A stretch of DNA of 64,000 bases from Haloarcula laminariae. Its GTDB lineage: Archaea; Halobacteriota; Halobacteria; Halobacteriales; Haloarculaceae. The notes under the pieces were generated by a model. It did no database searches and was not told the DNA's origin. It saw only the letters and a list, made by a program, of their open reading frames with translations. This document shows positions 1-64,000 of the stretch, piece by piece. A program made the position numbers and the translations under genes. Position 1 is the stretch's first letter. Each line of letters begins with the position of its first letter. Location: contig NZ_JAMZFY010000002.1 of the NCBI RefSeq assembly GCF_025457605.1, positions 558,001 through 622,000 of the forward strand, read 5' to 3'.

Positions 1-160
1 GGACCTCCGCGACCGAGTCGCCGGTGTTGAACGCCGAGGCGTCCGCGTCGTTGGTCGCGGGTGCGGACTGGCCGCCGACCCCGTACGCGAGGGAGCCGAC
101 GACGACGGCGAGGACCAGGACCCCGACGAAGACGCCGGCGCGTTTCGCGGCGCTACTCAT
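1..160 (-). CDS. Membrane-anchored protein, N-terminal part only
   Basis: The gene runs off the left edge, so only about 53 residues are visible. It starts with ATG at 160 and reads MSSAAKRAGVFVGVLVLAVV..., a short basic stretch followed by one hydrophobic segment (about residues 8-28) and then an Ala/Ser/Asp-rich region, so the rest is probably exported and anchored by this helix. The start overlaps the last 8 bases of the upstream sppA gene, which points to translational coupling and a shared transcript. The family cannot be named from this fragment. Confidence 0.7.
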   Translation of the reverse strand, partial: MSSAAKRAGVFVGVLVLAVVVGSLAYGVGGQSAPATNDADASAFNTGDSVAEV

Positions 161-1085
161 CGCGAACACCTCCCTGGGCGGTGTCGTTGTACGGGGTCTG
201 TTCGTTCTCCAGCGTGCCGTAGAGCATGAGGAATCTGATTCTGTCGACGCCGCTGTTGCCGCTCGCCGACTCCTCGGCGGTCGCGGTGCTGTTCGCGTCT
301 GTACCGTTCGATGTCAGCAGGCTCAGCGACTGCGTCGGGTCGGCCGGGTCCCGGTAGCTCACCTGGTAGTTCGAGACGCCGGCGTCGTCGGCGGCCGCCG
401 CGATGGCGTCCTCGGTGTTCCCGAGCTCGTCAGCGTAGCCGGCCTCGACCGCGCGGCCGCCGACGAAGACGGTCGCCTCCGCGACCGTCTCGCGGGGGAC
501 GGTGAGGTTGTCACCGCGTTCTTGCATCACCGAGCCGACGAACGCGCGCCGCATCGACTCGATTGCGGCGTAGTACTCGTCCTGTGTCATCTGGCCGGCC
601 TTGTCCGGGCCGGTGGTGACGCCGCTCGGGAGGCCACTCGACGGGACCGCCCCGCGGACGCCGACGCTGCCGACGAGGCTGCCCGGCGTGACGAAGATGC
701 CGTCACTGGGAATGGCGGCGTAGTATCCGCCCGAGGCGGCGGCGCCCCCGACGCTCGTGTACACCGGCTTCTCGTTCGAGAGCCGCTTTATCGACATGTA
801 CATCGATTCGCTGGCCGGGGCACTGCCACCGGGGGTGTTGATGTCCAGTACGACTGCTTTCACGGAGTCGTTGTTCCGGAGGGCGCGGATTTCCTGGACG
901 GTCTGCTCTGCGGACCCTTCAGTTATCGGTTCGTCTATACTTACCACGACGACGTGGTTCTGATTGCTTTCCGCGACTGCCACCGCGTACGGTGCCACTG
1001 CGGCGCCGATGAGGAGGGCGACGATCGCGAGGACTGTGTACGACTGGAGGGCAGTCGCCACATATTCATCAATTTGATTATCCAT
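153..1085 (-). CDS. sppA: Signal peptide peptidase SppA (S49 family)
   Basis: This is a 310-residue membrane serine protease expected to cleave leftover signal peptides in the membrane. One transmembrane helix (about residues 17-38) is followed by the ClpP-like S49 core. The SGGYYAA motif gives the probable nucleophile Ser118, and Lys162 is a plausible general base. A Ser/Thr/Asn-rich tail follows (about residues 260-290). The frame is open further upstream, but the start at 1085 is preferred because a TATA-like box lies inside that extension and the N-terminus then gives a normal anchor. It overlaps the next gene by 8 bases. Confidence 0.9.
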   Translation of the reverse strand: MDNQIDEYVATALQSYTVLAIVALLIGAAVAPYAVAVAESNQNHVVVVSIDEPITEGSAEQTVQEIRALRNNDSVKAVVLDINTPGGSAPASESMYMSIKRLSNEKPVYTSVGGAAASGGYYAAIPSDGIFVTPGSLVGSVGVRGAVPSSGLPSGVTTGPDKAGQMTQDEYYAAIESMRRAFVGSVMQERGDNLTVPRETVAEATVFVGGRAVEAGYADELGNTEDAIAAAADDAGVSNYQVSYRDPADPTQSLSLLTSNGTDANSTATAEESASGNSGVDRIRFLMLYGTLENEQTPYNDTAQGGVRDE

Positions 1086-1115
1086 GGGCACTACATTTCG
1101 CCGGTAACGCGTATA

Positions 1116-1126
1116 GATTATAAAAC
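1116..1126 (-). promoter_or_regulatory. TATA-like box of sppA
   Basis: On the minus strand the bases read GTTTTATAATC, about 30-40 bases before the ATG at 1085. That spacing fits a very short 5' leader and argues against the longer reading of the sppA frame. Confidence 0.6.
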
Positions 1127-1217
1127 TACATGACTGGACCAAGCGGCGCACAGCTTCAAACAGCGTCGGTCACGGCGATATGGCAAGGTTCCTTATGCTC
1201 GCCCTGCAAGCGCCGAT

Positions 1218-3191
1218 ATGGACCAACGGACGCCACCCCAGACCGAGGAGGGCTGGTACGTGCTCCACGACTGTCGCCGCGTCGACTGGGACGCCTGGCG
1301 CGACGCCCCCGAGCGGGCGCGTGACCGAGCGCTCACGGAGGGTATCGACTTCCTCGAGGGATACGAATCGGTCGCGGACGCCGAGGAGGGCCAGACGGCT
1401 GTCTACACCGTCATGGGCCACAAGGCCGATATCATGATACTGCATCTGCGGCCGACGATGGCCGACTTGGACGCCGCGGAGCGCCACTTCGAGCAGACCG
1501 ACTTCGCGGCGTTCACCGAGCAGGCCTACTCCTACGTCTCGGTCACGGAGGCGTCGGGCTACACGGAGAAGTCCCGGGAGTACTTCGACGGCGAGGTCGA
1601 CGACGACTCCGGCCTGGCCCAGTACATCCAGGCGCGGCTCCACCCCGACGTGCCCGACGAGGAGTTCGTCTGCTTCTACCCCATGAGCAAGCGCCGGGAC
1701 CCCGAACAGAACTGGTACGACACCGACTTCGAGGAGCGGGCCGCCCACATCAAGCGCCACGGCGACATCGGCCGGGGCTACGGCGGGGACGTGAACCAGA
1801 TGATCTGTGGCTCCATCGGCTTCGACGACTGGGAGTGGGGCATCACGCTGTGGAGCGAGGACATGACCAACATCAAAGAGCTGCTGACGGAGATGCGCTT
1901 TGACCCCTCGACCTCCAAGTTCGCGGAGTTCGGCCCGTTCTACGTCGGCCGCCGGTTCGAGCCGGCGGACCTCCCCGCCGTCATGGCCGGGCACAGGGTC
2001 CCGACCGACGACGCGGCGGGACAGCCGGCCGGCAACGACCCGGCCCACGCGACGGCGACCGACGGCCACGCGGTCGCCGACTCCGGCCACGCCGCCGGCG
2101 ACACCGGCAGTCACGGCAACGCCCACCCCGGAAGCGCCGGCGAGGGCGACCACCCACACGGCGACGACACCGCAGATGCGGACCACCCGACGAGCGACGG
2201 GACGGACAGCGGCGGGGGCGGCACCGGCGGCCGGCCCGACGTCTCCGGGGACTTTGAGGAGGTCGACGACGCCGCGGGGCGGCTCGGCCGGCTCGGCCTC
2301 CACGAGGGCGAGAGCTACGACGCCGGCGACTACGCGCTCGTCTACCACTCCTCGGCCGACGCCGAGGACCTCGTCGACGAGGTCGAGGAGCTCACCGAGA
2401 GCTTCGACCACTACGACCGCCACGTGACGACGACCGTGCGGGCCCAGAGCGGCCAGAGCTACGTCGTCAGCATCTGGACCGCCAAGGAGGCCGCCGAGAC
2501 CGCCGCCGGCTTCCTCGGCGACCTGGCGGGTATCGAGGAGCGCGTCGGCGGCCCGCTCGGGGAAGCGAGCGATGACGCTGACAGCGGCGAACAGGCCGCC
2601 GCCTCCTCCCAGTCCATCCGCGAGGAACTGGACGCCGAGGGCGTCTACGCCGGCCAGCCACACGGCGAGGACGTCTACGCCTTAGTCGTGTACTCCGAGA
2701 CCGACCCCGAGACGCTGGCCGACGAGGTCGCGGACCTGCGGGACGCCTTCGACCGCTACGACACGCACGTGCGGACGACCGTCTACCGGGACGCCGACTC
2801 CGACACCACCGCCGTCGCCTCGCTGTGGGACACCGAGGACGCCGCCGGCACCGCGAGCGACTACCTCACCGACCTCCCCGGCGTCGTCCATCGACAGGCC
2901 GAGCGCGACGGCTTCGGGACGATGGGGATGTTCTACACCGTCAAGCCGGAGTACCGCGAGGAGTTCGTCGAGAAGTTCGACACCGTCGGCGGCCTGCTCG
3001 AAGAGATGGACGGCCACCGCGAGACCGCGCTGTTGGCGAACCGCGACGACGCGAACGACATGTTCATCGCCAGCCAGTGGGACAGCAAGGAGGACGCCAT
3101 GGCCTTCTTCCGTTCCGACGAGTTCTCCGAGACCGTCAGCTGGGGCCGTGACGTGCTGGCGGACCGCCCGCGACACGTCTTCCTGGCCTGA
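1218..3191 (+). CDS. pitA: PitA-type fusion: chlorite dismutase-like (HemQ/ChdC) domain plus ABM domain
   Basis: A 657-residue haem-binding-type protein. Residues about 10-250 are a chlorite dismutase/HemQ-like domain with FYPMSKRR, NWY (Tyr167, aligning with the catalytic Tyr of coproheme decarboxylases) and HGDIGR (His181, aligning with the proximal haem ligand), then GSIGFDDWEWG. A Gly/Asp linker (about 265-325) carries eight His. Two related modules follow (about 350-440 and 470-555; HYDRHVTTTV versus RYDTHVRTTV), then an ABM-like domain (about 567-657). The fusion is typical of Haloferax PitA; the duplicated middle makes this copy larger. The likely role is haem synthesis or haem chemistry; the exact reaction is inferred. 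It is a stand-alone gene, convergent with the next one. Confidence 0.9.
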   Translation: MDQRTPPQTEEGWYVLHDCRRVDWDAWRDAPERARDRALTEGIDFLEGYESVADAEEGQTAVYTVMGHKADIMILHLRPTMADLDAAERHFEQTDFAAFTEQAYSYVSVTEASGYTEKSREYFDGEVDDDSGLAQYIQARLHPDVPDEEFVCFYPMSKRRDPEQNWYDTDFEERAAHIKRHGDIGRGYGGDVNQMICGSIGFDDWEWGITLWSEDMTNIKELLTEMRFDPSTSKFAEFGPFYVGRRFEPADLPAVMAGHRVPTDDAAGQPAGNDPAHATATDGHAVADSGHAAGDTGSHGNAHPGSAGEGDHPHGDDTADADHPTSDGTDSGGGGTGGRPDVSGDFEEVDDAAGRLGRLGLHEGESYDAGDYALVYHSSADAEDLVDEVEELTESFDHYDRHVTTTVRAQSGQSYVVSIWTAKEAAETAAGFLGDLAGIEERVGGPLGEASDDADSGEQAAASSQSIREELDAEGVYAGQPHGEDVYALVVYSETDPETLADEVADLRDAFDRYDTHVRTTVYRDADSDTTAVASLWDTEDAAGTASDYLTDLPGVVHRQAERDGFGTMGMFYTVKPEYREEFVEKFDTVGGLLEEMDGHRETALLANRDDANDMFIASQWDSKEDAMAFFRSDEFSETVSWGRDVLADRPRHVFLA

Positions 3192-3222
3192 CCTCACACG
3201 CCGGCTTTCCGCGCTCCCCGAT

Positions 3223-3990
3223 TCACGCTTTTCGCGCGACGAACCGCAGTCGTCGGTAGTCGGCCGTCCACCTCCCCGTCTCGGGGTCGTACAGGTCCGG
3301 CCGCAGTCGCCCCTCGACGCCGTCCAGTATCGCCGTGCGCTCCGCCTCGGACACCCCGTCGAGCAGCTCGTCGCCGAACATCTCGACCCACTCCCGTAGC
3401 CCGGACTCACCGCCCTCCAGCTCCGTCGGCCGGTCGAACAGCACGGCCTCGGTGACCTCCAGTCCGTGGCGCTCCAGCCGGGGCGCGTACTCGCCGACAC
3501 TCGGGAAGTACCACGGGCTGTCGGCGTCGTAGCCCCGGTCGGCCAGTTCGGCCCGGACGGCGTTCTCGACCCGCGAGACGTTTCCACGGCCTCCCAACTC
3601 CGCGACGAAGCGGCCGCCGTCGGCGAGTGCCTCGTCGACCATCGCCAGCACCGCGTCGTGGTCCTCGTCGGGTACCCAGTGGAGCGCGGCGTTGGAGAAG
3701 ACGGCGTCGAACGCGCCGTTGGGCTCGTACTCCCGTGCATCGGCCACCTCGAACGTCAGGTCCGGATAGCTCTCACGGGCCTGTTCGACCATCGATTCGG
3801 CGGCGTCGATACCGACCACGTCGACGCCGCTGTCGGCGATAGCCGCCGTCAGGGTCCCCGTGCCACAGCCGAGGTCGAGGACACGCTCGCCGGGCTGGGG
3901 GGCCAGCAGTCCGACCACGTCCGCGCCGTACTCCGCCACGAAGCCGTGGCCCTCGTCGTAGTCGTCGGGGTCCCACTCGTTTTCGGGCAT
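3223..3990 (-). CDS. Class I SAM-dependent methyltransferase
   Basis: A 255-residue cytosolic Rossmann-fold methyltransferase. Motif I (VLDLGCGTGTLT, about residues 37-48), the acidic residue ending beta-2 (GIDAAES), and the substrate-side segment FSNAALHWV are all visible, as in trans-aconitate 2-methyltransferase-like and ubiquinone/menaquinone-type enzymes. The FSNAALHWV pattern is closest to the trans-aconitate group, but the substrate cannot be read from sequence. It starts with ATG at 3990 and faces away from sufU by about 55 bases. Confidence 0.85.
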   Translation of the reverse strand: MPENEWDPDDYDEGHGFVAEYGADVVGLLAPQPGERVLDLGCGTGTLTAAIADSGVDVVGIDAAESMVEQARESYPDLTFEVADAREYEPNGAFDAVFSNAALHWVPDEDHDAVLAMVDEALADGGRFVAELGGRGNVSRVENAVRAELADRGYDADSPWYFPSVGEYAPRLERHGLEVTEAVLFDRPTELEGGESGLREWVEMFGDELLDGVSEAERTAILDGVEGRLRPDLYDPETGRWTADYRRLRFVARKA

Positions 3991-4044
3991 GCTTCCCCCG
4001 ACGGGCGAGCGGCTGTAAAAGGTGTCGCGAGCGTCAGCGCCGTC

Positions 4045-4473
4045 TCAGTCGTCGTCTTCGGTGGTCGTCCGGTCGATGTCGAGCTCGTCGAAGTAGATGT
4101 CGGCGCCGTCCTGGGCGACCTTCTCGGCCAGCACCGCACACTTGATTCGCATCGGGGAGATGTCGACCCCGAGCATGTCGACGATGTCGTCACGGTCCAT
4201 CTCGCGGAGCTCCTCGACGGCCATCCCGTGGAGCCGCTCGGAGAGCATCGACGCCGACGCCTGGGAGATGGCACAGCCGTCCCCGCGGAAGGCGACCCGT
4301 TCGATGGTCTCCTCGTTCTCGTCGAGCAGTACGTCCATCCGTATCTCGTCGCCACACATCGGGTTCTCGCCCACGTGTGTGAACGTCGGATTCTCGAGCT
4401 CCCCCGTGTTGCGGGGGTTCTTGTAGTGGTCGAGAATCTGCTGCCGGTACATATCCGAGCCTCCGATACCCAT
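4045..4473 (-). CDS. sufU: Iron-sulfur cluster assembly scaffold (SufU/IscU-like)
   Basis: A 142-residue scaffold or sulfur-relay protein for Fe-S cluster assembly. The signature start MYRQQILDHYKNPRN is present, as are the three conserved Cys in NPMCGDEI, DGCAIS and IKCAVL. I chose the ATG at 4473 (MGIGGSDMYRQ) because family members begin just before DMYRQ; an upstream ATG at 4494 would add seven residues. Its probable partner SufS lies 0.7 kb away on the same strand, with one lipoprotein gene between them on the other strand. SufU versus IscU cannot be settled by eye. Confidence 0.88.
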   Translation of the reverse strand: MGIGGSDMYRQQILDHYKNPRNTGELENPTFTHVGENPMCGDEIRMDVLLDENEETIERVAFRGDGCAISQASASMLSERLHGMAVEELREMDRDDIVDMLGVDISPMRIKCAVLAEKVAQDGADIYFDELDIDRTTTEDDD

Positions 4474-4663
4474 TGTTGAACTTCCATAGGACACTGCGGC
4501 GGATAAGGGTTACCTCTGGGCCGGTTTGCCGTGACGGCCGGCCGAACGTACTGGCCCCTGGCCGGGTTCGTGCGGTTCTGGGAGCGGTCGAGACACCCGT
4601 CGGCGACGGCCGTTCGTCCGAGTGACCGTAACCAATAAGCCCGGCACCGACCTGGGTTTCCGG

Positions 4664-5098
4664 ATGCAACGCCGCTCACTCCTCGCTACAGTGGGGACGG
4701 GTATCGCTACCGCTGTGGCCGGGTGCGCCGACGACGGGTCCGAGTCGCCGACGCCGACACCGACGCCGGGGCCCGCCGAGTCGGAACTGCGTCTCAGCGT
4801 GGAAAACACCAGTTCGACAGTCCAGGACGTGGGCTTTCTGCTACGGACGACACGGGGCAACAGCACCACGGTCGAGGCATTCGAACTGACCGACATCGGG
4901 CCGGGTGAGACACGGACCCGGGACCCCCAGGAGCTACCCGCCGGGACGTACGAACTGGAGGTAGAGCTCCGGACGCTCTCGATGCGGACGACGAGCGACT
5001 GGGCCGGCCGCGACTGTCCGGTGAAAGATATCGACCTCGAACTCAGGGCGGACGGCTTCCGATTCCGGGACGCCTGTCCGGACACCGACGACCAGTAG
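4664..5098 (+). CDS. Haloarchaeal lipoprotein, unknown function
   Basis: A 144-residue exported protein. The N-terminus MQRRSLLATVGTG...AVAGC is a Tat-like signal with an AGC lipobox, followed by a Thr/Pro-rich spacer and a domain that looks beta-sandwich-like (alternating hydrophobic strands). The mature part has two Cys (in GRDCPVK and RDACPDT) that could form a disulfide. The ATG at 4664 is chosen over an earlier in-frame codon because it places the signal peptide at the N-terminus. No family is recognised. It lies between sufU and sufS but on the opposite strand. Confidence 0.8.
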   Translation: MQRRSLLATVGTGIATAVAGCADDGSESPTPTPTPGPAESELRLSVENTSSTVQDVGFLLRTTRGNSTTVEAFELTDIGPGETRTRDPQELPAGTYELEVELRTLSMRTTSDWAGRDCPVKDIDLELRADGFRFRDACPDTDDQ

Positions 5099-5159
5099 CT
5101 CGCGTCGGCCGCCGGGCGGTGCGGCACTGATTGATGCCTCGGTTACCGCGGGGAGGCCG

Positions 5160-6407
5160 TCACGCGAACAGCTGTCTGGCGTCGTCTATCGCCTCGACCA
5201 GCTTGTCCACTTCCTCTTTGGTGTTGTAGACGTAGAAGGAGGCCCGCGCGGAGGCGGAGATGCCCAGCTTGTCGTGGAGCGGCTGGGTGCAGTGGTCGCC
5301 GGCCCGAATCGCCACGGCGGAGTCGTTGAGGATAGAGGAGAGGTCGTGGGCGTGGACCGACTGGAGGTTGAAGGAGACGAGACCGCCCCGCTCGACGCCG
5401 GCGGGCGGGCCGAGGATGTCGATGTCGCCCTCGCCCTCCAGCTGTTCGATGGCGTACTGTGCGAGCTCGTTCTCGTGGCGACGGACGGCGTCCATCCCGA
5501 TGTCGTCCAGATAGTCACAGGCCTCCGCCAGCGCGATGCCCTGGCAGATGACGGGCGTGCCGGCCTCGAACTTCCAGGGGAGGTCGTTCCACTTCGACTC
5601 CTCGAAGGTGACCTTCTTTATCATCTCGCCGCCGTAGAGGTACGGCTCCATCTCCTCCAAGATGTGTTTCTTGCCGTAGAGGACGCCGATGCCGGTCGGG
5701 CCGGCCATCTTGTGACCGGAAAAGGCGAGGAAGTCGGCGTCGATGGCCTCCACGTCGACGGGGCGGTTCGGCACCGACTGGGCGCCGTCGACGAAGATGT
5801 AGGCGCCGTGGTCGTGGGCGATGTCGGCAAGCTCCGAGACCGGGTTCACGGTCCCCAGCGTGTTCGAGACGTGGACGACGCTGACCATCGCCGTGTCGTC
5901 GCCGATGAGTTCGCGGGCGTGGTCCATGTTCAGGCTGCCGTCGTCCTCGACCTCGATGTACCGGCAGGTCGCGCCAGTCTTTTTACATATCTGCTGCCAG
6001 GTCACCAGCGAGGCGTGATGTTCCATCTCCGTGAGGACGACCTCGTCCTCGGGGCCGAGTTCGTTCAGCCCCCAGGCGTAGGCGACGAGGTTCTCGCTCT
6101 CGGTGGTGTTCTTCGTGAAGACGATCTCCTCGCGTCCGCCTGAGGCGCCGATGAACTCGGCGACGCGGTCGTGGGCCTCCTCGTAGGCGACGGAGGCCTC
6201 CTGGCTCAGCTGGTGGAGGCCCCGATGGACGTTGGCGTTCGTCGTCCGGTAGTAGTCGGCGATGGTCTCGACGACACACTCGGGGGTCTGTGTCGTCGCG
6301 GCGTTGTCGAGATAGACGAGCTGCTCGCCCCCGAACTCCCGCTGGAGGATGGGGTACTCCGCCCGGATGGCCTCCACGTCGAGGGGGTCGATATCGGTTT
6401 GTCCCAT
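5160..6407 (-). CDS. sufS: Cysteine desulfurase SufS
   Basis: A 415-residue PLP-dependent class V aminotransferase-fold enzyme that takes sulfur from cysteine for Fe-S assembly. PLP-binding features are seen: HVSNTLG, VDGAQSVPN, and the Schiff-base Lys in SGHKMAGPTGIG. The active-site Cys is in RAGDHCTQPLH, the group II (SufS) arrangement. Length is normal. The ATG at 6407 is preceded by a perfect palindrome at 6441-6456 that overlaps the expected promoter, suggesting regulation. SufBCD is not in this window. Confidence 0.95.
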   Translation of the reverse strand: MGQTDIDPLDVEAIRAEYPILQREFGGEQLVYLDNAATTQTPECVVETIADYYRTTNANVHRGLHQLSQEASVAYEEAHDRVAEFIGASGGREEIVFTKNTTESENLVAYAWGLNELGPEDEVVLTEMEHHASLVTWQQICKKTGATCRYIEVEDDGSLNMDHARELIGDDTAMVSVVHVSNTLGTVNPVSELADIAHDHGAYIFVDGAQSVPNRPVDVEAIDADFLAFSGHKMAGPTGIGVLYGKKHILEEMEPYLYGGEMIKKVTFEESKWNDLPWKFEAGTPVICQGIALAEACDYLDDIGMDAVRRHENELAQYAIEQLEGEGDIDILGPPAGVERGGLVSFNLQSVHAHDLSSILNDSAVAIRAGDHCTQPLHDKLGISASARASFYVYNTKEEVDKLVEAIDDARQLFA

Positions 6408-6440
6408 TAGCTACTGACAGGGGTTGGCCGCAGAACTTTC

Positions 6441-6456
6441 TTTTGGTTCACCAAAA
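6441..6456. promoter_or_regulatory. Perfect palindrome upstream of sufS, operator candidate
   Basis: TTTTGGT-TC-ACCAAAA is a perfect 7-bp inverted repeat with a 2-bp centre, 34-49 bases before the sufS ATG, where the BRE/TATA region of a short-leader transcript would lie. It could be bound by a dimeric repressor sensing Fe-S or iron status. The regulator is not identified. Confidence 0.55.
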
Positions 6457-6546
6457 CCACGGTTTGCCCGGCCCGAAATCGGCCGGTACAGCTCGGCCGT
6501 CCTTGGCCCCGGACCGCCCTTCCTGTCGGAAAATGCGAACGTTTGT

Positions 6547-6581
6547 TGATAAATACGCCCCGTTCGAGGCCCCGTTTATCA
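6547..6581. repeat. Interrupted inverted repeat in the sufS/CBM intergenic region
   Basis: TGATAAA (6547-6553) and TTTATCA (6575-6581) are perfect complements 21 bases apart. They lie in the AT-richer part of the 229-base gap that must hold the promoter of the gene at 6637. This could be an operator or chance in AT-rich sequence. Confidence 0.3.
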
Positions 6582-6636
6582 GCCGCTGAAATATTGACAA
6601 TCATTTTACGAGAGTACGTGCATAGGTGGCACACCG

Positions 6637-7155
6637 ATGGGGGACCCAGACGACCGACGCTCCGAGCCGGTGAAACAGCCCGATGGGGGCGTGATTCAGC
6701 GCGACAGGGGACAGCGCGCCCGCTCGCTCCGACCGACCGGGACCCACGAACAGCCGGGTATTGAGCGCCACGAGGTGCCCGGCACAGTCCGCGTCGGCGA
6801 CTACCACGAGTACCACCACGCCGACCGGTGGGACGCGGTCGACACCCCGCTGCGCGGGGAAAGCGACATCGACTGGCTCGCCAGCGACGAGTGGCTCGCC
6901 TATGACGTCTCCGTTCAGGCGGCCGGGAGCTACGAACTGGCGCTCGCAGTCGCCGCGGCCGACAGCTTCGGCGGCGGCGACCTCGGCGTGGTCGTCGACG
7001 ACGAGCCGCTCCGGCGGCTCCAGTTCGACGCGACGGGCGGGTGGTACGACTGGGCGGCGGTCACGACCGAAATCGAGCTCCCCCGGGGCGTCCACACCGT
7101 CCGGCTGGTCGTCTTCGAGGGCGGCTGGAAGCTCAAACAGTTACAGTTCCGCTAG
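6637..7155 (+). CDS. CBM6-like carbohydrate-binding protein without signal peptide
   Basis: 172 residues. The first 45 or so are charged and look disordered. The rest resembles a CBM6/CBM35-type beta-sandwich: GDYHEYHH near the start, DIDWLASDEWLAYDVSVQ, GSYELALAVAA, and the closing GVHTVRLVVFEGGWKLKQL. There is no catalytic domain and no signal peptide or lipobox, so it is either cytosolic or part of a complex. An intracellular ligand such as a glycan or nucleotide sugar is only a guess. Its stop overlaps the convergent DUF424 gene by 4 bases. Confidence 0.75.
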   Translation: MGDPDDRRSEPVKQPDGGVIQRDRGQRARSLRPTGTHEQPGIERHEVPGTVRVGDYHEYHHADRWDAVDTPLRGESDIDWLASDEWLAYDVSVQAAGSYELALAVAAADSFGGGDLGVVVDDEPLRRLQFDATGGWYDWAAVTTEIELPRGVHTVRLVVFEGGWKLKQLQFR

Positions 7156-7442
7156 AGCCAGAGCAGCTGGGCGTGGCGAGTGCCGTCCACGTCCAGGACG
7201 TTGTCCTCGTCGACGAAGCCGTGTTCGACGGCCACGTCCACGCTCTCGGTACCGACGATGTTGGCGACGCTACAGCGCGCGAGGCTGTCAACCACCTCGT
7301 CCTCGGAGGCGTCGTCGCCGCCGTAGAACTCCTCGGTGACCGTCAGCGAGACGGGGCCGTCCTCGAAGGTCTCGCCCATGACATCGGGGTCACAGACGGA
7401 GACGAGCAGCCCCTCGTCGGTCTCGCGCTCGTTGAGTATCAT
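7152..7442 (-). CDS. DUF424 family protein
   Basis: A 96-residue archaeal protein of the DUF424 type: it begins MILNERETDEGLLVSVCD and continues DVMGETFEDG, the family's conserved N-terminus. The family is widely conserved in archaea and has no settled function; a link to RNA or translation is often suggested. The ATG at 7442 overlaps the stop of the upstream TPR gene (7439) by 4 bases, so the two are translationally coupled. Confidence 0.88.
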   Translation of the reverse strand: MILNERETDEGLLVSVCDPDVMGETFEDGPVSLTVTEEFYGGDDASEDEVVDSLARCSVANIVGTESVDVAVEHGFVDEDNVLDVDGTRHAQLLWL

Positions 7443-8170
7443 TCGAGCAGCTGCTGTTCGGCCTCGTCGCGAAGCTCCTCGACCTCCTCGGCCAGCTCCT
7501 CGGCCTCGTCGTACTTGCCCAGCTCCTCGAGGGCGCGGGCCTTCTCCTCTAACACGTCGGCGTTCCGGAAGCTCAGGCGAATCGCGTTGTCGAAGGCGTC
7601 GACGGCGTCCTCGGCCAGCCCCCGCTCCAGCAGGAAGAAGCCGCGGTTGTACCACGCCTCGCCGAAGCGCGGGTCGATTTCGACCGCTCGCTCGGCGTGT
7701 TCCAGCGCCTGCTCGGTTCGGCCCGACTCCCACAGGGCGTAGGCGAGGTTCGTCTCGGCGGTGGCGGCGTGGTCGGACTCCTCGTTGAAGTTGAGCGCCT
7801 CCTTGTAGGCGCCGATGGCGGCGTCCCACTCCTCAAGCTGGGCGTGGGCCGCGCCCTTGTTTGTCCAGGCCTCCTGCTGGAGCCGCTCGTCCTCGGTGAA
7901 CTGGGCGACCCGCTCGAACGTCTCGGCGGCCTGCTCGTGGCGGTTGATGTGCATGTACTCCAGGCCGACATCGAGCAACTGCTCGGGGTCGACGGCGTCG
8001 GAGCTGACGTTGCGCCGGTCGAGCATGTCCGTCAGCACTCGGGAGTCGACCGGGTCGACCTTGTCGGGGTCCACTTCGAGCTCCGGCGGTTCGAGATTGA
8101 ACCCCTCGTACGTGTCGTCGAACCCCTGGCCCTCCGAGAACTGGTGGTCCTCGCGCTCGCGGTCTGTCAT
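7439..8170 (-). CDS. Tetratricopeptide repeat protein
   Basis: A 243-residue soluble protein with about four TPR units from residue 65 on. Telltale segments are GLEYMHINRHEQAAETFERV, AIGAYKEALNF, ALEHAERAVEIDPRFGEAWYNRG and DAVDAFDNAIRLS. The first 60 residues are acidic and the last 40 form a charged helix. TPR arrays serve as protein-protein scaffolds; the partner is unknown, though coupling to DUF424 suggests a joint role. The ATG at 8170 is divergent from thpR. Confidence 0.88.
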   Translation of the reverse strand: MTDREREDHQFSEGQGFDDTYEGFNLEPPELEVDPDKVDPVDSRVLTDMLDRRNVSSDAVDPEQLLDVGLEYMHINRHEQAAETFERVAQFTEDERLQQEAWTNKGAAHAQLEEWDAAIGAYKEALNFNEESDHAATAETNLAYALWESGRTEQALEHAERAVEIDPRFGEAWYNRGFFLLERGLAEDAVDAFDNAIRLSFRNADVLEEKARALEELGKYDEAEELAEEVEELRDEAEQQLLE

Positions 8171-8252
8171 TACCCTTGATTGACGGTCAGGCGGGTTAAG
8201 GGCTACGTCCCGGGCCAGTCAGTTCCAAGTGCGCCCGGACGGTACCGCACAC

Positions 8253-8816
8253 ATGGGCAAGCGACTGTTCGTCAGCGTCGACCTCGACGGGCTGGCAGAC
8301 GAGGTCGGGGCCGTCCAGCAGCGGTTCGCGGGCACCGCCGGCCTCCGCCTCACCGACCCCGAACAGGCCCACGTGACGCTGAAGTTCCTGGGCGAGACCG
8401 ACCCCGAGGGCATCGACGACCTCGTGAGCGAACTGGAGACCGCCGTCGACGCGAGCGGCGTCGATCCCTTCGAGGCCCGCGTCGGCGGCCTCGGCGTGTT
8501 CCCCTCGCTCGACTACATCAGCGTCGTCTGGATCGGGGTCCGCGAGGGCCACGGCGACCGGGAACTGACGGCGCTGCACGAGGCCATCGAGGACCGGACG
8601 ACGGCGCTGGGGTTCGACGCCGAGGACCACGAGTTCACCCCTCACGCTACCGTCGCCCGGATGGACCACGCCGGCGGGAAAGCGCGGGTACAGGACATCG
8701 TCCGGACCCGTGACCCGGACGTGGGTCGGCTTCGGGTCGAGGAGGTCCGCCTGACCGAGAGCGTCCTGCGTGAGGGCGGTCCCGAGTACGCAACTGTCGA
8801 CTCGATTTCACTCTGA
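8253..8816 (+). CDS. thpR: RNA 2',3'-cyclic phosphodiesterase (2H family)
   Basis: A 187-residue member of the 2H phosphoesterase superfamily, formerly called 2'-5' RNA ligase. Both catalytic motifs are present: HVTLKFLGE (about residue 38) and HATVARM (about 131). The core starts with KRLFVSVDL, so the ATG at 8253 is preferred over a GTG at 8229 that would add eight residues. It opens cyclic phosphates at RNA ends. It is a single-gene unit divergent from the TPR gene. Confidence 0.92.
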   Translation: MGKRLFVSVDLDGLADEVGAVQQRFAGTAGLRLTDPEQAHVTLKFLGETDPEGIDDLVSELETAVDASGVDPFEARVGGLGVFPSLDYISVVWIGVREGHGDRELTALHEAIEDRTTALGFDAEDHEFTPHATVARMDHAGGKARVQDIVRTRDPDVGRLRVEEVRLTESVLREGGPEYATVDSISL

Positions 8817-8840
8817 GCGGCCACGTACGGCTCTAGGTCG

Positions 8841-8877
8841 GCCAAAAATAATCAGATTCGTGATAATTATTATTGGC
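8841..8877. promoter_or_regulatory. Inverted repeat over the zip promoter
   Basis: Arms 8841-8852 (GCCAAAAATAAT) and 8866-8877 (ATTATTATTGGC) pair at 11 of 12 positions across a 13-base loop. The right arm covers the TATA-like TTATTATT about 25-30 bases before the ATG at 8898. This is what an operator of a metal-dependent repressor (SirR/DtxR type) would look like, but no known consensus is matched. A terminator for thpR is less likely because the arms are AT-rich. Confidence 0.5.
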
Positions 8878-8897
8878 GTCGGTCCAGTAGCATCGGT

Positions 8898-9710
8898 ATG
8901 GTCGTCGTCGAGAACGTCGCGTTCGTCTTCGTCGCCGGACTGCTGACGGCGCTTGCGACCGGGCTGGGGGCCGCCCCGTTCTTTCTGGTCGAGGAGTTCT
9001 CGGACCGGTGGAACGTCCTGCTGTGGGGGCTCGCCTCGGGCATCATGGTCGCGGCGTCGCTGTTCGGGCTGGTCCGGGAGGGGCTGAACTACGGGTCGCC
9101 GATACTGCTGGTGCCGGGACTGCTCACCGGGGTCGTCCTCGTCGTCGTCGCTCACGAGGTGCTGGAAGGGTTCGACCACGGCCCGAAGAAGTTCGAGGAG
9201 GCCGGCTTCAGGAAGCTGGTGCTCATCCTCGGTATCCTGACGGTCCACAGCTTCCCCGAGGGCGTGGCCGTCGGCGTCTCCTTCGCCGAACTCGGGCTGA
9301 GCGGGGCCGACGGTGGCGAGACCATCGCCGTCGCCGGCGTCGCGGTGCCGCTGCTGGCGGTGTTCATGACGGCGGCTATCTCCGTCCACAACGTCCCGGA
9401 GGGGACGGCCATCGCCATCCCGCTGCGCTCGCTGGGCGTCAGCGAGCCGAAGATGGTGTGGTGGGCGGTGTTCTCCTCGCTCCCCCAGCCCGTCGGCGCG
9501 GTGGTCGCCTACTACTTCGTGACGCTGGCCCGGGAGTTTCTCCCCTTCGGCTTCGGCTTCGCGGCCGGAGCGATGATATATCTCGTCGCGACCGAGTTCG
9601 TCCCCGAAGCCCTGGAGTACGGCCAGAACCTCGCCGGCGGCGGCAAGCGCGAACTGCTGACCGGCGCGCTCGCGGGCGCGCTGGCGATGGTCCCGCTCGC
9701 GTTCATATGA
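8898..9710 (+). CDS. ZIP family divalent metal transporter
   Basis: A 270-residue integral membrane protein with about eight hydrophobic segments. Two ZIP metal-site motifs are seen, HSFPEGVAVG and HNVPEGTAIA (about residues 117 and 164), the helices that line the metal path. The loop between helices III and IV has the sequence EGFDHGPKK rather than a long His-rich stretch. It probably imports Zn, Fe or Mn; the substrate is not decided by sequence. It is preceded by an inverted repeat that overlaps its promoter, and its end overlaps the convergent lipoprotein gene by 8 bases. Confidence 0.9.
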   Translation: MVVVENVAFVFVAGLLTALATGLGAAPFFLVEEFSDRWNVLLWGLASGIMVAASLFGLVREGLNYGSPILLVPGLLTGVVLVVVAHEVLEGFDHGPKKFEEAGFRKLVLILGILTVHSFPEGVAVGVSFAELGLSGADGGETIAVAGVAVPLLAVFMTAAISVHNVPEGTAIAIPLRSLGVSEPKMVWWAVFSSLPQPVGAVVAYYFVTLAREFLPFGFGFAAGAMIYLVATEFVPEALEYGQNLAGGGKRELLTGALAGALAMVPLAFI

Positions 9711-10218
9711 GCGAGCGCTTGCGGATGACCTTCAGGTCCACGAACGCCTGCAGTGAGTCGTCGAACTCCTCGACGCGGTTCTCCATCCGGTAGCTGGAGT
9801 GGTCGACGGCGAAGTAGTACGGACCGGTGCTCTCGACTGACTGCCGGTTCCCGCCGTTGTCGGTCGTCGCCTCGTACAGGTCCGACCCCTCGGCCGGCAC
9901 CGCCGCCTGGCTGAAATCGCTGTTTCCCGGCGGCGTCGAGTCGGGGTCGTCGCCCTTGATATACGCGTTGTACTGCTCGAAGTCGCTCTCGTCGCTGAAA
10001 AAGTAGACGTCGAAGGCCTGCTCGGCCCGGACGATGTACTCGATGGCGCCGCCCGACTCCGAGAGGTCGGGAATCTCCGTCTCCATCCACGCGTTGCCCG
10101 GCTCGACGGTGACGTCCTGCTGGACGCTCACGATGACCTCCCCGCCACCGCCGAGACAGCCCGACCCGGCGACTGCTAACCCCGCTCCCAGCGTCTGTAG
10201 TACGCTCCGACGGTTCAC
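9703..10218 (-). CDS. Haloarchaeal lipoprotein, unknown function
   Basis: A 171-residue protein with a twin-arginine lipoprotein signal (MNRRSVLQTLGAG...AGSGC). The mature part reads as a beta-rich domain with FDVYFFSDESDFEQY and PYYFAVDHSSYR, a pattern seen in haloarchaeal extracytoplasmic beta-sandwich proteins. The start is GTG at 10218, which directly gives the Arg-Arg signal. Convergent with zip. No family name can be supported. Confidence 0.8.
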   Translation of the reverse strand: MNRRSVLQTLGAGLAVAGSGCLGGGGEVIVSVQQDVTVEPGNAWMETEIPDLSESGGAIEYIVRAEQAFDVYFFSDESDFEQYNAYIKGDDPDSTPPGNSDFSQAAVPAEGSDLYEATTDNGGNRQSVESTGPYYFAVDHSSYRMENRVEEFDDSLQAFVDLKVIRKRSLI

Positions 10219-10326
10219 GTGTGGATATCTCCGAATTTCCGTACTTAGTTCTATCCGCCCGCTTATAATCCCTGATAACGAAAGCAGTAAATGGGCGGTC
10301 GGGGGAGGGCGACCCGAAAAGGAAGG

Positions 10327-10336
10327 AATTTAAGCC
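10327..10336 (+). promoter_or_regulatory. TATA-like box of the eL39 operon
   Basis: AATTTAAGCC lies 23-32 bases before the eL39 ATG at 10359, the spacing for a leaderless or near-leaderless transcript. Confidence 0.6.
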
Positions 10337-10358
10337 GTGGCACAGAAGGTCCGACACC

Positions 10359-10511
10359 ATGAGCAAGAAGTCGAAGGCCAAGAAGAAGCGCCTGGCCAAA
10401 CTCGACAACCAGAACAGCCGCGTCCCGTCTTGGGTCATGCTCAAGACCGACCGCGAAGTCCAGCGCAACCCGAAACGGCGCCACTGGCGCCGGGGCGACA
10501 CTGACGAATAA
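10359..10511 (+). CDS. rpl39e: Large ribosomal subunit protein eL39
   Basis: A 50-residue, strongly basic protein: it begins [20 protein letters not shown] and ends [11 protein letters not shown], the classic eL39 pattern with VPSWV and [10 protein letters not shown]. It lines the peptide exit tunnel. The stop codon overlaps the start of eL31 by one base (TAATG). It opens the run eL39-eL31-aIF6. Confidence 0.97.
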
Positions 10512-10789
10512 TGAGCGCCGGTGACTTCGAGGAGCGCGTCGTCACGATTCCGCTCCGCGACGCGAAGGCCGAGGCGAACCACAAGAAGGCCGACAAGGCG
10601 ATGCGACTCATCCGCGAGCACCTCGCCAAGCACTTCTCCGTCGAGGAGGACGCCGTCCGCATCGACCCCTCCATCAACGAGACGACGTGGGCCCAAGGCC
10701 GGTCGAGTCCGCCGAGCAAAATCCGCGTCCGCGCCGCCCGCTTCGAGGAAGAGGGCGATGCGGTCGTCGAGGCAGAGACAGCGGAATAA
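10511..10789 (+). CDS. rpl31e: Large ribosomal subunit protein eL31
   Basis: A 92-residue ribosomal protein with the family segments RVVTIPLRDAK, HLAKHFSV, IDPSINETTWAQG and KIRVRAARF. It sits near the tunnel exit on the ribosome surface. It starts on the last base of the eL39 stop and is followed after three bases by aIF6. Confidence 0.97.
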   Translation: MSAGDFEERVVTIPLRDAKAEANHKKADKAMRLIREHLAKHFSVEEDAVRIDPSINETTWAQGRSSPPSKIRVRAARFEEEGDAVVEAETAE

Positions 10790-10792
10790 CCC

Positions 10793-11458
10793 TTGCTCCG
10801 CGCGGCATTCTCCGGGTCGTCGTACGTCGGTGTCTTCGCCCGAGCGACCGACGACTGCGTGCTGGTCCGCCCCGACGTAGACGAATCGCTGGCCGAGGAC
10901 ATCAGCGAGGAACTGGACGTGCCAGTCATCCCCACGACGGTGGGCCGCTCCGGGACAGTCGGCGCGCTGGCGACCGGCAACGAGAACGGCCTGCTCGTCT
11001 CGTCTCGCGTGCGCGACCGCGAGATAGAGCGCATCCAGGACGTCGTCGACGTGCCGGTGACGGAACTGCCGGGCCGCATCAACGCCGCCGGTAACGTCGT
11101 CTGCTGTAACGACTCCGGCGCCTACGTTCACCCAGACCTCTCCCGCGAGGCCGTCCAGGCGGTCCGTGACGGGCTCGACGTGCCCGTCGAACGCGGCGTC
11201 ATCGCCGGCGTCAACACCGTCGGTACGGCCGCCGTCGCCACCGACAGCGGCGTCCTCTGCCACCCGAAAGCGACCGACGGCGAACTCGACGCCCTCGAAG
11301 AGCTGCTCGACGTGCCGGCCGACATCGGCACCGTCAACTACGGCGGCCCGCTGGTCGGCTCCGGCCTGGTGGCCAACGACACCGGCTACGTCTGTGGGAC
11401 GGACACCTCCGGCCCGGAGCTGGGCCGTATCGACGCGACGCTCGGCTACATCGACTGA
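10793..11458 (+). CDS. eif6: Translation initiation factor aIF6
   Basis: A 221-residue anti-association factor that binds the large ribosomal subunit. The five-fold pentein repeat shows as recurring segments such as [34 protein letters not shown] and [17 protein letters not shown]. The protein begins [18 protein letters not shown], as in relatives, and this requires a TTG start at 10793, three bases after the eL31 stop. The eL39-eL31-aIF6 order is common in archaea. Confidence 0.95.
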
Positions 11459-11548
11459 GGCTCCCTTCTGCTGCCGGCGGCCCGGCCCCGGCGTCGACGT
11501 TCACGAACAGTGTCAACATTTATCATGATAGAGTGCTGACGTACATAC

Positions 11549-11677
11549 ATGTCAGACGGAGAACCAACGGTGGCCGAACCGAAACCGCTCGTCTGTCGCC
11601 GGTGTGACTACGCGACGGAGGTGCTCAGACCGTCCTGTCCGATGTGTGGCGGGGACATGATTTACGCGCCCGAGTAG
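11549..11677 (+). CDS. Small zinc-ribbon protein, 42 residues
   Basis: A 42-residue ORF with two CxxC knuckles, CRRCDY (Cys16, Cys19) and CPMCGG (Cys30, Cys33), spaced for one zinc ion. An AT-rich stretch (ATTTATCATGATAG) 20-35 bases upstream gives a plausible promoter. Such micro zinc-finger proteins are common in haloarchaea and some affect transcription or translation, but the function here is unknown. Confidence 0.75.
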   Translation: MSDGEPTVAEPKPLVCRRCDYATEVLRPSCPMCGGDMIYAPE

Positions 11678-11693
11678 GGCGCCGTCGGCCGCG

Positions 11694-12026
11694 TCACAGC
11701 GACGCGAGCGTCATCGCGTTCAGCGCGACCACCACCAGCGAGACCAGCGCGAACCCGACGAGGACGGCCGTCGCCCGACGGTCGTCCAGCCGAGTCCACG
11801 CGACGACCACGACCAGCAGGGCGCTGAACTTCAGCAGGCCGATGCCCGGCGTCCCGTAGGTTTCGATGAACGCCCGGGCGACGCCGTTGCCCTCGCCGAG
11901 CCCACGCGCCGTCCCGACGATAGTCGTGACGACGTCGAACACCGACGACAGGATAACGACCGTCCACAGCACGGTATCCGACTCGGACAGCTGCCGCTCG
12001 CGCGGGAGCCATCCGTCACTGGTCAT
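11694..12026 (-). CDS. Small membrane protein, DUF5658-like
   Basis: 110 residues with three hydrophobic segments (about residues 20-40, 63-82 and 86-108). The conserved-looking FDVVTTIVG...GEGNGVARAF fits the pattern of DUF5658-type proteins, in which an Asp and an Asn flank the first loop. The function is unknown. It is divergent from the LX-prefoldin-FtsY run. Confidence 0.7.
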   Translation of the reverse strand: MTSDGWLPRERQLSESDTVLWTVVILSSVFDVVTTIVGTARGLGEGNGVARAFIETYGTPGIGLLKFSALLVVVVAWTRLDDRRATAVLVGFALVSLVVVALNAMTLASL

Positions 12027-12175
12027 GTCGAGCTGTCACTCCCCTGTGGTCCCCTCTGTGGGCGGCGGACATAAGCGCTGGTGCCCGGAATTCCCCCGCC
12101 GTCCCGGACTCCCGGGGCGCGGATAAAAAACGCCGAAGGGGAAGATACTTCCCTGTCCTGCCCGCACCGGAGGGT

Positions 12176-12349
12176 ATGAGCACGTACACTGTTCGCGGTA
12201 GTTTCCCGGCCCGAGACGGGCCCCAGCAGTTCGAGAAGGAGGTCGAAGCGCCAAACGAGGACGTCGCCACCGAGCGCGTCTACAGCAACTTCGGCTCCCA
12301 GCACAACCTCAAGCGCACACAGATTTCCATCGACGAGGTGGCAGCATGA
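12176..12349 (+). CDS. rplX: Large ribosomal subunit protein LX (eL18a/L20a type)
   Basis: A 57-residue archaeal ribosomal protein: it begins MSTYTVRGSFPARDGPQQF, with the family pattern FEKEVEAPNED...ERVYSNFGSQH and ending KRTQISIDEVAA. Its stop overlaps the prefoldin alpha ATG by 4 bases. The order LX-pfdA-ftsY is a conserved archaeal block joining translation, chaperoning and membrane targeting. Confidence 0.95.
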   Translation: MSTYTVRGSFPARDGPQQFEKEVEAPNEDVATERVYSNFGSQHNLKRTQISIDEVAA

Positions 12350-12810
12350 TGGGCGGCGGTGGCGGTGGCGGCGGCGGGATGCAGCAGCTCCAGCAGGAAA
12401 TCGAACAGCTCGAAGAGGAGATGCAGGCCATCGACGAGGAAGTCGAGCGCCTGCAGGAGAAGCAGTCCGACATCGACGACGCCATCGAGGCCATCGACGT
12501 GCTGGAGTCGGGCTCGACGGTGCAGGTCCCGGTCGGCGGGGACGCCTACGTCCGCGCGACGGTTGACGACATCGACGAGATCGTCGTCTCCCTGGGCGGC
12601 GGCTACGCCGCCGAGCGCGACCAGGACGGCGCCGTCGAGACGCTCGAAACGAAGAAGGAGAACCTCGACGACCACATCGAGGGCCTCCGCGACGACAAGG
12701 CCGAAGTCGAGGGCGAGATGGACGAGCTCGAACAGCAGGCCCAGCAGATGCAACAACAGCAGATGCAGCAGATGATGCAGCAGCAGGAAGAGCAGCAGTC
12801 CGACGAGTAA
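12346..12810 (+). CDS. pfdA: Prefoldin subunit alpha
   Basis: A 154-residue subunit of the hexameric prefoldin chaperone that hands nascent proteins to the thermosome. Two long coiled coils (about residues 10-45 and 92-130) flank a beta hairpin region containing VQVPVGGDAYVRATV and VSLGGGYAAER. The N-terminus is a glycine run after MMGGG and the C-terminus is a long Gln/Met-rich tail, both low complexity. Overlaps LX by 4 bases and is followed by ftsY after 7 bases. Confidence 0.95.
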   Translation: MMGGGGGGGGGMQQLQQEIEQLEEEMQAIDEEVERLQEKQSDIDDAIEAIDVLESGSTVQVPVGGDAYVRATVDDIDEIVVSLGGGYAAERDQDGAVETLETKKENLDDHIEGLRDDKAEVEGEMDELEQQAQQMQQQQMQQMMQQQEEQQSDE

Positions 12811-12817
12811 GGTCCCC

Positions 12818-14128
12818 ATGTTCGATGGACTGAAGGACAAGCTCAGCGGGTTCACCAGCGACGTCGAGGAAGACGTCGACGAGGACGCCGTCGAAGACGA
12901 CGTCGAGGACAAGGCGGCAGCGGACGCCGCCGAGGGCGAACCCGACGCAGCGTCGCCAGACTCCGGAGACGAATCGCCGGCCGAGACGGAGCCGACCGAG
13001 GGCGATGTCACGGACGACGCCGACACAGCGACGGACACCGCCGACGCCGAGCCGGCCGACGACGCGGACGACACCGCGGCCGCCGCAGGTGACGCCGAGT
13101 CGGCGGCTGAGGACGGTTCGGAAGACACCGACGCGGCTGCCGAAGCCGATTCCGCGGACGAGACGGCTGACACGGCCGAAGCGTCCGCCGACGAGGACGC
13201 CGTTCCGGACCTGGCACCCGACGAGGAGGACGAGGACGACGGCCGTAGCCTCACCGAGAAGGCCAAACTCATGGCCACGGGGAAGACGGTCATCGAGGAG
13301 GAGGACCTCCAGGACCATCTGGACGACCTCGAACTCGCCTTGCTGTCGTCCGACGTGGAGATGAGCGTCGCCAACGAGATTCTCTCCGGCGTCGAGGCGA
13401 ACCTCACCGGCGAGACCCGCCGGCGCCTCTCCAGTACGGGCAATCTCGTCCGTGACTCGCTACGGGAGGCGCTGTACGACGTCATCAGCGTCGGGCAGTT
13501 CGACTTCGACGAGCGGGTTCAGGACGCCGAAAAGCCCGTGGTCATCATCTTCACCGGCGTCAACGGCGTCGGGAAGACCACGACCATCGCCAAGCTCTCG
13601 CAGTACTTCGAGGACCGCGGGCTCTCGACCGTGCTGGCCAACGGCGACACCTACCGCGCCGGCGCCAACGAGCAGCTCCAGAAACACGCCGAGAACCTGG
13701 GCAAGAAGATTATCACCCACGAGCAGGGCTCCGACCCGACGGCCGTCGTCTACGACGCCGTCGAGTACGCGAAGGCCAACGACGTCGACGTGGTACTCGG
13801 CGATACGGCCGGCCGGCTCCACACCTCCGACGACCTGATGGCCCAGCTCGAAAAGATAGACCGCAACATCGACCCCGACATGACGCTGTTCGTCGACGAG
13901 GCCGTCGCGGGCCAGGACGCGGTCAACCGCGCCCGCGAGTTCGACGACGCCGCCGAGATAGACGGCGCGGTGCTCACGAAGGCCGACGCCGACCCGCAGG
14001 GCGGTGCGGCCATCTCGGTCGCCCACGTCACCGGCAAGCCGATTCTCTTCCTCGGGACGGGACAGGACTACGACGACCTCGAACCGTTCGACCCCGAGGA
14101 GATAGTCGACAGCCTCTTTTCGGCGTAA
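12818..14128 (+). CDS. ftsY: Signal recognition particle receptor FtsY
   Basis: A 436-residue SRP-GTPase. Residues about 1-145 are an Asp/Glu/Ala-rich low-complexity region replacing the usual A domain, typical of halophiles. The N domain follows, then the G domain with P-loop GVNGVGKTTT, NGDTYRAGAN, DTAGRLHT, LTKADAD and a closing FLGTGQ. It docks SRP-ribosome complexes at the membrane, working with SRP54 encoded at 37436-38821. The short gap after prefoldin suggests one transcript. Confidence 0.95.
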   Translation: MFDGLKDKLSGFTSDVEEDVDEDAVEDDVEDKAAADAAEGEPDAASPDSGDESPAETEPTEGDVTDDADTATDTADAEPADDADDTAAAAGDAESAAEDGSEDTDAAAEADSADETADTAEASADEDAVPDLAPDEEDEDDGRSLTEKAKLMATGKTVIEEEDLQDHLDDLELALLSSDVEMSVANEILSGVEANLTGETRRRLSSTGNLVRDSLREALYDVISVGQFDFDERVQDAEKPVVIIFTGVNGVGKTTTIAKLSQYFEDRGLSTVLANGDTYRAGANEQLQKHAENLGKKIITHEQGSDPTAVVYDAVEYAKANDVDVVLGDTAGRLHTSDDLMAQLEKIDRNIDPDMTLFVDEAVAGQDAVNRAREFDDAAEIDGAVLTKADADPQGGAAISVAHVTGKPILFLGTGQDYDDLEPFDPEEIVDSLFSA

Positions 14129-14292
14129 TCCCGGCCGGGGGCTAGCCGAACGTTACTCGGCCGAACTGCCGGCCCGCAACCGGCACAGCCTCTATCCGCG
14201 TCTTTCACCGCAGAGCCGCCTCCGAATTAACTACCGGATTTTCGCCCGTATACTGTCACTTACCATACGGACCGGTGCTGACGGGCCTATCA

Positions 14293-15213
14293 ATGCGACG
14301 GAACAGCAAGACTCGACGCGGTGTACTGACGGTCGCCGGCGGTGCGCTGGTCGCGCTCGCCGGCTGTAGCAACAGCGACGGGCAGAGCGGGACGCCGACC
14401 GGAACGGGTACCGAGTCCGACGGGATGGAGCTGATGACCGAGACGGACCAGCCACCGGAAACGAGGACCGAGCAGAACACCGAGTCGGGGCAGAACACCG
14501 AACCCGAGGGCACCGAAACGACGACCGGTGGCGACGCGATGCTTCGGGTCGCACATCTCGCGCCGGACGCCCCGAACGTCGAGGTCGCTGTCGACGGCAC
14601 TACCGTCGTTCCGGACGCCGCCTTCGAGTCGGTGAGTGACTACCGGTCGTTGACCACGGGCGAACACCGGCTAACCGTCACGCCGACCGACGGGTCGTAC
14701 GCTGTCTTCGACGAGACCGTCACGCTGGAACGCGGGCCACAGACCGCCGCGGCCATCGGCGAACTGTCGGGGCAGAGCCAGTCCTTTACCGTGACGCTGC
14801 TGACCGACGACGACACGACGGCCGAAGCCGGTAGCACGCGCGTTCGGGCCGTCCACACTATCCCCGATGCACCCACTATCGACGTGACCGCCGGGGAGAC
14901 AGTCATCGCAAACGGCGTGGCGTTCGGCGAGGCCGGCGACTACGTCACGGTCCCCGCCGACACCGGGGCCATCGAACTCCGGCAGAACAGTCTGGCCAAC
15001 GACGAGGAGCCGGTCGCGACGTTCAGCGTCAACACGACCGACACGGCCGCCCAGACCGTCTTCGCGGCCGGCTATCTCGACAGCGCCGCCGACCAGCCAG
15101 GCGCCCGGCTCGTCGTCACGACGGACGCCGAACCCGACGGTACGACCGGCGGGACCGAGACGGGGACGAGCACCGGGACGGCAACGCCCACCGGAACCGC
15201 TTCCGGGATGTAA
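14293..15213 (+). CDS. DUF4397 domain lipoprotein
   Basis: A 306-residue exported lipoprotein. The Tat-like signal MRRNSKTRRGVLTVAGG...LAGC is followed by a Thr/Glu/Gln-rich spacer (about residues 35-85), then two tandem DUF4397 beta-domains recognisable by MLRVAHLAPDAPNVEVAVDG and VRAVHTIPDAPTIDV. The last 30 residues are a Thr/Gly-rich tail. The ATG at 14293 is chosen because it places the signal at the N-terminus. DUF4397 proteins are surface-located and of unknown function. Confidence 0.88.
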   Translation: MRRNSKTRRGVLTVAGGALVALAGCSNSDGQSGTPTGTGTESDGMELMTETDQPPETRTEQNTESGQNTEPEGTETTTGGDAMLRVAHLAPDAPNVEVAVDGTTVVPDAAFESVSDYRSLTTGEHRLTVTPTDGSYAVFDETVTLERGPQTAAAIGELSGQSQSFTVTLLTDDDTTAEAGSTRVRAVHTIPDAPTIDVTAGETVIANGVAFGEAGDYVTVPADTGAIELRQNSLANDEEPVATFSVNTTDTAAQTVFAAGYLDSAADQPGARLVVTTDAEPDGTTGGTETGTSTGTATPTGTASGM

Positions 15214-15312
15214 CCCCGCCTCGCTAGCTGGCCGGCCCCGCCGTGACGGCGCCCGGGTCACGCTGTCACGGCACTCCGTGTTTCTCCCGCTCGCGTTCCC
15301 GAGGCGCTTCAC

Positions 15313-15963
15313 TCACTCCCTCGCCTGCTCCACCGCTTCGACGAATTCAGCCGCGCTCTCGCGGACGGCGTCCATGTCGTCGTTCTCGATGGCCTCGTAG
15401 TCGACCAGCGCCGAGCCGGCGCCGACCGCGACGGCGCCCGCCTCGAAGTAGTCGGCGACGTTGTCCGTCGAGACCCCGCCGGTCGGCATGATGGGCACGT
15501 CGCCCAGCGGTCCCTGAATCGCGCCGATGTGGCCCGGACCGACGGTCGAGGCCGGGAACATCTTCAGCATGTCCGCCCCGGCGGCCATCGCGTCGGCCGC
15601 TTCCGTCGGGGTCATGATGCCCGGAATGCAGAGCACGCTCTCCCGATTGCACACCTTGATGACGCCCTCGTCGAGGTGGGGCCCGAGGACGAACTCCGCC
15701 CCGGCCTCGATGGCGTTGCGGGCGGCCGCGGGGTCCATAACCGTCCCGACGCCGACGACGGCGTCGGTGTCTTCGAGCGCGCGGTCGACGGCCGCGACCT
15801 GCTCCGAACATCGTTTGGCGTCGGCGGTCAGCTCCAGGGCCCGGACCCCGCCGTCGTGGACGGCGCGGGCCACGTCGACTATCTTGTCCTCCGGAACGCC
15901 CCGCAGGACGGCCGTGACGCCGCTGTCGACGAGCGCCCGTCTGACTTCCTGCTTCTGGGTCAT
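15313..15963 (-). CDS. eda: KDPG/KHG aldolase
   Basis: A 216-residue class I aldolase of the KDPG/KHG family that splits 2-keto-3-deoxy-6-phosphogluconate into pyruvate and glyceraldehyde-3-phosphate, the last step specific to the semi-phosphorylative Entner-Doudoroff route used by haloarchaea. GVGTVMDPAAARNAI, FVLGPHLDEGV, the Schiff-base Lys in MLKMFPAST and the phosphate-binding MPTGGVSTDN are visible. The ATG at 15963 matches the family start. The other pathway genes are not adjacent. Action on the galactonate analogue is also possible. Confidence 0.93.
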   Translation of the reverse strand: MTQKQEVRRALVDSGVTAVLRGVPEDKIVDVARAVHDGGVRALELTADAKRCSEQVAAVDRALEDTDAVVGVGTVMDPAAARNAIEAGAEFVLGPHLDEGVIKVCNRESVLCIPGIMTPTEAADAMAAGADMLKMFPASTVGPGHIGAIQGPLGDVPIMPTGGVSTDNVADYFEAGAVAVGAGSALVDYEAIENDDMDAVRESAAEFVEAVEQARE

Positions 15964-16018
15964 GTCTGCTGGTGAGCGGGCTAGTGGTAAAAAACTGTCA
16001 CACCTTTCGGTCTGCCCG

Positions 16019-17785
16019 TCAGTCGTCGGTCGTGTTCCCCTGGTCCAGCGACGGGCCACCGCTGAAGACGAACTCGTGTTCGGCCTCGGCCTCGAAGCTA
16101 TCGAGGATTTTCTGGAGCGGTTCGACGTACCGGATGAGGTGTTCTGCCCGCGCGCTCACTTCGGTGAGCTCCGCGGCCTGTTCCTCGGCGGCCCCCGCAA
16201 CGGTCTCGGTCTCGGCCAGCGTGGTGTCGGTGGTCTCGGCCAGTTCGGAGAGCTGTTCCGCGAGCGCGTCGAGACGCTCCTGGGCACGGTCGATGTCGTC
16301 CGCTTTGAGGGCGCCGACGGCCTCGTCGACAGCACCGATGGCGTCCCTGAGTTCCTCTCGCTGCCGATAGCTATCGTCGGAGATGCGCTGAATCGATTCG
16401 GCGACCTGCTCGGCGGCCTGTTTGACGTTGGCAGCGTTGGTGCCAACGACCTCACCGGACTCCTCGACGTGGGTCGCGAACTGCTTGAGCTGTCCGGTCG
16501 TCCGCTCCAGTTCGGCCATCATGACGTTGAAATCCTCGGCGATGGCGTCCATCGCGTCGTTTTCGCCGTCCGGTTCCATCCGGGTCGTCAGGTCGCCGTC
16601 AGCCACGCGCTCCATCACCGTCGAGTAGTCGTCGGCCTTGTTCCTGAGATGGGTGTTCGTCTCGATGACCTCCGCGTGGGCGGTCTCGACGCGCTTGCGC
16701 TCGCGCTCCAGTTCGTCGATTCGCTGCTTGAGCGACTCACGCATCGCGTCGAAGGAGGCGTACAGCTCGCCGATTTCGTCCTCTCGTCCGGATTCGATTG
16801 GCGCGTCCAGGTCGCCGTCCCGGACCGTCTGTGCGCGCTGGGAGAGGTCACGCACGGACCGCACGGTGTTTCGGCCGAGCGTCAGTCCGACGACGAGCAG
16901 CCCGCCGAGCAACACCGCCAGCAACGCGAGCAGCTGTGTCGACACCGTCTGCTGGAGCTGATAGGCGGTGTCAGTGGGGACACGCCGGGTCACCGTCCAG
17001 CCGCGTTGCTCGCTCCTCGCGTAGCCGATGGACTGTTCCTGTGCCCCGGCTGTCGTGGTGAACGAGCCGTTACCGCCCTCGAAGCGGTCCGTCGCGACGG
17101 GGTCGGTCGACAGGAGCGTCGACGGGTCCTGAGCGAGGACGACCGTTCCGGCCTGATTGGTCACGCGGACGTTCGCCGCTCCCCCGTCGCCGAGCATCTG
17201 CTCGGAGAGCCGTTCGAGGTCGATGAGGATTGCCAGCGTCTTGGTCTCGTCGCTGGGCGACTTGCTGAGCAGGAGTAGCTGTGGTTTCCCGGTCGCCGAA
17301 GGGCGGAACGGTTCCGAGTAGACGACCCGGTCGTCGGTCGCGGAGAACAGCTGTTCGGTGCGCTGGCGCAGGCCGCTCTGTAGCCGCCCGTCGCTTGTCA
17401 CAGCGGATTCGCTGCCGGCCGTGGCCACGGTCGTCCCGTCGGTCCGGTTGAAGAAGTACGCGCCAGAGACGGCCTCTCGGGCCGTCAGCTGGTAGAGCTG
17501 GTCGGTCGCGTGGAACTCGTCGCCGCTGCGGAACGCGACCGACCGGGGGAGCGTCTCGGCCTGTCTGGTCATCACCGCGAACCAGTTGTCCAGCCGCTCT
17601 GCCTCCAGGTCCGCGTTCGTCTGTAGTGACGCCTCAGTGTCGGCGCGAATCTCGTTGCCGACCGTCGTGTAGATGACGCCGCCGACCGCGGCGGTCAGCA
17701 GCATAATCGCGAGAAGGAGACCGGCGAACTTTCGACCGTAGCTGCCACGGATATCCAGAAGGGAACGTAGCTGAGTGAGGCCCAT
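16019..17785 (-). CDS. Transducer-like membrane sensor lacking the chemotaxis signalling tip
   Basis: 588 residues. Transmembrane helix about residues 20-40, extracytoplasmic Cache-like sensor about 41-275, second helix about 282-302, HAMP about 303-356, then a second HAMP-like unit with VADGDLTTRM and a long coiled coil. The coil keeps the descending (AEQVAESIQRISDD) and ascending (AGAAEEQAAELTEVS) parts of haloarchaeal Htr transducers, but the hairpin with the CheA/CheW-binding IADQTNLLALNA-type motif is missing. The C-terminus is EHEFVFSGGP, shared with the paralogue at 23662-25536. The frame is intact, so this is a stable form, not a frameshift. The output partner is unknown. Confidence 0.85.
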   Translation of the reverse strand: MGLTQLRSLLDIRGSYGRKFAGLLLAIMLLTAAVGGVIYTTVGNEIRADTEASLQTNADLEAERLDNWFAVMTRQAETLPRSVAFRSGDEFHATDQLYQLTAREAVSGAYFFNRTDGTTVATAGSESAVTSDGRLQSGLRQRTEQLFSATDDRVVYSEPFRPSATGKPQLLLLSKSPSDETKTLAILIDLERLSEQMLGDGGAANVRVTNQAGTVVLAQDPSTLLSTDPVATDRFEGGNGSFTTTAGAQEQSIGYARSEQRGWTVTRRVPTDTAYQLQQTVSTQLLALLAVLLGGLLVVGLTLGRNTVRSVRDLSQRAQTVRDGDLDAPIESGREDEIGELYASFDAMRESLKQRIDELERERKRVETAHAEVIETNTHLRNKADDYSTVMERVADGDLTTRMEPDGENDAMDAIAEDFNVMMAELERTTGQLKQFATHVEESGEVVGTNAANVKQAAEQVAESIQRISDDSYRQREELRDAIGAVDEAVGALKADDIDRAQERLDALAEQLSELAETTDTTLAETETVAGAAEEQAAELTEVSARAEHLIRYVEPLQKILDSFEAEAEHEFVFSGGPSLDQGNTTDD

Positions 17786-17882
17786 CACTACGGCTGCCTC
17801 GGTGACGGGGATAAACGGTTGCTAATTGTGGAACTTGTCGGTCGGTACCGGTACTGTGACTACGTATCACACGGGGTCGCCC

Positions 17883-18257
17883 TCAACTGTCCGGGCTGTA
17901 CGGCAGGCCGGGGTCGCTCTTTGGCGCGCCGACGCCGACGACGCGGGCCGACGAGTCGGCGGTCTCGGGATTGTACGGCCGGTGGGGGCTCTCGGGCTCG
18001 GCGACGAACACCTCGTCGGTCCCGACGACGAACTCCCCCTCGGGCGTCTCGACGTGGACGGTCCCCGAGACGACGTAGAACAGCTCCTCGCGTTGCTGGT
18101 GGTAGTGATACTCGCGGGGGAGCTGCTCGCCCGGCGCCATCTCGTAGGTCGCCGCGTGCAGCGCCAGCAGCTCCGCCGCGTCGGAGATACCGCGCCGGTC
18201 ACACGGGTAGTCATCGGTTCCGGGTAGCTCTTCGGGGTCGATGTGGTGGTAGGGCAT
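17883..18257 (-). CDS. Cupin domain protein
   Basis: A 124-residue single-domain cupin. The metal-binding motif 1 shows as HYHQQREELFYVVSGTVHV (His51, His53, Glu57 region) and motif 2 as the PHRPYNP segment near residue 92. These are the usual ligands for Fe, Mn or Zn. Substrate and reaction are unknown; small cupins act as isomerases, dioxygenases or sugar-binding proteins. The ATG at 18257 gives MPYHHIDPEEL, the typical haloarchaeal cupin start. Lies between the transducer-like gene and a transporter gene, all on the minus strand but with gaps. Confidence 0.87.
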   Translation of the reverse strand: MPYHHIDPEELPGTDDYPCDRRGISDAAELLALHAATYEMAPGEQLPREYHYHQQREELFYVVSGTVHVETPEGEFVVGTDEVFVAEPESPHRPYNPETADSSARVVGVGAPKSDPGLPYSPDS

Positions 18258-18304
18258 GACTGGGAGTCGGGTCGGGCGTCGGGAAAAGCGTGTCCCGTTC
18301 CGTC

Positions 18305-19213
18305 TCACCCGAACAGCCAGACGAGCCCGGAGAGCGTCCCCAGCGACGCCACCGTCGTCACGACGACGTTCATCGAGGCGAAGGCGGCGTCGCCGCCGAG
18401 TTCGCTGGTGTAGACGTACGTCGAGACCGCGGTGGGGGAGCCGAACATGATGACGGCGGCAGACAGCGCCGTCGGCCCGAGGCTCAGCGCCGAGAACACC
18501 GCCCACCCGAGGACGGGCATCCAGACCACCTTCAGCAGAACGACGCCGGTGGCCGGCCGCAGCGCCGACAGCGACAGCCCCGTGTCGAGTTTCGCGCCGA
18601 CACAGAGGAGTGCGAGCGGGAGCGCGAGCGTCGAGACGGCGTCGAGCCCGGCGACGGCGACGGCCGGCACGCCCAGGCCGCCGACGGAGGCGGCGATGCC
18701 GGCGGCGAGCGAGATGAGGACGGGGTTCGTCGCCAGCGCCCGTAGCTCGCCCGACAGCGACGCGTCGCTGTCGTTGATGCGGATGAGGGTAAACACCGTC
18801 GCCGGGACGTGAGTCAGCGCGCCCAGCCCGAGGACGACGCTTGCGACCGCTGTGGCCTCGCCGCCCAGTGTCGCCGCCACCAGCGGTAACCCGAGAAACC
18901 CCATGTTCCCGTGGTACGACTGCACGATGGCGACGCTCCGGCGGGCGTCGTTGGCCCGGCGCCGGTGGACGACCCAGCCGACGGCGGCGGTCGCGCCGAT
19001 GACAATCCAGAGGCCGACGAGCAACGCCGGCGAGATGAGCTCGCGCAGTGGCCGGTCGAACGTCGAGGTGAAAATCAACGCCGGCAGGGCGACGTAGAAC
19101 GCGACGGCCGTCAGCGTCTTGGTACGCCGTTCGGTGAGCAGCGAGACGCTACGTGCGGCCGCGCCGACGGCGAGAAAGACGAGCATGAAGCCGAGCTGTT
19201 CGAGAACCGCCAT
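18305..19213 (-). CDS. AEC family transporter
   Basis: A 302-residue membrane protein with about ten hydrophobic helices in two halves, as in auxin efflux carrier/malonate-transporter relatives. The helix-breaking segments YHGNMGFLGLPLVA (first half, about residue 98) and MFGSPTAVSTYVY (second half, about 257) match the crossover regions of the family. It probably moves organic anions; the substrate is not predictable. Ends in GLVWLFG. Confidence 0.88.
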   Translation of the reverse strand: MAVLEQLGFMLVFLAVGAAARSVSLLTERRTKTLTAVAFYVALPALIFTSTFDRPLRELISPALLVGLWIVIGATAAVGWVVHRRRANDARRSVAIVQSYHGNMGFLGLPLVAATLGGEATAVASVVLGLGALTHVPATVFTLIRINDSDASLSGELRALATNPVLISLAAGIAASVGGLGVPAVAVAGLDAVSTLALPLALLCVGAKLDTGLSLSALRPATGVVLLKVVWMPVLGWAVFSALSLGPTALSAAVIMFGSPTAVSTYVYTSELGGDAAFASMNVVVTTVASLGTLSGLVWLFG

Positions 19214-19275
19214 ACCTGACCCAGCGGACAGGTGGGTTAATCCCTTTCGTCACCGGAGCGGCGTGTGACGGGCTC

Positions 19276-20526
19276 TCAGCTCGCCGGGACGGCGACGGTG
19301 GTGTTCCCGGTGTCCGTGGAGACAGTGACGGTGTAGGCGCCCCGCGGTTCGACGGTCCAGAGGACGCCGTCGCCCCCGGTCGTCCCGACGGACTGCCCGT
19401 TGATGGTGACGGTGCCGTCGACGGTCGCGCCCGTCTCGTCGTTCGCGGCGCTGACGAGCAGCGGCCCGGTCGGACTCGACCGTCGGACCGTCACTGCGAG
19501 GGTGTCGTTGACGTTGCGCCGGGTCGCCGTCGTCTGTACGTCGGAGAGCCCGCGGAACTGCTCCTCGTAGAAGATATCGGTCGTCCCGCCGTCGAGATAC
19601 GCCGTCAGCTCGCCGTTGGGATGGTTGGCCGTCAGCTCGTAGATGCCCGAGGTCCCGTAGTAGGTGAGGCTGGGCCGCTGTCGCTCGTAGAGCCACGGGT
19701 ACAGGTCCGCCGCCCGCTCGTCGGCGACGTCAAGCCGGTCGGTCCCGGGGTCGCCGTCGTTGACCGCTGTCTGGAGGAACTGGTCGGGCGCGCTCGCGTC
19801 GCGTGCCCCGTCGAGGCGCGTCTCCCGGATGTACTCGTCGTCAGTCATCGTCGCGAGCATGTAGCCGTCGTCGGACACCTCGATGTAGTGCGTTCTATCG
19901 GCCGTCTCAGCCGACTGGAGCTGGCCGCCGACCGGGCCGGTGAGCGTCCGCAGCTCGCCCTCGACCGAGCGCAGCCGGGCCGTCGTCGACTCGCTCAGCG
20001 AGTAGTCGGGGGCGGTGTCGGGGGCGGTGGCGATCCGGTCTAGCGTCTCCAGGAGCTCCGCGGCTTCGGCGTCGACCAGGAGCCGCGTCCTGAGAAACGT
20101 CGACGCCGATATCTCGCCGCGTGCGTAGCGGGCCATGGCTCCGTCCTGGCGCTCGTCGAGCGCCTGCTCCTTGGCCTCGATGTCGGCCAGGCGGTCGTTG
20201 ATGAGCCTCGTCCGCGCGTCGCGGCTCTCGATTTGACGGAACCGCTCCTCGAACGAGAGCGCCTCGTGTCGGTGCTGGAGCTGTGCCGACCAGGCCGCCG
20301 TGGCGGTGCCGACGTCGATGCCGGTGCTGTCGTAGCTCGACCGGCGGACGTCGCCGGCCGGGATGGTGAGCTGGTTCGTCGTGTTCGGGACCGTCGCGAT
20401 ACTCGGCAGGGAGGTAGCGGTCGTTTCGCTCCGCTCCTGGGTCTGTGTCGGGTAGGCGCCCGCGACCGGGAGGGCCGCCGCGGTGACGAACAGCAGCGCG
20501 ACGAGGAGGGCTGAAAGCGGTCGCAT
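19276..20526 (-). CDS. Haloarchaeal secreted protein, DUF7094/DUF7096-like
   Basis: A 416-residue exported protein. A Sec-type signal (MRPLSALLVALLFVTAAALPVAGA) is followed by a helical region (about residues 75-210, with RHEALSFEERFRQIESRDARTRLINDRL) and a C-terminal beta-rich part ending in an Ig-like fold (GTVTINGQSVGTTGGDGVLW). No anchor or lipobox is seen. The family name is from memory and unverified. The ATG at 20526 is preferred over a TTG two codons earlier. It is divergent from a membrane-bound winged-helix protein, an arrangement suggesting a functional pair. Confidence 0.75.
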   Translation of the reverse strand: MRPLSALLVALLFVTAAALPVAGAYPTQTQERSETTATSLPSIATVPNTTNQLTIPAGDVRRSSYDSTGIDVGTATAAWSAQLQHRHEALSFEERFRQIESRDARTRLINDRLADIEAKEQALDERQDGAMARYARGEISASTFLRTRLLVDAEAAELLETLDRIATAPDTAPDYSLSESTTARLRSVEGELRTLTGPVGGQLQSAETADRTHYIEVSDDGYMLATMTDDEYIRETRLDGARDASAPDQFLQTAVNDGDPGTDRLDVADERAADLYPWLYERQRPSLTYYGTSGIYELTANHPNGELTAYLDGGTTDIFYEEQFRGLSDVQTTATRRNVNDTLAVTVRRSSPTGPLLVSAANDETGATVDGTVTINGQSVGTTGGDGVLWTVEPRGAYTVTVSTDTGNTTVAVPAS

Positions 20527-20681
20527 TGCCAACTGGTAGACCGCGACCGTACAAAAATCTCTCCCATTACGACATCCGTAACTGCGGGCCGAGAGACGCC
20601 GAGACGTTTCACGGCGACATCTGACGTTTTATTCTTCGATAGAAAGGGTTTTGCCGACGGCCTGTCCACTCTTTGGGTGAC

Positions 20682-21770
20682 ATGGTCCCGCGGGCATTCC
20701 CCGTCCTCCTCGTCCTCCTCTTCGTTGCGTTCCCAGCGGTCTCGGCGGCCACGTCGACCGCCGCCGCCGGAGTCGGACCGGCCGCGCAGTCGGCCCAGAG
20801 CCAGGAACTCGACCCGGAGAACACGACGTTTCACGTACAGCTGCGACCGAACGGCGACGCCCGGTGGACGATAATCGAGCGGTTCAACCTGACGGACGAA
20901 AACGACACACGCGCCTTCGAGACCACCCGCGATGCGTTCCTCGCCGGCAACAGTGACCGGGCTCTCCTCACCGAGTTCCGGGCGGCCAACGACGCCGCAG
21001 CGACCGCCACCGGCCGGGACATGGCGCTCAGGAACGTAAGCCGCGACTACGAAATCGACGGCGACCGCGGCCGCCTCGTGCTTTCGTTCAACTGGACGAA
21101 CTTCGCGGCCGTCAACGGGAGCCGACTGTCGCTTCAGGACGCGTTCTACACGCCCGACGGGACGTGGCTCACCACCCTCAGATCGGACCAGTCGCTCATC
21201 ATCTCACCGCCCCAGGGGTACACCCTGACGAACTCCCCACCGGACTCGTACTTCGACAACGGCAACCTCCGAATCGACGGCGGTCCGACCACCACGTTCG
21301 AACGGGGCGACCTGGATATCGTCTACGAGGGCGACAGTACCACCCAGCCGGGGCCAAACACCGGGGACTTCCCGCTGTGGACCGGTATGAGCCTCCTGCT
21401 CATCGTGGGCCTGGCGGCTGTGTTGCTCTACCTGAACGGACAGGACGAGTTCCCGAGCGTGGGGTCGGTCGGTACCGACAGCGACGACGGCGGCGACGCG
21501 CCGGCGCCCGAGCCCCCCGCCGCCGACGGAGCGACCGACGATATCGACGCGGAACTGCTGAGCGACGAGGAGCGCGTCGAACGGCTGCTCACCCGAAACG
21601 GCGGCCGGATGAAACAGGCCCGCATCGTCAAGGAGACGGGCTGGTCCAACGCCAAGGTGTCACAGCTGCTCTCCTCGATGGACGAGGACGGCCGCATCGA
21701 CAAGCTCCGTATCGGCCGGGAGAACCTCATCTCCTTCCCCGACGAGGACGTCACCGAAATCGAGGACTAG
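20682..21770 (+). CDS. Membrane protein with extracytoplasmic domain and cytoplasmic winged helix
   Basis: 362 residues. Sec signal (about 1-22), extracytoplasmic beta-rich domain (about 45-220, starting FHVQLRPNGDARWTI), one transmembrane helix (about 232-252, MSLLLIVGLAAVLLYL), an acidic linker, then a C-terminal winged helix (about 295-350; ERLLTRNGGRMKQARIVKET then WSNAKVSQLLSSM). This is a one-component architecture: outside sensing coupled to DNA binding at the membrane. ATG 20682 is chosen over TTG 20673. Divergent from the secreted protein at 19276-20526, whose promoter may be its target. Confidence 0.82.
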   Translation: MVPRAFPVLLVLLFVAFPAVSAATSTAAAGVGPAAQSAQSQELDPENTTFHVQLRPNGDARWTIIERFNLTDENDTRAFETTRDAFLAGNSDRALLTEFRAANDAAATATGRDMALRNVSRDYEIDGDRGRLVLSFNWTNFAAVNGSRLSLQDAFYTPDGTWLTTLRSDQSLIISPPQGYTLTNSPPDSYFDNGNLRIDGGPTTTFERGDLDIVYEGDSTTQPGPNTGDFPLWTGMSLLLIVGLAAVLLYLNGQDEFPSVGSVGTDSDDGGDAPAPEPPAADGATDDIDAELLSDEERVERLLTRNGGRMKQARIVKETGWSNAKVSQLLSSMDEDGRIDKLRIGRENLISFPDEDVTEIED

Positions 21771-21782
21771 CGGTCGGTGTCA

Positions 21783-21802
21783 CCGGCGCGCTGACGCGCC
21801 GG
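21783..21802 (+). terminator. GC hairpin after the winged-helix gene
   Basis: CCGGCGCG-CTGA-CGCGCCGG is a perfect 8-bp stem with a 4-base loop, 13 bases after the stop at 21770. No T tract follows directly, so it may act as an RNA 3' end or processing structure rather than a classical terminator. Confidence 0.45.
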
Positions 21803-22102
21803 CCTGTCTCGTGAGGGCGGAGAGCGTGGCCCGGGTGCGCTCGCGAGCCGTAAACTGGTCCTCCGAATCGGGGTCGCTCGCCTGGTCATTCGGGGGAGCT
21901 CCACTCGGTCAGTGACAGAAGCCGGAGCCGACGCACGCCGACGGGAAACGGTTCGCTCACGGCCACTTCTTTACTACCAGGGTCCCTGTTTTCGGTAAAC
22001 TTATTATGAGTGATTAATGATGTACGTGTCAGCAAGAGGGGTGAGAGTGGACGGGTCGCTCCCCCGGCCGTGCGGGCCTCTCAGCGCAGATGATAGATCA
22101 CA
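21803..22102 (+). other. Gene-free stretch with the promoter of the binding-protein operon
   Basis: About 300 bases with no supportable gene. An AT-rich patch around 21994-22018 (CGGTAAACTTATTATGAGTG) has a TATA-like core and would start transcription about 65-75 bases before the ATG at 22103, leaving an unusually long leader for a haloarchaeon. Nothing else stands out. Confidence 0.45.
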
Positions 22103-23665
22103 ATGACAGACCGGATTACTGACCGCATATCACGACGAAGCGCGCTCAAATCACTGACCGTCTCGGGGGCGGTCGGTCTCGCCGGGTGTGGCGGCATGTT
22201 CTCCGACGACGACGACGAGCCCGAGTACGGTGCGATGGAGATTCCGCCCGAAGAGGCCGGCATCGAGGAGTGGGGCCAGAAGCTAAACGCGCACGCCGAG
22301 GAGGCCGGTATCGACTGGCAGCAGTTCGAGGGCGAGGGTATCGAACTCACGTTCGGCAACGCGCTCCACCCGTACGCGACCACGACCAAACAGGTCAAAT
22401 CGTACTTCGAGGAGCTGACCGGTATCACGGTCAACTACGAGACCGTCTCCGAGGAGCAGTACTGGCGCACGGCGCGTCAGCGCCTCGAACAGGGCGGACG
22501 GTACGACGGCATCATGTGCGGGCTGTGGCCGGCGGGGGGCTATCACTACGGGAGCGACGGCACCCCCTGGGTCCGGGACCTCTGGCAGTTCATCGAGGAC
22601 CCCTCGCTCACCGACAAGGACTGGCTCGCGATGGACGACTTCCGCGACCAGACCATCGAGCTGATGACGTTCCCGAACGGGGACGGCACCAGCGACTTCA
22701 TCGGCTTCCCGAACGGCATCGAGGCCTACGGCTGTACGGCCATCCACAAGCCGACCTTCGAGAAGCTCGGCCTCCCGGAACCGACGAACTTCACCGAACT
22801 GGAGTCCTGTGCGACGAAAATCTCCGTTTCCGACCAGGAACGGGAGGGAATCGTCTCCAGGACCAGCTCCGGCACGCTGTCGGCCGCCAACTGGGGGACC
22901 ATGTTCAAGACGTACGGCGCGGACTGGATCGACCGCGAGAACAAGGAGGCGGCGCTCAACTCCGAGCAGGGCATCAAGTCCCTGGAGCGGTTCGGCGGGA
23001 TGCTCCACAAGTACGGGCCCGAGAACCCCGGCTCCTACGACTGGTACAAGAACAACAACGCCTACAGCGAGGGCGACGTCGGAATGATGTACTCGACGCC
23101 CCAGACCTCCGGTATCGTGGACACGCAGATAATGGAGGAGACCAAGTGGCTCCCGCCGCTGGAAGGGCCCGACGGTCAGGACCCCGTCGTCGACACCTGG
23201 GTCTGGGCGACGGCGATTACCGCGGACACGGACCACCCCGAAGCCGCGTGGCTCTTCCTCCAGTGGGCCAACTCCCGGCAGGCAAACCTCATGCTCTCGA
23301 CCCGGCAGTGGCAGGGTGACCAGCCGCGTGCGGGCTACGCCCGCCTGGAGTGGGTCGACCAGCAGGTCAAGAGCGGAAACGCGCCGCCGGTGCCTGGCGA
23401 GGGATACATGAAGGCGTTCCGCGAGGGGATGAACGGCGTCCCCGGCGGCCGACCGAGCGAGCCCGACGTTTACCCGCCCGTGCCGGTCGACACCAACCAG
23501 AACATGAAAATCATGTCGGAAGCCGCGTCCGCGATGAGCAACGTCGTCGCCAACGGTCCGAGTACGGCCGCGGCGGAGCTGGACCGCGTCGCACCGACGA
23601 TTACTGAACATGCAAAGAATATCCCCGACCGATATGTGGCTGCGGACAGATTCGACAACAAATGA
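22103..23665 (+). CDS. Extracellular solute-binding lipoprotein (ABC-type, family 1)
   Basis: A 520-residue high-affinity binding protein. The N-terminus has a twin-Arg signal and lipobox (SRRSALKSLTVSG...GLAGC), then an acidic spacer, then a two-lobed binding domain with LTFGNALHPY, VNYETVSEEQYW, GFPNGIEAYGC and the late WVWATAITADTDHPEAAWLF. Sugars or oligosaccharides are the usual ligands of this class. No permease or ATPase gene is nearby; instead it overlaps a transducer-like gene by 4 bases. This resembles the BasB-BasT and CosB-CosT pairs of Halobacterium, where the binding protein reports to a sensor. Confidence 0.9.
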   Translation: MTDRITDRISRRSALKSLTVSGAVGLAGCGGMFSDDDDEPEYGAMEIPPEEAGIEEWGQKLNAHAEEAGIDWQQFEGEGIELTFGNALHPYATTTKQVKSYFEELTGITVNYETVSEEQYWRTARQRLEQGGRYDGIMCGLWPAGGYHYGSDGTPWVRDLWQFIEDPSLTDKDWLAMDDFRDQTIELMTFPNGDGTSDFIGFPNGIEAYGCTAIHKPTFEKLGLPEPTNFTELESCATKISVSDQEREGIVSRTSSGTLSAANWGTMFKTYGADWIDRENKEAALNSEQGIKSLERFGGMLHKYGPENPGSYDWYKNNNAYSEGDVGMMYSTPQTSGIVDTQIMEETKWLPPLEGPDGQDPVVDTWVWATAITADTDHPEAAWLFLQWANSRQANLMLSTRQWQGDQPRAGYARLEWVDQQVKSGNAPPVPGEGYMKAFREGMNGVPGGRPSEPDVYPPVPVDTNQNMKIMSEAASAMSNVVANGPSTAAAELDRVAPTITEHAKNIPDRYVAADRFDNK

Positions 23666-25536
23666 GTGCTGAAGAAACACCAACCGACGCGGACACGGAC
23701 GACGTCAGCGGTATTCTCCCCGCCTTTCTGGCCAGGAGTTTCCTGGCGAAGTTCGTCGTCGCCCTGTTGCTGGTCACCGTCGTCATCCTCGGCGTGAGCG
23801 CGAACACGTACGCCCAGACGAGCTCACAGCTCACGGCGGACACCCAGACGGAGTACGTCAGCGTCGCAAACTCCAGTGCGACACAGGTCGCCGAGTGGCG
23901 CCAGTCGCGACGCGACACGACTCGTCGCCTCGGACAGTTCGAAGTCATTCGCAGCGGGACCCAGAGCGAACGACAGGCGTTCCTGGAGGCCGAAGCCGAG
24001 CGGCTCCCGAACGACGTCATCAAGGTTCAGGTCGTGAACCGGTCGTCGACGACCGTCACGGCCAGCTCCGACACCACGCGCGTCGGGGAGTCCCAGCTCA
24101 GCCGAGAGGCCCCGTGGCGCAACGAGGAACTCGACTACGGCGAGGACGGCGTCTACATCGCGGAGGCGACGAACGCGCTCCAAACCTCGCTGGTCTCGTT
24201 CGTCACGCCGATAGAGACCGACGACGGCGACGACCTCGTCCTCGTGATGCAGACGGACCTCAACGCGCTCGCGAGCGACCTGCCACAGCCGTCCGAGGGC
24301 GTCTACTCCCAGGTTATCGACTCCCAGGGCCGAATCGTGGCCGGCACGCGCGGCCAGACGTCGCTGGGTGCCAACGCGGGCTCGCTCCAGCAGTACGACG
24401 AGAGCTCCGACGGCGCCGACCAGTCGTTCGTCCAGCGCGGGCTCGACGGGGAGAAGGGCTTTCTGGAGCCCGGCGAGGTGAAATCGTCCCTCTCCGGTGA
24501 GTACGTCGTCGCGTACCACCCGGTGGCCGACGAGGAGTGGGTCGTCGCGACCCACGTTCCGGTCTCGACCGCCTACGCCCTCCAGAACACCATCCAGAAC
24601 AACCTCCTCGTCCTCTCGGGCGTCGTGTTCCTCGGCATCGGCGTCATCGGTGTCGTCTTCGGTCGCGGGACTGTGAGCGCGCTGAACCGGCTCACCGAGA
24701 ACGCCGAACGGCTGGAGGCGGGGAACCTCGACACCGACCTCGAAGTGACCCGGCGCGACGAGTTCGGCCAACTGACCGCCTCGTTCGCGAGCATGCGCGA
24801 CGCGCTCCGGGACCGCATCCAGGAGGCCGAGTCCGCCCGCAAGGAGGCGGAGGTCTCCCGGCAGGAGGCCCTCGCCATGACCGACTACCTCCAGGAGAAA
24901 GCGGAGGACTACAGCGAGGTCATGCAGCAGTGTGCCAACGGCGACCTGACCCAGCGCATGGAGACCGACAACGAGAACGAGGCGATGGACCGCATCGCCG
25001 AGGAGTTCAACGACATGCTCGGCGAGCTGGAGAAGACCACCGGACAGCTCAAGACCTTCTCGGAGGAGGTCGCCGAGTCCAGCGAAATCGTGCTGACCAA
25101 CACGGAGAACGTGCGCCAGTCCGCGGAGCGGGTCACGGCCTCCGTCGAGCGCATCAACGCGGACGCGACCGACCAGGAGGCGCGTCTCGAAGAACTGGCC
25201 GGCGACCTCGACGTGGTCATCGAACGGCTCCACTCGCTGAAGGGCAACCCACACGTCGACATCAACGACGAGCTGGACCAGTTCGAGAACGTCGCCGCGG
25301 TGCTCGACGAGGCGACCGGGCAGAGCCAGTCCATCCGCACGGAGGCCGAGAGCGCCGGCGAGACCGCCAAACAGCAGGCCGACGAGCTGGACGAGGTCTC
25401 CGAACGCGCCGACCGACTCAAGCGCTACGCCAAACCGCTCGGGGGTATCCTCGACCGGTTCGAGACCGCGGCCGAACACGAGTTCGTCTTCTCCGGCGGC
25501 CCGAGCCAGCCGGTCCAGGACGACGGCGACGACTGA
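23662..25536 (+). CDS. Transducer-like membrane sensor lacking the signalling tip, paired with a binding protein
   Basis: 624 residues. Transmembrane helix about residues 28-50, Cache-like extracytoplasmic domain about 51-305, second helix about 310-332, HAMP about 333-385, second HAMP-like unit (CANGDLTQRM), then a coiled coil. As in the paralogue at 16019-17785, the coil lacks the conserved hairpin (no QTNLLALNA/EAARAG-type sequence) that binds CheA and CheW, yet keeps the outer halves and the ending EHEFVFSGGP. The ATG overlaps the binding-protein stop by 4 bases, so the pair is co-translated. Output is unknown. Confidence 0.87.
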   Translation: MSAEETPTDADTDDVSGILPAFLARSFLAKFVVALLLVTVVILGVSANTYAQTSSQLTADTQTEYVSVANSSATQVAEWRQSRRDTTRRLGQFEVIRSGTQSERQAFLEAEAERLPNDVIKVQVVNRSSTTVTASSDTTRVGESQLSREAPWRNEELDYGEDGVYIAEATNALQTSLVSFVTPIETDDGDDLVLVMQTDLNALASDLPQPSEGVYSQVIDSQGRIVAGTRGQTSLGANAGSLQQYDESSDGADQSFVQRGLDGEKGFLEPGEVKSSLSGEYVVAYHPVADEEWVVATHVPVSTAYALQNTIQNNLLVLSGVVFLGIGVIGVVFGRGTVSALNRLTENAERLEAGNLDTDLEVTRRDEFGQLTASFASMRDALRDRIQEAESARKEAEVSRQEALAMTDYLQEKAEDYSEVMQQCANGDLTQRMETDNENEAMDRIAEEFNDMLGELEKTTGQLKTFSEEVAESSEIVLTNTENVRQSAERVTASVERINADATDQEARLEELAGDLDVVIERLHSLKGNPHVDINDELDQFENVAAVLDEATGQSQSIRTEAESAGETAKQQADELDEVSERADRLKRYAKPLGGILDRFETAAEHEFVFSGGPSQPVQDDGDD

Positions 25537-25620
25537 GGCCGCGGTTCGCGTTTCCGCCGTTCCGAGTGCGCGGACACTGGGTCGTCAGGTACTTTTCCCC
25601 CTAGTCCTAAGCCGTCCCTC

Positions 25621-26463
25621 ATGGAGTATCTCGAGGCGCGTCGTGACCGCGTCGAGGCGCGGCTAGAGGCCGCCATCGACGCCGTCGAACCCGACGCCCT
25701 CGCCGACCAGGTCGGCCACGTCGTGCTCTCGGGCGGGAAGCGGGTCCGGCCGACGGTGACGGTACTGGCCTGTGAGGCCCTTGGCGGGGACCCGGCCGAC
25801 GCCGTCGACTTCGCGGTCGGCATCGAACTCGTCCACAACGCCTCGCTGGTCATCGACGATATCATCGACGAGTCCGAGGTCCGCCGGGGCGTACCCGCGG
25901 CGTGGGCCGAGTACGGGCACGGCTCGGCCATCATCGCCTCGGACGGGCTGCTCGGGGAGGCCTTCGGCCTTTTTTCGGCCGACGAGCGGGCGATGCAGAC
26001 CGTCTCCGAGGCGATGGTCGAACTCGGGGAGGGCGAGGCGATGGAGCTCGTCGCCGAGCCGACCAACGAGTCCGAGTACATGGAGCTTGCCCGCCGCAAG
26101 ACGGGGGCGCTGTTCCGGGCGGCCGCCGAGCTGGGGGCTATCGCCGCCGACGCCGACGCCTACGCCGTCGAGGCGATGGGCGAGTACGCACAGCGGGTCG
26201 GGGTGGCCTTCCAGATGCGCGACGACGTGCTGGACGCCACCTCCGACGCGGAGACGCTGGGCAAGCCGACGGGGCACGACGCCGAGATGGAACGGCCCTC
26301 CTTCCTCGAAGTGACCGACCTCACGGCCGAGGAGGCAAACGACAAGGCCCGCGCCGAGTCCGACGCCGCCTTGGAGGCCCTGGAGGCCGCCGACGCCCCC
26401 GACTCCCAGTCCGTCGAGTACCTCCGGGAGCTGGCGGAGTTCGTCGTCGTGCGTGAGCGATAA
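25621..26463 (+). CDS. idsA: Polyprenyl synthetase (geranylgeranyl/farnesyl diphosphate synthase type)
   Basis: A 280-residue all-helical trans-prenyltransferase. Both aspartate-rich motifs are present: LVIDDIIDES (first) and QMRDDVLDA (second), as is GGKRVRP, which binds isopentenyl diphosphate. It is shorter than the roughly 350-residue enzymes that also exist in haloarchaea. Chain length (C20 for lipids or longer for quinones) cannot be fixed from the residues before the first motif alone. Followed by three overlapping genes after a 110-base gap. Confidence 0.9.
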   Translation: MEYLEARRDRVEARLEAAIDAVEPDALADQVGHVVLSGGKRVRPTVTVLACEALGGDPADAVDFAVGIELVHNASLVIDDIIDESEVRRGVPAAWAEYGHGSAIIASDGLLGEAFGLFSADERAMQTVSEAMVELGEGEAMELVAEPTNESEYMELARRKTGALFRAAAELGAIAADADAYAVEAMGEYAQRVGVAFQMRDDVLDATSDAETLGKPTGHDAEMERPSFLEVTDLTAEEANDKARAESDAALEALEAADAPDSQSVEYLRELAEFVVVRER

Positions 26464-26572
26464 CTCGCGCCGACGACGCCCCGCTCTGGCCGTGCCCACG
26501 ACACGCCGTCCCAGCAAACGCCTTCGCTCCGAGAACAGCAGGTCTTTAGCCGGCTATCGACAAGCGACTCCA

Positions 26573-27133
26573 ATGACAGTCATCGGTGTCGTCGGACTCC
26601 CCGGCAGCGGCAAGAGCGAGGCGGCCGAGGTCGCAAGCGAGATGGGCGTGCCGGTCGTGACGATGGGCGATGTCATCCGCGCGGAGTGTCGCGAGCGGGG
26701 GCTGGACCCGGCGACGGACCACGGGACCGTGGCGAAGGCGCTGCGCGAGGAGAACGGCCCGGGCGCCATCGCCGAGCGCTCGCTGCCGATAATCGAGGAC
26801 GAACGGGCGGGCCACGACACCGTCCTCGTCGACGGCATCCGCTCGGACGTGGAGGTCGAGGCGTTCCGGCGGGCCTTCGGTGATTCGTTTGCCCTCGTCG
26901 AAATCACGGCGCCGTTCGACGTCCGGGCCGAGCGCCTGGACCTCAGGGGGCGGGACGCCGGCGCCGACGAGGGCGGCGAATCGCTCGAAGACCGCGACGA
27001 GCGGGAGCTGGGCTTCGGGATGGGCGAGGCGATGGAGATGGCCGACGTGACCGTCGAGAACACCGACTCGCTGTCGGCGTTCCAGCGCCGGATTCGTACG
27101 CTGCTGGAGGAGGGCGTGGAGGTCCAGTCGTGA
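26573..27133 (+). CDS. UPF0200 family P-loop nucleotide kinase-like protein
   Basis: A 186-residue P-loop protein: Walker A GLPGSGKSE at the N-terminus, then VDGIRSDVEVEAFR, and a lid-like region with the acidic loop RDAGADEGGESLEDRD. The fold resembles adenylate or dephospho-CoA kinases, but the biochemical role of UPF0200 is unsettled. The ATG at 26573 is the family start; the frame is open upstream but low in conservation. It overlaps UPF0201 by 4 bases. Confidence 0.9.
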   Translation: MTVIGVVGLPGSGKSEAAEVASEMGVPVVTMGDVIRAECRERGLDPATDHGTVAKALREENGPGAIAERSLPIIEDERAGHDTVLVDGIRSDVEVEAFRRAFGDSFALVEITAPFDVRAERLDLRGRDAGADEGGESLEDRDERELGFGMGEAMEMADVTVENTDSLSAFQRRIRTLLEEGVEVQS

Positions 27134-27546
27134 GCAGCGTCTACAGCGTCGACGTCGAGATAACCGCGCCCGTCAACGACACCGAGGTCACCGCGCGGGT
27201 GGCCGACGCCATCCGGAACCTCTTCCCGGAGGCCGACCCCGACCACCGCGAGGGCGAGCTCGTCGCGACGGTCCACACGATGGAGGGGTTCTCCGAGGAA
27301 CTGCACCGCGCGGAGATTCTGGACACGGCCCGCTCGGTGTTCTTCGACGACCTGGCCGGCGACCGCTTTACCTTCGACCTGAAGAAGCAGGCGGCCTTCG
27401 AGGGGCGGGTGAACTTCGCCGTCGGCGAGCCCGCCGAACTGGGCGACATCCACGTCGTCGTCACGGTTCGCGAGCCCGACGCCGAGGCGTACATCGACTA
27501 CGTCGCGCCGGCGACGGAGGACGGCAAGCCCGTCGACACCGAATGA
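27130..27546 (+). CDS. UPF0201 family RNA-binding-like protein
   Basis: A 138-residue archaeal protein of UPF0201 (DUF54), with a fold related to ribosomal protein L5 in the family. Segments VDVEITAPVNDTEVTARVADA and AAFEGRVNFAVGE are characteristic. The start is GTG at 27130, overlapping the UPF0200 stop by 4 bases; the UPF0200-UPF0201 neighbourhood is conserved in haloarchaea. It overlaps the HAD-like gene by 4 bases at the other end. Confidence 0.9.
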   Translation: MSSVYSVDVEITAPVNDTEVTARVADAIRNLFPEADPDHREGELVATVHTMEGFSEELHRAEILDTARSVFFDDLAGDRFTFDLKKQAAFEGRVNFAVGEPAELGDIHVVVTVREPDAEAYIDYVAPATEDGKPVDTE

Positions 27547-28151
27547 CCGAGGCGCTCTGTTTCGCCCTGGACGGGGTACTTGTCCACCGGACCCGGTCGG
27601 ACGCCGAACTCCTGCGGGACGTGTTTGCCGCACATGACATCGACCCGACCGACGACCTCCTGGCAACGGCCCGACGGACTTTTCGCAACGCGTTCGAGGC
27701 CATAGAGCCCGACCCCTACCGGCAGTCGATGGCGGCGGTCGTCTCGGCGGCCGACGCCGAGGCCGACCCGGAGGACGTGGTCGCGACGCTGCGCGAGGAG
27801 ACCTACGCCGCGACGACCGTGCCCGAGGCCGCCCGCGAGAGCCTGGTCGGGCTGGCCGACGACAGCACGCTCGCGGTCATCACGAACGGTCCCCGGGAGT
27901 GGCAGGTCGGCAAGCTCGCCCATCACGACCTTCGCGACCGGTTCGACGCCGTCGTGGCCTCCTACGACGCCGGCGCACACACGCCAGACACGGCCCCGTT
28001 CGACCGCCTCCGGGAGCGGCTCCCCGCCGACGAGTACGTGATGGTCGGGGACGGCGACGACGTGGAGGGCGCGCGGGCCGCCGGGTTCGTCTCCATCGAG
28101 TACAGCACGGAGGGGGCGGACCTCTGGGCGACTATCGACGCCCTGCTCTAA
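27543..28151 (+). CDS. HAD-like protein lacking the nucleophilic Asp (probable pseudoenzyme)
   Basis: A 202-residue protein with haloacid dehalogenase fold order. Motif I reads CFALDGVLV where active members have DxDG: the nucleophile position is Ala8 (codon GCC at 27564-27566), while Asp10 is kept. Motif II is ITNGP (Thr114, Asn115). The motif III Lys is replaced by His146 in AGAHTPDTAPF. Motif IV is MVGDGDDVEGARAAG. Two of four catalytic features are therefore missing, so phosphatase activity is unlikely. It is the third gene of an overlapping operon with UPF0200 and UPF0201, and its end overlaps the next convergent gene. Confidence 0.87.
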   Translation: MTEALCFALDGVLVHRTRSDAELLRDVFAAHDIDPTDDLLATARRTFRNAFEAIEPDPYRQSMAAVVSAADAEADPEDVVATLREETYAATTVPEAARESLVGLADDSTLAVITNGPREWQVGKLAHHDLRDRFDAVVASYDAGAHTPDTAPFDRLRERLPADEYVMVGDGDDVEGARAAGFVSIEYSTEGADLWATIDALL

Positions 28152-28702
28152 TCTTCCGCCAGATAGACGCCGGCCTTCGGATGCTGGTCGGCGTCCTCGG
28201 CGATGCGGTCGTCGTCGCGGGCGGCTTCGATTTCCGCCTTCGCGGCCTCGCGGTCCATCCCGCCGACGACCGCCATGACGTCGATGAGCTGGTCCTCGTT
28301 GGCACGCTGGCGGCCGCCCGAGGTGTTCCCGAGCACCGAGGGCGCGGTCGCTTCGAAGAAGCGGAGGTAGGCGGCGGGGTCGCGCTCGCCGCGGAGCCGG
28401 TCGTGCCACGCCGCCGGGTACTGGCTGATGCGGCCGTCACCTAGCTCGTAGATGCGGTCGCCGTCGTCGACCCAGCTCTCGGAGCCGGTGCGCCGCTCCC
28501 CGACGGCCGCCACGAACCCTTCTCTGTCGAAGCTGCTGTCCTCGCGCTCTTCCAACTCCTGGACGTAGGCGTCGACGGCCGCCTCGGGGACGCCCGGCCG
28601 GTCGTCGTGATACCGTTCGAGGATATCCAGCAGCTCCCGGGTTCCCAGTGCGTCGCCCTGGTGGACTATCTCCTCGACCGCCTGCTGGTCGGTGTCGACC
28701 AT
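28148..28702 (-). CDS. Conserved-looking hypothetical protein
   Basis: 184 residues, acidic and helical, with no signal or membrane segment. It starts MVDTDQQAVEEIVHQGDALG and has Trp/Tyr-containing middle segments such as GDGRISQYPAAWHDRLRG. Codon use is like the neighbours and the frame is full length, so it is a real gene. I do not recognise the family. It overlaps the convergent HAD-like gene by 4 bases. Confidence 0.75.
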   Translation of the reverse strand: MVDTDQQAVEEIVHQGDALGTRELLDILERYHDDRPGVPEAAVDAYVQELEEREDSSFDREGFVAAVGERRTGSESWVDDGDRIYELGDGRISQYPAAWHDRLRGERDPAAYLRFFEATAPSVLGNTSGGRQRANEDQLIDVMAVVGGMDREAAKAEIEAARDDDRIAEDADQHPKAGVYLAED

Positions 28703-28741
28703 GTAGACTGTATTGTTGGGAGATTGATAAACGAGCGGCTT

Positions 28742-29797
28742 TTAGACGCCGCTGACGAAAACAGCGACCCACTCGCCGACCTCGCGGCGCTCGGTCACCC
28801 GCACTTCTTCGACCCACTTCACCCACTGGAACCCCCGGCGGTCGGGCGCGACCAGCCGGAGCGGGAAGCCGTGCCCGTGGGAGAGCCGCTCGCCGTCGAC
28901 GCGGGTCGCGAGCAGGGCGTCGCGGGCCTCGTCGATGGGGAGGCTCCAGCGGTAGCCCGTGACGGAGCGGAACTGCACCCACGCGGCGGCGCCGTCGGGG
29001 TCGGCGGCGTCGAGCAGGTCGCCCACGCGGACGCCCTGCCAGTCGTGTTCGGAGTACCAGCCGCTCGTGCAGTCGAGCACGGCGCGGCCGCTCGCGCCGG
29101 TCGGCAGGTCGGCGAGGTCGTACGACGCCCTGCTCGCGACCCGGCCGGTGACGGCGAGCGTCCAGTCGGCGGCGTCGACCGGCTCGGGGTCGTCGGCGAC
29201 CCAGCTCGTCACCGGGAAACGGTTGCCGTCGTCGCTGCCGTCCTCCCGGGAGCCAGTGAAGCGGCGGTCGGCGCCGGCGGTCGCCAGCGCGTCGTTGACG
29301 GGTCCCTGCAGCCGCCAGACGGCGGCGCCGGTCGCGACGAGTCCGGCGTAGCGCAGCGCGTCCCGGCGGCCGTGTCGGACCGCCGTCTCGGGGGAGTGAA
29401 AGCGATAGCGGAGGTGGGCCAGCAATAGCGGCGCGAGGAGCAGGCCCAGCGCGGTGTGGAGGTGAAAGAGGCCCCACGGTCCGAGGTCGAGCGAGCCCCC
29501 GAAAACCCACCAGACGCCGGTGGCGAGCGCGCCGGCCGCGTCGACGGCGAGCGCGACCGAGACGATGCGCGCGCCGGTCAAGCGCTCCGGGGCGACCCGG
29601 TGGCGGACCCGCCAGAGCTTGACGGGCAACAGGCCGACGAGGACGACCCCCGAGACGGCGTGGAGGTCGATGACCCACGCGGCGGCCGCGGTGCCGGCGA
29701 AGATGGTGCCGACGCCGGTGGCAAGCAGCGTCGCGACGGCGACGAACAGCCCCCAGTCGACCGCCCGGGGCGAGGGAGTGTACCGGCGCCAGTCCAT
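28742..29797 (-). CDS. Membrane cytochrome-like domain fused to a sulfite-oxidase-type molybdopterin domain
   Basis: 351 residues. Residues about 15-145 hold four hydrophobic helices with paired His (LHAVSGVVLVGLLPVKL, LHTALGLLLAPLLLAHL), suggesting a b-haem membrane domain. After a twin-Arg-like RRDALRYAG helix comes a YedY/sulfite-oxidase molybdopterin domain (about 195-340): the molybdenum-ligating Cys in AVLDCTSGWYS, RSVTGYRWSLP and the closing GFPLRLVAPDRRGFQWVKWV. MsrP and MsrQ are separate in bacteria; here electron entry and catalysis seem joined. Substrate unknown, perhaps sulfoxide reduction. Confidence 0.85.
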   Translation of the reverse strand: MDWRRYTPSPRAVDWGLFVAVATLLATGVGTIFAGTAAAAWVIDLHAVSGVVLVGLLPVKLWRVRHRVAPERLTGARIVSVALAVDAAGALATGVWWVFGGSLDLGPWGLFHLHTALGLLLAPLLLAHLRYRFHSPETAVRHGRRDALRYAGLVATGAAVWRLQGPVNDALATAGADRRFTGSREDGSDDGNRFPVTSWVADDPEPVDAADWTLAVTGRVASRASYDLADLPTGASGRAVLDCTSGWYSEHDWQGVRVGDLLDAADPDGAAAWVQFRSVTGYRWSLPIDEARDALLATRVDGERLSHGHGFPLRLVAPDRRGFQWVKWVEEVRVTERREVGEWVAVFVSGV

Positions 29798-29821
29798 ACC
29801 TCTCGTAGGGCGGGGAGACGC

Positions 29822-30760
29822 TTAGTAGGCCCGCCGGAGCGCCACGTCGCCCCCGCTCGTCCGGACAGTGACGGCGTCGCCGTCGTTGTTCCAGACCGCC
29901 CCGCTGGCCCCCCAGTAGCGCGCCGTTCGGTTGTCGGTCCCGCTGCCGGTGTAGAGAGTGACGCGCTCGCCGGGACCGAGCGAGTAGTTCCGGAAGCTGT
30001 ACGCCCGGCCCGCGGCGTCGGAGACGGTCCAGCCGGACAGGTTCAGGTCGCCGTCGCCGCGGTTCGCGAAGACGAGGTACTCGCCGTTCAGATTGTGATT
30101 GTCGTTGCCGGCGGCGTCCTCGTGGACCTCGACCAGGGCGAGCCCCGAGGGGCTGGCCGTGGCCGTCGGGGTCTCCCAGTCGGCGGCGTCGGGGTCGACA
30201 CAGCGCCAGAGGCCGCGCCGGGCCTCGCGGGCGCCCGTTTCGGCCTCGGTAAACGACGCCCGTCGGCTGAAGTCGCTGTCGTAGACGCGGGCGCGACCGG
30301 ACGCCACCAGCTGGTAGTTGAACAGGCGGTCGTCGACGACCACGTAGGCCAGCAGCCGGTCGTAGTAGCCCCGCCGGTCCAGATTGGGGTCCGTGGCGAT
30401 GCCGACGGTCCGCCCGAGTAACCGGTCTTTCGCGTAGTTCGAGGCGTTCGTCCCCGCCTCGCGGAGACAGTCAGCGCCGGCCGCGGTGTCGGGGACGCCC
30501 TCGAACTCCGCCGGGTCGTTCTCGGCGCGGACCTCGGGCGTGTCGACGCCGACCAGCCGGACGGTGTCGCGGGTGCCGTTGCGGTACTCGACGCGGACGG
30601 TGTCCCCGTCGACGACGGCGGTGACGCTGACCCGCGTCGTCTCCGTCGGGAGCGAGCCGGCCGTTCCCGGCGCCGTCGGGCCGGCGTCGTCGCCCACGAG
30701 GCCGCCACAGCCCGCCAGCACCACCAGCGCGACCACGAGTCCGGCTCGGTACGCTGTCAT
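29822..30760 (-). CDS. Lipoprotein with thermonuclease-like and lamin-tail domains
   Basis: A 312-residue exported protein. The lipobox signal (LVVALVVLAGC) precedes a staphylococcal-nuclease-like domain (about residues 40-190; VTAVVDGDTVRV, VRLVGVDTPEV, YDRLLAYVVV, RRGLWRC) and a C-terminal lamin-tail Ig-like domain (about 205-312; NLNGEYLVFANRGDGDLNLSGW). The two domains are often combined in haloarchaea. It probably degrades extracellular nucleic acid. The ATG at 30760 gives a standard lipoprotein signal; a start seven codons earlier is possible. Confidence 0.9.
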   Translation of the reverse strand: MTAYRAGLVVALVVLAGCGGLVGDDAGPTAPGTAGSLPTETTRVSVTAVVDGDTVRVEYRNGTRDTVRLVGVDTPEVRAENDPAEFEGVPDTAAGADCLREAGTNASNYAKDRLLGRTVGIATDPNLDRRGYYDRLLAYVVVDDRLFNYQLVASGRARVYDSDFSRRASFTEAETGAREARRGLWRCVDPDAADWETPTATASPSGLALVEVHEDAAGNDNHNLNGEYLVFANRGDGDLNLSGWTVSDAAGRAYSFRNYSLGPGERVTLYTGSGTDNRTARYWGASGAVWNNDGDAVTVRTSGGDVALRRAY

Positions 30761-30835
30761 CGTCGGAGGGAGGGGACCCACCTACACAACCCTTCGGGCG
30801 GGGAGTTATGCCGCTGGCCTGAGAGGTTCCAGTCG

Positions 30836-31726
30836 ATGCTCGCCCTGCACGTCAGTGAGGTCATGCAGACGCCCGTCCGCACCATCAGCCCCGAGCGCCC
30901 GGTCGTCGAGGCGGCGACGCGGCTCCGCGACGAGGGTATCGGCTCGCTGGTCGTCGAACGCGACGGGGAGTGTGTCGGCATCATCACCGAGAGCGACATC
31001 GTCGCGGTCACCGCCGCGGAGGGCGACACGCGAAAGCTGACGGTCGCGGACGTGATGGCGACCGCGCTCGTGACCGTCGGGCCCGACACGGAGCTGTCGG
31101 TCGCCGCCGACCGCCTGCGAGCCAACGGTATCAAGAAGCTCCCCGTCGTCGAGGACGGCGAACTCGTCGGTATCGTGACGACGACGGACATCTCGCGGTA
31201 CGTCCCGCACGTCACTCGCCCGGAGCCGTCGACCGACGCCCGCCCGGAGCGCCGGCGCTTTACCCGCCCCGACACGCAGTACGAGGACGACGACTGGGAG
31301 TTCGACAGCTACGGCGTCGCCGACGGCATCGACGTGGGCGACCACGTCCGCTTCTCGAAGACGCTCTCGGCGACCGACGTCGAGCGCTTCGCCGAGATAA
31401 GCGGCGACACGAACCGGCTGCATCTGGACGAGCAATTCGCCGAGCGGAGCCGCTTCGGCCGCCGAATCGTCCACGGGACGCTGGTCTCTGGCATCATCAG
31501 CGCCGCGCTCGCCCGGCTGCCGGGCCTCACTATCTACCTCTCACAGGAGCTCTCCTATCGGGGGCCGGTCGACGTCGGCGAGCGCGTCACCGCCCACTGC
31601 GAGGTCGTCGAACAGCTCCGCGAGGACCGCTTCCGGCTGTCGACCTCGGTCGACGACGGCGAGGGCAACTGCGTCGTCGAGGGCGACGCCGTCGTCATCT
31701 CGGACCCGATTCCCGAGGACGCCTGA
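30836..31726 (+). CDS. CBS-pair protein fused to a MaoC-like hydratase domain
   Basis: 296 residues. Two CBS domains (about 1-60, starting VSEVMQTPVRTISP, and 67-125, VADVMATALVTVGPD) form a Bateman module that binds adenine nucleotides. After a charged linker comes a MaoC/(R)-hydratase hot-dog domain (about 160-290) with SGDTNRLHLDEQFA, the Asp/His hydratase signature, and HGTLVSGIISA. It probably hydrates enoyl-CoA, controlled by adenylate level through the CBS pair (inference). Single gene, convergent with the next. Confidence 0.9.
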   Translation: MLALHVSEVMQTPVRTISPERPVVEAATRLRDEGIGSLVVERDGECVGIITESDIVAVTAAEGDTRKLTVADVMATALVTVGPDTELSVAADRLRANGIKKLPVVEDGELVGIVTTTDISRYVPHVTRPEPSTDARPERRRFTRPDTQYEDDDWEFDSYGVADGIDVGDHVRFSKTLSATDVERFAEISGDTNRLHLDEQFAERSRFGRRIVHGTLVSGIISAALARLPGLTIYLSQELSYRGPVDVGERVTAHCEVVEQLREDRFRLSTSVDDGEGNCVVEGDAVVISDPIPEDA

Positions 31727-31739
31727 TATCGACGGGCCG

Positions 31740-32780
31740 CTACGGCACCAGCAAGAGGACGAGCGCGAGCGCTATCCAGCCGATTTTTAGGCCGGTGTTG
31801 ACGGCGATGACCTTCGAGCCGAACTCACGGCCCCAGATACCGTACTGAAAGGGGATGGAGCGCTTGAACGTCGAGACGGCGAAGGAGACGATACCGCCGA
31901 CGAGCATCGTCGCGACCGCCGTCCGGGCGGTGAAGGTGCCGTTCTCGATGAGCGGCGCGATGACGACCGCGCCGGAGGTCGTATCGAGCGCGAAGGCCGC
32001 GACTACTGGAACGGCCGCGCCCGGCAGGCCCAACAGGCCCGTCAGCCCGTCGGCGGTCGCCGTCAGCGCCTGTCCGGAGCCGCCGAGATAGCCCAGAATC
32101 TCTTCGGAGTACGCGACGAGCAGGGCGACGACGACGTAGATGCCGGCCAGCCGCGGGAGAATCTCCCCGAGTTTCTCGCGGGTCTCGCCCAGCGCGTCGC
32201 GGACCCGCCCGAGGGTCGTCTCGGGTTCGTCGTCGCTCGTCCCGTGCTCCGCGCCGCCGTCCGTCGTCGCCTCCTCGCCCACCGCCCCGCGGTCGACGTT
32301 CGAGCCGTCGAGCAGGACGGCACCGGCGGCGATGCCCGTCAGCGTGATGGCGAGTGCGACCAGCCCCCGCGTCGTGACATACAACACTCCGACGCGAGCG
32401 CCCAGAATCGGGATGAGCACGGGGACGTAGAAGGTGACGATGTGCTGTGCGAAGCCGAAGAAGGTGTTTATCGTGACCGCGACCAGCGTCGCGCGGTCGT
32501 CCAGCACGCCCGACTCGCGGAAGTCCGCGAGCATCCCGTAGCCGGCCGTCGGCGAGGCCGTCGTCGTCAGGATGGCGGTGCCGACCTCGTCGGGGAGGTT
32601 CGCCGGCCCGGTGAGATACTGCGAGACGACGGCTATCTTCTCGACCAGGCCAAAGGAGACCGCGAGGTTGGCCAGAAAGACGCCTACCGAGAGGAAGACG
32701 GCGATACGCAGGACCCGGACGAGAACGTCGCCGAGCAGTTCGACGACCGGATGACCCAGCAGTTCGACCAGCGGGCTCAC
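31740..32780 (-). CDS. Nucleoside-recognition (Gate) domain membrane protein
   Basis: A 346-residue membrane protein with about eight helices and two Gate-like repeats; typical segments are ILTTTASPTAGYGMLADF and ALDTTSGAVVIAPL, with a long acidic cytoplasmic loop between the halves. Such proteins are thought to transport nucleosides or other small solutes. The frame stays open far upstream, but the translation there is not protein-like. GTG at 32780 is chosen because a TATA-like box sits 23-28 bases before it; GTG at 32801 is the alternative. Confidence 0.82.
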   Translation of the reverse strand: MSPLVELLGHPVVELLGDVLVRVLRIAVFLSVGVFLANLAVSFGLVEKIAVVSQYLTGPANLPDEVGTAILTTTASPTAGYGMLADFRESGVLDDRATLVAVTINTFFGFAQHIVTFYVPVLIPILGARVGVLYVTTRGLVALAITLTGIAAGAVLLDGSNVDRGAVGEEATTDGGAEHGTSDDEPETTLGRVRDALGETREKLGEILPRLAGIYVVVALLVAYSEEILGYLGGSGQALTATADGLTGLLGLPGAAVPVVAAFALDTTSGAVVIAPLIENGTFTARTAVATMLVGGIVSFAVSTFKRSIPFQYGIWGREFGSKVIAVNTGLKIGWIALALVLLLVP

Positions 32781-32802
32781 GACCGGTGGTTCGGCCGACA
32801 CC

Positions 32803-32808
32803 GAAATA
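32803..32808 (-). promoter_or_regulatory. TATA-like box of the nucleoside-recognition gene
   Basis: On the minus strand the bases read TATTTC, 23-28 bases before the GTG at 32780. This spacing fits leaderless transcription and decides the start over the GTG at 32801. Confidence 0.4.
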
Positions 32809-32903
32809 GGGGCGTCGGTCCACGCTCCGTCAGCGGCTGCCCGGCGCCGGACCTTGCAGCTGCAAGCGCCAGAGTTGCCATGCCGGGCCCGGTAGCACCG
32901 CCG

Positions 32904-33230
32904 ATGAGCGACAACCAGATGACATCTTCGGACGACGTCTCGGTCCAGCGAAACGAGGAGATATTCAACGACGACGGCACGCTCGTCGGCGTCGTCGGCG
33001 ACGCGACGGCCGAGGGGTTCACGGTCGAGACGGTCGCGTCGGTGTCCGTCGAACACGGCGACGCCGCGCGGAGCGAGGACCAGGACCCCGGTCAGGAGTT
33101 CGGCGAGGGGTACATCATGTGGCGCTGCACCGAGTGCGGTGAGATGGGCGAAATCGACGACGGGCTCCCGGGGACGTGTCCCAACTGCGGGGCGCCCAAG
33201 GAGGCCCTCGCGAAACAGCGCGAGGACTGA
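32904..33230 (+). CDS. Rubredoxin-like zinc-ribbon protein (DUF7130-like)
   Basis: A 108-residue soluble protein. The N-terminal half is acidic with DDGTLVGVVGDATAEGF; the C-terminal half has a rubredoxin-type metal site in WRCTECGEMG and GTCPNCGAPKEAL, four Cys in two CxxC pairs. It could bind Zn or Fe and act in electron transfer or as a structural knuckle. The ATG at 32904 starts MSDNQMTSSDD. Divergent from the nucleoside-recognition gene. Confidence 0.85.
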   Translation: MSDNQMTSSDDVSVQRNEEIFNDDGTLVGVVGDATAEGFTVETVASVSVEHGDAARSEDQDPGQEFGEGYIMWRCTECGEMGEIDDGLPGTCPNCGAPKEALAKQRED

Positions 33231-33304
33231 TACGGATTCGCGTAGATTATTTCCGGATACCGGCGACCGGTACATCGCTACGCTAAACCGTATGAGACCG
33301 CCGG

Positions 33305-33874
33305 CTACACGAGCACGCTGACGGCGCCAAACAGCACCAGCACGCCCAGCACGTCACAGACGTTGGTGACGACGGGAATGACGACGTCGTCGGGGTCGAG
33401 TTCGAACCGATAGGCCGCGTAGGTCGTGACCGTGGTGACCGCGACCGCGAGCGACGCCAGCACGACGCCGCTCGTGAGCGCGACCGCGACCACCGTAAGC
33501 AGGGTGAGTCGGGTCCCGCCGACCACCCGCTGCAACAGCCACGCGCCGGCGCCGACCAGCGGGAACACCGTCACTGCGAGGGCGATGGTGGCCGCGGCGT
33601 TGCCCACCAGCCGGTCGTCGTCGGCGTCGAACGAGAGCAGCCCGAGGTGCAGGGCCGTCGAGAACCGCGCCGCGAGGATGCTCCCCAGGTTCCCGGCCAT
33701 CCCGATGGTGACCGGCACCAACACGAGCAGCGTCGGGTACCGGAGCAGCGTCGACTCGAAGGTGTCGAGGACGATGCCGCTGCCCAGTTCGATGGCCGTC
33801 AGGACCACGAGCACGGGGAGCATCCGGCGGACGATGCCCCGGACCGTCCACTCCGACGCCGCCACGCTACCCAC
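33305..33874 (-). CDS. MgtE/SLC41-like membrane half, second gene of a pair
   Basis: 189 residues with five hydrophobic helices. LVLVPVTIGMAGNLGSILAARF followed by STALHLG, and later DDVVIPVVTNVCDVLGVL, match the membrane domain of MgtE/SLC41 magnesium channels, which is normally made of one such unit per subunit. The CBS and N domains of bacterial MgtE are absent. GTG start at 33874 lies inside the preceding gene's end (8-base overlap), so the two halves are made together. Mg or other divalent transport is inferred. Confidence 0.87.
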   Translation of the reverse strand: MGSVAASEWTVRGIVRRMLPVLVVLTAIELGSGIVLDTFESTLLRYPTLLVLVPVTIGMAGNLGSILAARFSTALHLGLLSFDADDDRLVGNAAATIALAVTVFPLVGAGAWLLQRVVGGTRLTLLTVVAVALTSGVVLASLAVAVTTVTTYAAYRFELDPDDVVIPVVTNVCDVLGVLVLFGAVSVLV

Positions 33875-34445
33875 CCCCCAGCGCGAGGACGATACGGGTC
33901 GCCACCAGCAGGGTCGCGACCCCGACCACGTCGCCCGTCGTCGTCACCACCGGCCCCGCCAGCGTGTCGGGGTTCAGGCCGCGGCGGTACCCCACGAAGA
34001 CCACGGAGACGACCGCGACGGTCAACAGGACGCCCGAGATGAGGCCGGCGAGCAGGGCGATAGCCACGAGCGTCGATATCGGGGCCGAGGGCCGTTCCAG
34101 GGCTCCCAGCAGGGCGACCGCGAGCACCGCCGCGATGCCGCTGACCATCACGCCGTTGGCCAGCGCCGCGGCCACGGCCGCGTTCACCCGCTCGTCGTCC
34201 GTCGAGAACGTCGGCTCGACCAGCCCCTGATGCAGCGCCGAGCCCAGCCGCGCCCCCAGCGAGCCGTAGACGTTCCCCCGCGTCGCCAGAAGCGCCGGCA
34301 CCAGCACGAGCAGGCCCGCCACCCGCTCCAGCTCGGCGTCCATCCCGCCCAGTACGACGCCCGCGAAGAGGCCGCCGACCGCACTGAGTGCCAACACGGG
34401 GAGTGACTCCCGGTAGGCCTCCTCGGCCACCTCGCGGACGGTCAT
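33867..34445 (-). CDS. MgtE/SLC41-like membrane half, first gene of a pair
   Basis: 192 residues with five helices; LLVLVPALLATRGNVYGSLGAR and LAGPVVTTTGDVVGVATL are the MgtE-type signature segments, parallel to those of the downstream half. The ATG at 34445 begins MTVREVAEEAYRESLPVL. Together with the overlapping partner it makes the equivalent of an SLC41 protein, which carries two such domains in one chain. There is no regulatory CBS domain on either half. Confidence 0.87.
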   Translation of the reverse strand: MTVREVAEEAYRESLPVLALSAVGGLFAGVVLGGMDAELERVAGLLVLVPALLATRGNVYGSLGARLGSALHQGLVEPTFSTDDERVNAAVAAALANGVMVSGIAAVLAVALLGALERPSAPISTLVAIALLAGLISGVLLTVAVVSVVFVGYRRGLNPDTLAGPVVTTTGDVVGVATLLVATRIVLALGGG

Positions 34446-34602
34446 TACCGGAATCAACCGTATCCAGTCGCAAAAAGTACCCGTGTTTGCTCCCCCGACG
34501 CCAGCGCGGTCTGCCGTCCCACCGTGATGGATACGGACAGCCGGAAAGCCCCGGTTGCCAGGGACCGAAGTGTTCACACTCGCTCACCCCAACACACGCC
34601 CA

Positions 34603-35490
34603 ATGGACGAGCCACGGGTGCTGCTGACGAACGACGACGGCATCGACGCGCCGGGGTTGGCGAGCTGTTACGAGGAACTGACGGCGGTCGCGGACGTGAC
34701 GGTGGTCGCGCCGATGGAGAACCAGAGCGGGGTCGGGCGGACCCGCAGCCACCGCACCGCCCGCGAGAGCCACCCGTGGGGGTACGCATTGGACGGGACG
34801 CCCGCCGACTGCGTCGCCTACGGGCTCCGGGGGCTCGATATCGACTTCGACCTCGTCGTCTCGGGCTGCAACCACGGGCCAAACGCCGGCAACTACGTCG
34901 TCGGCCGTTCGGGAACCGTCGGGGCCTGCATCGAGGCGGGCTTTCTGGGCACGCCGGGCATCGCCGTCTCGGCGTACCACTGCGAGGACTTCTTCGTCTC
35001 GCCCGCGGCGGAGTACGACTTCGACCGCCCCGCCCGCGTCATGAGTGAGGTAGTCGTCCGGGCGCTGTCGGGCGATATCTTCGAGACCGCGGACTTCCTG
35101 AACCTGAACGTCCCGGTCGACGTGGCCGACCCCGAGATGCGCCTGACCGAGCCCCACCACGACTACGACCTGCTGGTCGAACACGACACCGACGGCGAGG
35201 TCGACGAGCAGGCAAACCAGGGGACCGTTGGCGATATCGCCCTGCGCGACGTGGTCTGGCCCGACACCGCCGGGTGGGAGAACCCCTTCGACGGCGACGC
35301 CGACCTGGCCGAGCGCTACCCCGCCGGGAGCGACCGGCGGGCCATCATCGACGGCGCGGTCAGCGTCTCGCCGCTGACGGCGCCCGCCGTCGGCGTCGAC
35401 GCCACCGCTTTCGAATCGATGGTCGAGGAGTTCAACGAGAGCGAGCGAATCCGACGGCGGGCCGACGGCGAGACGGCGGACGAGCAGTAG
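34603..35490 (+). CDS. surE: 5'/3'-nucleotidase SurE
   Basis: A 295-residue metal-dependent nucleotidase. The N-terminal LLTNDDGIDAPG carries the metal-binding Asp pair, followed by VAPMENQSGVGR (substrate-side Ser/Asn) and SGCNHGPNAG. An acidic insertion with EHDTDGEVDEQANQ lies in the C-terminal part. The ATG at 34603 (MDEPRVLLTNDDG) is the family start. It removes phosphate from nucleoside monophosphates, probably in nucleotide salvage. Confidence 0.95.
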   Translation: MDEPRVLLTNDDGIDAPGLASCYEELTAVADVTVVAPMENQSGVGRTRSHRTARESHPWGYALDGTPADCVAYGLRGLDIDFDLVVSGCNHGPNAGNYVVGRSGTVGACIEAGFLGTPGIAVSAYHCEDFFVSPAAEYDFDRPARVMSEVVVRALSGDIFETADFLNLNVPVDVADPEMRLTEPHHDYDLLVEHDTDGEVDEQANQGTVGDIALRDVVWPDTAGWENPFDGDADLAERYPAGSDRRAIIDGAVSVSPLTAPAVGVDATAFESMVEEFNESERIRRRADGETADEQ

Positions 35491-35556
35491 TAGACGGGCA
35501 GCGCTGTCACGCCGGCGGTCGGCGGCCGTCGAACCGACGCGACTGAGCCCCCGGAC

Positions 35557-37374
35557 TCACTCGCTCGGAACGAGCGTCTCGCCGTCGAACTCGCCGTAGA
35601 CGCCGGTGCGGAACCAGTCGCCGCTGGTCGCACTGGCCATGACGTCGCTCGTCTCCCAGTACCGCTCGACGACGTGGGGCCCGCGGAACACGAGTTCCCC
35701 CTCGTCGGTCACGGCGACCTCGGTCCCCGGTAACGGCTCACCGAACGCCGACGGGAGCGACGACCCGTACGAGGTCACACAGCCGACGCCTGTCAGCCCC
35801 GGTTCGCCGAACACCTGGCTCACCGGGACGCCACAGCCCCAGAGGAACTCGACTCGCTCGGTGTCGAGGGGGTCGGTGCCCGACAGCGCGTAGTCGAGTT
35901 CCGAGAGCCCGAACGACTCCTGGAGCGGCGCGAACACGACTCTGGCGGCCGCGGAGTCGGTCAGGGACCCGCTCTTGCCCTCGGTGAAGGCCTTGCCGCG
36001 GTCCCTGGCGGCGCCGTCGGCGAGACGCCCCTTCAGGCCGCCCAGGTCGTCTATCTCCGCCTGCAGTTCGTCGGCTATGTGCTCGTACACGCGCGGGACG
36101 CCGACCAGGACGTCCGGCTCGACCGCCCGGAGCCCGGCGACGATGTCGTCGGTCGGGACGTAGGCGGCCGCGGCGCCGTTGTCCCACAGGTAGTACGTCG
36201 CCACGCGCTGGAAGACGTGTGCCTGTGGCACCAGACAGGCGCCGGTCGAGTCCCGGGTGAGCGGGAACTGCTCGCCGAGCATCGCCACGGCCGCGAGCAG
36301 GTTCCGGTGTGTCACGGCGTAGCCGAGCGTCTCCATGTCCCCGCTCAGCGGGGAGACGACGGTGGCCACGTCGGTGGCGGCGTCGTCGAACCCCGGCAGG
36401 GACTCCCGCTCCGCGGTGGGGAGCGCGTCGATGTCGAACACCGTCCCCGCGGCCTCCCTGACGGACTCGCTCGCGCTGTCGTCGACGACCAGCGCGTCGA
36501 CGCCGGCCGTCGTCTCGATGGCCACGGCCCGCTCGCTGCTCTGGTCGGGGTATATCGGGACCGAGACGATACCGGCGAGGTGGCAGGCGACGTCGACGAC
36601 CGACCAGACGTACGAGGACCGCGCACAGATGCCCAGCGACGTCCCGGGCTCGATGCCCGCTTCGAGCAGGCCGCCGGCGACCGCCCACGCCTGGTCGTAC
36701 AGCTCCCGGAACGTCCGCGAGGTGTACCCGTCCCCGTTCGGGACCAGCGCGACCGGCCGGTCGCCGTGGCGGTCGACCAGCCGCGCGAGCCAGTCGGCCA
36801 TCGACCCGTAGGGAATCGAGATGTCGCCGCCGACGTGGACGTCGCTCCCCAGGGCCACCGCCGTGTCGTCGGCCTCGTAGGTCCGTGTCGACTGTCGCGT
36901 CTTGTTCAGCTTGCCGGGCTGATACTCGTAGTCGTCGGGGACCGACTCGGCGTAGTACTCGCTGTAGTTCTGGTCCACGTCGTCGCCGCCGATGTGGGCG
37001 TCCAGCCACTCCTTGGTGAACTCCAGAATGTCGAGCGTGATCTCCTCGCCGTTCTCGTGGCGCTCGCGGAACTCCCCCACCGTCTCGACGAACTCCTCGT
37101 GGAAATCGCGGTGGTCGTAGAAACAGTCGGCACAGTCCATCGCGTAGCCACAGTCCTGCATGAACTCCTCCTCGTCGCCGAAGTGATACTCCGTGTAGCG
37201 TTCGAGTTCCTGGAGGATGTCGCCGACTGTCTCCTCGGAGTGGCCCTCATCGATAGCGACGTACAGGTCGTTCAGGAGACCGAACAGGTGTTTGTGCTGT
37301 TCGTCGAACCGGTCGATATCGGTGCTGTACCGCTCGTCCACCCACTCGATGAAGGCTCCGCTCGACTCGGCCAT
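35557..37374 (-). CDS. Hemerythrin domain fused to a degenerate AMP-binding (ANL) domain
   Basis: 605 residues. Residues about 10-135 are a bacteriohemerythrin with all diiron ligands: His27 (DEQHKHLF), His64 and Glu68 (YHFGDEE), His88 and His92 (DHRDFHEEF), His127 and Asp132 (AHIGGDD); three Cys lie in CGYAMDCADC. Residues about 185-605 follow long-chain acyl-CoA synthetases, but the ATP P-loop is lost (VVSPLSGDMETLGYAVTHRNL in place of TSGTTGxPKG), the A5 motif reads FGEPGLTG, the A7 Asp is Val (FRTGVYG), and the C-terminal subdomain is missing. It is probably a catalytically dead ANL domain under O2 or redox control. Confidence 0.88.
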   Translation of the reverse strand: MAESSGAFIEWVDERYSTDIDRFDEQHKHLFGLLNDLYVAIDEGHSEETVGDILQELERYTEYHFGDEEEFMQDCGYAMDCADCFYDHRDFHEEFVETVGEFRERHENGEEITLDILEFTKEWLDAHIGGDDVDQNYSEYYAESVPDDYEYQPGKLNKTRQSTRTYEADDTAVALGSDVHVGGDISIPYGSMADWLARLVDRHGDRPVALVPNGDGYTSRTFRELYDQAWAVAGGLLEAGIEPGTSLGICARSSYVWSVVDVACHLAGIVSVPIYPDQSSERAVAIETTAGVDALVVDDSASESVREAAGTVFDIDALPTAERESLPGFDDAATDVATVVSPLSGDMETLGYAVTHRNLLAAVAMLGEQFPLTRDSTGACLVPQAHVFQRVATYYLWDNGAAAAYVPTDDIVAGLRAVEPDVLVGVPRVYEHIADELQAEIDDLGGLKGRLADGAARDRGKAFTEGKSGSLTDSAAARVVFAPLQESFGLSELDYALSGTDPLDTERVEFLWGCGVPVSQVFGEPGLTGVGCVTSYGSSLPSAFGEPLPGTEVAVTDEGELVFRGPHVVERYWETSDVMASATSGDWFRTGVYGEFDGETLVPSE

Positions 37375-37435
37375 ACCGCCTGGTAAGCACTACGTACGAA
37401 AAGCGAAACCGACGATTCCCAGCCAGTGAAAACCC

Positions 37436-38821
37436 TCAGAACGGGCCCATACCGCCCATGCCGCCCATGTCGCCGTCGCCCTGTTGCATCTGTTTCATCA
37501 TCCGCTCCATGTCGCCGTCGCCCATCCCCTGGAACTGCTTGAGCATCTGGGACATCTGCTTGTGCTGTTCGAGCAGTTCGCGAACGCGCTCCTCGGGCTT
37601 GCCCGACCCCGCACAGATGCGCTCGGTCCGGGACTGGCCGATGATGCGCGGGTTCTCCAGTTCCTCCTCGGTCATCGAGTCCATGATGACGTCGAAATCC
37701 CGCATCCGCTCCTGGGTGACGTCCATCGCGTCGTCGGGCAGCTGGTCCATCAGCCCGCCGCCCATCCCCGGAATCATGTCCATCACCTGGTCGAGGGGGC
37801 CCATGTTGTTCATCGTCTCCATCTGCTTGCGCATGTCCTTGAGCGTGAAGCTCCCCTCCAGCATCTGCTCGGGGTCCCACTCCTCCTCGTCCTCGCCCGT
37901 CTCCTGCATCGCCCGCTCGACGCGCTCGGTGAGCTGTTTCAGGTCGCCCATCCCGAGCAGCCGGGAGATAAAGCCCGACGGCTCGAAGCGCTCGATGTCC
38001 TTGACCGTCTCACCCGAGCCCAGGAAGGCGATGGTCGAGTCGGTCTCGTCGACGGCGGCGAGTGCGCCCCCACCTTTGGCCGTCCCGTCGAGCTTGGTGA
38101 TGACGACGCCGTCGATGCCGATGGCATCCTGGAAGTCGGCGGCCTGGCTCTTTGCGCTCTGGCCCATCGCGGCGTCGAGCACCAGCAGGTTCCGGTCGGG
38201 CTTGACCTCGTCCTCGATGCGCTCTATCTGCTCGATGAGCTCCTCGTTCAGCCCGTCGCGACCCGCCGTGTCCACGATGCGAACGTCGGCCTCGTCGGTC
38301 GCGTCCAGCCCGTCGCGGGCGATTTTCACCGGGTCGTCCTCGTCGGGGTCGCCGTAGAAGTCGACCTCGGCGCGGTCGGCCATCTCCTTTGCCTGGTCGT
38401 AGGCGCCGGGGCGGTCGGTGTCGGTCTGGATGATGGCCGGCCGCAGCCCCTTCGTCGAGAACCACCACGCCATCTTGGCGGCGGTGGTCGTCTTCCCCGA
38501 GCCGTAGAGGCCGGCGAGCATGATGGTCTGCTCTTCGAGGGGCAGGTCCGTCGACTCGCCGACCATATCGACCAGCTCCTCGTAGACGATTCGCAGCACC
38601 CAATCCCGCGGTGTCGTGCCCGCTGGCGGCTCTTCCTCCAGGGCGCGGGTCTCGATGTTGTCCGACAGCTCCTGGACCAGCGCCACGTCGACGTCCGCCT
38701 GCAACAGCGACCGCTGAATCTCCTTGACGATGTCCTCGATGTCCTCCTCGGAGATGCGGGACTTCCCCCTGAGGTTGTCTAAGGTCCCCCGAAGGGAGCT
38801 TCCGAGATTGTCGAGTACCAT
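37436..38821 (-). CDS. srp54: Signal recognition particle protein SRP54
   Basis: A 461-residue SRP-GTPase. NG domain with [11 protein letters not shown]-loop, [23 protein letters not shown] and [12 protein letters not shown] domain from about residue 300 ending in a Met/Gly-rich tail ([14 protein letters not shown]). It recognises signal sequences with 7S RNA and meets FtsY at the membrane. ATG 38821 gives [14 protein letters not shown], as in relatives; a GTG three codons upstream is rejected. Confidence 0.96.
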
Positions 38822-39205
38822 TGTTACCACCCGCTAGACGACCACGCGGGTAAAACACTGCGGTCCGACCTTTTTCCCGGTCGCCCTTCCTCGCGCGCTC
38901 TCCGAGCGCGCTGTGGGAGGTGCGTGGCGGCTCTGCCGCCACGTCGTTCGGTTGCGGGCCACGGCCCGCAACCGGCTCCCGGCAAAAACGTCGATGAAAA
39001 AGGCCGGAATCGCCGACTCACGGCTTCGCCGTTCGTCAACGCGGTCGCAAGCGACCGCGCTTGCGGCGATTCCGGGGAACCGGCGGCTCCGCCGCCGGAT
39101 GCTCTCACCGACAGCCTGCCCTCCCCCGTCGGAGTGGCCCGGAGGCCGCTCCCGGCCACCGCGACCACGAAGCTACTGTCGGGTATCGCTCCGCTCCCAG
39201 CGCCC
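38822..39205. repeat. Palindrome-rich intergenic region between Mn-catalase and srp54
   Basis: 384 bases without a supportable gene, packed with perfect inverted repeats: 38893-38911 (8-bp arms), 38923-38943 (9), 38949-38974 (11), 39004-39075 (12, enclosing two more hairpins) and 39080-39098 (8). It also contains ACCTTTTTCC at 38868 and GGCAAAAACGT followed by GAAAAAGG at 38981-39004, both echoed in the gap on the other side of the catalase gene. It may hold the catalase transcript end and the srp54 promoter. Confidence 0.6.
39004..39075. repeat. Three-way-junction element: 12-bp stem enclosing two hairpins
   Basis: Outer arms 39004-39015 (CCGGAATCGCCG) and 39064-39075 (CGGCGATTCCGG) are perfect complements. 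Between them lie two perfect hairpins: 39020-39032 (ACGGC-TTC-GCCGT) and 39040-39059 (9-bp arms, loop AA). As RNA or extruded DNA this gives a compact three-way junction of 72 nt. No known RNA family is matched; a REP-like element or structured RNA are both possible. Confidence 0.55.
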
Positions 39206-40018
39206 TCAGTTGACCTCGTTGTACATCTCGTCTATCATCTCGTCGAGGTCGGGGTTGCCGCCGCCCGGTTGCTGGGGCGTGTAGCTGAACTCGCCCTTGC
39301 CGTCGGGGGCCTCGCCCTGGGTCCACGGCTGTTCGGGGTCCGCGCGCTCCTCGCGGGCGGTGGACATGAACGCGTAGTTGAACTCCTGGTTCTCCTTTGA
39401 CTGGTCGAAGCTGTTCGGGACGGGCCGTTGCTCGCCGAGCGCGTCGAGGGCGGCGTGCCACTGGTTCTGGTGCATCGTGTCCCTGGCGATGAGGTATTCG
39501 AGCATGTCCTTCATCCCGGGGTCGTCGGTGAACTCGTAGAGCCGCGTCGCGAGCAGCCGACCGGTCGATTCGGCCATGATGTTCGCGTACATGTCGGCGG
39601 CGAGGTTGCCCGAGGCGACGACGTACCCCCCGGTGAAGGGGACGCCGTTGCTGTCGACCGGCATGGCGTGCAGTCCCGAGGAGAGCGCCTGTCGGGGCTG
39701 TCCGGAGCGCATCATCTCGTCGATGACGGCGTCCTCGCGGGCGGCCTCGCGGGCCTCGTCGGAGGCCCCTTCGAGGTTCTTCGCGACTGCCGTCGCGAGC
39801 ATCTCGATGTGCCCCAGCTCCTCGGTGGCCGTCTCCATCAGGAACTGCCGCATCTCCGCTTTCTCGGCGGGGACGGCGAAGGCCTGGAACATGTACTGCA
39901 GGGCGACGCGCATCTCCCCCTCGGCGCCGCCGATGGCCTGCTGGAGCATCTTCGCGAACTGTGGGTCGGGCTCCTCGACCTCGACCTCGAACTGGAGTTC
40001 GTCGTCGTGGTAGAACAC
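39206..40018 (-). CDS. Manganese-containing catalase
   Basis: A 270-residue ferritin-like four-helix-bundle protein that breaks down hydrogen peroxide with a dimanganese centre. The metal ligands are visible: Glu35 (AEGEMR), Glu67 and His70 (EELGH), Glu150 (MAEST) and His183 (DTMHQNQW). The last 70 residues are an acidic, Pro/Gly-rich tail typical of the family. The start is GTG at 40018, giving MFYHDDELQF. It is flanked on both sides by palindrome-rich gaps with shared motifs. Confidence 0.93.
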   Translation of the reverse strand: MFYHDDELQFEVEVEEPDPQFAKMLQQAIGGAEGEMRVALQYMFQAFAVPAEKAEMRQFLMETATEELGHIEMLATAVAKNLEGASDEAREAAREDAVIDEMMRSGQPRQALSSGLHAMPVDSNGVPFTGGYVVASGNLAADMYANIMAESTGRLLATRLYEFTDDPGMKDMLEYLIARDTMHQNQWHAALDALGEQRPVPNSFDQSKENQEFNYAFMSTAREERADPEQPWTQGEAPDGKGEFSYTPQQPGGGNPDLDEMIDEMYNEVN

Positions 40019-40099
40019 GTATCAACTGACGGAACGGACTGGAAAAAGCGGGTTGCCTGCATTTACCGGCGACAGGAGTCGGGACACCGCCGTGTGTGG

Positions 40100-40156
40100 C
40101 TACTCGGGCACTTTGGCGATAGTCGTGATTGCACGCGGACTGCCCGGCATCGACTG
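40100..40156 (-). pseudogene. Remnant copy of the 3' end of the adjacent methyltransferase gene
   Basis: On the minus strand these bases read ...QSMPGSPRAITTIAKVPE then TAG, matching the intact gene's C-terminus (QSMPGSPRAITTIATVPE, TAA). Bases 40116-40156 equal 40261-40301 at 39 of 41 positions. Homology stops at the Gln codon. This is a partial duplication or what remains of a deleted tandem copy. Confidence 0.8.
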
Positions 40157-40163
40157 CGAGACC

Positions 40164-40228
40164 ACCTTTTTCCGCCTCGGGTGCGCGTAGCGCACCGCTC
40201 GGCGCAAAAACGTGGGCGAAAAAGCGCC
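40164..40228. repeat. Short dispersed element related to the one at 38868-39004
   Basis: ACCTTTTTCC (40164-40173), a 7-bp hairpin GGTGCGC-GTA-GCGCACC (40180-40196), then GGCGCAAAAACGT and GAAAAAGCGCC (40201-40228). The same order of ACCTTTTTCC, palindrome(s), CAAAAACGT and GAAAAAG occurs downstream of the catalase gene. Here it lies between the methyltransferase gene and its 3' remnant. Confidence 0.5.
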
Positions 40229-40244
40229 CGCTCGCGGTCGTATC

Positions 40245-40865
40245 TTATTCCGGAACCGTCGCGATAGTCGTAATTGCACGCGGACTGCCGGGCATCGACT
40301 GCTGGATGTGGTGTTCGAACTCCTCGAAGCCCGCTTCCCGGAACATCCGGTCGGCCTCTTCCTCGTCGTAGAACAGCATGATGGCGTCGGCCATCTTCTG
40401 GAAGACGCTGGAGTTGGGGTAGTCGGGGCCGACGATGAGGACCTTCCCGCCGGGCTTCGTGATGCGGCGGGCCTCTTCTAAGGCGTCGACGGGGTTGGGC
40501 CAGTACTCGATGGAGCCCGACGACCAGACGGCGTCGAAGCTGTCGTCCTTGAACGGCAGCCGCTCGGCGTCGCCCATGTGATACTGGACGCGTCCGAACC
40601 GGCCGAACTTCTGAAACGCCTTCGAGAGCTGGTGGGGGCTCTGGTCCAGCCCGTAGATGGTGTCGACGTGTTCGAGCAGTCCCTCGGTGGCGAAGCCGGT
40701 GCCACAGCCCACGTCCAGAACGCGGTCGTCCGGGTCGAGGTCCAGCATGTCGATGGCCTCGTCGCGCATCTCCTCGTTCCAGACGAACGGGTTGATCTGG
40801 TCGTACACCTTCGAGAGGTACTTGTAGAACGTCCGCGCCCGGGCTTTGTTCTCGAGGACTCCCAT
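40245..40865 (-). CDS. SAM-dependent methyltransferase, quinone-type
   Basis: A 206-residue class I methyltransferase with VLDVGCGTGFATEG (motif I), GLDQSPHQ, GDAERLPFKDDSFD and KPGGKVLIVGP. The N-terminal FYKYLSKVYDQINPFVWNEEMR is the pattern of MPBQ/MSBQ and menaquinone-type methyltransferases, so ring methylation of menaquinone is likely. It is divergent from the ATP synthase operon. A decayed copy of its 3' end lies 90 bases beyond its stop. Confidence 0.87.
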   Translation of the reverse strand: MGVLENKARARTFYKYLSKVYDQINPFVWNEEMRDEAIDMLDLDPDDRVLDVGCGTGFATEGLLEHVDTIYGLDQSPHQLSKAFQKFGRFGRVQYHMGDAERLPFKDDSFDAVWSSGSIEYWPNPVDALEEARRITKPGGKVLIVGPDYPNSSVFQKMADAIMLFYDEEEADRMFREAGFEEFEHHIQQSMPGSPRAITTIATVPE

Positions 40866-40999
40866 TGCCTACGGTTGGGTCTTACTGGTCATAATTCCCC
40901 GGTTTTCCCGCTGATTCTCTCCGTCGAGGCGGCTTTCGACACCGCGAAAACTTCGCAACTACCAAATAGCCGCTTGGGTTACGTTCGGACGATTAGAGA

Positions 41000-41332
41000 A
41001 TGCCACGGCCAGAAGTTCTAGACCGGATAAAGGAGGCCGAGCAGGAGGCCGACGATATCGTCGCTGAGGCCGAGGAGGACCGCGAGGAGACTATCGCGGC
41101 GGCCCGAGAGGAGGCCGACGAGATTCGCGAACAGGCACGCGAGGACGCTGAGGCGTCGGCCCAGGAGCGCCTCGAAGACGCTCGCGAGGACATCGAGTCC
41201 GAGCGCGAGGCGCTCATCGAGGAGGGCGAATCGGCCCGCGAGGAGCTCGAACAGCAGGCCGAAGGCCGCGTTGACGAGGTGGTTGACTACGTGACAGACC
41301 TCTTCGAGGAGGCGGTACATGCTCAGACCTGA
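41000..41332 (+). CDS. atpH: A-type ATP synthase subunit H (peripheral stalk)
   Basis: A 110-residue, almost entirely helical, Glu/Ala-rich coiled coil (VLDRIKEAEQEADDIVAEAEE...), as expected for the peripheral stalk subunit that pairs with subunit E. First gene of the ATP synthase cluster, with the promoter in the 134-base divergent gap (ACCAAATAGCC near 40960). It overlaps atpI by 14 bases. Confidence 0.92.
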   Translation: MPRPEVLDRIKEAEQEADDIVAEAEEDREETIAAAREEADEIREQAREDAEASAQERLEDAREDIESEREALIEEGESAREELEQQAEGRVDEVVDYVTDLFEEAVHAQT

Positions 41333-43556
41333 GAAGATGTGCCGCGTCTCGGTGGCGGGGTCGAAACGCGTCATGGGCTCCGTCGTCGAGGCGGTCCACG
41401 ACCTCGATATGCTCCACGTCACGGAGTACGACGGCTCGTGGGACGGGTTCGAACCCGGCGACCCGGACGCGGGCGCCGACGAGGCCTCGGACCAGCTCGT
41501 CACGGTCCGTGCGCTCGAATCCATCCTCGACGTCGACGAGGACGACGCCGGCCCGACGCGGCTGGTCACCGACGAAGCGCTCGACGAGGACCTGGAGGAG
41601 GTCCGTTCTGAGGTCAACGAACTCGACGACCGACGCGACGCTATCCGCGACGACCTCCGCGAGGTCGAAGACGAGATAGCCACGATGGAGCCGTTCGTCC
41701 GGCTCGGCATCGACCTGGACCTGCTCCGGGGCTACGACACGCTCGCCGTGGCGGTCGGCGAGGGCGACGCCGAAGAGATCGAGGCCGCTCTCGACGAGAG
41801 CGAGATCGACGACTACGGGACCTTCGACGAGGACGGCATCGTCGCCGTCTTCGCGCGGGCCGACGAGGGGACGCTTCAGGACGCACTGGTCGGGGCGACG
41901 TTCTCCGCGCTGGTCGTCCCGGAGGGCGAGGGCGACCCGGCCGAGTACTTGGAGGAGCTGAACCACCGCAAACAGCAGCTCGAATCCAAGCTCACCACGG
42001 TCGAGAACGAGCTCGACGAGCTCCGACTGGACTACGCCGGCTTCCTGCTGGCCGCCGAGGAGAAGCTCTCCATCGAGGTCCAGAAGGCCGAGGCCCCCCT
42101 GACCTTCGCGACGACGGACAACGCCTTCATCGCGGAGGGGTGGATTCCCGACGACGAGTACGAGCTGTTCGAACAGCAGGTCGGGGCCGAGGTCGGCGAG
42201 GCCATCGACATCGAGAAGCTCGAAGTCGCAGAGTACGACAGCGACGGGCACGTCCACTCCCACGAGGAAGTCGAGGGTGAGGGCGGCCACGAGGACGAGA
42301 CCGAAGACGACGCCGCCTTCGCCGACGAGGACGACAGCCGCGAAGCCGTCGCGGACGGCGGACACACGGCGTCGGCCGGCGGTATCGTCACGATGGGCGA
42401 CCCCAGCCCGCCGGTCATCCAGGACAACCCCGGCGCGGCGAAACCCTTCGAGGCGCTCGTCGAGGTCGTCAGCCGTCCGAAGTACGGCGAGTTCGACCCG
42501 ACGGTGTTTTTCTTCCTGACGTTCCCGGCCTTCTTCGGCTTCATGATCGGTGACCTCGGGTACGGGCTCCTGTATCTCCTGGCCGGCTACGGGCTCTACG
42601 CGACGATGGACAGCGACGTGCTGAAGAGCCTCGGCGGCGTCGCCATGTGGGCCGGCGGCTTCACGGCCCTATTCGGCGTGCTGTACGGCGAGGTCTTCGG
42701 CCTGCACCAGCTCGGCGAAATCGTCTGGGGCGGCCACCCGCCGATGCACAAGGGGCTCCAGCCCGCCTACGCCAACTACGGCCTGGCGTGGCTCACCATC
42801 GGCCTCCTGGCCGGCGTCGTCCACCTCGCCATCGGGTGGGTCCTCGACTTCATCGAGAACCTCGGCCACGGGCTCTGGGACGCGGTCACCGAGAGCGGGT
42901 CGTGGCTGCTGATGCTCTTTGGCCTGTGGGCCTGGGTGTTCTCGGGCGCCAACGGTACGGCACCCGACTTCCTCTACACGGCCGAGAGCGGCGTCTTCGC
43001 CGGACACCCGTACGCGCTGGGCTTTACCGGCGTTCCGGCCTTTGACCTGTTTACCATTCCGGTCATCGGCGCCCCGTTCTCCGCGTGGCTGGTGCCGTTC
43101 TTCGTCGGTGTCGTCCTGCTGTACCTGGCCGACCCGGTCGAGGTCGTCGAGTTCCTCAACGTCCTCGTGAACGTGCTCTCGTACACCCGACTGGCGGCGG
43201 TGTTGCTCGCGAAGGCCGGGATGGCCTTCGTGGTCAACCTGCTGTTCTTCGGCGCCTACGAGCACCACGGGGAGTGGCACTTCCTCATCAACCACGGTCC
43301 GGAATACGCCATCGCCGAGTACGGCGCAGAAGCCATCGTCTTCCCCGGGCTGATGCACTCGGGCATCGCCGGCGTCGTCGGCGGGCTGCTCGTGCTCGTC
43401 ATCGGTCACGTGCTGGTGCTGGTCCTCGGCGTCACGAGCGCCGGACTGCAGGCCGTGCGTCTCGAGTACGTCGAGTTCTTCGGGAAGTTCTTCGAGGGCG
43501 GCGGAAAGCAGTACAACCCCTTCGGCTACGAACGGACGTACACGACCGACGACTGA
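41319..43556 (+). CDS. atpI: A-type ATP synthase subunit I (membrane stator)
   Basis: 745 residues. The N-terminal half is soluble and coiled coil; the C-terminal half (about 395-735) has about eight helices and includes FGFMIGDLGYGLLY and the conserved LSYTRLAAVLLAKAG helix with the essential Arg for proton transfer. A His- and acid-rich insertion (about residues 308-360, HVHSHEEVEGEGGHEDE) sits before the membrane part. With subunit K it forms the proton path. Overlaps atpH; a T6 tract follows the stop. Confidence 0.95.
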   Translation: MLRPEKMCRVSVAGSKRVMGSVVEAVHDLDMLHVTEYDGSWDGFEPGDPDAGADEASDQLVTVRALESILDVDEDDAGPTRLVTDEALDEDLEEVRSEVNELDDRRDAIRDDLREVEDEIATMEPFVRLGIDLDLLRGYDTLAVAVGEGDAEEIEAALDESEIDDYGTFDEDGIVAVFARADEGTLQDALVGATFSALVVPEGEGDPAEYLEELNHRKQQLESKLTTVENELDELRLDYAGFLLAAEEKLSIEVQKAEAPLTFATTDNAFIAEGWIPDDEYELFEQQVGAEVGEAIDIEKLEVAEYDSDGHVHSHEEVEGEGGHEDETEDDAAFADEDDSREAVADGGHTASAGGIVTMGDPSPPVIQDNPGAAKPFEALVEVVSRPKYGEFDPTVFFFLTFPAFFGFMIGDLGYGLLYLLAGYGLYATMDSDVLKSLGGVAMWAGGFTALFGVLYGEVFGLHQLGEIVWGGHPPMHKGLQPAYANYGLAWLTIGLLAGVVHLAIGWVLDFIENLGHGLWDAVTESGSWLLMLFGLWAWVFSGANGTAPDFLYTAESGVFAGHPYALGFTGVPAFDLFTIPVIGAPFSAWLVPFFVGVVLLYLADPVEVVEFLNVLVNVLSYTRLAAVLLAKAGMAFVVNLLFFGAYEHHGEWHFLINHGPEYAIAEYGAEAIVFPGLMHSGIAGVVGGLLVLVIGHVLVLVLGVTSAGLQAVRLEYVEFFGKFFEGGGKQYNPFGYERTYTTDD

Positions 43557-43569
43557 CCCTTTAGCACGG

Positions 43570-43575
43570 TTTTTT
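43570..43575 (+). terminator. T tract after atpI
   Basis: Six T follow the GC-containing AGCACGG, 14 bases after the atpI stop. Archaeal RNA polymerase often stops at such tracts, so part of the H-I transcripts may end here before the internal promoter for atpK. Confidence 0.4.
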
Positions 43576-43691
43576 CCTTCGAGCGGACGAGCGGGAGGTA
43601 TCCGACGACAACACCGGTTGCGAGTTATTACCAACCACCGATGGAAGCGGGCAGAACCGCCGGATAGCCTGCTGACGAACCGTTTTGGGAA

Positions 43692-43700
43692 CCTTTATGA
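43692..43700 (+). promoter_or_regulatory. Internal promoter candidate for atpK onward
   Basis: CCTTTATGA is a TATA-like core in the 203-base atpI-atpK gap, about 60 bases before the atpK ATG. It would let the K-E-C-F-A-B run be transcribed at a different level from H-I, fitting the high copy number of subunit K. Confidence 0.45.
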
Positions 43701-43759
43701 ACTCCGTGGCGTCAGTTACGCCTGTTCGGACACGAGCAACTCCACAGAGGACTTCAACA

Positions 43760-44011
43760 ATGATCGATACTATCGCACCCCTCGTCGGCACTGTACTACA
43801 AGAATCTTCGCCTGCAATCACGGGTCCCGGTGCTGCCGCACTCGCCGTCGGACTGGCCGCACTCGGTTCGGGCTACGCAGAGCGAGGTATCGGCTCGGCC
43901 GCGGTCGGCGCTATCGCGGAAGACGACAGCCTGTTCGGCCAGGGGCTCATCCTGACAGTCCTGCCGGAAACGCTCGTCATTCTCGCGCTGGTCGTCGTCT
44001 TCGTCGTCTAA
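43760..44011 (+). CDS. atpK: A-type ATP synthase subunit K (rotor ring)
   Basis: An 83-residue proteolipid with two transmembrane helices (about 22-48 and 60-83). The ion-carrying Glu70 is in ILTVLPETLVIL and the loop AERGIGSAAVGAIAED faces the cytosol. Several copies make the proton-driven ring. The ATG at 43760 gives a short N-terminal extension before the first helix. Own promoter likely upstream. Confidence 0.94.
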   Translation: MIDTIAPLVGTVLQESSPAITGPGAAALAVGLAALGSGYAERGIGSAAVGAIAEDDSLFGQGLILTVLPETLVILALVVVFVV

Positions 44012-44033
44012 ACCACATCCCCTTTTTCAAACA

Positions 44034-44618
44034 ATGAGCCTTGAAACAGTCGTAGAGGACATCCGAGACGAGGCCCGCGCACGTGCAGAGGAGATACGGG
44101 CGGACGCCGACGAGCGCGCCGAGGAGATTCGCGCCGAGGCCGAGGCCGACGCCGAGGAGATTCGCGAGGAGCGCGAGGCCGAGGTCGAGCGCGAAATCGA
44201 CCAGGAGCGCGAACAGCGCCTCTCCTCTGCGAAGCTCGAGGCCAAGCAGGCCCGTCTGGGCGCCCGCAGGGACGTGCTCGAAGACGTCCGTGCGGACGTC
44301 GAGGCAGCCATCGCCGATCTCGAGGGCGACCGCCGCGAGGAGCTGACCCGCGAGCTGCTCGACGGCGCGGTCGCCGAGTTCGACGACGGCGCCGAGCTCC
44401 GGGTCCACGGTCGCGCCGATGACCGCTCGCTCATCGAGGATATCCTCACCGACTACGACGACGCGACGTTCGCCGGTGAACGGGAGTGTCTCGGCGGCGT
44501 GGTTGTCGAGAGCGAGACCTCCCGGGTCCGTGTGAACAACACGTTCGACTCCGTCCTGGAGTCGGTCTGGGAGGACAACCTGAAAGCAATCAGCGACCGC
44601 CTCTTCGACGACCAATGA
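44034..44618 (+). CDS. atpE: A-type ATP synthase subunit E (peripheral stalk)
   Basis: 194 residues: a long Glu/Ala/Arg-rich N-terminal helix (about 1-90; ADERAEEIRAEAEADAEEIR) followed by a globular C-terminal domain (ELRVHGRADDRSLIEDILTDY). It pairs with subunit H to hold the catalytic head still. The stop overlaps the atpC ATG by 4 bases. Confidence 0.93.
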   Translation: MSLETVVEDIRDEARARAEEIRADADERAEEIRAEAEADAEEIREEREAEVEREIDQEREQRLSSAKLEAKQARLGARRDVLEDVRADVEAAIADLEGDRREELTRELLDGAVAEFDDGAELRVHGRADDRSLIEDILTDYDDATFAGERECLGGVVVESETSRVRVNNTFDSVLESVWEDNLKAISDRLFDDQ

Positions 44619-45691
44619 GTCTGTACGGAACGGCATCGGGCGGCCGAAGCAGCAACTACGAGTACGTCATCGCCCGGGTGCGCTCCCGGCGCGGCTCGCT
44701 GTTCGACGACGACGACTACCGGAAACTGGTCCGCATGGGGACGAGCGAGATCGCTCGCTTCATGGAGGAGACCGAATACGAGACCGAGATGAACGCGCTC
44801 GGGGCCCGGTACAGCGGCTCGGACCTCGTCGAGTACGCGCTGAACCGCAACCTCGCGAAGCACTTCGACGACCTGCTGCGGTGGTCCGAGGGTGCGCTGT
44901 ACGACTACGTCGCCCGCTACCTGCGGAAGTTCGACGCGTGGAACGTCAAGACGGTCATCCGCGGGCTGTACGCCGGCGCCGAGTCGGCCGACGTCGAGGA
45001 CGACCTCATCCGCGCCGGTGAGTTCAGCGAAACACGCATCGACCAGCTGCTCGCCGCGAGCTCCATCGAGGAGGTCGTCGAGTCGCTGGACGACACTATC
45101 TTCGGGGACTCGCTGGCGGAAGCCTACGAGGTCTACGAGGCACAGGACGTCCTCGTGCCCTTGGAGAACGCTGTCGACCGCGCCTTCTACGAGACGCTGC
45201 TCGATGGCCTCCCCAGCAACCCGGAACGGGACAGCCCGACGGGGCTGTACATCCAGTTCCTGCGGACCGAAGTGGACTTCCGGAACCTCCGGAACGCCCT
45301 TCGGCTGGCCCGCAGCGGGGCCGACACGGACCCCGCGGAGTACTACATCGACGGCGGGAAGCTGTTCGACGAGCAGTCGCTCGCACAGCTCGCCACGAAC
45401 GTCGACGGACTCGTCACCGCGGTGCGCGAGAGCACGTACGGTAGCGACCTCGACTCGGCGCTTTCGGACCTGGAAGACGCCGGAAGCTTGGTCGAGTTCG
45501 AGCGCGCGCTGGACGCGGCGCTGCTGGAGTACGCCGACACGCTGTCGAACCGCTACCCGCTGTCGGTGTGTCCGGTGCTGTCGTACGTCCTCGCCAAGGA
45601 GCGCGAGGTCGACAACATCCGGGCCATCGCCCGCGGCCGCGAGGCGGGGCTCGCCCCCGAGGAGATCGAACAGGAGCTGGTGATACTATGA
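44615..45691 (+). CDS. atpC: A-type ATP synthase subunit C (rotor-shaft link)
   Basis: 358 residues, mainly helical, made of three similar helical units, as in subunit C/d proteins that connect the central shaft to the K ring. Segments such as ARYLRKFDAWNVKTVIRGLYAG and VLSYVLAKEREVDNIRAIARGR are typical. ATG 44615 is fixed by the 4-base overlap with atpE; the end overlaps atpF by 4 bases. Confidence 0.95.
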   Translation: MSLYGTASGGRSSNYEYVIARVRSRRGSLFDDDDYRKLVRMGTSEIARFMEETEYETEMNALGARYSGSDLVEYALNRNLAKHFDDLLRWSEGALYDYVARYLRKFDAWNVKTVIRGLYAGAESADVEDDLIRAGEFSETRIDQLLAASSIEEVVESLDDTIFGDSLAEAYEVYEAQDVLVPLENAVDRAFYETLLDGLPSNPERDSPTGLYIQFLRTEVDFRNLRNALRLARSGADTDPAEYYIDGGKLFDEQSLAQLATNVDGLVTAVRESTYGSDLDSALSDLEDAGSLVEFERALDAALLEYADTLSNRYPLSVCPVLSYVLAKEREVDNIRAIARGREAGLAPEEIEQELVIL

Positions 45692-46014
45692 GCCAGGAGA
45701 TAGCAGTGGTCGGGAGCCCGGAGTTCACGACGGGCTTTCGGCTGGCGGGGGTCCGCAAGTTCGCTGACGTCCCCGCCGAGGAGAAAGACGAGCAGCTCGA
45801 CGACGCCGTCTCGGAGATGCTCTCCGACGACGACGTCGGCATCGTCGTGATGCACGACGACGACATGGACCACCTCTCGCGTGGCGTTCGCAAGGACGCC
45901 GAGACGAGCGTCGAACCCGTGCTGGTGACGCTGGGTGGCGAGGGCGCCGGCAGCGGCGGGCTGCGTGAACAGATCAAACGAGCCATCGGAATCGACCTGA
46001 TGGACGAGGAGTAA
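45688..46014 (+). CDS. atpF: A-type ATP synthase subunit F
   Basis: A 108-residue Rossmann-like small protein (IAVVGSPEFTTGFRLAGVRKF, DDVGIVVMHDDD) that binds subunit D in the central shaft. The start overlaps the atpC stop by 4 bases; atpA follows after three bases. Confidence 0.94.
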   Translation: MSQEIAVVGSPEFTTGFRLAGVRKFADVPAEEKDEQLDDAVSEMLSDDDVGIVVMHDDDMDHLSRGVRKDAETSVEPVLVTLGGEGAGSGGLREQIKRAIGIDLMDEE

Positions 46015-46017
46015 ACT

Positions 46018-47778
46018 ATGAGTCAAGCAACAGAATCCGACGTCCGTGAGGACGGCACAATCGAAAGCGTCTCGGGACCGGTCGTAACGGCTCGGGACCT
46101 CGACGCCCGGATGAACGACGTCGTCTACGTCGGTTCGGAAGGGCTGATGGGCGAGGTCATCGAAATCGAAGGCAACATCACCACCATTCAGGTGTACGAG
46201 GAGACCTCCGGGGTCTCCCCGGGCGAACCGGTCGAGGGGACCGGCGCCCCCCTGTCGGTGGACCTCGGGCCGGGCATGCTCGACGCCATCTACGACGGCG
46301 TCCAGCGCCCGCTCGACGTCCTCGAGGAGAAGATGGGCTCGGCGTATCTCGACCGCGGTGTCGACGCGCCGGGTATCGACTTGGAGAAGACCTGGGAGTT
46401 CCAGCCCGAGGTCGAGGAAGGCGATTCGGTCGAGCCCGGCGACATCGTCGGTATCGTCCCCGAGACGCCCAGTATCGACCACAAGGTGATGGTCCCGCCC
46501 GACTCCGAGGGCGGCGAGGTCACGGCCATCGAGTCGGGTAACTTCACCGTCGAGGAGACGGTCGTCGAACTCGACTCCGGCGAGGAGATCCAGATGCGAC
46601 AGGAGTGGCCGGTGCGCGAGCAGCGCCCCTCCGTCGACAAGGAGACCCCGACCGAACCCCTCATCTCGGGCCAGCGCGTGCTGGACGGCCTCTTCCCCAT
46701 CGCGAAGGGCGGGACCGCGGCGATTCCCGGCCCCTTCGGCTCGGGGAAGACCGTCACCCAGCACCAGCTCGCCAAGTGGGCCGACGCGGACATCGTCGTC
46801 TACGTCGGCTGTGGCGAGCGCGGCAACGAGATGACGGAGGTCATCGAGGACTTCCCGGAACTGGAAGACCCCATCACGGGCAACGCCCTGATGGACCGGA
46901 CCTGCCTCATCGCGAACACGTCGAACATGCCCGTCGCGGCGCGTGAGTCCTGTGTCTACACGGGTATCACCATCGCGGAGTACTTCCGCGACATGGGCTA
47001 TGACGTGGCGCTGATGGCCGACTCCACCTCCCGGTGGGCCGAGGCCATGCGCGAAATCAGTTCGCGGCTGGAGGAGATGCCCGGCGAGGAGGGGTACCCC
47101 GCGTACCTCTCCGCTCGCCTTTCCGCCTTCTACGAGCGGGCCGGCTACTTCACGAACATCAACGGGACCGAGGGCTCCGTCAGCGTCATCGGGGCCGTCT
47201 CGCCGCCGGGCGGCGACTTCTCGGAGCCGGTGACCCAGAACACGCTGCGTATCGTCAAGACGTTCTGGGCGCTGGACGCCGACCTCGCCGAACGCCGGCA
47301 CTTCCCCTCTATCAACTGGAACGAGTCCTACTCGCTGTATCGGGAACAGCTGGACCCGTGGTTCGTCGACAACGTCCGCGAGGACTGGCCCGACACGCGC
47401 CAGTGGGCCATCGACACGCTGGACGAGGAGGCCGAACTGCAGGAGATCGTCCAGCTCGTCGGGAAGGACGCCCTGCCCGAGGACCAGCAGCTGACCCTGG
47501 AAATCGCCCGCTACCTGCGTGAGGCGTGGCTCCAGCAGAACGCGTTCCACCCGACGGACACCTACTGCGAGCCCGAGAAGACGTACCGCATCATGGACGC
47601 CATCAAGACGTACAACGACGAGGCCTTCGAGGCGCTCGACGCCGGCGTGCCCGTCGAGGAGCTCACCGACATCGAGAGCGCCCCGCGGCTCAACCGCATC
47701 GGCGTCCAGGAGGACTATAACGAGTACATCGACGAGCTCGAGGACGACATCGCCTCCGAGCTCCGGGAGCTATACTAA
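46018..47778 (+). CDS. atpA: A-type ATP synthase catalytic subunit A
   Basis: A 586-residue catalytic subunit. Walker A is [11 protein letters not shown], the catalytic Glu lies in [12 protein letters not shown], and the Walker B/DELSD-equivalent region is [16 protein letters not shown]. The family-specific insertion of about 80 residues (about 110-200) is present. No intein interrupts the P-loop region. TAATG links its stop to the atpB start. Confidence 0.97.
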
Positions 47779-49193
47779 TGAAAGAGTACCAGACAATCAC
47801 CGAGATAAGCGGCCCGCTGGTGTTCGTCGAGACCGACGAGCCGGTCGGCTACGACGAGATCGTCGAGATCGAGACCAGCGACGGCCAGATGCGCCGCGGC
47901 CAGGTGCTCGAATCGGCGAGCGACTACGTCGCCATCCAGGTGTTCGAGGGGACAGAGGGTATCGACCGCGAGGCCTCCGTCCGCTTCCTCGGCGAGACGA
48001 TGAAGATGCCCGTCACCGAGGACCTGCTCGGGCGGGTCATGGACGGGACCGGCCAGCCCATCGACGGCGGCCCGGAGATCGTCCCCGACGAGCGCCAGGA
48101 CATCGTCGGCGCGGCCATCAACCCCTTCTCCCGGGAGTACCCCGAGGAGTTCATCCAGACCGGGGTCTCGGCCATCGACGGCATGAACACGCTCGTGCGC
48201 GGCCAGAAGCTCCCCATCTTCTCGGCGTCCGGGCTCCCGCACAACGACCTCGCGCTCCAGATCGCGCGACAGGCGTCCGTGCCGGAGGAAGAGGAGGGCG
48301 ACGACGACGAAGGGTCCGAGTTCGCCGTCATCTTCGGCGCGATGGGTATCACCGCGGAGGAGGCAAACGAGTTCATGGACGACTTCGAGCGCACCGGCGC
48401 GCTGGAACGCTCGGTCGTCTTCATGAACCTCGCGGACGACCCCGCCGTCGAGCGGACGATTACGCCGCGACTCGCGCTCACCACGGCCGAGTACCTCGCC
48501 TTCGAGAAGGACTACCACGTGCTGGTCATCCTGACGGACATGACCAACTACTGCGAGGCGCTGCGAGAGATCGGCGCCGCGCGTGAGGAGGTCCCGGGCC
48601 GGCGTGGCTACCCCGGTTACATGTACACGGACCTGGCCCAGCTCTACGAGCGGGCCGGCCGCATCGAGGGCCGCGAGGGCTCTGTCACGCAGATTCCCAT
48701 CCTCACGATGCCGGGCGACGACGACACGCACCCCATCCCGGACCTCACGGGGTACATCACCGAGGGCCAGATCTACATCGACCGCGACCTCAACAGCCAG
48801 GGCGTCCAGCCGCCGATCAACGTCCTGCCGAGCCTGTCGCGGCTGATGGACGACGGCATCGGTGAGGGGCTCACCCGCGCCGACCACGCCGACGTGAAAG
48901 ACCAGATCTTCGCCGCCTACGCGGAGGGTGAGGACCTCCGGGACCTGGTGAACATCGTCGGCCGCGAGGCGCTGTCGGACCTCGACAACAAGTACCTGGA
49001 CTTCGCGGACCGCTTCGAGGACGAGTTCGTCGACCAGGGGACGGACACGGACCGCGACATCGACGAGACCCTCGAACTCGGCTGGGACCTGCTCTCGATG
49101 CTCCCCAAGGACGCGCTGAACCGCATCGACGAGGAGCTCATCGAGGAACACTACCGCGAGGACGAGACGGCCGAAGAAGTCGCCGCGGACTGA
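47778..49193 (+). CDS. atpB: A-type ATP synthase subunit B (non-catalytic)
   Basis: A 471-residue regulatory subunit alternating with A in the head. [17 protein letters not shown] replaces a canonical Walker A, as is normal for B subunits, and [34 protein letters not shown] and [17 protein letters not shown] are typical. It starts on the last base of the atpA stop. Downstream the expected next gene, atpD, is displaced by the bop gene. Confidence 0.97.
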
Positions 49194-49236
49194 GCGGCCT
49201 CTCCGGTTCGGCTTCGCGCAACCTTTGCTGCTTCCT

Positions 49237-49252
49237 ACCCAATTGATTGGGT
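49237..49252 (+). promoter_or_regulatory. Bat-type upstream activator site of bop
   Basis: ACCCAAT-TG-ATTGGGT is an inverted repeat that fits the Halobacterium bop activator consensus ACCcnactagTTnGG at the fixed positions. It is centred about 50 bases before the bop ATG, the place of that site in Halobacterium. Binding by a Bat-like activator is inferred. Confidence 0.65.
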
Positions 49253-49293
49253 GTGGCAAACTTCACTTGTCGAACCCAAAGTACAGATGCACT

Positions 49294-50043
49294 ATGCCAC
49301 AACCAGGGAGCGAACAGATATGGCTATGGCTCGGCACAGCAGGCATGTTCCTCGGCATGCTGTACTTCATCGGCCGAGGCTGGGGTGAGACCGACGACCG
49401 CCGTCAGAAGTTCTACATCGCCACGATACTGATAACGGCGATAGCGTTCGTGAACTATCTGATGATGGCGCTCGGGTTCGGGCTGACCTTCATCGACCTG
49501 CCGAACGACCCGGAGGCCCCCATCTACTGGGCCCGCTACACGGACTGGCTGTTTACCACGCCGCTGTTGCTGTACGACCTCGCGTTGCTCGCGGGGGCGG
49601 ACCGCAACACCATCTCGACGCTGGTCAGCCTCGACGTGTTGATGATAGGCACCGGCGTGTTGGCGACGCTGTCGGCCGGGAGCGGCGTCCTCTCGGCGGG
49701 CGCGGAGCGGCTCGTCTGGTGGGGCATCAGCACCGCCTTCCTGCTCGTGTTGCTGTATTTCCTGTTCAGCACGCTGTCGAGCAGGGTCACCGACCTCCCC
49801 AGCGACACCCAGGGGACCTTCCGGACGCTGCGGAACCTCGTGGCCGTGGTCTGGCTGGTCTACCCCGTCTGGTGGCTCATCGGCACCGAAGGGCTCGGAC
49901 TGGTCGGCATCTTCTCGGAGACGGCCGGCTTCATGGTCATCGACCTGGTCGCGAAGGTCGGCTTCGGGTTCATCCTCCTGCGCAGTCACAGCGTCCTCGA
50001 TGGCGCGGCCGCCCCGACGGGCGCGACGCCGGCGGACGACTAG
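49294..50043 (+). CDS. bop: Bacteriorhodopsin (light-driven proton pump)
   Basis: A 249-residue seven-helix retinal protein. Key residues of a proton pump are all there: Arg81, Asp84 (ARYTDWLF) and Asp95 (LLLYDLAL) equal bacteriorhodopsin Arg82, Asp85 and Asp96; Glu199 and Glu209 are the release pair; Asp217 and the retinal Lys221 are in [12 protein letters not shown]. Leu92 at the spectral-tuning position predicts green absorption. It sits between atpB and atpD of the ATP synthase, with its own activator-like site upstream and a hairpin one base after the stop. ATG 49294 gives [10 protein letters not shown]. Confidence 0.97.
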
Positions 50044-50072
50044 CGAGGTTCTGACCGAAGGGAAGAACCTCG
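50044..50072 (+). terminator. Hairpin directly after bop
   Basis: CGAGGTTCT (50044-50052) and AGAACCTCG (50064-50072) pair perfectly, starting at the base after the bop stop, and a T6 run follows at about 50120. It probably ends or protects the bop mRNA and separates it from atpD. Confidence 0.6.
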
Positions 50073-50202
50073 AACGTCGAACGGGGAACGCAGTGACCCG
50101 TGAGACACGACGGCTGTCCGTTTTTTCCGACCGCGAAACCGATAGCGCCGGCCCCGAGCCGACTGAAAACGGTTAACTGGCTACGCCCGAAACGGCCCTG
50201 TA

Positions 50203-50892
50203 ATGGCGAAGGACGTCAAACCGACTCGGAAGAACTTGATGCAGATAGAGGACCGCATCGAGCTCTCCGAGCGCGGGCACGATACGCTGGAGAAGAAGCG
50301 TGACGGCCTCATCATGGAGTTCATGGATATTCTCGACCAGGCACAGGACGTCCGGGAGGACTTGGACGACTCCTACGACCGCGCCCAGGACGCCATCAAC
50401 ATGGCCCGGGCGATGGAGGGCGACGTGGCGGTCCGCGGCGCCGCGGCCGCGCTCAAGGAGCACCCCGAACTGACGACCCAGTCGAAGAACATCATGGGCG
50501 TCGTCGTTCCCCAAATCGACTCGACGGGCGTCAAGAAGTCCCTGGACGAACGCGGCTACGGCGTGATGGGCACCTCCGCCCGCATCGACGAGGCCGCCGA
50601 CGCCTACGAGGAACTCATCGAGAACATCATCCTCGCCGCCGAGGTGGAGACGGCGATGAAGAAGATGCTCGAAGAGATCGAGACCACGAAACGCCGCGTC
50701 AACGCCCTGGAGTTCAAGCTCCTGCCCGACCTCCACGACAACAAGGAGTACATCGAGCAGAAGCTCGAAGAACAGGAGCGAGAAGAGATTTTCCGCATGA
50801 AGAAAATCAAGGCCAAGAAGGAAGAGGAGGAGGACGCCATCGCGGCCGAGGAAGCCAACGAGGAAGCCGAGCCGCTCACGGCCGACGACTGA
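50203..50892 (+). CDS. atpD: A-type ATP synthase subunit D (central shaft)
   Basis: 229 residues with two long antiparallel helices at the termini, as in the rotor shaft; [21 protein letters not shown] and [21 protein letters not shown] are family hallmarks. The acidic C-terminal tail ([16 protein letters not shown]) is a halophile feature. It is cut off from atpB by 1.0 kb containing bop and has its own 159-base upstream gap, where ACGGTTAACTGG may hold the promoter. Confidence 0.95.
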
Positions 50893-50910
50893 CGGACCTA
50901 TTTCTCCCCT

Positions 50911-51303
50911 ATGTCCTGCCAGAGCTGCGGTGGCGAGACCGTCGCCGTGCCGGTGTCCGCGGAGCTACGCGAGTACCTGCCCGGCGACGCGCCGGCCGTG
51001 GCGGTCTGTCGGGCCTGCCTGGCGATGGAGCCGACCGACGACGCGCCCGAGGCCGTCCCGGACCTGACCGTCCTCGACGACGCCGTCCCGTCCAGCCCCG
51101 AGGCCGCCGTCCCGCTGGTGTTGCTCGTGGGGTTGCTCGACTCGCTGGCGGTCCATCGGCCGGAGATAACCGCCTTGCTCGAACGGGTCGAGCAGGCCGG
51201 GACGGACCCGCTGCTCGCCGTCGACCGCCTCGCGGACGGCTACGGCGCCGACGCCCACGTCGACCTCGCCGCCCGCCGCCGGCAGCTCGAACAGCTCCTC
51301 TGA
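50911..51303 (+). CDS. DUF6276-like protein with zinc-knuckle Cys
   Basis: 130 residues. The N-terminus has CQSCGG and later CRACLAM, two CxxC pairs suited to one zinc. The rest is helical and acidic (VPLVLLVGLLDSLAVHRPEI, RRRQLEQLL). It follows atpD by 18 bases, probably on the same transcript, and this neighbour is common next to haloarchaeal atpD. The family name is recalled, not checked; function unknown. Confidence 0.75.
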   Translation: MSCQSCGGETVAVPVSAELREYLPGDAPAVAVCRACLAMEPTDDAPEAVPDLTVLDDAVPSSPEAAVPLVLLVGLLDSLAVHRPEITALLERVEQAGTDPLLAVDRLADGYGADAHVDLAARRRQLEQLL

Positions 51304-51373
51304 GACGCGTTCCTGTCGGTCAGGGCCGGATATCGGCACCGGCAAACCGCTACGAGACCCTGTACGAGGGGTT

Positions 51374-51403
51374 CCTAACGAGTTAGGCACCGAAATTTTA
51401 TAC
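51374..51403 (+). promoter_or_regulatory. Orphan promoter with a Bat-like palindrome and TATA box
   Basis: CCTAAC-GA-GTTAGG (51374-51387), close to the bop activator consensus, is followed after eight bases by the TATA-like TTTTATAC (51396-51403). Transcription would begin near 51425-51430, run rightward through a 6-bp hairpin (GACACA-AGCG-TGTGTC, about 51433-51448) and meet the 3' end of prf1. No ORF follows. Confidence 0.45.
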
Positions 51404-51500
51404 GTCCCGTCGCTTGCACGAAACGCGGCAGACACAAGCGTGTGTCCGCTCGTGGACTGACACTCTGCCCACCCTCCCCACCCATTCCCCATTTTGCCGC

Positions 51501-52757
51501 CTACACGCCCGTCGAGTAGCGAAGCAGTCCGGCGACACCGCCGAAGGCGGTCAGCAGCTGCTCGCCCTTCTCGAAGTCCGTAGAGATAAACACCGTCTCG
51601 GTGCCCCGCTGGTCGGCCAGCTCCATCAGGTGGTCGATGGCGTCCTCGCGCTCGCCCTCCTCGGCGTCGACCGTCGCGCTACAGCGCGTACAGTCGTGGT
51701 CGGGGGTTGCCTTCGCGCTGTCGATGAGGTCGTACTCGTCGTGGCCGTTCTCGCAGGTGTAGGCGACGACGTCCTTCCGGAGGTCCTCGGAGATGAGCAG
51801 CTCCTCGACGGCGCCCATGTTGAGGTTCTGGCGGGTCTGGTCGAAGCCGTAGGTGGCCTTGTCCCCGTCGTGGAGCTGTTTGAAGAACTCCTCCATGACC
51901 TGCTTGTCCTGGAGCATCTCGTGTTCCTCCAGGACGTCCTCGGCGGCGTCGACCAGGTCGTAGAGGCCGGACTCGTCGGTGTAGGCGATGTCGAACTTCC
52001 CCAGCACCATGTCCTGTAGCTCGTGGTGGAGGTAGTCGCCGTCGAGGAACTCGTCTTTCGTCGGCGAGGGGCCGCCCACGAGGACGCCGTCCATCTCGTG
52101 GCGGTCCGGGACCATCAGGTCGTTGGCCATGCCGGCGACCTCCTGGTAGAAGTTGTCGATGGCCTCCAGGCGAAGCCGGGCGAATCGCTGGGCGGACTGG
52201 CCACCTTTCCGCTGCTTGCCGGGGACCAGTGAGGAGGCGGACTTGACGGGCTCGACGCGTTTGCCCTTGAGCCAGCCGACGTTTGCCTCCCGCCGGTCCA
52301 GCACGATGAGGCCGAAGAGGCCCTTATCCGCCAGCATGTTCTCCAGTGGCTCGGTGAGGAAGGCCGAGTCACAGTGGTAGCGGAAGGACTCGATGGGGTC
52401 GGGCGGCGACTCTAAGACCTTCGTCACCATGTCGGTCCGGCCGCCGCCGGAGTCGATGGCGCCCGAGAACAGCACCATCCCGTTCTCCGGCGGGCGCACG
52501 TCGTAGTAGCGCAGGCGGTCCTTGAGGGAGGTCAGGGCGTCCTGGACCGCCGTTCGGGTGGCCTTCGATTTGATGTTCGAGGCCTCGGAGTGTTCCTGCG
52601 TGACGTGGGCGACCACGTCGCTGAGGAGTTTGTCCTCGGGCACGTAGATAGAGACCAGCTGGGTGCCCGACCCCTCGTACCCCTTGAGTTCCTCTATGAC
52701 CTTCTTGAACTCGTACTTCTGTTTGTCCGACTGCTCCTGTTCCTGGGGCTCGCTCAT
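51501..52757 (-). CDS. prf1: Peptide chain release factor aRF1
   Basis: A 418-residue class I release factor. Domain 1 has the stop-codon-reading loop ASNIKSK, domain 2 the peptidyl-tRNA hydrolysis motif GKQRKGGQSAQR, and domain 3 a four-Cys mini-domain (YTCENGHDEYD, DHDCTRCSA). ATG 52757 gives MSEPQEQEQSDKQKY; a GTG two codons upstream is rejected. It may be met head-on by the orphan transcript starting near 51425. Confidence 0.96.
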   Translation of the reverse strand: MSEPQEQEQSDKQKYEFKKVIEELKGYEGSGTQLVSIYVPEDKLLSDVVAHVTQEHSEASNIKSKATRTAVQDALTSLKDRLRYYDVRPPENGMVLFSGAIDSGGGRTDMVTKVLESPPDPIESFRYHCDSAFLTEPLENMLADKGLFGLIVLDRREANVGWLKGKRVEPVKSASSLVPGKQRKGGQSAQRFARLRLEAIDNFYQEVAGMANDLMVPDRHEMDGVLVGGPSPTKDEFLDGDYLHHELQDMVLGKFDIAYTDESGLYDLVDAAEDVLEEHEMLQDKQVMEEFFKQLHDGDKATYGFDQTRQNLNMGAVEELLISEDLRKDVVAYTCENGHDEYDLIDSAKATPDHDCTRCSATVDAEEGEREDAIDHLMELADQRGTETVFISTDFEKGEQLLTAFGGVAGLLRYSTGV

Positions 52758-53076
52758 TACCACGATTTCGGTAGTGTCGCCTAAGAACCTGTTGACAGAG
52801 AGGTTCGAGCTACGTGCGACTCCCTGTCACGCGCATCGAGGGGTGAAACGGCCGGCGACTGGGGGGCCGAGCGATTCGACGGGGTTCGGAGTGGAACGGG
52901 GGATACGGGCTGACGCAAGCGTCTCGTCCCATCGAAACGACCGGTAAAGCCCGTGCACTGCTCACACTTGCTACCGCCTTCATCCCGTCACGAATCCCGG
53001 TATTGGGCGGCTGTCATGACGGCTCACGGACAGCCGGCTTTATATGATTCCCACTATAGAACACAGACAACAGATT
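52758..53076. other. Gene-free divergent region between prf1 and the MinD-like gene
   Basis: 319 bases without a supportable gene; it must hold both promoters. For the right-hand gene a TATA-like TTTATATG lies at 53039-53046, directly after an inverted repeat GGCTGTC (53009-53015) / GACAGCC (53029-53035) that could be an operator. Nothing else distinct is seen. Confidence 0.5.
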
Positions 53077-53904
53077 ATGGCGGGGTATGTTTGTACCATC
53101 GCAGGCGGGAAAGGCGGGGTCGGCAAGACTACCACTGCTGTCAACGTCGGTGCGGGACTGCAGGAACTGGGGTACGACGTCGCCGTCGTCGACGCCGACC
53201 TCGGGATGGCGAATCTGGGGTCGATGCTGGCGGTCGAACCCGACAGAAGCGTCCACGAGATTCTGGCCGGCGATGCGGCCGTCAGCGAGGCCCTGACCGA
53301 CGCTCCCGGCGGCCTGACCGTCATCGCCGGCGAGCAGTCCCTGGACGCCTTCGCCGACGCCGACCCGGCAAAGCTCCGGAAGGTGATAAAGACCCTCCGG
53401 GCCGCCTACGACGCCGTCATCATCGACACCGGCGCGGGACTGAGCCACGAGGTGGCCGTTCCCCTGGGACTCGCGGACGGCATCGTCCTCGTCACGACCC
53501 CCGACGAGGTCGCCGTCGGCGACACGGTCAAGACCGCCCAACTGGCCGAGCGCATCGACGGCAACGTCGTCGGCGGCCTCATCACGCGGGTGACACGCCA
53601 CACGGACGTGGCCGACATCAACGAACGGTTCGACTTCCCGCTGCTCGCCGTCATCCCCGACGACCCGCAGGCGACAACCGAGGAGCCGCTGGTCCGCTAC
53701 GAACCCGACAGCCCCGCCGCGGACGCCTATCTCCGCCTGACTGACGCGCTCGAGGGCGTCTTCTTCGAGGGGGACACCGCCGACGTCGACCTCGACACAA
53801 TCGTCGACGACGCCTGGTTCATCGACGAGGAGGAGGCGGCGACGGTGGAGGGCGACGAGGCCGACGAGGAGAGCTCCGGCGGCGTCTTCGGGCTGTTCAA
53901 CTAG
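53077..53904 (+). CDS. MinD/ParA-like P-loop ATPase
   Basis: A 275-residue deviant-Walker ATPase: GGKGGVGKTTTAVNVG at the N-terminus with the signature Lys, VVDADLGMANLGSML, VIIDTGAGLSHEV and VTTPDEVAVGDTVKT. The last 40 residues are acidic and end VFGLFN, which might be a membrane- or partner-binding tail. MinD homologues in haloarchaea act in positioning of archaella and chemosensory arrays; the role of this one is unknown. ATG 53077 is preferred over an upstream ATG at 53044, which would overlap the TATA box. Confidence 0.9.
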   Translation: MAGYVCTIAGGKGGVGKTTTAVNVGAGLQELGYDVAVVDADLGMANLGSMLAVEPDRSVHEILAGDAAVSEALTDAPGGLTVIAGEQSLDAFADADPAKLRKVIKTLRAAYDAVIIDTGAGLSHEVAVPLGLADGIVLVTTPDEVAVGDTVKTAQLAERIDGNVVGGLITRVTRHTDVADINERFDFPLLAVIPDDPQATTEEPLVRYEPDSPAADAYLRLTDALEGVFFEGDTADVDLDTIVDDAWFIDEEEAATVEGDEADEESSGGVFGLFN

Positions 53905-53963
53905 GACAGACCGCCGTTTCTTCCGAAATGTGGGCGGTGTTTATCTGAGAGACATAGTGTGCC

Positions 53964-53991
53964 ACCAGCCAGAAAGCCCCGACTGGCTGGT
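53964..53991. terminator. Hairpin between two convergent genes
   Basis: ACCAGCCAG (53964-53972) and CTGGCTGGT (53983-53991) pair perfectly with a 10-base loop. It lies in the 132-base gap between the ends of the MinD-like gene and argS, so it may serve both as a 3' end. A leftover of a mobile-element end is possible but not supported by other features. Confidence 0.5.
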
Positions 53992-54036
53992 TACAACGCT
54001 GACCGCTCCGCAAAGCTGTTGAATCCTGTTGCTAGC

Positions 54037-55773
54037 TCACATCGAGGTCGGCGCCTCGACCCCGATGGCGTCCAGGGCGTTCGCAACGGTGTGACGGGTG
54101 CCGGCGACGAGGGCGAGCCGCGCCGCTCGCGTCTCCTCGTCCGCGTCGAGGACGGGACACTCCCGGTAGAAGGCGTTGAACGTCTCCGCGACGGTGCGGG
54201 TGTAGGTAGCGACCGTGTGGGGCTGGAGGTCGTCGGCCGCTTCCTCGATGACGGCGGGGAACCGCGCGAGCACGCGCAGGAGGTCAAGCTCCTCGGGCTC
54301 GCCCAGCTGGTCGAAGTCGGGGTCGTCGGGAATCTCGCCGGCATCCTCGGTGATGCCACAGCAGCGCGCGTGGACGTACTGGACGTATGGCGCGGACTGG
54401 GCCTCGAAGTCCAGCGCGCGCTCCCACTCGAAGGTGATGCCCTTGGTGGGCTGTTTCGAGACGATGTCGTAGCGGACGGCGCCGACGCCGACCTGGTGGG
54501 CGATGCGCTCGATGTCGGCCTCGTCTAGGTCCCCCCGCGTCCGGTCGTCCAGCCGGGACTCGACCTCGTCGCGGGCGCGGGCGATGGCCTCGTCGAGCAG
54601 GTCGTCTAAGTCGATACCGGTGCCCTCGCGGGTGCTCATCCCGCCTTCGGGGAGGTTCACCCAGGAGTAAAAGACCTGCTGGAGCTGGTCGGTGTCCTCG
54701 CCCAGCAGCTCCAGCGCGGCCGCGAGCTGGTCGGCCTGCAGGTGGTGGTCCTCGCCGAGGACGGTGACCGCGCGGTCGTAGTTGTCGAACTTCCACTCGT
54801 GGTGGGCCAGGTCCCGCGTCGTGTACAGCGAGGTCCCGTCCGAGCGCAGGAAGACGAGGTTCTTCTCGAACTCGGGGAGCTCCAGTTGCCAGGCGTCCTC
54901 GTCGTAGACCGCACAGTCGAGCTCTTTCAGCCGGTCGACCAGGGCGTCGGTGTCGCCGTTGCGCATGAACCGCGTCTCCTTGACGAACTCGTCGAACTCG
55001 GCGGGGAGCCGGGAGAGCGTGGTCTGCATCCCGCCCAGCACGGTGTCGACGACCTCGGCCACCCGGTCGTAGGTGTCGTCGTCGCCGTCTTCGAGCCCCT
55101 TGAGGATGGCCTGTATCTCCGCTTCGGCGTCCTCGACCTCGCTTTCCGGACCCTCTTCGAGGAACGCGTTCCCCTTGCGGTAGTAGCGGACCATCTCGTA
55201 CTCGGGGGAGTCGCGCTCGGGGTCGGGGAGGTCGCTCTCGTCGAAGGTCTCGTAGGCCCAGGTGAACACCGCTATCTGGCGGCCGGCGTCGTTGACGTAG
55301 TAGTGGCGGTCGACGTCGTAGCCGGCGTAGTCGAGTACGCGGGCGAGGGCGTCCCCGATGATGGGGTTGCGCGCCCGGCCGACGTGGACCGGCCCAGTCG
55401 GGTTCGCGGAGGTGTGCTCGACGACGACGCTGGTCTCGCGGTCGGGGAGGCGACCGAACGCCTCGTCGGTCGCCCCGGTCAGCGTCTCGGCGAAGTAGGT
55501 ATCGTTCGGCAGGAAGTTCACGTACGGGCCCTGCGTGGTCACGGAACCGACGTAGTCGAGCGCCTCGGTGTCGACGGCGTCGGCGATGTCGGCCGCCACC
55601 TTCGGCGGCGGGGCGCCGACCTCGCCGGCCAGGCGGAACGCGGCGCTCGAGGCCAGTACGGCGTCGACGTCCTCCGGGGGCTCCTCGATACCGAGGTCCC
55701 CGGTCGGGAGGTCCAGAGCCGTCAACGCCGAACGGAGCGCGTCTTCGGCCTCGGAGCGGAGCTGTCTGAACAT
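54037..55773 (-). CDS. argS: Arginyl-tRNA synthetase
   Basis: A 578-residue class I synthetase. The N-terminal tRNA-binding region is followed by the catalytic core with [15 protein letters not shown] (HIGH-equivalent) and the second signature GGMSTREGT, where the family lacks a normal KMSKS Lys. The C-terminal anticodon-binding helical domain ends with [19 protein letters not shown] 55773 ([14 protein letters not shown]) is the family start; upstream in-frame sequence is not conserved in character. Confidence 0.95.
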
Positions 55774-55822
55774 ACGCCTCTCTCCCGTCGCGGGGAGTAA
55801 ATGGGTAACGAAACGCCGGGGG

Positions 55823-57592
55823 CTACGCGAAAAAGCGCGGGCCAAACAGCATCACGAACAGCCCGCCTATCATCGACACTGTCACCGCCAACGTGACGGC
55901 CGTCGTGAGGCTCCGGCGACCGGGCACGGGGAGTCTGGAGACCACCGACTCCGTCGACGCCCGGAGGATGTGGCCGCCGTCGAGCGGGAAGGTCGGGATG
56001 AGGTTGAACTGGCCGATGACGATGTTTATCCACCCGGTCCAGAACAGGACGTTCGCGAACAGGAAGACGGCCGAGTCCCCGAGGGCGGAGAGCGGTCCGT
56101 CGACGGTGTAGAAGTCGACCCAGAAGCCGGTGAAGCCGGGGAAGTTGTACCCGAGGCCGCCGCCGGGGGCCTCACCGATGACGGGGAGGACGAAGGCGAA
56201 GTAAATCTGCTGGAAAAAGCCGGTGTCGGCCGCCTGAACGCCAGTCCCGGGGTCCCCGCCGATGGCGTTCAGGAACGCCGCCGCCGGGTACTGGTCGAGG
56301 CCGAAGTCGTTGACCTCGATGCCCGACACGCCCGTCTGGGGCGCGATGCCGAGCAGCGCGCCCCCGGTGCCGTCGTCGCCGGCAGTGACGTTGTAGGTCC
56401 GTCGCTCGCCGTCGACGTAGGCGGTGACGGCGAGCGTCTCACCGGCCGAGCGGTTGTCCAGCACGTCCCGCAGTTGGGCCGTGTTCACGGTCCGTTCGCC
56501 GTCGATTTCCGTGATGACGATGCCGGTTTCGGCGGGCGCACCCTCGCCAGCGAGCGCCCCGTCGGCGCTGACGAGCGCGTAGCTCCCGGTCGGCATCACC
56601 ACGGTCCGGCCGCCCTCCGTCCGAAGCTCCGCGACGGGGTGGGCCCGCGAGGCGTCGATGAACTGCTCGGTCGTCGAGACGCTCGTTCCGTTGACGCTGA
56701 CGATGGTCTCACCGCTTTCCAGGGGCGCGCTCTCGATAGCGCTGCTGACGACCGCCGACCGCTGGACCGTCGCGGACTCCTTGTTCCGGAAGTCCACCGT
56801 CACGCGCGTCTCGTTGGTCGCTGCGAGCGTCGACTCCAGGTCGCTGGGGCTCTGCACCGCTTGGCCGTTGATGCCCGTTATCACGTCGCCCGACTCGATA
56901 CCCGCCTGTGCCGCGGGGGTCTCCTCGACGGTGCCGCCGACGTGGTAGCCGTCGACGACGGCGATAGAGCCCGCTATCGGCCCGAACAGCAGGAGGAGCG
57001 CGACGAAAGACAGCGCGAAGTTGTTCGTCACGCCCGCGGCGTACATCCGCACCTGCGCGCCCCGGTCCGACTTCAGCAGCTCCGACTCGTCGGGTTCGAC
57101 GAAGGCGCCGATGGGGATGACCGCGAGCAGCGCCAGCCCCATCGACTCGATGTCGATGTCCTCGACCCGGCAGAACAGTCCGTGGCCGCCCTCGTGGACG
57201 ATGAGGGCGAGTACCAGCCCCAGGACGATTTCGGGTGCGACCGACAGCGGCAGGAAGTCGTTGACGCCCGGAATCGCCAGGGCGTTGCGGGGCTCGTTCA
57301 GCGCCGAGGGCTGTGGGTTGACCACCGCCTGGTAGGCGCTAAAGGCGACCAGCAGAAACGAGCCGACCATCACGACGAGAGCGGCGCCGACGCCCAGGTT
57401 CCCCCAGGCGCGCCAGAACCGCTTGGGCCGGGCCAGTCGCGTCAGTATCCGCTTGCCTCGCTGGGTGTGAACCGTCGCGAGCGGGCCACTGAACTTGACG
57501 TATTCGGGTATTACGCCGCGGGATTTGAGCGTCATCGCCGCCAGCGTGTACGCGGCGAGTCCGACGAGGACCCACGTCAGCGTGCCGACCAT
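55823..57592 (-). CDS. Site-2 protease family membrane metalloprotease with PDZ domains
   Basis: A 589-residue M50 intramembrane protease. The zinc motif HEGGH ([12 protein letters not shown]) lies about residue 133 and the second metal site [14 protein letters not shown] near the C-terminus. Between them are PDZ-like domains ([30 protein letters not shown]) exposed outside the membrane. About seven helices. Such enzymes release membrane-bound regulators; the substrate is unknown. A second, PDZ-less S2P is encoded at 61144. Confidence 0.93.
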
Positions 57593-57681
57593 TTACCGAG
57601 AGAACGGGCCAGCAAAGCAAGAGGGTTTGGTTTGAACACGCCGACCGCCACGCGGCGCGTGCCTGCCGCCATCGGGCCGGC

Positions 57682-58092
57682 CTACTCCCGGCTCGCGACG
57701 CCCAGCAGCGCCAGCGCCGTCCCGAACAGCGCCGTGTTCTTCAGGAACTGTATCTGCTGTTGCTGGGCCTCCTCGGGCTCGTCGGCCGCCCAGAAGTCGT
57801 GCATCATCGGGGTGACGCCCAGGAAGAACGTCGCCACGGCGAGGGCGGCGAGCCTGGGGAGCCGCCACAGCGAGACGCCGACGCCGCCAAACAGCAGGAG
57901 TCCGTGGGCGGCCTTGTTCGAGACCTCCGGCATCGGGACCCCCTTGGCCTCTGCGTACTGGGCGCGGGACTCGGCGTTCCGGAGCCCGTCGACGGCCATC
58001 ACGGCGAGGACGCCGCCGTACAGCAGCCGGCCCAGGCGGAACGAGCTCGATGACTGGTCGCTCGGACCGTCCGTGTCTGACTGAGCTGACAT
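57682..58092 (-). CDS. DoxX family membrane protein
   Basis: A 136-residue protein with four hydrophobic helices. LGRLLYGGVLAVMAVDGLRN and FLGVTPMMHDFWA are DoxX-type segments. DoxX-like proteins are linked to quinone oxidation or redox stress, but most are uncharacterised. ATG 58092 gives MSAQSDTDGPS, an acidic 20-residue lead before helix 1. Confidence 0.85.
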   Translation of the reverse strand: MSAQSDTDGPSDQSSSSFRLGRLLYGGVLAVMAVDGLRNAESRAQYAEAKGVPMPEVSNKAAHGLLLFGGVGVSLWRLPRLAALAVATFFLGVTPMMHDFWAADEPEEAQQQQIQFLKNTALFGTALALLGVASRE

Positions 58093-58146
58093 ACCCGTGT
58101 GAACGGTCGCCACGCACTTAGAGCCACGTCCCGCTGTGGGGCCGTG

Positions 58147-59790
58147 TCAGGCTTCCCGGCGGAGCCGCCGCACGACGAAGTCCCGGTCGAGTTTCCCCAT
58201 GAACGTCCCGAGCTGTGGCCCTTCCGTGTCGTCGAACAGCAGCCGGTAGCCCGCGGCGAAGAAGTCGGCGGTGTCGATGCCGTGGCGCTTCGCGGTCTCG
58301 TAAATCTCGCTCTGTATCTCGTCGCCGTCGTGGCCCGCGTCGACGAAGTCCGCGAGCTCGTCGAGTGCGGCTTCCATCTCGGGGCCGAACTCGACTGCGG
58401 GCATCTCGGCGCGCTTGAGTTCGTAGTCGAACTCGTTGCCGGTGCGACGGGCCCAGTGCTGGGCGCGCTCGACGCGGGCCAGGGCGTCCTCGACGGCCCA
58501 CTCCGGCGCGTCCTCGGGGATGTGCCCCTCCTTGCGGGCGATCTGTTCCCGGATTTCGGGGTCCTCGGTCATTCCGAGGACGGCGGCGAAGGTGTAGGGG
58601 ATGCGCACCCGCTCTTCCCGGGGCTCGTCGACGACCATCGGGTAGGCCCGCTCGGCGAGTTCCCGCTCGGCCTCGTCGCGGGGCTCGGCGTCGCCGAAGT
58701 ATATCCGCTCGAAGCGGTCGAACTCGTCGACGAGCCGGTCCACGTCGGTGACCGAGAAGTCCCGCTGCTTGCGGGGGTTCTTCACGAAGAAGTACCGGAG
58801 CACCTCGGGCTCGAGGATTTCGAGGACCTCGTCGACGGTGACGACGTTGCCCGACGAGGAGGAGAGCGGTTCCCCCTCCAGCGTGAACCACTCGTACACC
58901 ATCGGTACCGGCGGTTGGATGTCCAGTACGTTCTCGGCGATGTCCTCGCCGGAGGGCCAGGACCCCTCGGCGTGGTCCTTCCCGAACGGCTCGAAGTCCA
59001 CGCCCAGAATCTCCCACTGGCCGGGCCACTCGAAGCGCCAGGGCAGTTTCCCGTCCCGCAGCGTCGCCACGCCCTCGTGGCCACAGCCTTCGATCGTCTC
59101 GTCGCCGGCCTCGACGTCTTCACAGACGTAGCGGACCTCCCCGGCGTCGAGGTCCACCTCGGTGACGCCCTCGGTGAGCTTCCCGCACGCCTCGCACTGG
59201 GGCAGGAAGGGGACGTAGTCGTCGTCGACCTTGTTCTGGTAGTCGGCGAGCACCTCGCGGGCGCGGTCGGCCCGTTCCAGCACCCGCCGCGTGACGCCCT
59301 CGAACTCCCCGTCGGCGTACAGCTCGGTGTTCGAGACGAAGTCGACGTCGACGCCGACCAGGTCGGCGCTTTTCTTCAGGAGGTTGGTGAAGTGGGCGCC
59401 GTAGGAGCCACAGTCACAGTCGAACGGGTCCGGGATGTCGGTGTACGGTTTCCCGAGATTGCGCCCGAGCGCGCCGGCGTCGACCTCGCCCAGCCCGACG
59501 ACGTTCCAGTCGAGGTCGGCGAGCTGTCGGGGCACCGCGCGCAGGCGGTCCTTGTCGTCGGCGGTGAACACCTGCCGGACCTCGTGGCCCCGGTCGCGGA
59601 GCGACTCGGCGACGTAGTGGCCACGCATTATCTCGTTGAAGTGGCCGATGTGGGGCACGCCGGAGGGCGAGACGCCGCCCTTGACGACGATGGGGTCGTC
59701 GGGGTCGCGGGCCTCGACGGCGTCGGCGACCGAGTCCGCCCAGAACGCCCGCTCGCTGCCGCGGCCGACCTCGTAGGGGTCCTCGGCCAT
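58147..59790 (-). CDS. lysS: Lysyl-tRNA synthetase, class I
   Basis: A 547-residue archaeal-type class I LysRS. The HIGH motif is in SGVPHIGHFNEIM, the KMSKS-equivalent loop in SSSSGNVVTV, and a zinc-site-like CxxC is in QCEACGKLTEG with a second Cys pair further on. The C-terminal helical cage binds the anticodon. Stop of pyrH and start of lysS touch (59791/59790), so they form one transcription unit. Confidence 0.95.
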   Translation of the reverse strand: MAEDPYEVGRGSERAFWADSVADAVEARDPDDPIVVKGGVSPSGVPHIGHFNEIMRGHYVAESLRDRGHEVRQVFTADDKDRLRAVPRQLADLDWNVVGLGEVDAGALGRNLGKPYTDIPDPFDCDCGSYGAHFTNLLKKSADLVGVDVDFVSNTELYADGEFEGVTRRVLERADRAREVLADYQNKVDDDYVPFLPQCEACGKLTEGVTEVDLDAGEVRYVCEDVEAGDETIEGCGHEGVATLRDGKLPWRFEWPGQWEILGVDFEPFGKDHAEGSWPSGEDIAENVLDIQPPVPMVYEWFTLEGEPLSSSSGNVVTVDEVLEILEPEVLRYFFVKNPRKQRDFSVTDVDRLVDEFDRFERIYFGDAEPRDEAERELAERAYPMVVDEPREERVRIPYTFAAVLGMTEDPEIREQIARKEGHIPEDAPEWAVEDALARVERAQHWARRTGNEFDYELKRAEMPAVEFGPEMEAALDELADFVDAGHDGDEIQSEIYETAKRHGIDTADFFAAGYRLLFDDTEGPQLGTFMGKLDRDFVVRRLRREA

Positions 59791-60477
59791 CTACGCCTCC
59801 GGGAGGATTTCCGTGCCTTCGAACTCGCCGTCCTGTACCGCGTCGACGACCCGCTGGGGGTCGGTCCCGTCCAGGACGATAGTGCGGATGCCCGAGCGCT
59901 CTATGACCTTGGCGGCCAGCAGGTCGACCGGCGCGCTGGAGCCGGCGTTCATCTCGATGTCGGCGATGACGTCGACGAGCTCGCCCGCGGTCAGCTGGTC
60001 GAACCGGGTCGCCTCGGAGTCGCTGTCGGGGTCGGCGCTGTAGACCCCGTTGACCGAGGTCGCATACACCAGCAGGTCGGCGCCGACGTACTCGGCGAAG
60101 GCGGCGGCGACGGCGTCGGTCGTCTGGGCGGCGACGATACCGCCGAGGACGGGGATGTCCCCGCGCCGGATGGCCTCGCGACCGCTCTCGTAGCTCTCCG
60201 CGGGCGCGGCCGCGGCCCGGTCGTCGAGCGCGGCGATGAGCAGCCGGCCGTTCAGCCTGGTGACGGCGATGCCGAGCTGGTCGAGCTCTATCTCGTTTGC
60301 GCCCAGCTCGCGGGCGGTTCCGATGTACTCGCGGGCCGTGGGGCCGCCACCGACGACCGCCCCCAGCGTGTGGCCCGCCGAATCCAGCGACTGGATGGCG
60401 GCCGCGTAGTCGGCTACCCGGTCCGGTTCGAGGTCGGGGGCGAGAACGCTCCCACCGACGTTGACGACGACTTTCAT
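59791..60477 (-). CDS. pyrH: UMP kinase
   Basis: A 228-residue amino-acid-kinase-fold enzyme that makes UDP from UMP. VVNVGGSVLAPD at the N-terminus, GAVVGGGPTAREYI and the later YATSVNGVYSADPD match archaeal UMP kinase. First gene of the pyrH-lysS pair with no gap. Confidence 0.95.
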   Translation of the reverse strand: MKVVVNVGGSVLAPDLEPDRVADYAAAIQSLDSAGHTLGAVVGGGPTAREYIGTARELGANEIELDQLGIAVTRLNGRLLIAALDDRAAAAPAESYESGREAIRRGDIPVLGGIVAAQTTDAVAAAFAEYVGADLLVYATSVNGVYSADPDSDSEATRFDQLTAGELVDVIADIEMNAGSSAPVDLLAAKVIERSGIRTIVLDGTDPQRVVDAVQDGEFEGTEILPEA

Positions 60478-60812
60478 TGGCCCGGCGTAACCACGAGGGG
60501 CGCTTAAGCGTTGTCAAGCGGGGACGCCAAAGCACGGCGACACCGCTGACGGGAGTCTGACGATAATGGGGATGAAATTGCCGCTAAGTGGCCCCGAAAC
60601 CGGGGGTCTTCGCCGTTTTACGACGCCGATTTCGGCCGGTCTCTGAACACGCTACCATAAGCTGAGAGTGATTTATAAAATGTCTCCGGGCTTTAGAAAC
60701 CGTCGTAAAACGTACGATTTTGGTTGATTTGGCCTGAAAGCCTCCAAAGCGACGCGAACCTTCCTTCCTTTATATACTCTTGCCGGACCACTACTGAAAC
60801 GAGGCGACACAG
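60478..60812. other. Gene-free stretch with promoters and a 12-bp inverted repeat
   Basis: 335 bases without a gene. CGTTTTACGACG (60614-60625) and CGTCGTAAAACG (60701-60712) are perfect complements 75 bases apart. A TATA-like TTTATATA lies at about 60770-60777, some 40 bases before the ATG at 60813. The pyrH promoter must lie at the left side. Confidence 0.5.
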
Positions 60813-61061
60813 ATGAGCGCAACTACGCAGCCCTCCGGTGAGGAAGCGCCCTCGAAAGAACAGCGACTCAAGTCGTTCCTGGCTGAGAAAGCGGCCGACG
60901 GTGAGATGTACTTCAAGAGCAAGTTCATCGCGGACGAGGTCGGCCTCTCCCCCAAAGAGATTGGCGCGCTGATGGTCAAGCTCAAGGACAGCGCGACAGA
61001 GATTCACGTCGAGAAGTGGTCGTACACGAGCGCGACTACCTGGCGTATCGAACCCGCGTAG
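60813..61061 (+). CDS. DUF7123-like small winged-helix-type protein
   Basis: An 82-residue soluble protein. YFKSKFIADEVGLSPKEIGALM looks like a helix-turn-helix, followed by IHVEKWSYTSATTWRIEP, a wing-like strand pair. The pattern is strongly conserved among haloarchaeal small proteins I can recall as DUF7123. A DNA-binding role is plausible. A long AT-rich upstream region with an inverted repeat suggests regulation. Confidence 0.8.
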   Translation: MSATTQPSGEEAPSKEQRLKSFLAEKAADGEMYFKSKFIADEVGLSPKEIGALMVKLKDSATEIHVEKWSYTSATTWRIEPA

Positions 61062-61143
61062 TCCCGGTTCCGTCCCCCTGGTCCCCCCTCCATCGTCCGC
61101 CGGAACACCGACTATTAATGTCCGCGCCGACTATCCGTAGCCG

Positions 61144-62352
61144 ATGAGTGGCCACGGTGACGACGCGCCGTCCCCCGACGAACTCACAGGTGTGTTCCGC
61201 GTGGCAGCCGTCGACCGGACCGACGGCACCGTCCGATACTTCGGTGAGCCGCTGGTCCGACCCGACGCCGCCGTCGAGACGCTCCGGCCGCAGTTCGCCC
61301 AGTCGGGCTACTCGTTGTCGCTCGAACGCCAGCCGACACCGCCCTCTGCCGGCCAGTCCGGTTCGAACCCGCCCGTGCGGCCGGCGGGCGGCGGGGCCGG
61401 GTCCCCCCGGACACAGCAGTACGCGCTGGTGGCCGAACCCAAAGACAGCGGCGGGATTCCCTGGCTCAACGTCGGGCTGCTGGTCGCGACCGTCGCTTCG
61501 ACGCTGTTCGTCGGCGCGAGCAGCTGGTACTACATCCCGGTGGCCGACCAGCCGCTCCGTATCTTCGAGGCGTGGCCCTTCGTCGTCGCGATGCTCGGGG
61601 TCCTGGGCATCCACGAACTCGGCCACTACGCCGCCGCCCGCTACCACGGGGTCGACGTGACGTTGCCGTACTTCATTCCGTTTCCATCCCTGCTCGGGAC
61701 GATGGGCGCTGTCATCAACATCCGCGGGCGTATCCCCTCCCGCCGCGCCCTCTTCGATATCGGCGTCGCGGGACCGCTCGCCGGGCTGGTCGCGACCGTC
61801 GCAGTCACGCTCGTCGGCTTTACGCTCGACCCGATATCGGTCCCCCAGCACGTTCGGGAGGGCGGCAGCCAGTACGCCATCAACTTCCACGACCCGCTGC
61901 TCATGCAGGCCATCGAAGGGTTCGTCAGGACGCTCGGTGTCGGAACCGCCGTCGGGCCCGCGGAGGCGGTCCACCCCGTCGTCTTCGCCGGCTGGGCGGG
62001 GATGTTCTTCACCTTCCTGAACCTCCTACCAGTGGGCCAGCTTGACGGGGGACACATCGTCCGTGCCATCGTCGGCCAGCGCCAGGAGACCGTCGCTGCC
62101 GCCGTCCCCGGCGGCCTCTTCGCGCTCGCGGGCTTTCTCTATCTCACCCAGGACGCCCCGCCCATCGGCTTCGGCGTCTGGACGCTGTGGGTGTTCTGGG
62201 GCCTGCTCGCGGCGGGGATGGCCTACGCCGGGCCGGCCAGCCCGACCGTCGACGAGCCGCTGGACCGGCGACGCGCCGTACTGGGCGTCGCCACGTTCGG
62301 TTTGGGCCTGGCCTGTTTCACGCCGATTCCGTTCGAGATTGTCGCGGCCTGA
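61144..62352 (+). CDS. Site-2 protease family metalloprotease without PDZ
   Basis: A 402-residue M50 membrane protease. The zinc motif HELGHYAAARYHGV (about residue 158) and LLPVGQLDGGHIVRAI (about residue 296) are intact. A soluble N-terminal part (about 1-100) includes a proline/glycine-rich linker before six or so helices. No PDZ domain, unlike the enzyme at 55823. Substrate unknown. Confidence 0.92.
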   Translation: MSGHGDDAPSPDELTGVFRVAAVDRTDGTVRYFGEPLVRPDAAVETLRPQFAQSGYSLSLERQPTPPSAGQSGSNPPVRPAGGGAGSPRTQQYALVAEPKDSGGIPWLNVGLLVATVASTLFVGASSWYYIPVADQPLRIFEAWPFVVAMLGVLGIHELGHYAAARYHGVDVTLPYFIPFPSLLGTMGAVINIRGRIPSRRALFDIGVAGPLAGLVATVAVTLVGFTLDPISVPQHVREGGSQYAINFHDPLLMQAIEGFVRTLGVGTAVGPAEAVHPVVFAGWAGMFFTFLNLLPVGQLDGGHIVRAIVGQRQETVAAAVPGGLFALAGFLYLTQDAPPIGFGVWTLWVFWGLLAAGMAYAGPASPTVDEPLDRRRAVLGVATFGLGLACFTPIPFEIVAA

Positions 62353-62493
62353 TGGCCCGGCGTAAGCCGGTTTTACTCGGACGCCGATGAGACGTGTCCG
62401 CGGCTCCCGAACGTAAAATCGGCCCAATAGTGTAAAACAAATTGAACTATCGCTCGGTTATAGGTGGACGCGGGGTCTCCGCCCCGATACGAT

Positions 62494-62616
62494 ATGCCCG
62501 CCGAACCCAGGCAGTCCACCGACGAGCCCTCGCCGGGGTTGACCGTCGAGGAGCGGGAGGGCGCTGCGGCCAGAGCCGTCGAACTGGTGGCGGCGACACT
62601 CGCGGCGGACGGGTGA
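62494..62616 (+). CDS. Small acidic ORF, 40 residues
   Basis: MPAEPRQSTDEPSPG then a helix-like stretch ending AARAVELVAATLAADG. A TATA-like GGTTATAGG lies about 30-38 bases upstream. It ends 6 bases before the convergent thiL stop. Size and composition fit a real haloarchaeal microprotein, but there is no domain to support it. Confidence 0.4.
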   Translation: MPAEPRQSTDEPSPGLTVEEREGAAARAVELVAATLAADG

Positions 62617-62622
62617 CCGCTC

Positions 62623-63489
62623 TCAGTGCGAGTAGCCGCGGTCGGGCAGGGGCTCCCCGTCGAGGGTGACACCCGCCTCGATGACGGACCCGACCCGGTG
62701 GAGCGGGCAGGGCGTCGCGTCCCGGGCCGCCGCCAGGTCGCTCTCGGGGACCGTACACACCAGTTCGAAGTCCTCGCCGAAGAAGAGCCCCAGCTCGCGC
62801 CGGTCGCCGGCGTCCTCGGCCACCGCGTCGACCCGCTCGTCGACGGGGAGCGGTTCGGTCAGGGCCGCCCCGCAGCCGCTCGCCCCGGCGAGCTGGTGGA
62901 CTGACCGCGCCAACCCGTCGCTGGAGTCGAGCATCGCCGACGCGTAGGGGGCAAGCGCCAGGCCCGCGGCCACGCGGGGTTCAAACCGGAACAGCTCGTT
63001 TGCCGCCTCGACCTCGCCCCGGTCGAACAGCCGAATCGCCGCGGCCGTCCGGCCCAGCGTGCCGGTGACACAGAGGGCGTCCCCGGGCTCGGCCCCGGAG
63101 CGCCTGACGGGGTCGTCGGTCTCGCCCAGCGCGGTCGTGGCGACGGTGAACTCGTCGTGCCCGTCGAGGTCGCCGCCGACGTACTCCGCCCCGACCGCCT
63201 CACAGACGGCGGTCGCCCCGTCGAGGAAGGCCGACAGCTCCGACTCGTCGAACGTCGGGGCCGCGTACACCGCGACCGCGGCCGTGGCCTCGGCCCCCAT
63301 CGCCGCCACGTCCGACAGCGACGCGCCGACGGCCCGCCAGCCGGCGGTGTAGCGGGTCGTCCCGTCGGGGAAGTCCGTCCGCTCGTGGAGCATATCCGTC
63401 GTGATGACCTGCCCGTCGACGACCGCACAGTCGTCGCCGGCGGCCGCCAGCCGGTCGCCGACGAGCCCCAGGGCGGTCTGTTCGTCCAT
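62623..63489 (-). CDS. thiL: Thiamine-monophosphate kinase
   Basis: A 288-residue enzyme making thiamine diphosphate from thiamine monophosphate. GDDCAVVDGQVITTDML at the N-terminus carries the metal-binding Asp residues, then SLSDVAAMGAEATA, GGDLDGHDEFTV, MLDSSDGLARSVHQLA and GEDFELVCTVPE, all as in ThiL. ATG 63489 gives MDEQTALGLVGDRL; the C-terminus is normal. Confidence 0.95.
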   Translation of the reverse strand: MDEQTALGLVGDRLAAAGDDCAVVDGQVITTDMLHERTDFPDGTTRYTAGWRAVGASLSDVAAMGAEATAAVAVYAAPTFDESELSAFLDGATAVCEAVGAEYVGGDLDGHDEFTVATTALGETDDPVRRSGAEPGDALCVTGTLGRTAAAIRLFDRGEVEAANELFRFEPRVAAGLALAPYASAMLDSSDGLARSVHQLAGASGCGAALTEPLPVDERVDAVAEDAGDRRELGLFFGEDFELVCTVPESDLAAARDATPCPLHRVGSVIEAGVTLDGEPLPDRGYSH

Positions 63490-63582
63490 ACGCACCCGTC
63501 GGCCCCGCTCCTCAAAACGACCGTGGATGTCGGGCGCCCGCTGGTCGGTACGTTCAAACCTCGGACGGCCCACGCATCTCGT

Positions 63583-64000
63583 ATGGACGGCAGACGCACG
63601 GCGACGCTCGCCGGGTTCGTCGGCGCCCTCGCCGTGCTCGCGGTGCTGGTGTGGGTCGTCGGCGTCGACCGGACCCTCACCGCGTTGCTGTCTGCTGACC
63701 CCGTCGCCCTCGGCCTCGTCGGCGCCGTCGCGGTCGTCTGGCTGACCGCGTGGGGGCTGGCGCTGTGGTCCGTGTTGCGGGCGCTGGGGAGCCCGGTCCG
63801 GCCCTACGTGGCGGTGCTCGTCTACGCCGGTGCCGTCTTCGCGAACAACGTCACCCCCTTCGGTCAGGCCGGCGGCGAGCCGCTCTCGGCGCTGCTCATC
63901 TCCTCGGCGGCCGACACGGAGTACGAGACCGGGCTGGCCGCCATCGCCAGCGTCGACACGGTCCACTTCGTCCCCTCGGTGGGCTTTGCCATCGCGGGGT
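63583..64000 (+). CDS. Flippase-like (UPF0104/LPG synthase TM) membrane protein, N-terminal part
   Basis: The gene runs off the right edge; 139 residues are visible. Four hydrophobic helices are seen with NNVTPFGQAGGEPLSALL, the signature of the flippase-like/lysylphosphatidylglycerol-synthase membrane domain. The start is ATG at 63583 (MDGRRTATLAGFVG). In haloarchaea such proteins are often near glycosyltransferases for lipid-linked glycans, which cannot be checked here. Confidence 0.85.
   Translation, partial: MDGRRTATLAGFVGALAVLAVLVWVVGVDRTLTALLSADPVALGLVGAVAVVWLTAWGLALWSVLRALGSPVRPYVAVLVYAGAVFANNVTPFGQAGGEPLSALLISSAADTEYETGLAAIASVDTVHFVPSVGFAIAG

Follow-up and report, generated by a model that had tools for sequence, protein, structure and literature searches.

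The question raised by this locus is what a dead enzyme domain is for when it is fused to a diiron protein of the O2/NO type and has been kept across several genera after its ATP chemistry was lost. The gene in question lies in a 64,000-nt stretch of Haloarcula laminariae DNA that we analysed as a whole (hereafter, the window), and its RefSeq product name, 'bacteriohemerythrin', is given to the entire fusion and conceals an acyl-CoA synthetase-like (ANL) half.

A bacteriohemerythrin joined to a truncated ANL domain

The window ORF, confirmed at the coordinates first given, encodes a bacteriohemerythrin joined to a FadD/ACSL-type N-domain that has no P-loop and ends at the A8 hinge (Table 1). 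Pfam Hemerythrin (PF01814) matched aa 19-130 with 45.1 bits (cut-off 25.3) and AMP-binding matched from aa 200 with 132.4 bits (cut-off 29.9), while the NCBIfam bacteriohemerythrin model NF033749 scored 106.7 against a cut-off of 84. These two Pfam domains were the only ones found in 26/26 members, with none of the known output domains (MCP, GGDEF, HD-GYP, kinase). Structure prediction agreed with the domain assignment of the initial annotation: the AlphaFold model, built with 26 family sequences as input, had a mean pLDDT of 84 and showed a four-helix bundle together with an ANL N-domain modelled at high confidence. Its Foldseek matches were MenE and long-chain acyl-CoA ligases, with E values of about 1e-21 to 1e-23 (2.8e-23 among them) and mostly 14-20% identity. 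The linker between the two domains has conserved residues in the fusion alignment (Y137, Y140, Y149, Y151, P153, G154, L156 and R160).

Table 1. Features of the fusion gene and its promoter, in window coordinates
Feature	Position	Strand	Content or basis
Whole fusion gene, 605 aa	35557..37374	(-)	bacteriohemerythrin + linker + ANL N-domain
Hemerythrin domain, aa 8-135	36970..37353	(-)	Pfam/NCBIfam, ligand counts, four-helix bundle in model
Cys cluster C75-x5-C81-x2-C84, between helices 2 and 3	37123..37152	(-)	alignment, model
Linker, aa 136-190	36805..36969	(-)	invariant alignment columns
ANL (acyl-CoA synthetase) N-terminal domain, aa 191-605, without C-terminal subdomain	35560..36804	(-)	Pfam AMP-binding, Foldseek, tree
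Destroyed P-loop (A3), aa 341-358: SPLSGDMETLGYAVTHRN	36301..36354	(-)	motif alignment
Altered A5 motif, aa 520-528: QVFGEPGLT	35791..35817	(-)	motif alignment vs GYGxTE
Altered A7 motif, aa 587-593: WFRTGVY	35596..35616	(-)	motif alignment vs TGD
Operator-like palindrome GTTTTCActggctGGGAAT, beginning 59 nt ahead of the ATG	37415..37433	(-)	pattern search
T-rich run that follows the motif at 11-12 nt; weak candidate for a TATA box	37398..37403	(-)	column profile, inference

All seven diiron ligands that had been read in the window protein are there (H27, H64, E68, H88, H92, H127 and D132), the first six being invariant in 31/31 aligned fusions and the seventh being Asp in 26 and Asn in five. 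From the family score and the ligand set we identify the N-terminal half as a bacteriohemerythrin, with reversible O2 binding predicted. The three Cys first noticed between the helices and suggested as a possible source of redox response were present as described, in a loop modelled at low confidence (pLDDT <50, aa 76-83), but they are not specific to the fusion, since the cluster C75/C81/C84 is invariant in 31/31 fusions and equally in 4/4 standalone haloarchaeal hemerythrins. Judged from this distribution, the cluster is an old trait of this hemerythrin subgroup.

In the ANL half, the P-loop reads SPLSGDMETLGYAVTHRN where the canonical form is YTSGTTGxPKGxxLTHxN, and the protein terminates 12 residues past A7, where the A8 hinge would start. 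None of the 31 aligned fusions retains the first Thr, the Ser or the Lys of the P-loop (equivalents of Thr342, Ser343 and Lys350), and all of them have Leu, Val or Ile in place of the Gly ahead of the A5 Tyr. In ANL structures, that Gly lines the adenylate/substrate pocket. The C-terminal subdomain (A8, A10 Lys) is absent from all 31, as had been noted for the window protein; all stop at or before A8, and one (L006) extends briefly into unrelated sequence. The initial report of lost P-loop, A5 and A7 key residues thus stands for the window protein and, for the P-loop, across the whole alignment, but A5 and A7 are partly kept in other members, the A7 Asp in 15/31. The fusions have kept the His and Arg of A4 (His 386 in 28/31), along with many structural Gly and Pro. 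Catalytic relatives share 89 positions with a conservation of at least 92%, and 22 of these are retained in at least 90% of fusions (the reference held 25 catalytic rows, one of which, L155, is a 23-aa fragment with a small effect on the 92% threshold). Members from Halovenus and Salinibaculum come closest to canonical motifs, with YKLGTDKHPRGC and WYHTGDL, which suggests that the catalytic site eroded stepwise. The half therefore has the ANL N-domain fold by Pfam, model and Foldseek, without the P-loop, the A5/A7 motifs or the C-domain of the enzymes, and these losses make ATP-dependent activation by the fusions very unlikely on alignment evidence. A hemerythrin with a catalytically dead ANL domain is a well supported description of the whole family.

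We weighed whether the protein might still be an unusual ligase or adenylate-binding enzyme, either dispensing with a canonical P-loop or working with a separate C-domain. The fold is intact in the model, and the retained A4 His and, in some members, A7 Asp would fit such an enzyme; against these stand the missing P-loop Lys, the absence of a C-domain from every aligned member and an intact FadD-type paralogue elsewhere in the genome of the window, and we regard continued enzymatic activity as very improbable.

Distribution, origin and selection

A search for the same fusion in other genomes, proposed together with the initial annotation, found it at full length and without internal stops in 35/146 Haloarculaceae genomes. 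Among the named carriers are Haloarcula hispanica (pHH400; locus HAH_RS18715), H. marismortui (pNG700), Halorientalis, Halosimplex, Halomicrobium, Halovenus and Salinibaculum, and the nearest named relative of the window's genome is Haloarcula rara (70%). In a 391-genome sample of the class, every full-length match fell in the same genus or family, and a 393-genome sample of the phylum added, outside the family, ANL-only proteins alone; full-length fusions outside Haloarculaceae were thus absent from both samples, in which Methanococci were not searched specifically. An artefact of assembly, frameshift or gene calling is refuted by the 35 uninterrupted copies, which include ones on complete replicons annotated in RefSeq, and retains practically no probability; nothing speaks for it, the only damaged copies being the second one in genome G295 and that of Halomicroarcula sp. 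SYNS111. G295 carries two fusion copies (C1:67160-68632 and C1:3351870-3353687; L052, L053) with similar flanks, one of which stops at about residue 490, and the pair may be either a true duplication or an assembly-end effect.

In a tree built from 25 fused ANL domains and 24 intact ones, all fusions formed one clade (SH-aLRT 100), placed within a group that also holds the intact haloarchaeal ligases L029, L030, L031, L142 and L143, the branching order inside this group being unresolved. Judged from this tree, the fused ANL half has a single origin. These intact relatives possess the P-loop, together with A8 and A10 where those motifs were shown, and none of them carries a hemerythrin; homologues with an intact P-loop and C-domain, which had been named as evidence that would overturn the dead-domain reading, therefore occur only without hemerythrin and never among the fusions. 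Standalone ANL proteins with intact motifs were rejected as members of the same family, as they lie outside the fusion clade and have no hemerythrin. The fusion would have been made once, from a standalone-type bacteriohemerythrin and a FadD/ACSL-type N-domain that had lost, or was losing, its ATP chemistry.

Both halves are under purifying selection, which is weaker on the ANL half and weakest for the ANL half in the clade of the window. For within-clade pairs (Nei-Gojobori), dN/dS lay at 0.02-0.18 in the hemerythrin, leaving out one L041/L044 value with saturated dS, and at 0.11-0.43 in the ANL half, and for both the bootstrap intervals stayed well under 1. The ANL values were 0.11-0.14 in Haloarcula sensu stricto and Halovenus and about 0.38-0.43 in the window's clade, where the comparison genes gave 0.05-0.11 (ffh), 0.22-0.31 (surE) and 0.24-0.29 (a CBS gene), indicating that selection here still maintains the ANL half, though loosely. 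The SYNS111 ortholog (L048:6007-6402, L069:7330-7725) has lost its N-terminus and almost the entire ANL half, and its hemerythrin residues are joined straight to the last ~30 aa of ANL. Taken together with the faster ANL evolution, this deletion suggests that the ANL half may be dispensable in the window's clade.

These data bear on the possibility that the hemerythrin alone does the work, as an O2 store, scavenger or NO handler, with the ANL half as a passenger in slow decay. A hemerythrin dN/dS several-fold below that of the ANL half, the SYNS111 ortholog and the existence of a standalone hemerythrin with the same promoter palindrome (see below) would all be expected of a passenger. However, the low ANL dN/dS in Haloarcula sensu stricto and Halovenus, an open frame preserved in 35 genomes, the common domain boundary at which all 31 aligned fusions are truncated and invariant linker residues argue for a domain that is kept, and we consider the passenger explanation rather unlikely.

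Gene neighbours and a promoter palindrome

In most genera, namely Halorientalis, Halosimplex, Halovenus, Salinibaculum and Haloarcula sensu stricto, a gene for a flavin split-barrel (PPOX) protein lies head-to-head with the fusion (HAH_RS18710 in H. hispanica), and the genes outside this pair vary. The PPOX neighbour has ~144 aa, matches Pyridox_ox_2 with 54.1 bits and is named 'pyridoxamine 5'-phosphate oxidase family' in RefSeq. No PPOX partner stands beside the fusion in the window's clade, and the window's genome has distant PPOX paralogues only; here the fusion is located near ffh and surE, with ffh upstream at a distance of 61 bp (window) or 24 bp (H. rara). A conserved ffh operon was ruled out, as ffh is not adjacent in G301 and G368, and the other genera examined do not have it next to the fusion. 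The window also has a manganese catalase (PF05067, 274.9 bits; 39206-40018, minus strand) beyond ffh, two genes upstream of the fusion.

Standalone hemerythrins were found by Pfam to adjoin protoglobin-MCP (HemAT-like) transducers (L074:5061-7127, L075:7107-9164), and in SYNS111 a similar transducer beside a standalone hemerythrin is split into two overlapping ORFs, possibly by a frameshift (L070:5198-7464).

At 58-60 nt before the ATG, 25/30 fusion promoters carry the palindrome RTTYYCA-N6-GRGAAY (three of the 25 begin with C), a count that is descriptive only, since the pattern was derived from the same promoters, the other genes behind the palindrome providing the independent test; in resampled fusion promoters (shuffle control), the mean was 0.013 and the maximum 1. 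The copy listed in Table 1 is the sole match in the window, where 0.01 was expected. Predictions of bacterial-type promoters and terminators were set aside, as they carry no information for archaea. We scanned nine genomes with this pattern and, as a control, with the same pattern reversed, and obtained 95 palindrome matches against 5-6 reversed ones, perfect dyads being counted on both strands (palindrome/reversed: G000 11/1, using the pattern without its leading R; G084 14/1; G230 22/0; G302 3/1; G337 7/0; G154 17/0; G333 10/2; G149 5/0; G085 6/0).

The palindrome of the fusion promoters is new here, and reading the genes behind its sites in related genomes by gene calling and Pfam/NCBIfam showed that it recurs before nirK, nosL, genes for a ba3 oxidase and for Ahb heme synthesis, ctaA and standalone hemerythrins. 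The last were found behind it in G000 and in SYNS111 (G333). Other G000 sites precede nirK with an upstream 455-aa protein, a divergent TIGR04053 radical SAM protein, the siroheme decarboxylase AhbA/B, an AhbC-like pseudo_SAM_Halo protein, DoxX and a KaiC-like protein. In H. hispanica the sites lie before SHOCT, a NosL/HTH region, a multicopper oxidase and DUF7521, and in Halorientalis G230 before NosL, a COX2/COX1 oxidase operon and CtaA, as well as a DUF7521-like and a halocyanin-like protein that were both recognised from the sequence alone; one in G302 is ahead of a DmsR_N-HTH_10 (DmsR-type) regulator. Sites homologous to that of the window are L179, L183, L185, L186, L194, L198, L199, L200 and L206, and some matches fall within genes or ahead of unrelated ones (for example, L177, L182, L187, L190, L209 and L210), probably by chance or for reasons we cannot explain. 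Two further observations concern proteins beside the palindrome: the 455-aa protein between it and nirK (L179:3294-4661) has no Pfam/NCBIfam match and by eye resembles an NnrS-type membrane protein, and small membrane proteins of DUF7521 type recur next to it (L202, L203, L205 and L183, Pfam-checked for L183 only).

As AhbD is required only for anaerobic growth in Haloferax volcanii (PMC5746218), the heme genes behind the palindrome belong to the anaerobic pathway. The fusion genes share the palindrome with this set of respiration, denitrification and heme genes, for which it is a candidate operator of an undescribed regulon in several Haloarculaceae genomes, and the fusion therefore probably serves low-oxygen or nitrogen-oxide metabolism. 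Such a candidate regulon, tying together terminal oxidase, denitrification and anaerobic heme genes, matters since haloarchaeal regulators of these genes are poorly known.

A tentative role and comparison with known systems

Our preferred reading, which we hold with a little less than even confidence, is that the fusion, as a diiron protein, handles O2 or NO in low-oxygen respiration and that the attached ANL domain is a scaffold or docking module without catalysis. Its synthesis would be switched on by low oxygen or denitrification; the diiron centre would bind or consume O2 (or NO) and might be kept reduced by a flavoprotein such as the PPOX neighbour; and the dead ANL domain would act without catalysis, as a scaffold or docking surface. 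Pseudoenzyme domains usually persist by binding or scaffolding something. Counting against this reading are the missing PPOX neighbour in the window's clade, the Asn as seventh iron ligand in five members, and the faster evolution of the ANL half in that clade with its deletion in SYNS111.

The initial annotation had instead proposed a new type of oxygen sensor, in which the dead domain binds a lipid, acyl-CoA or nucleotide. In the form we considered, the hemerythrin would sense O2/NO, alter the binding of an acyl group, lipid, nucleotide or protein by the dead ANL domain, and so relay a signal. Hemerythrin domains are common sensor modules (PMC9388753), the standalone relatives lie beside transducers as described above, and MCP and DICT genes flank the SHR40 fusion. 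This MCP/DICT neighbourhood is not conserved across fusions, however, and both the lack of a known output domain and the destruction of the ATP site, with its A5 Gly replaced in 31/31, sit poorly with the proposal, which we judge rather unlikely; the promoter element and the gene neighbours point to respiration, denitrification and heme genes, not to signalling by lipids. Quite unlikely, too, is that the fusion represents a new O2-/NO-responsive pseudoenzyme, whose diiron state would control docking of the dead ANL domain on a respiratory partner, or its binding of a hydrophobic ligand, within the undescribed palindrome-marked regulon. The role of the dead domain is a directly testable question in Haloarcula hispanica (HAH_RS18715).

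The pairing itself, initially thought undescribed, had already been reported in one clause of a 2016 hemerythrin survey (Alvarez-Carreno et al., PMC4919030), which lists O2-binding Hr with AMP-binding in long euryarchaeal 'Methanococci' sequences; no paper describing the fusion further turned up in the literature searched. The domain pair is identical to that of the haloarchaeal fusion, but the survey assigns it to Methanococci, a placement that we could not bring into line with our own searches, and its main text gives no sequence analysis, dead-enzyme reading or context; the clause may or may not concern this family.

With the bacteriohemerythrins of NF033749, McHr (4xpx) and DcrH-Hr (2avk), the fusions have in common the full ligand set, the four-helix bundle and a score above the curated cut-off; they differ in a loop five residues longer with three invariant Cys, in the attached ANL domain and in the Asn at ligand 7 of five members. 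With FadD/ACSL-type synthetases, nearest among them the five intact haloarchaeal ligases, they share the N-domain fold, the clade and a largely kept A4 region, but unlike these enzymes they have no P-loop, have replaced the A5 Gly and have no C-domain in any aligned member. As in the hemerythrin-coupled sensors Hr-MCP, Bhr-DGC and Bhr-HD-GYP, the diiron domain occupies one end of a longer protein, though unlike in these no recognised signalling output domain follows.

For the promoter, the nearest published counterpart is the haloarchaeal denitrification motif of NarO, CGAA-N4-TTCG / CGAAYATDKTYG (PMC5746218, PMC10062603, PMC11218638). It was ruled out as the fusion-promoter element, having no matches in the 30 promoters, and RTTYYCA-N6-GRGAAY was not found in the haloarchaeal denitrification-promoter literature searched. 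Both palindromes stand ahead of denitrification and heme genes at a similar distance from the ATG, but that of the fusion differs from the NarO-type motif in sequence and spacing.
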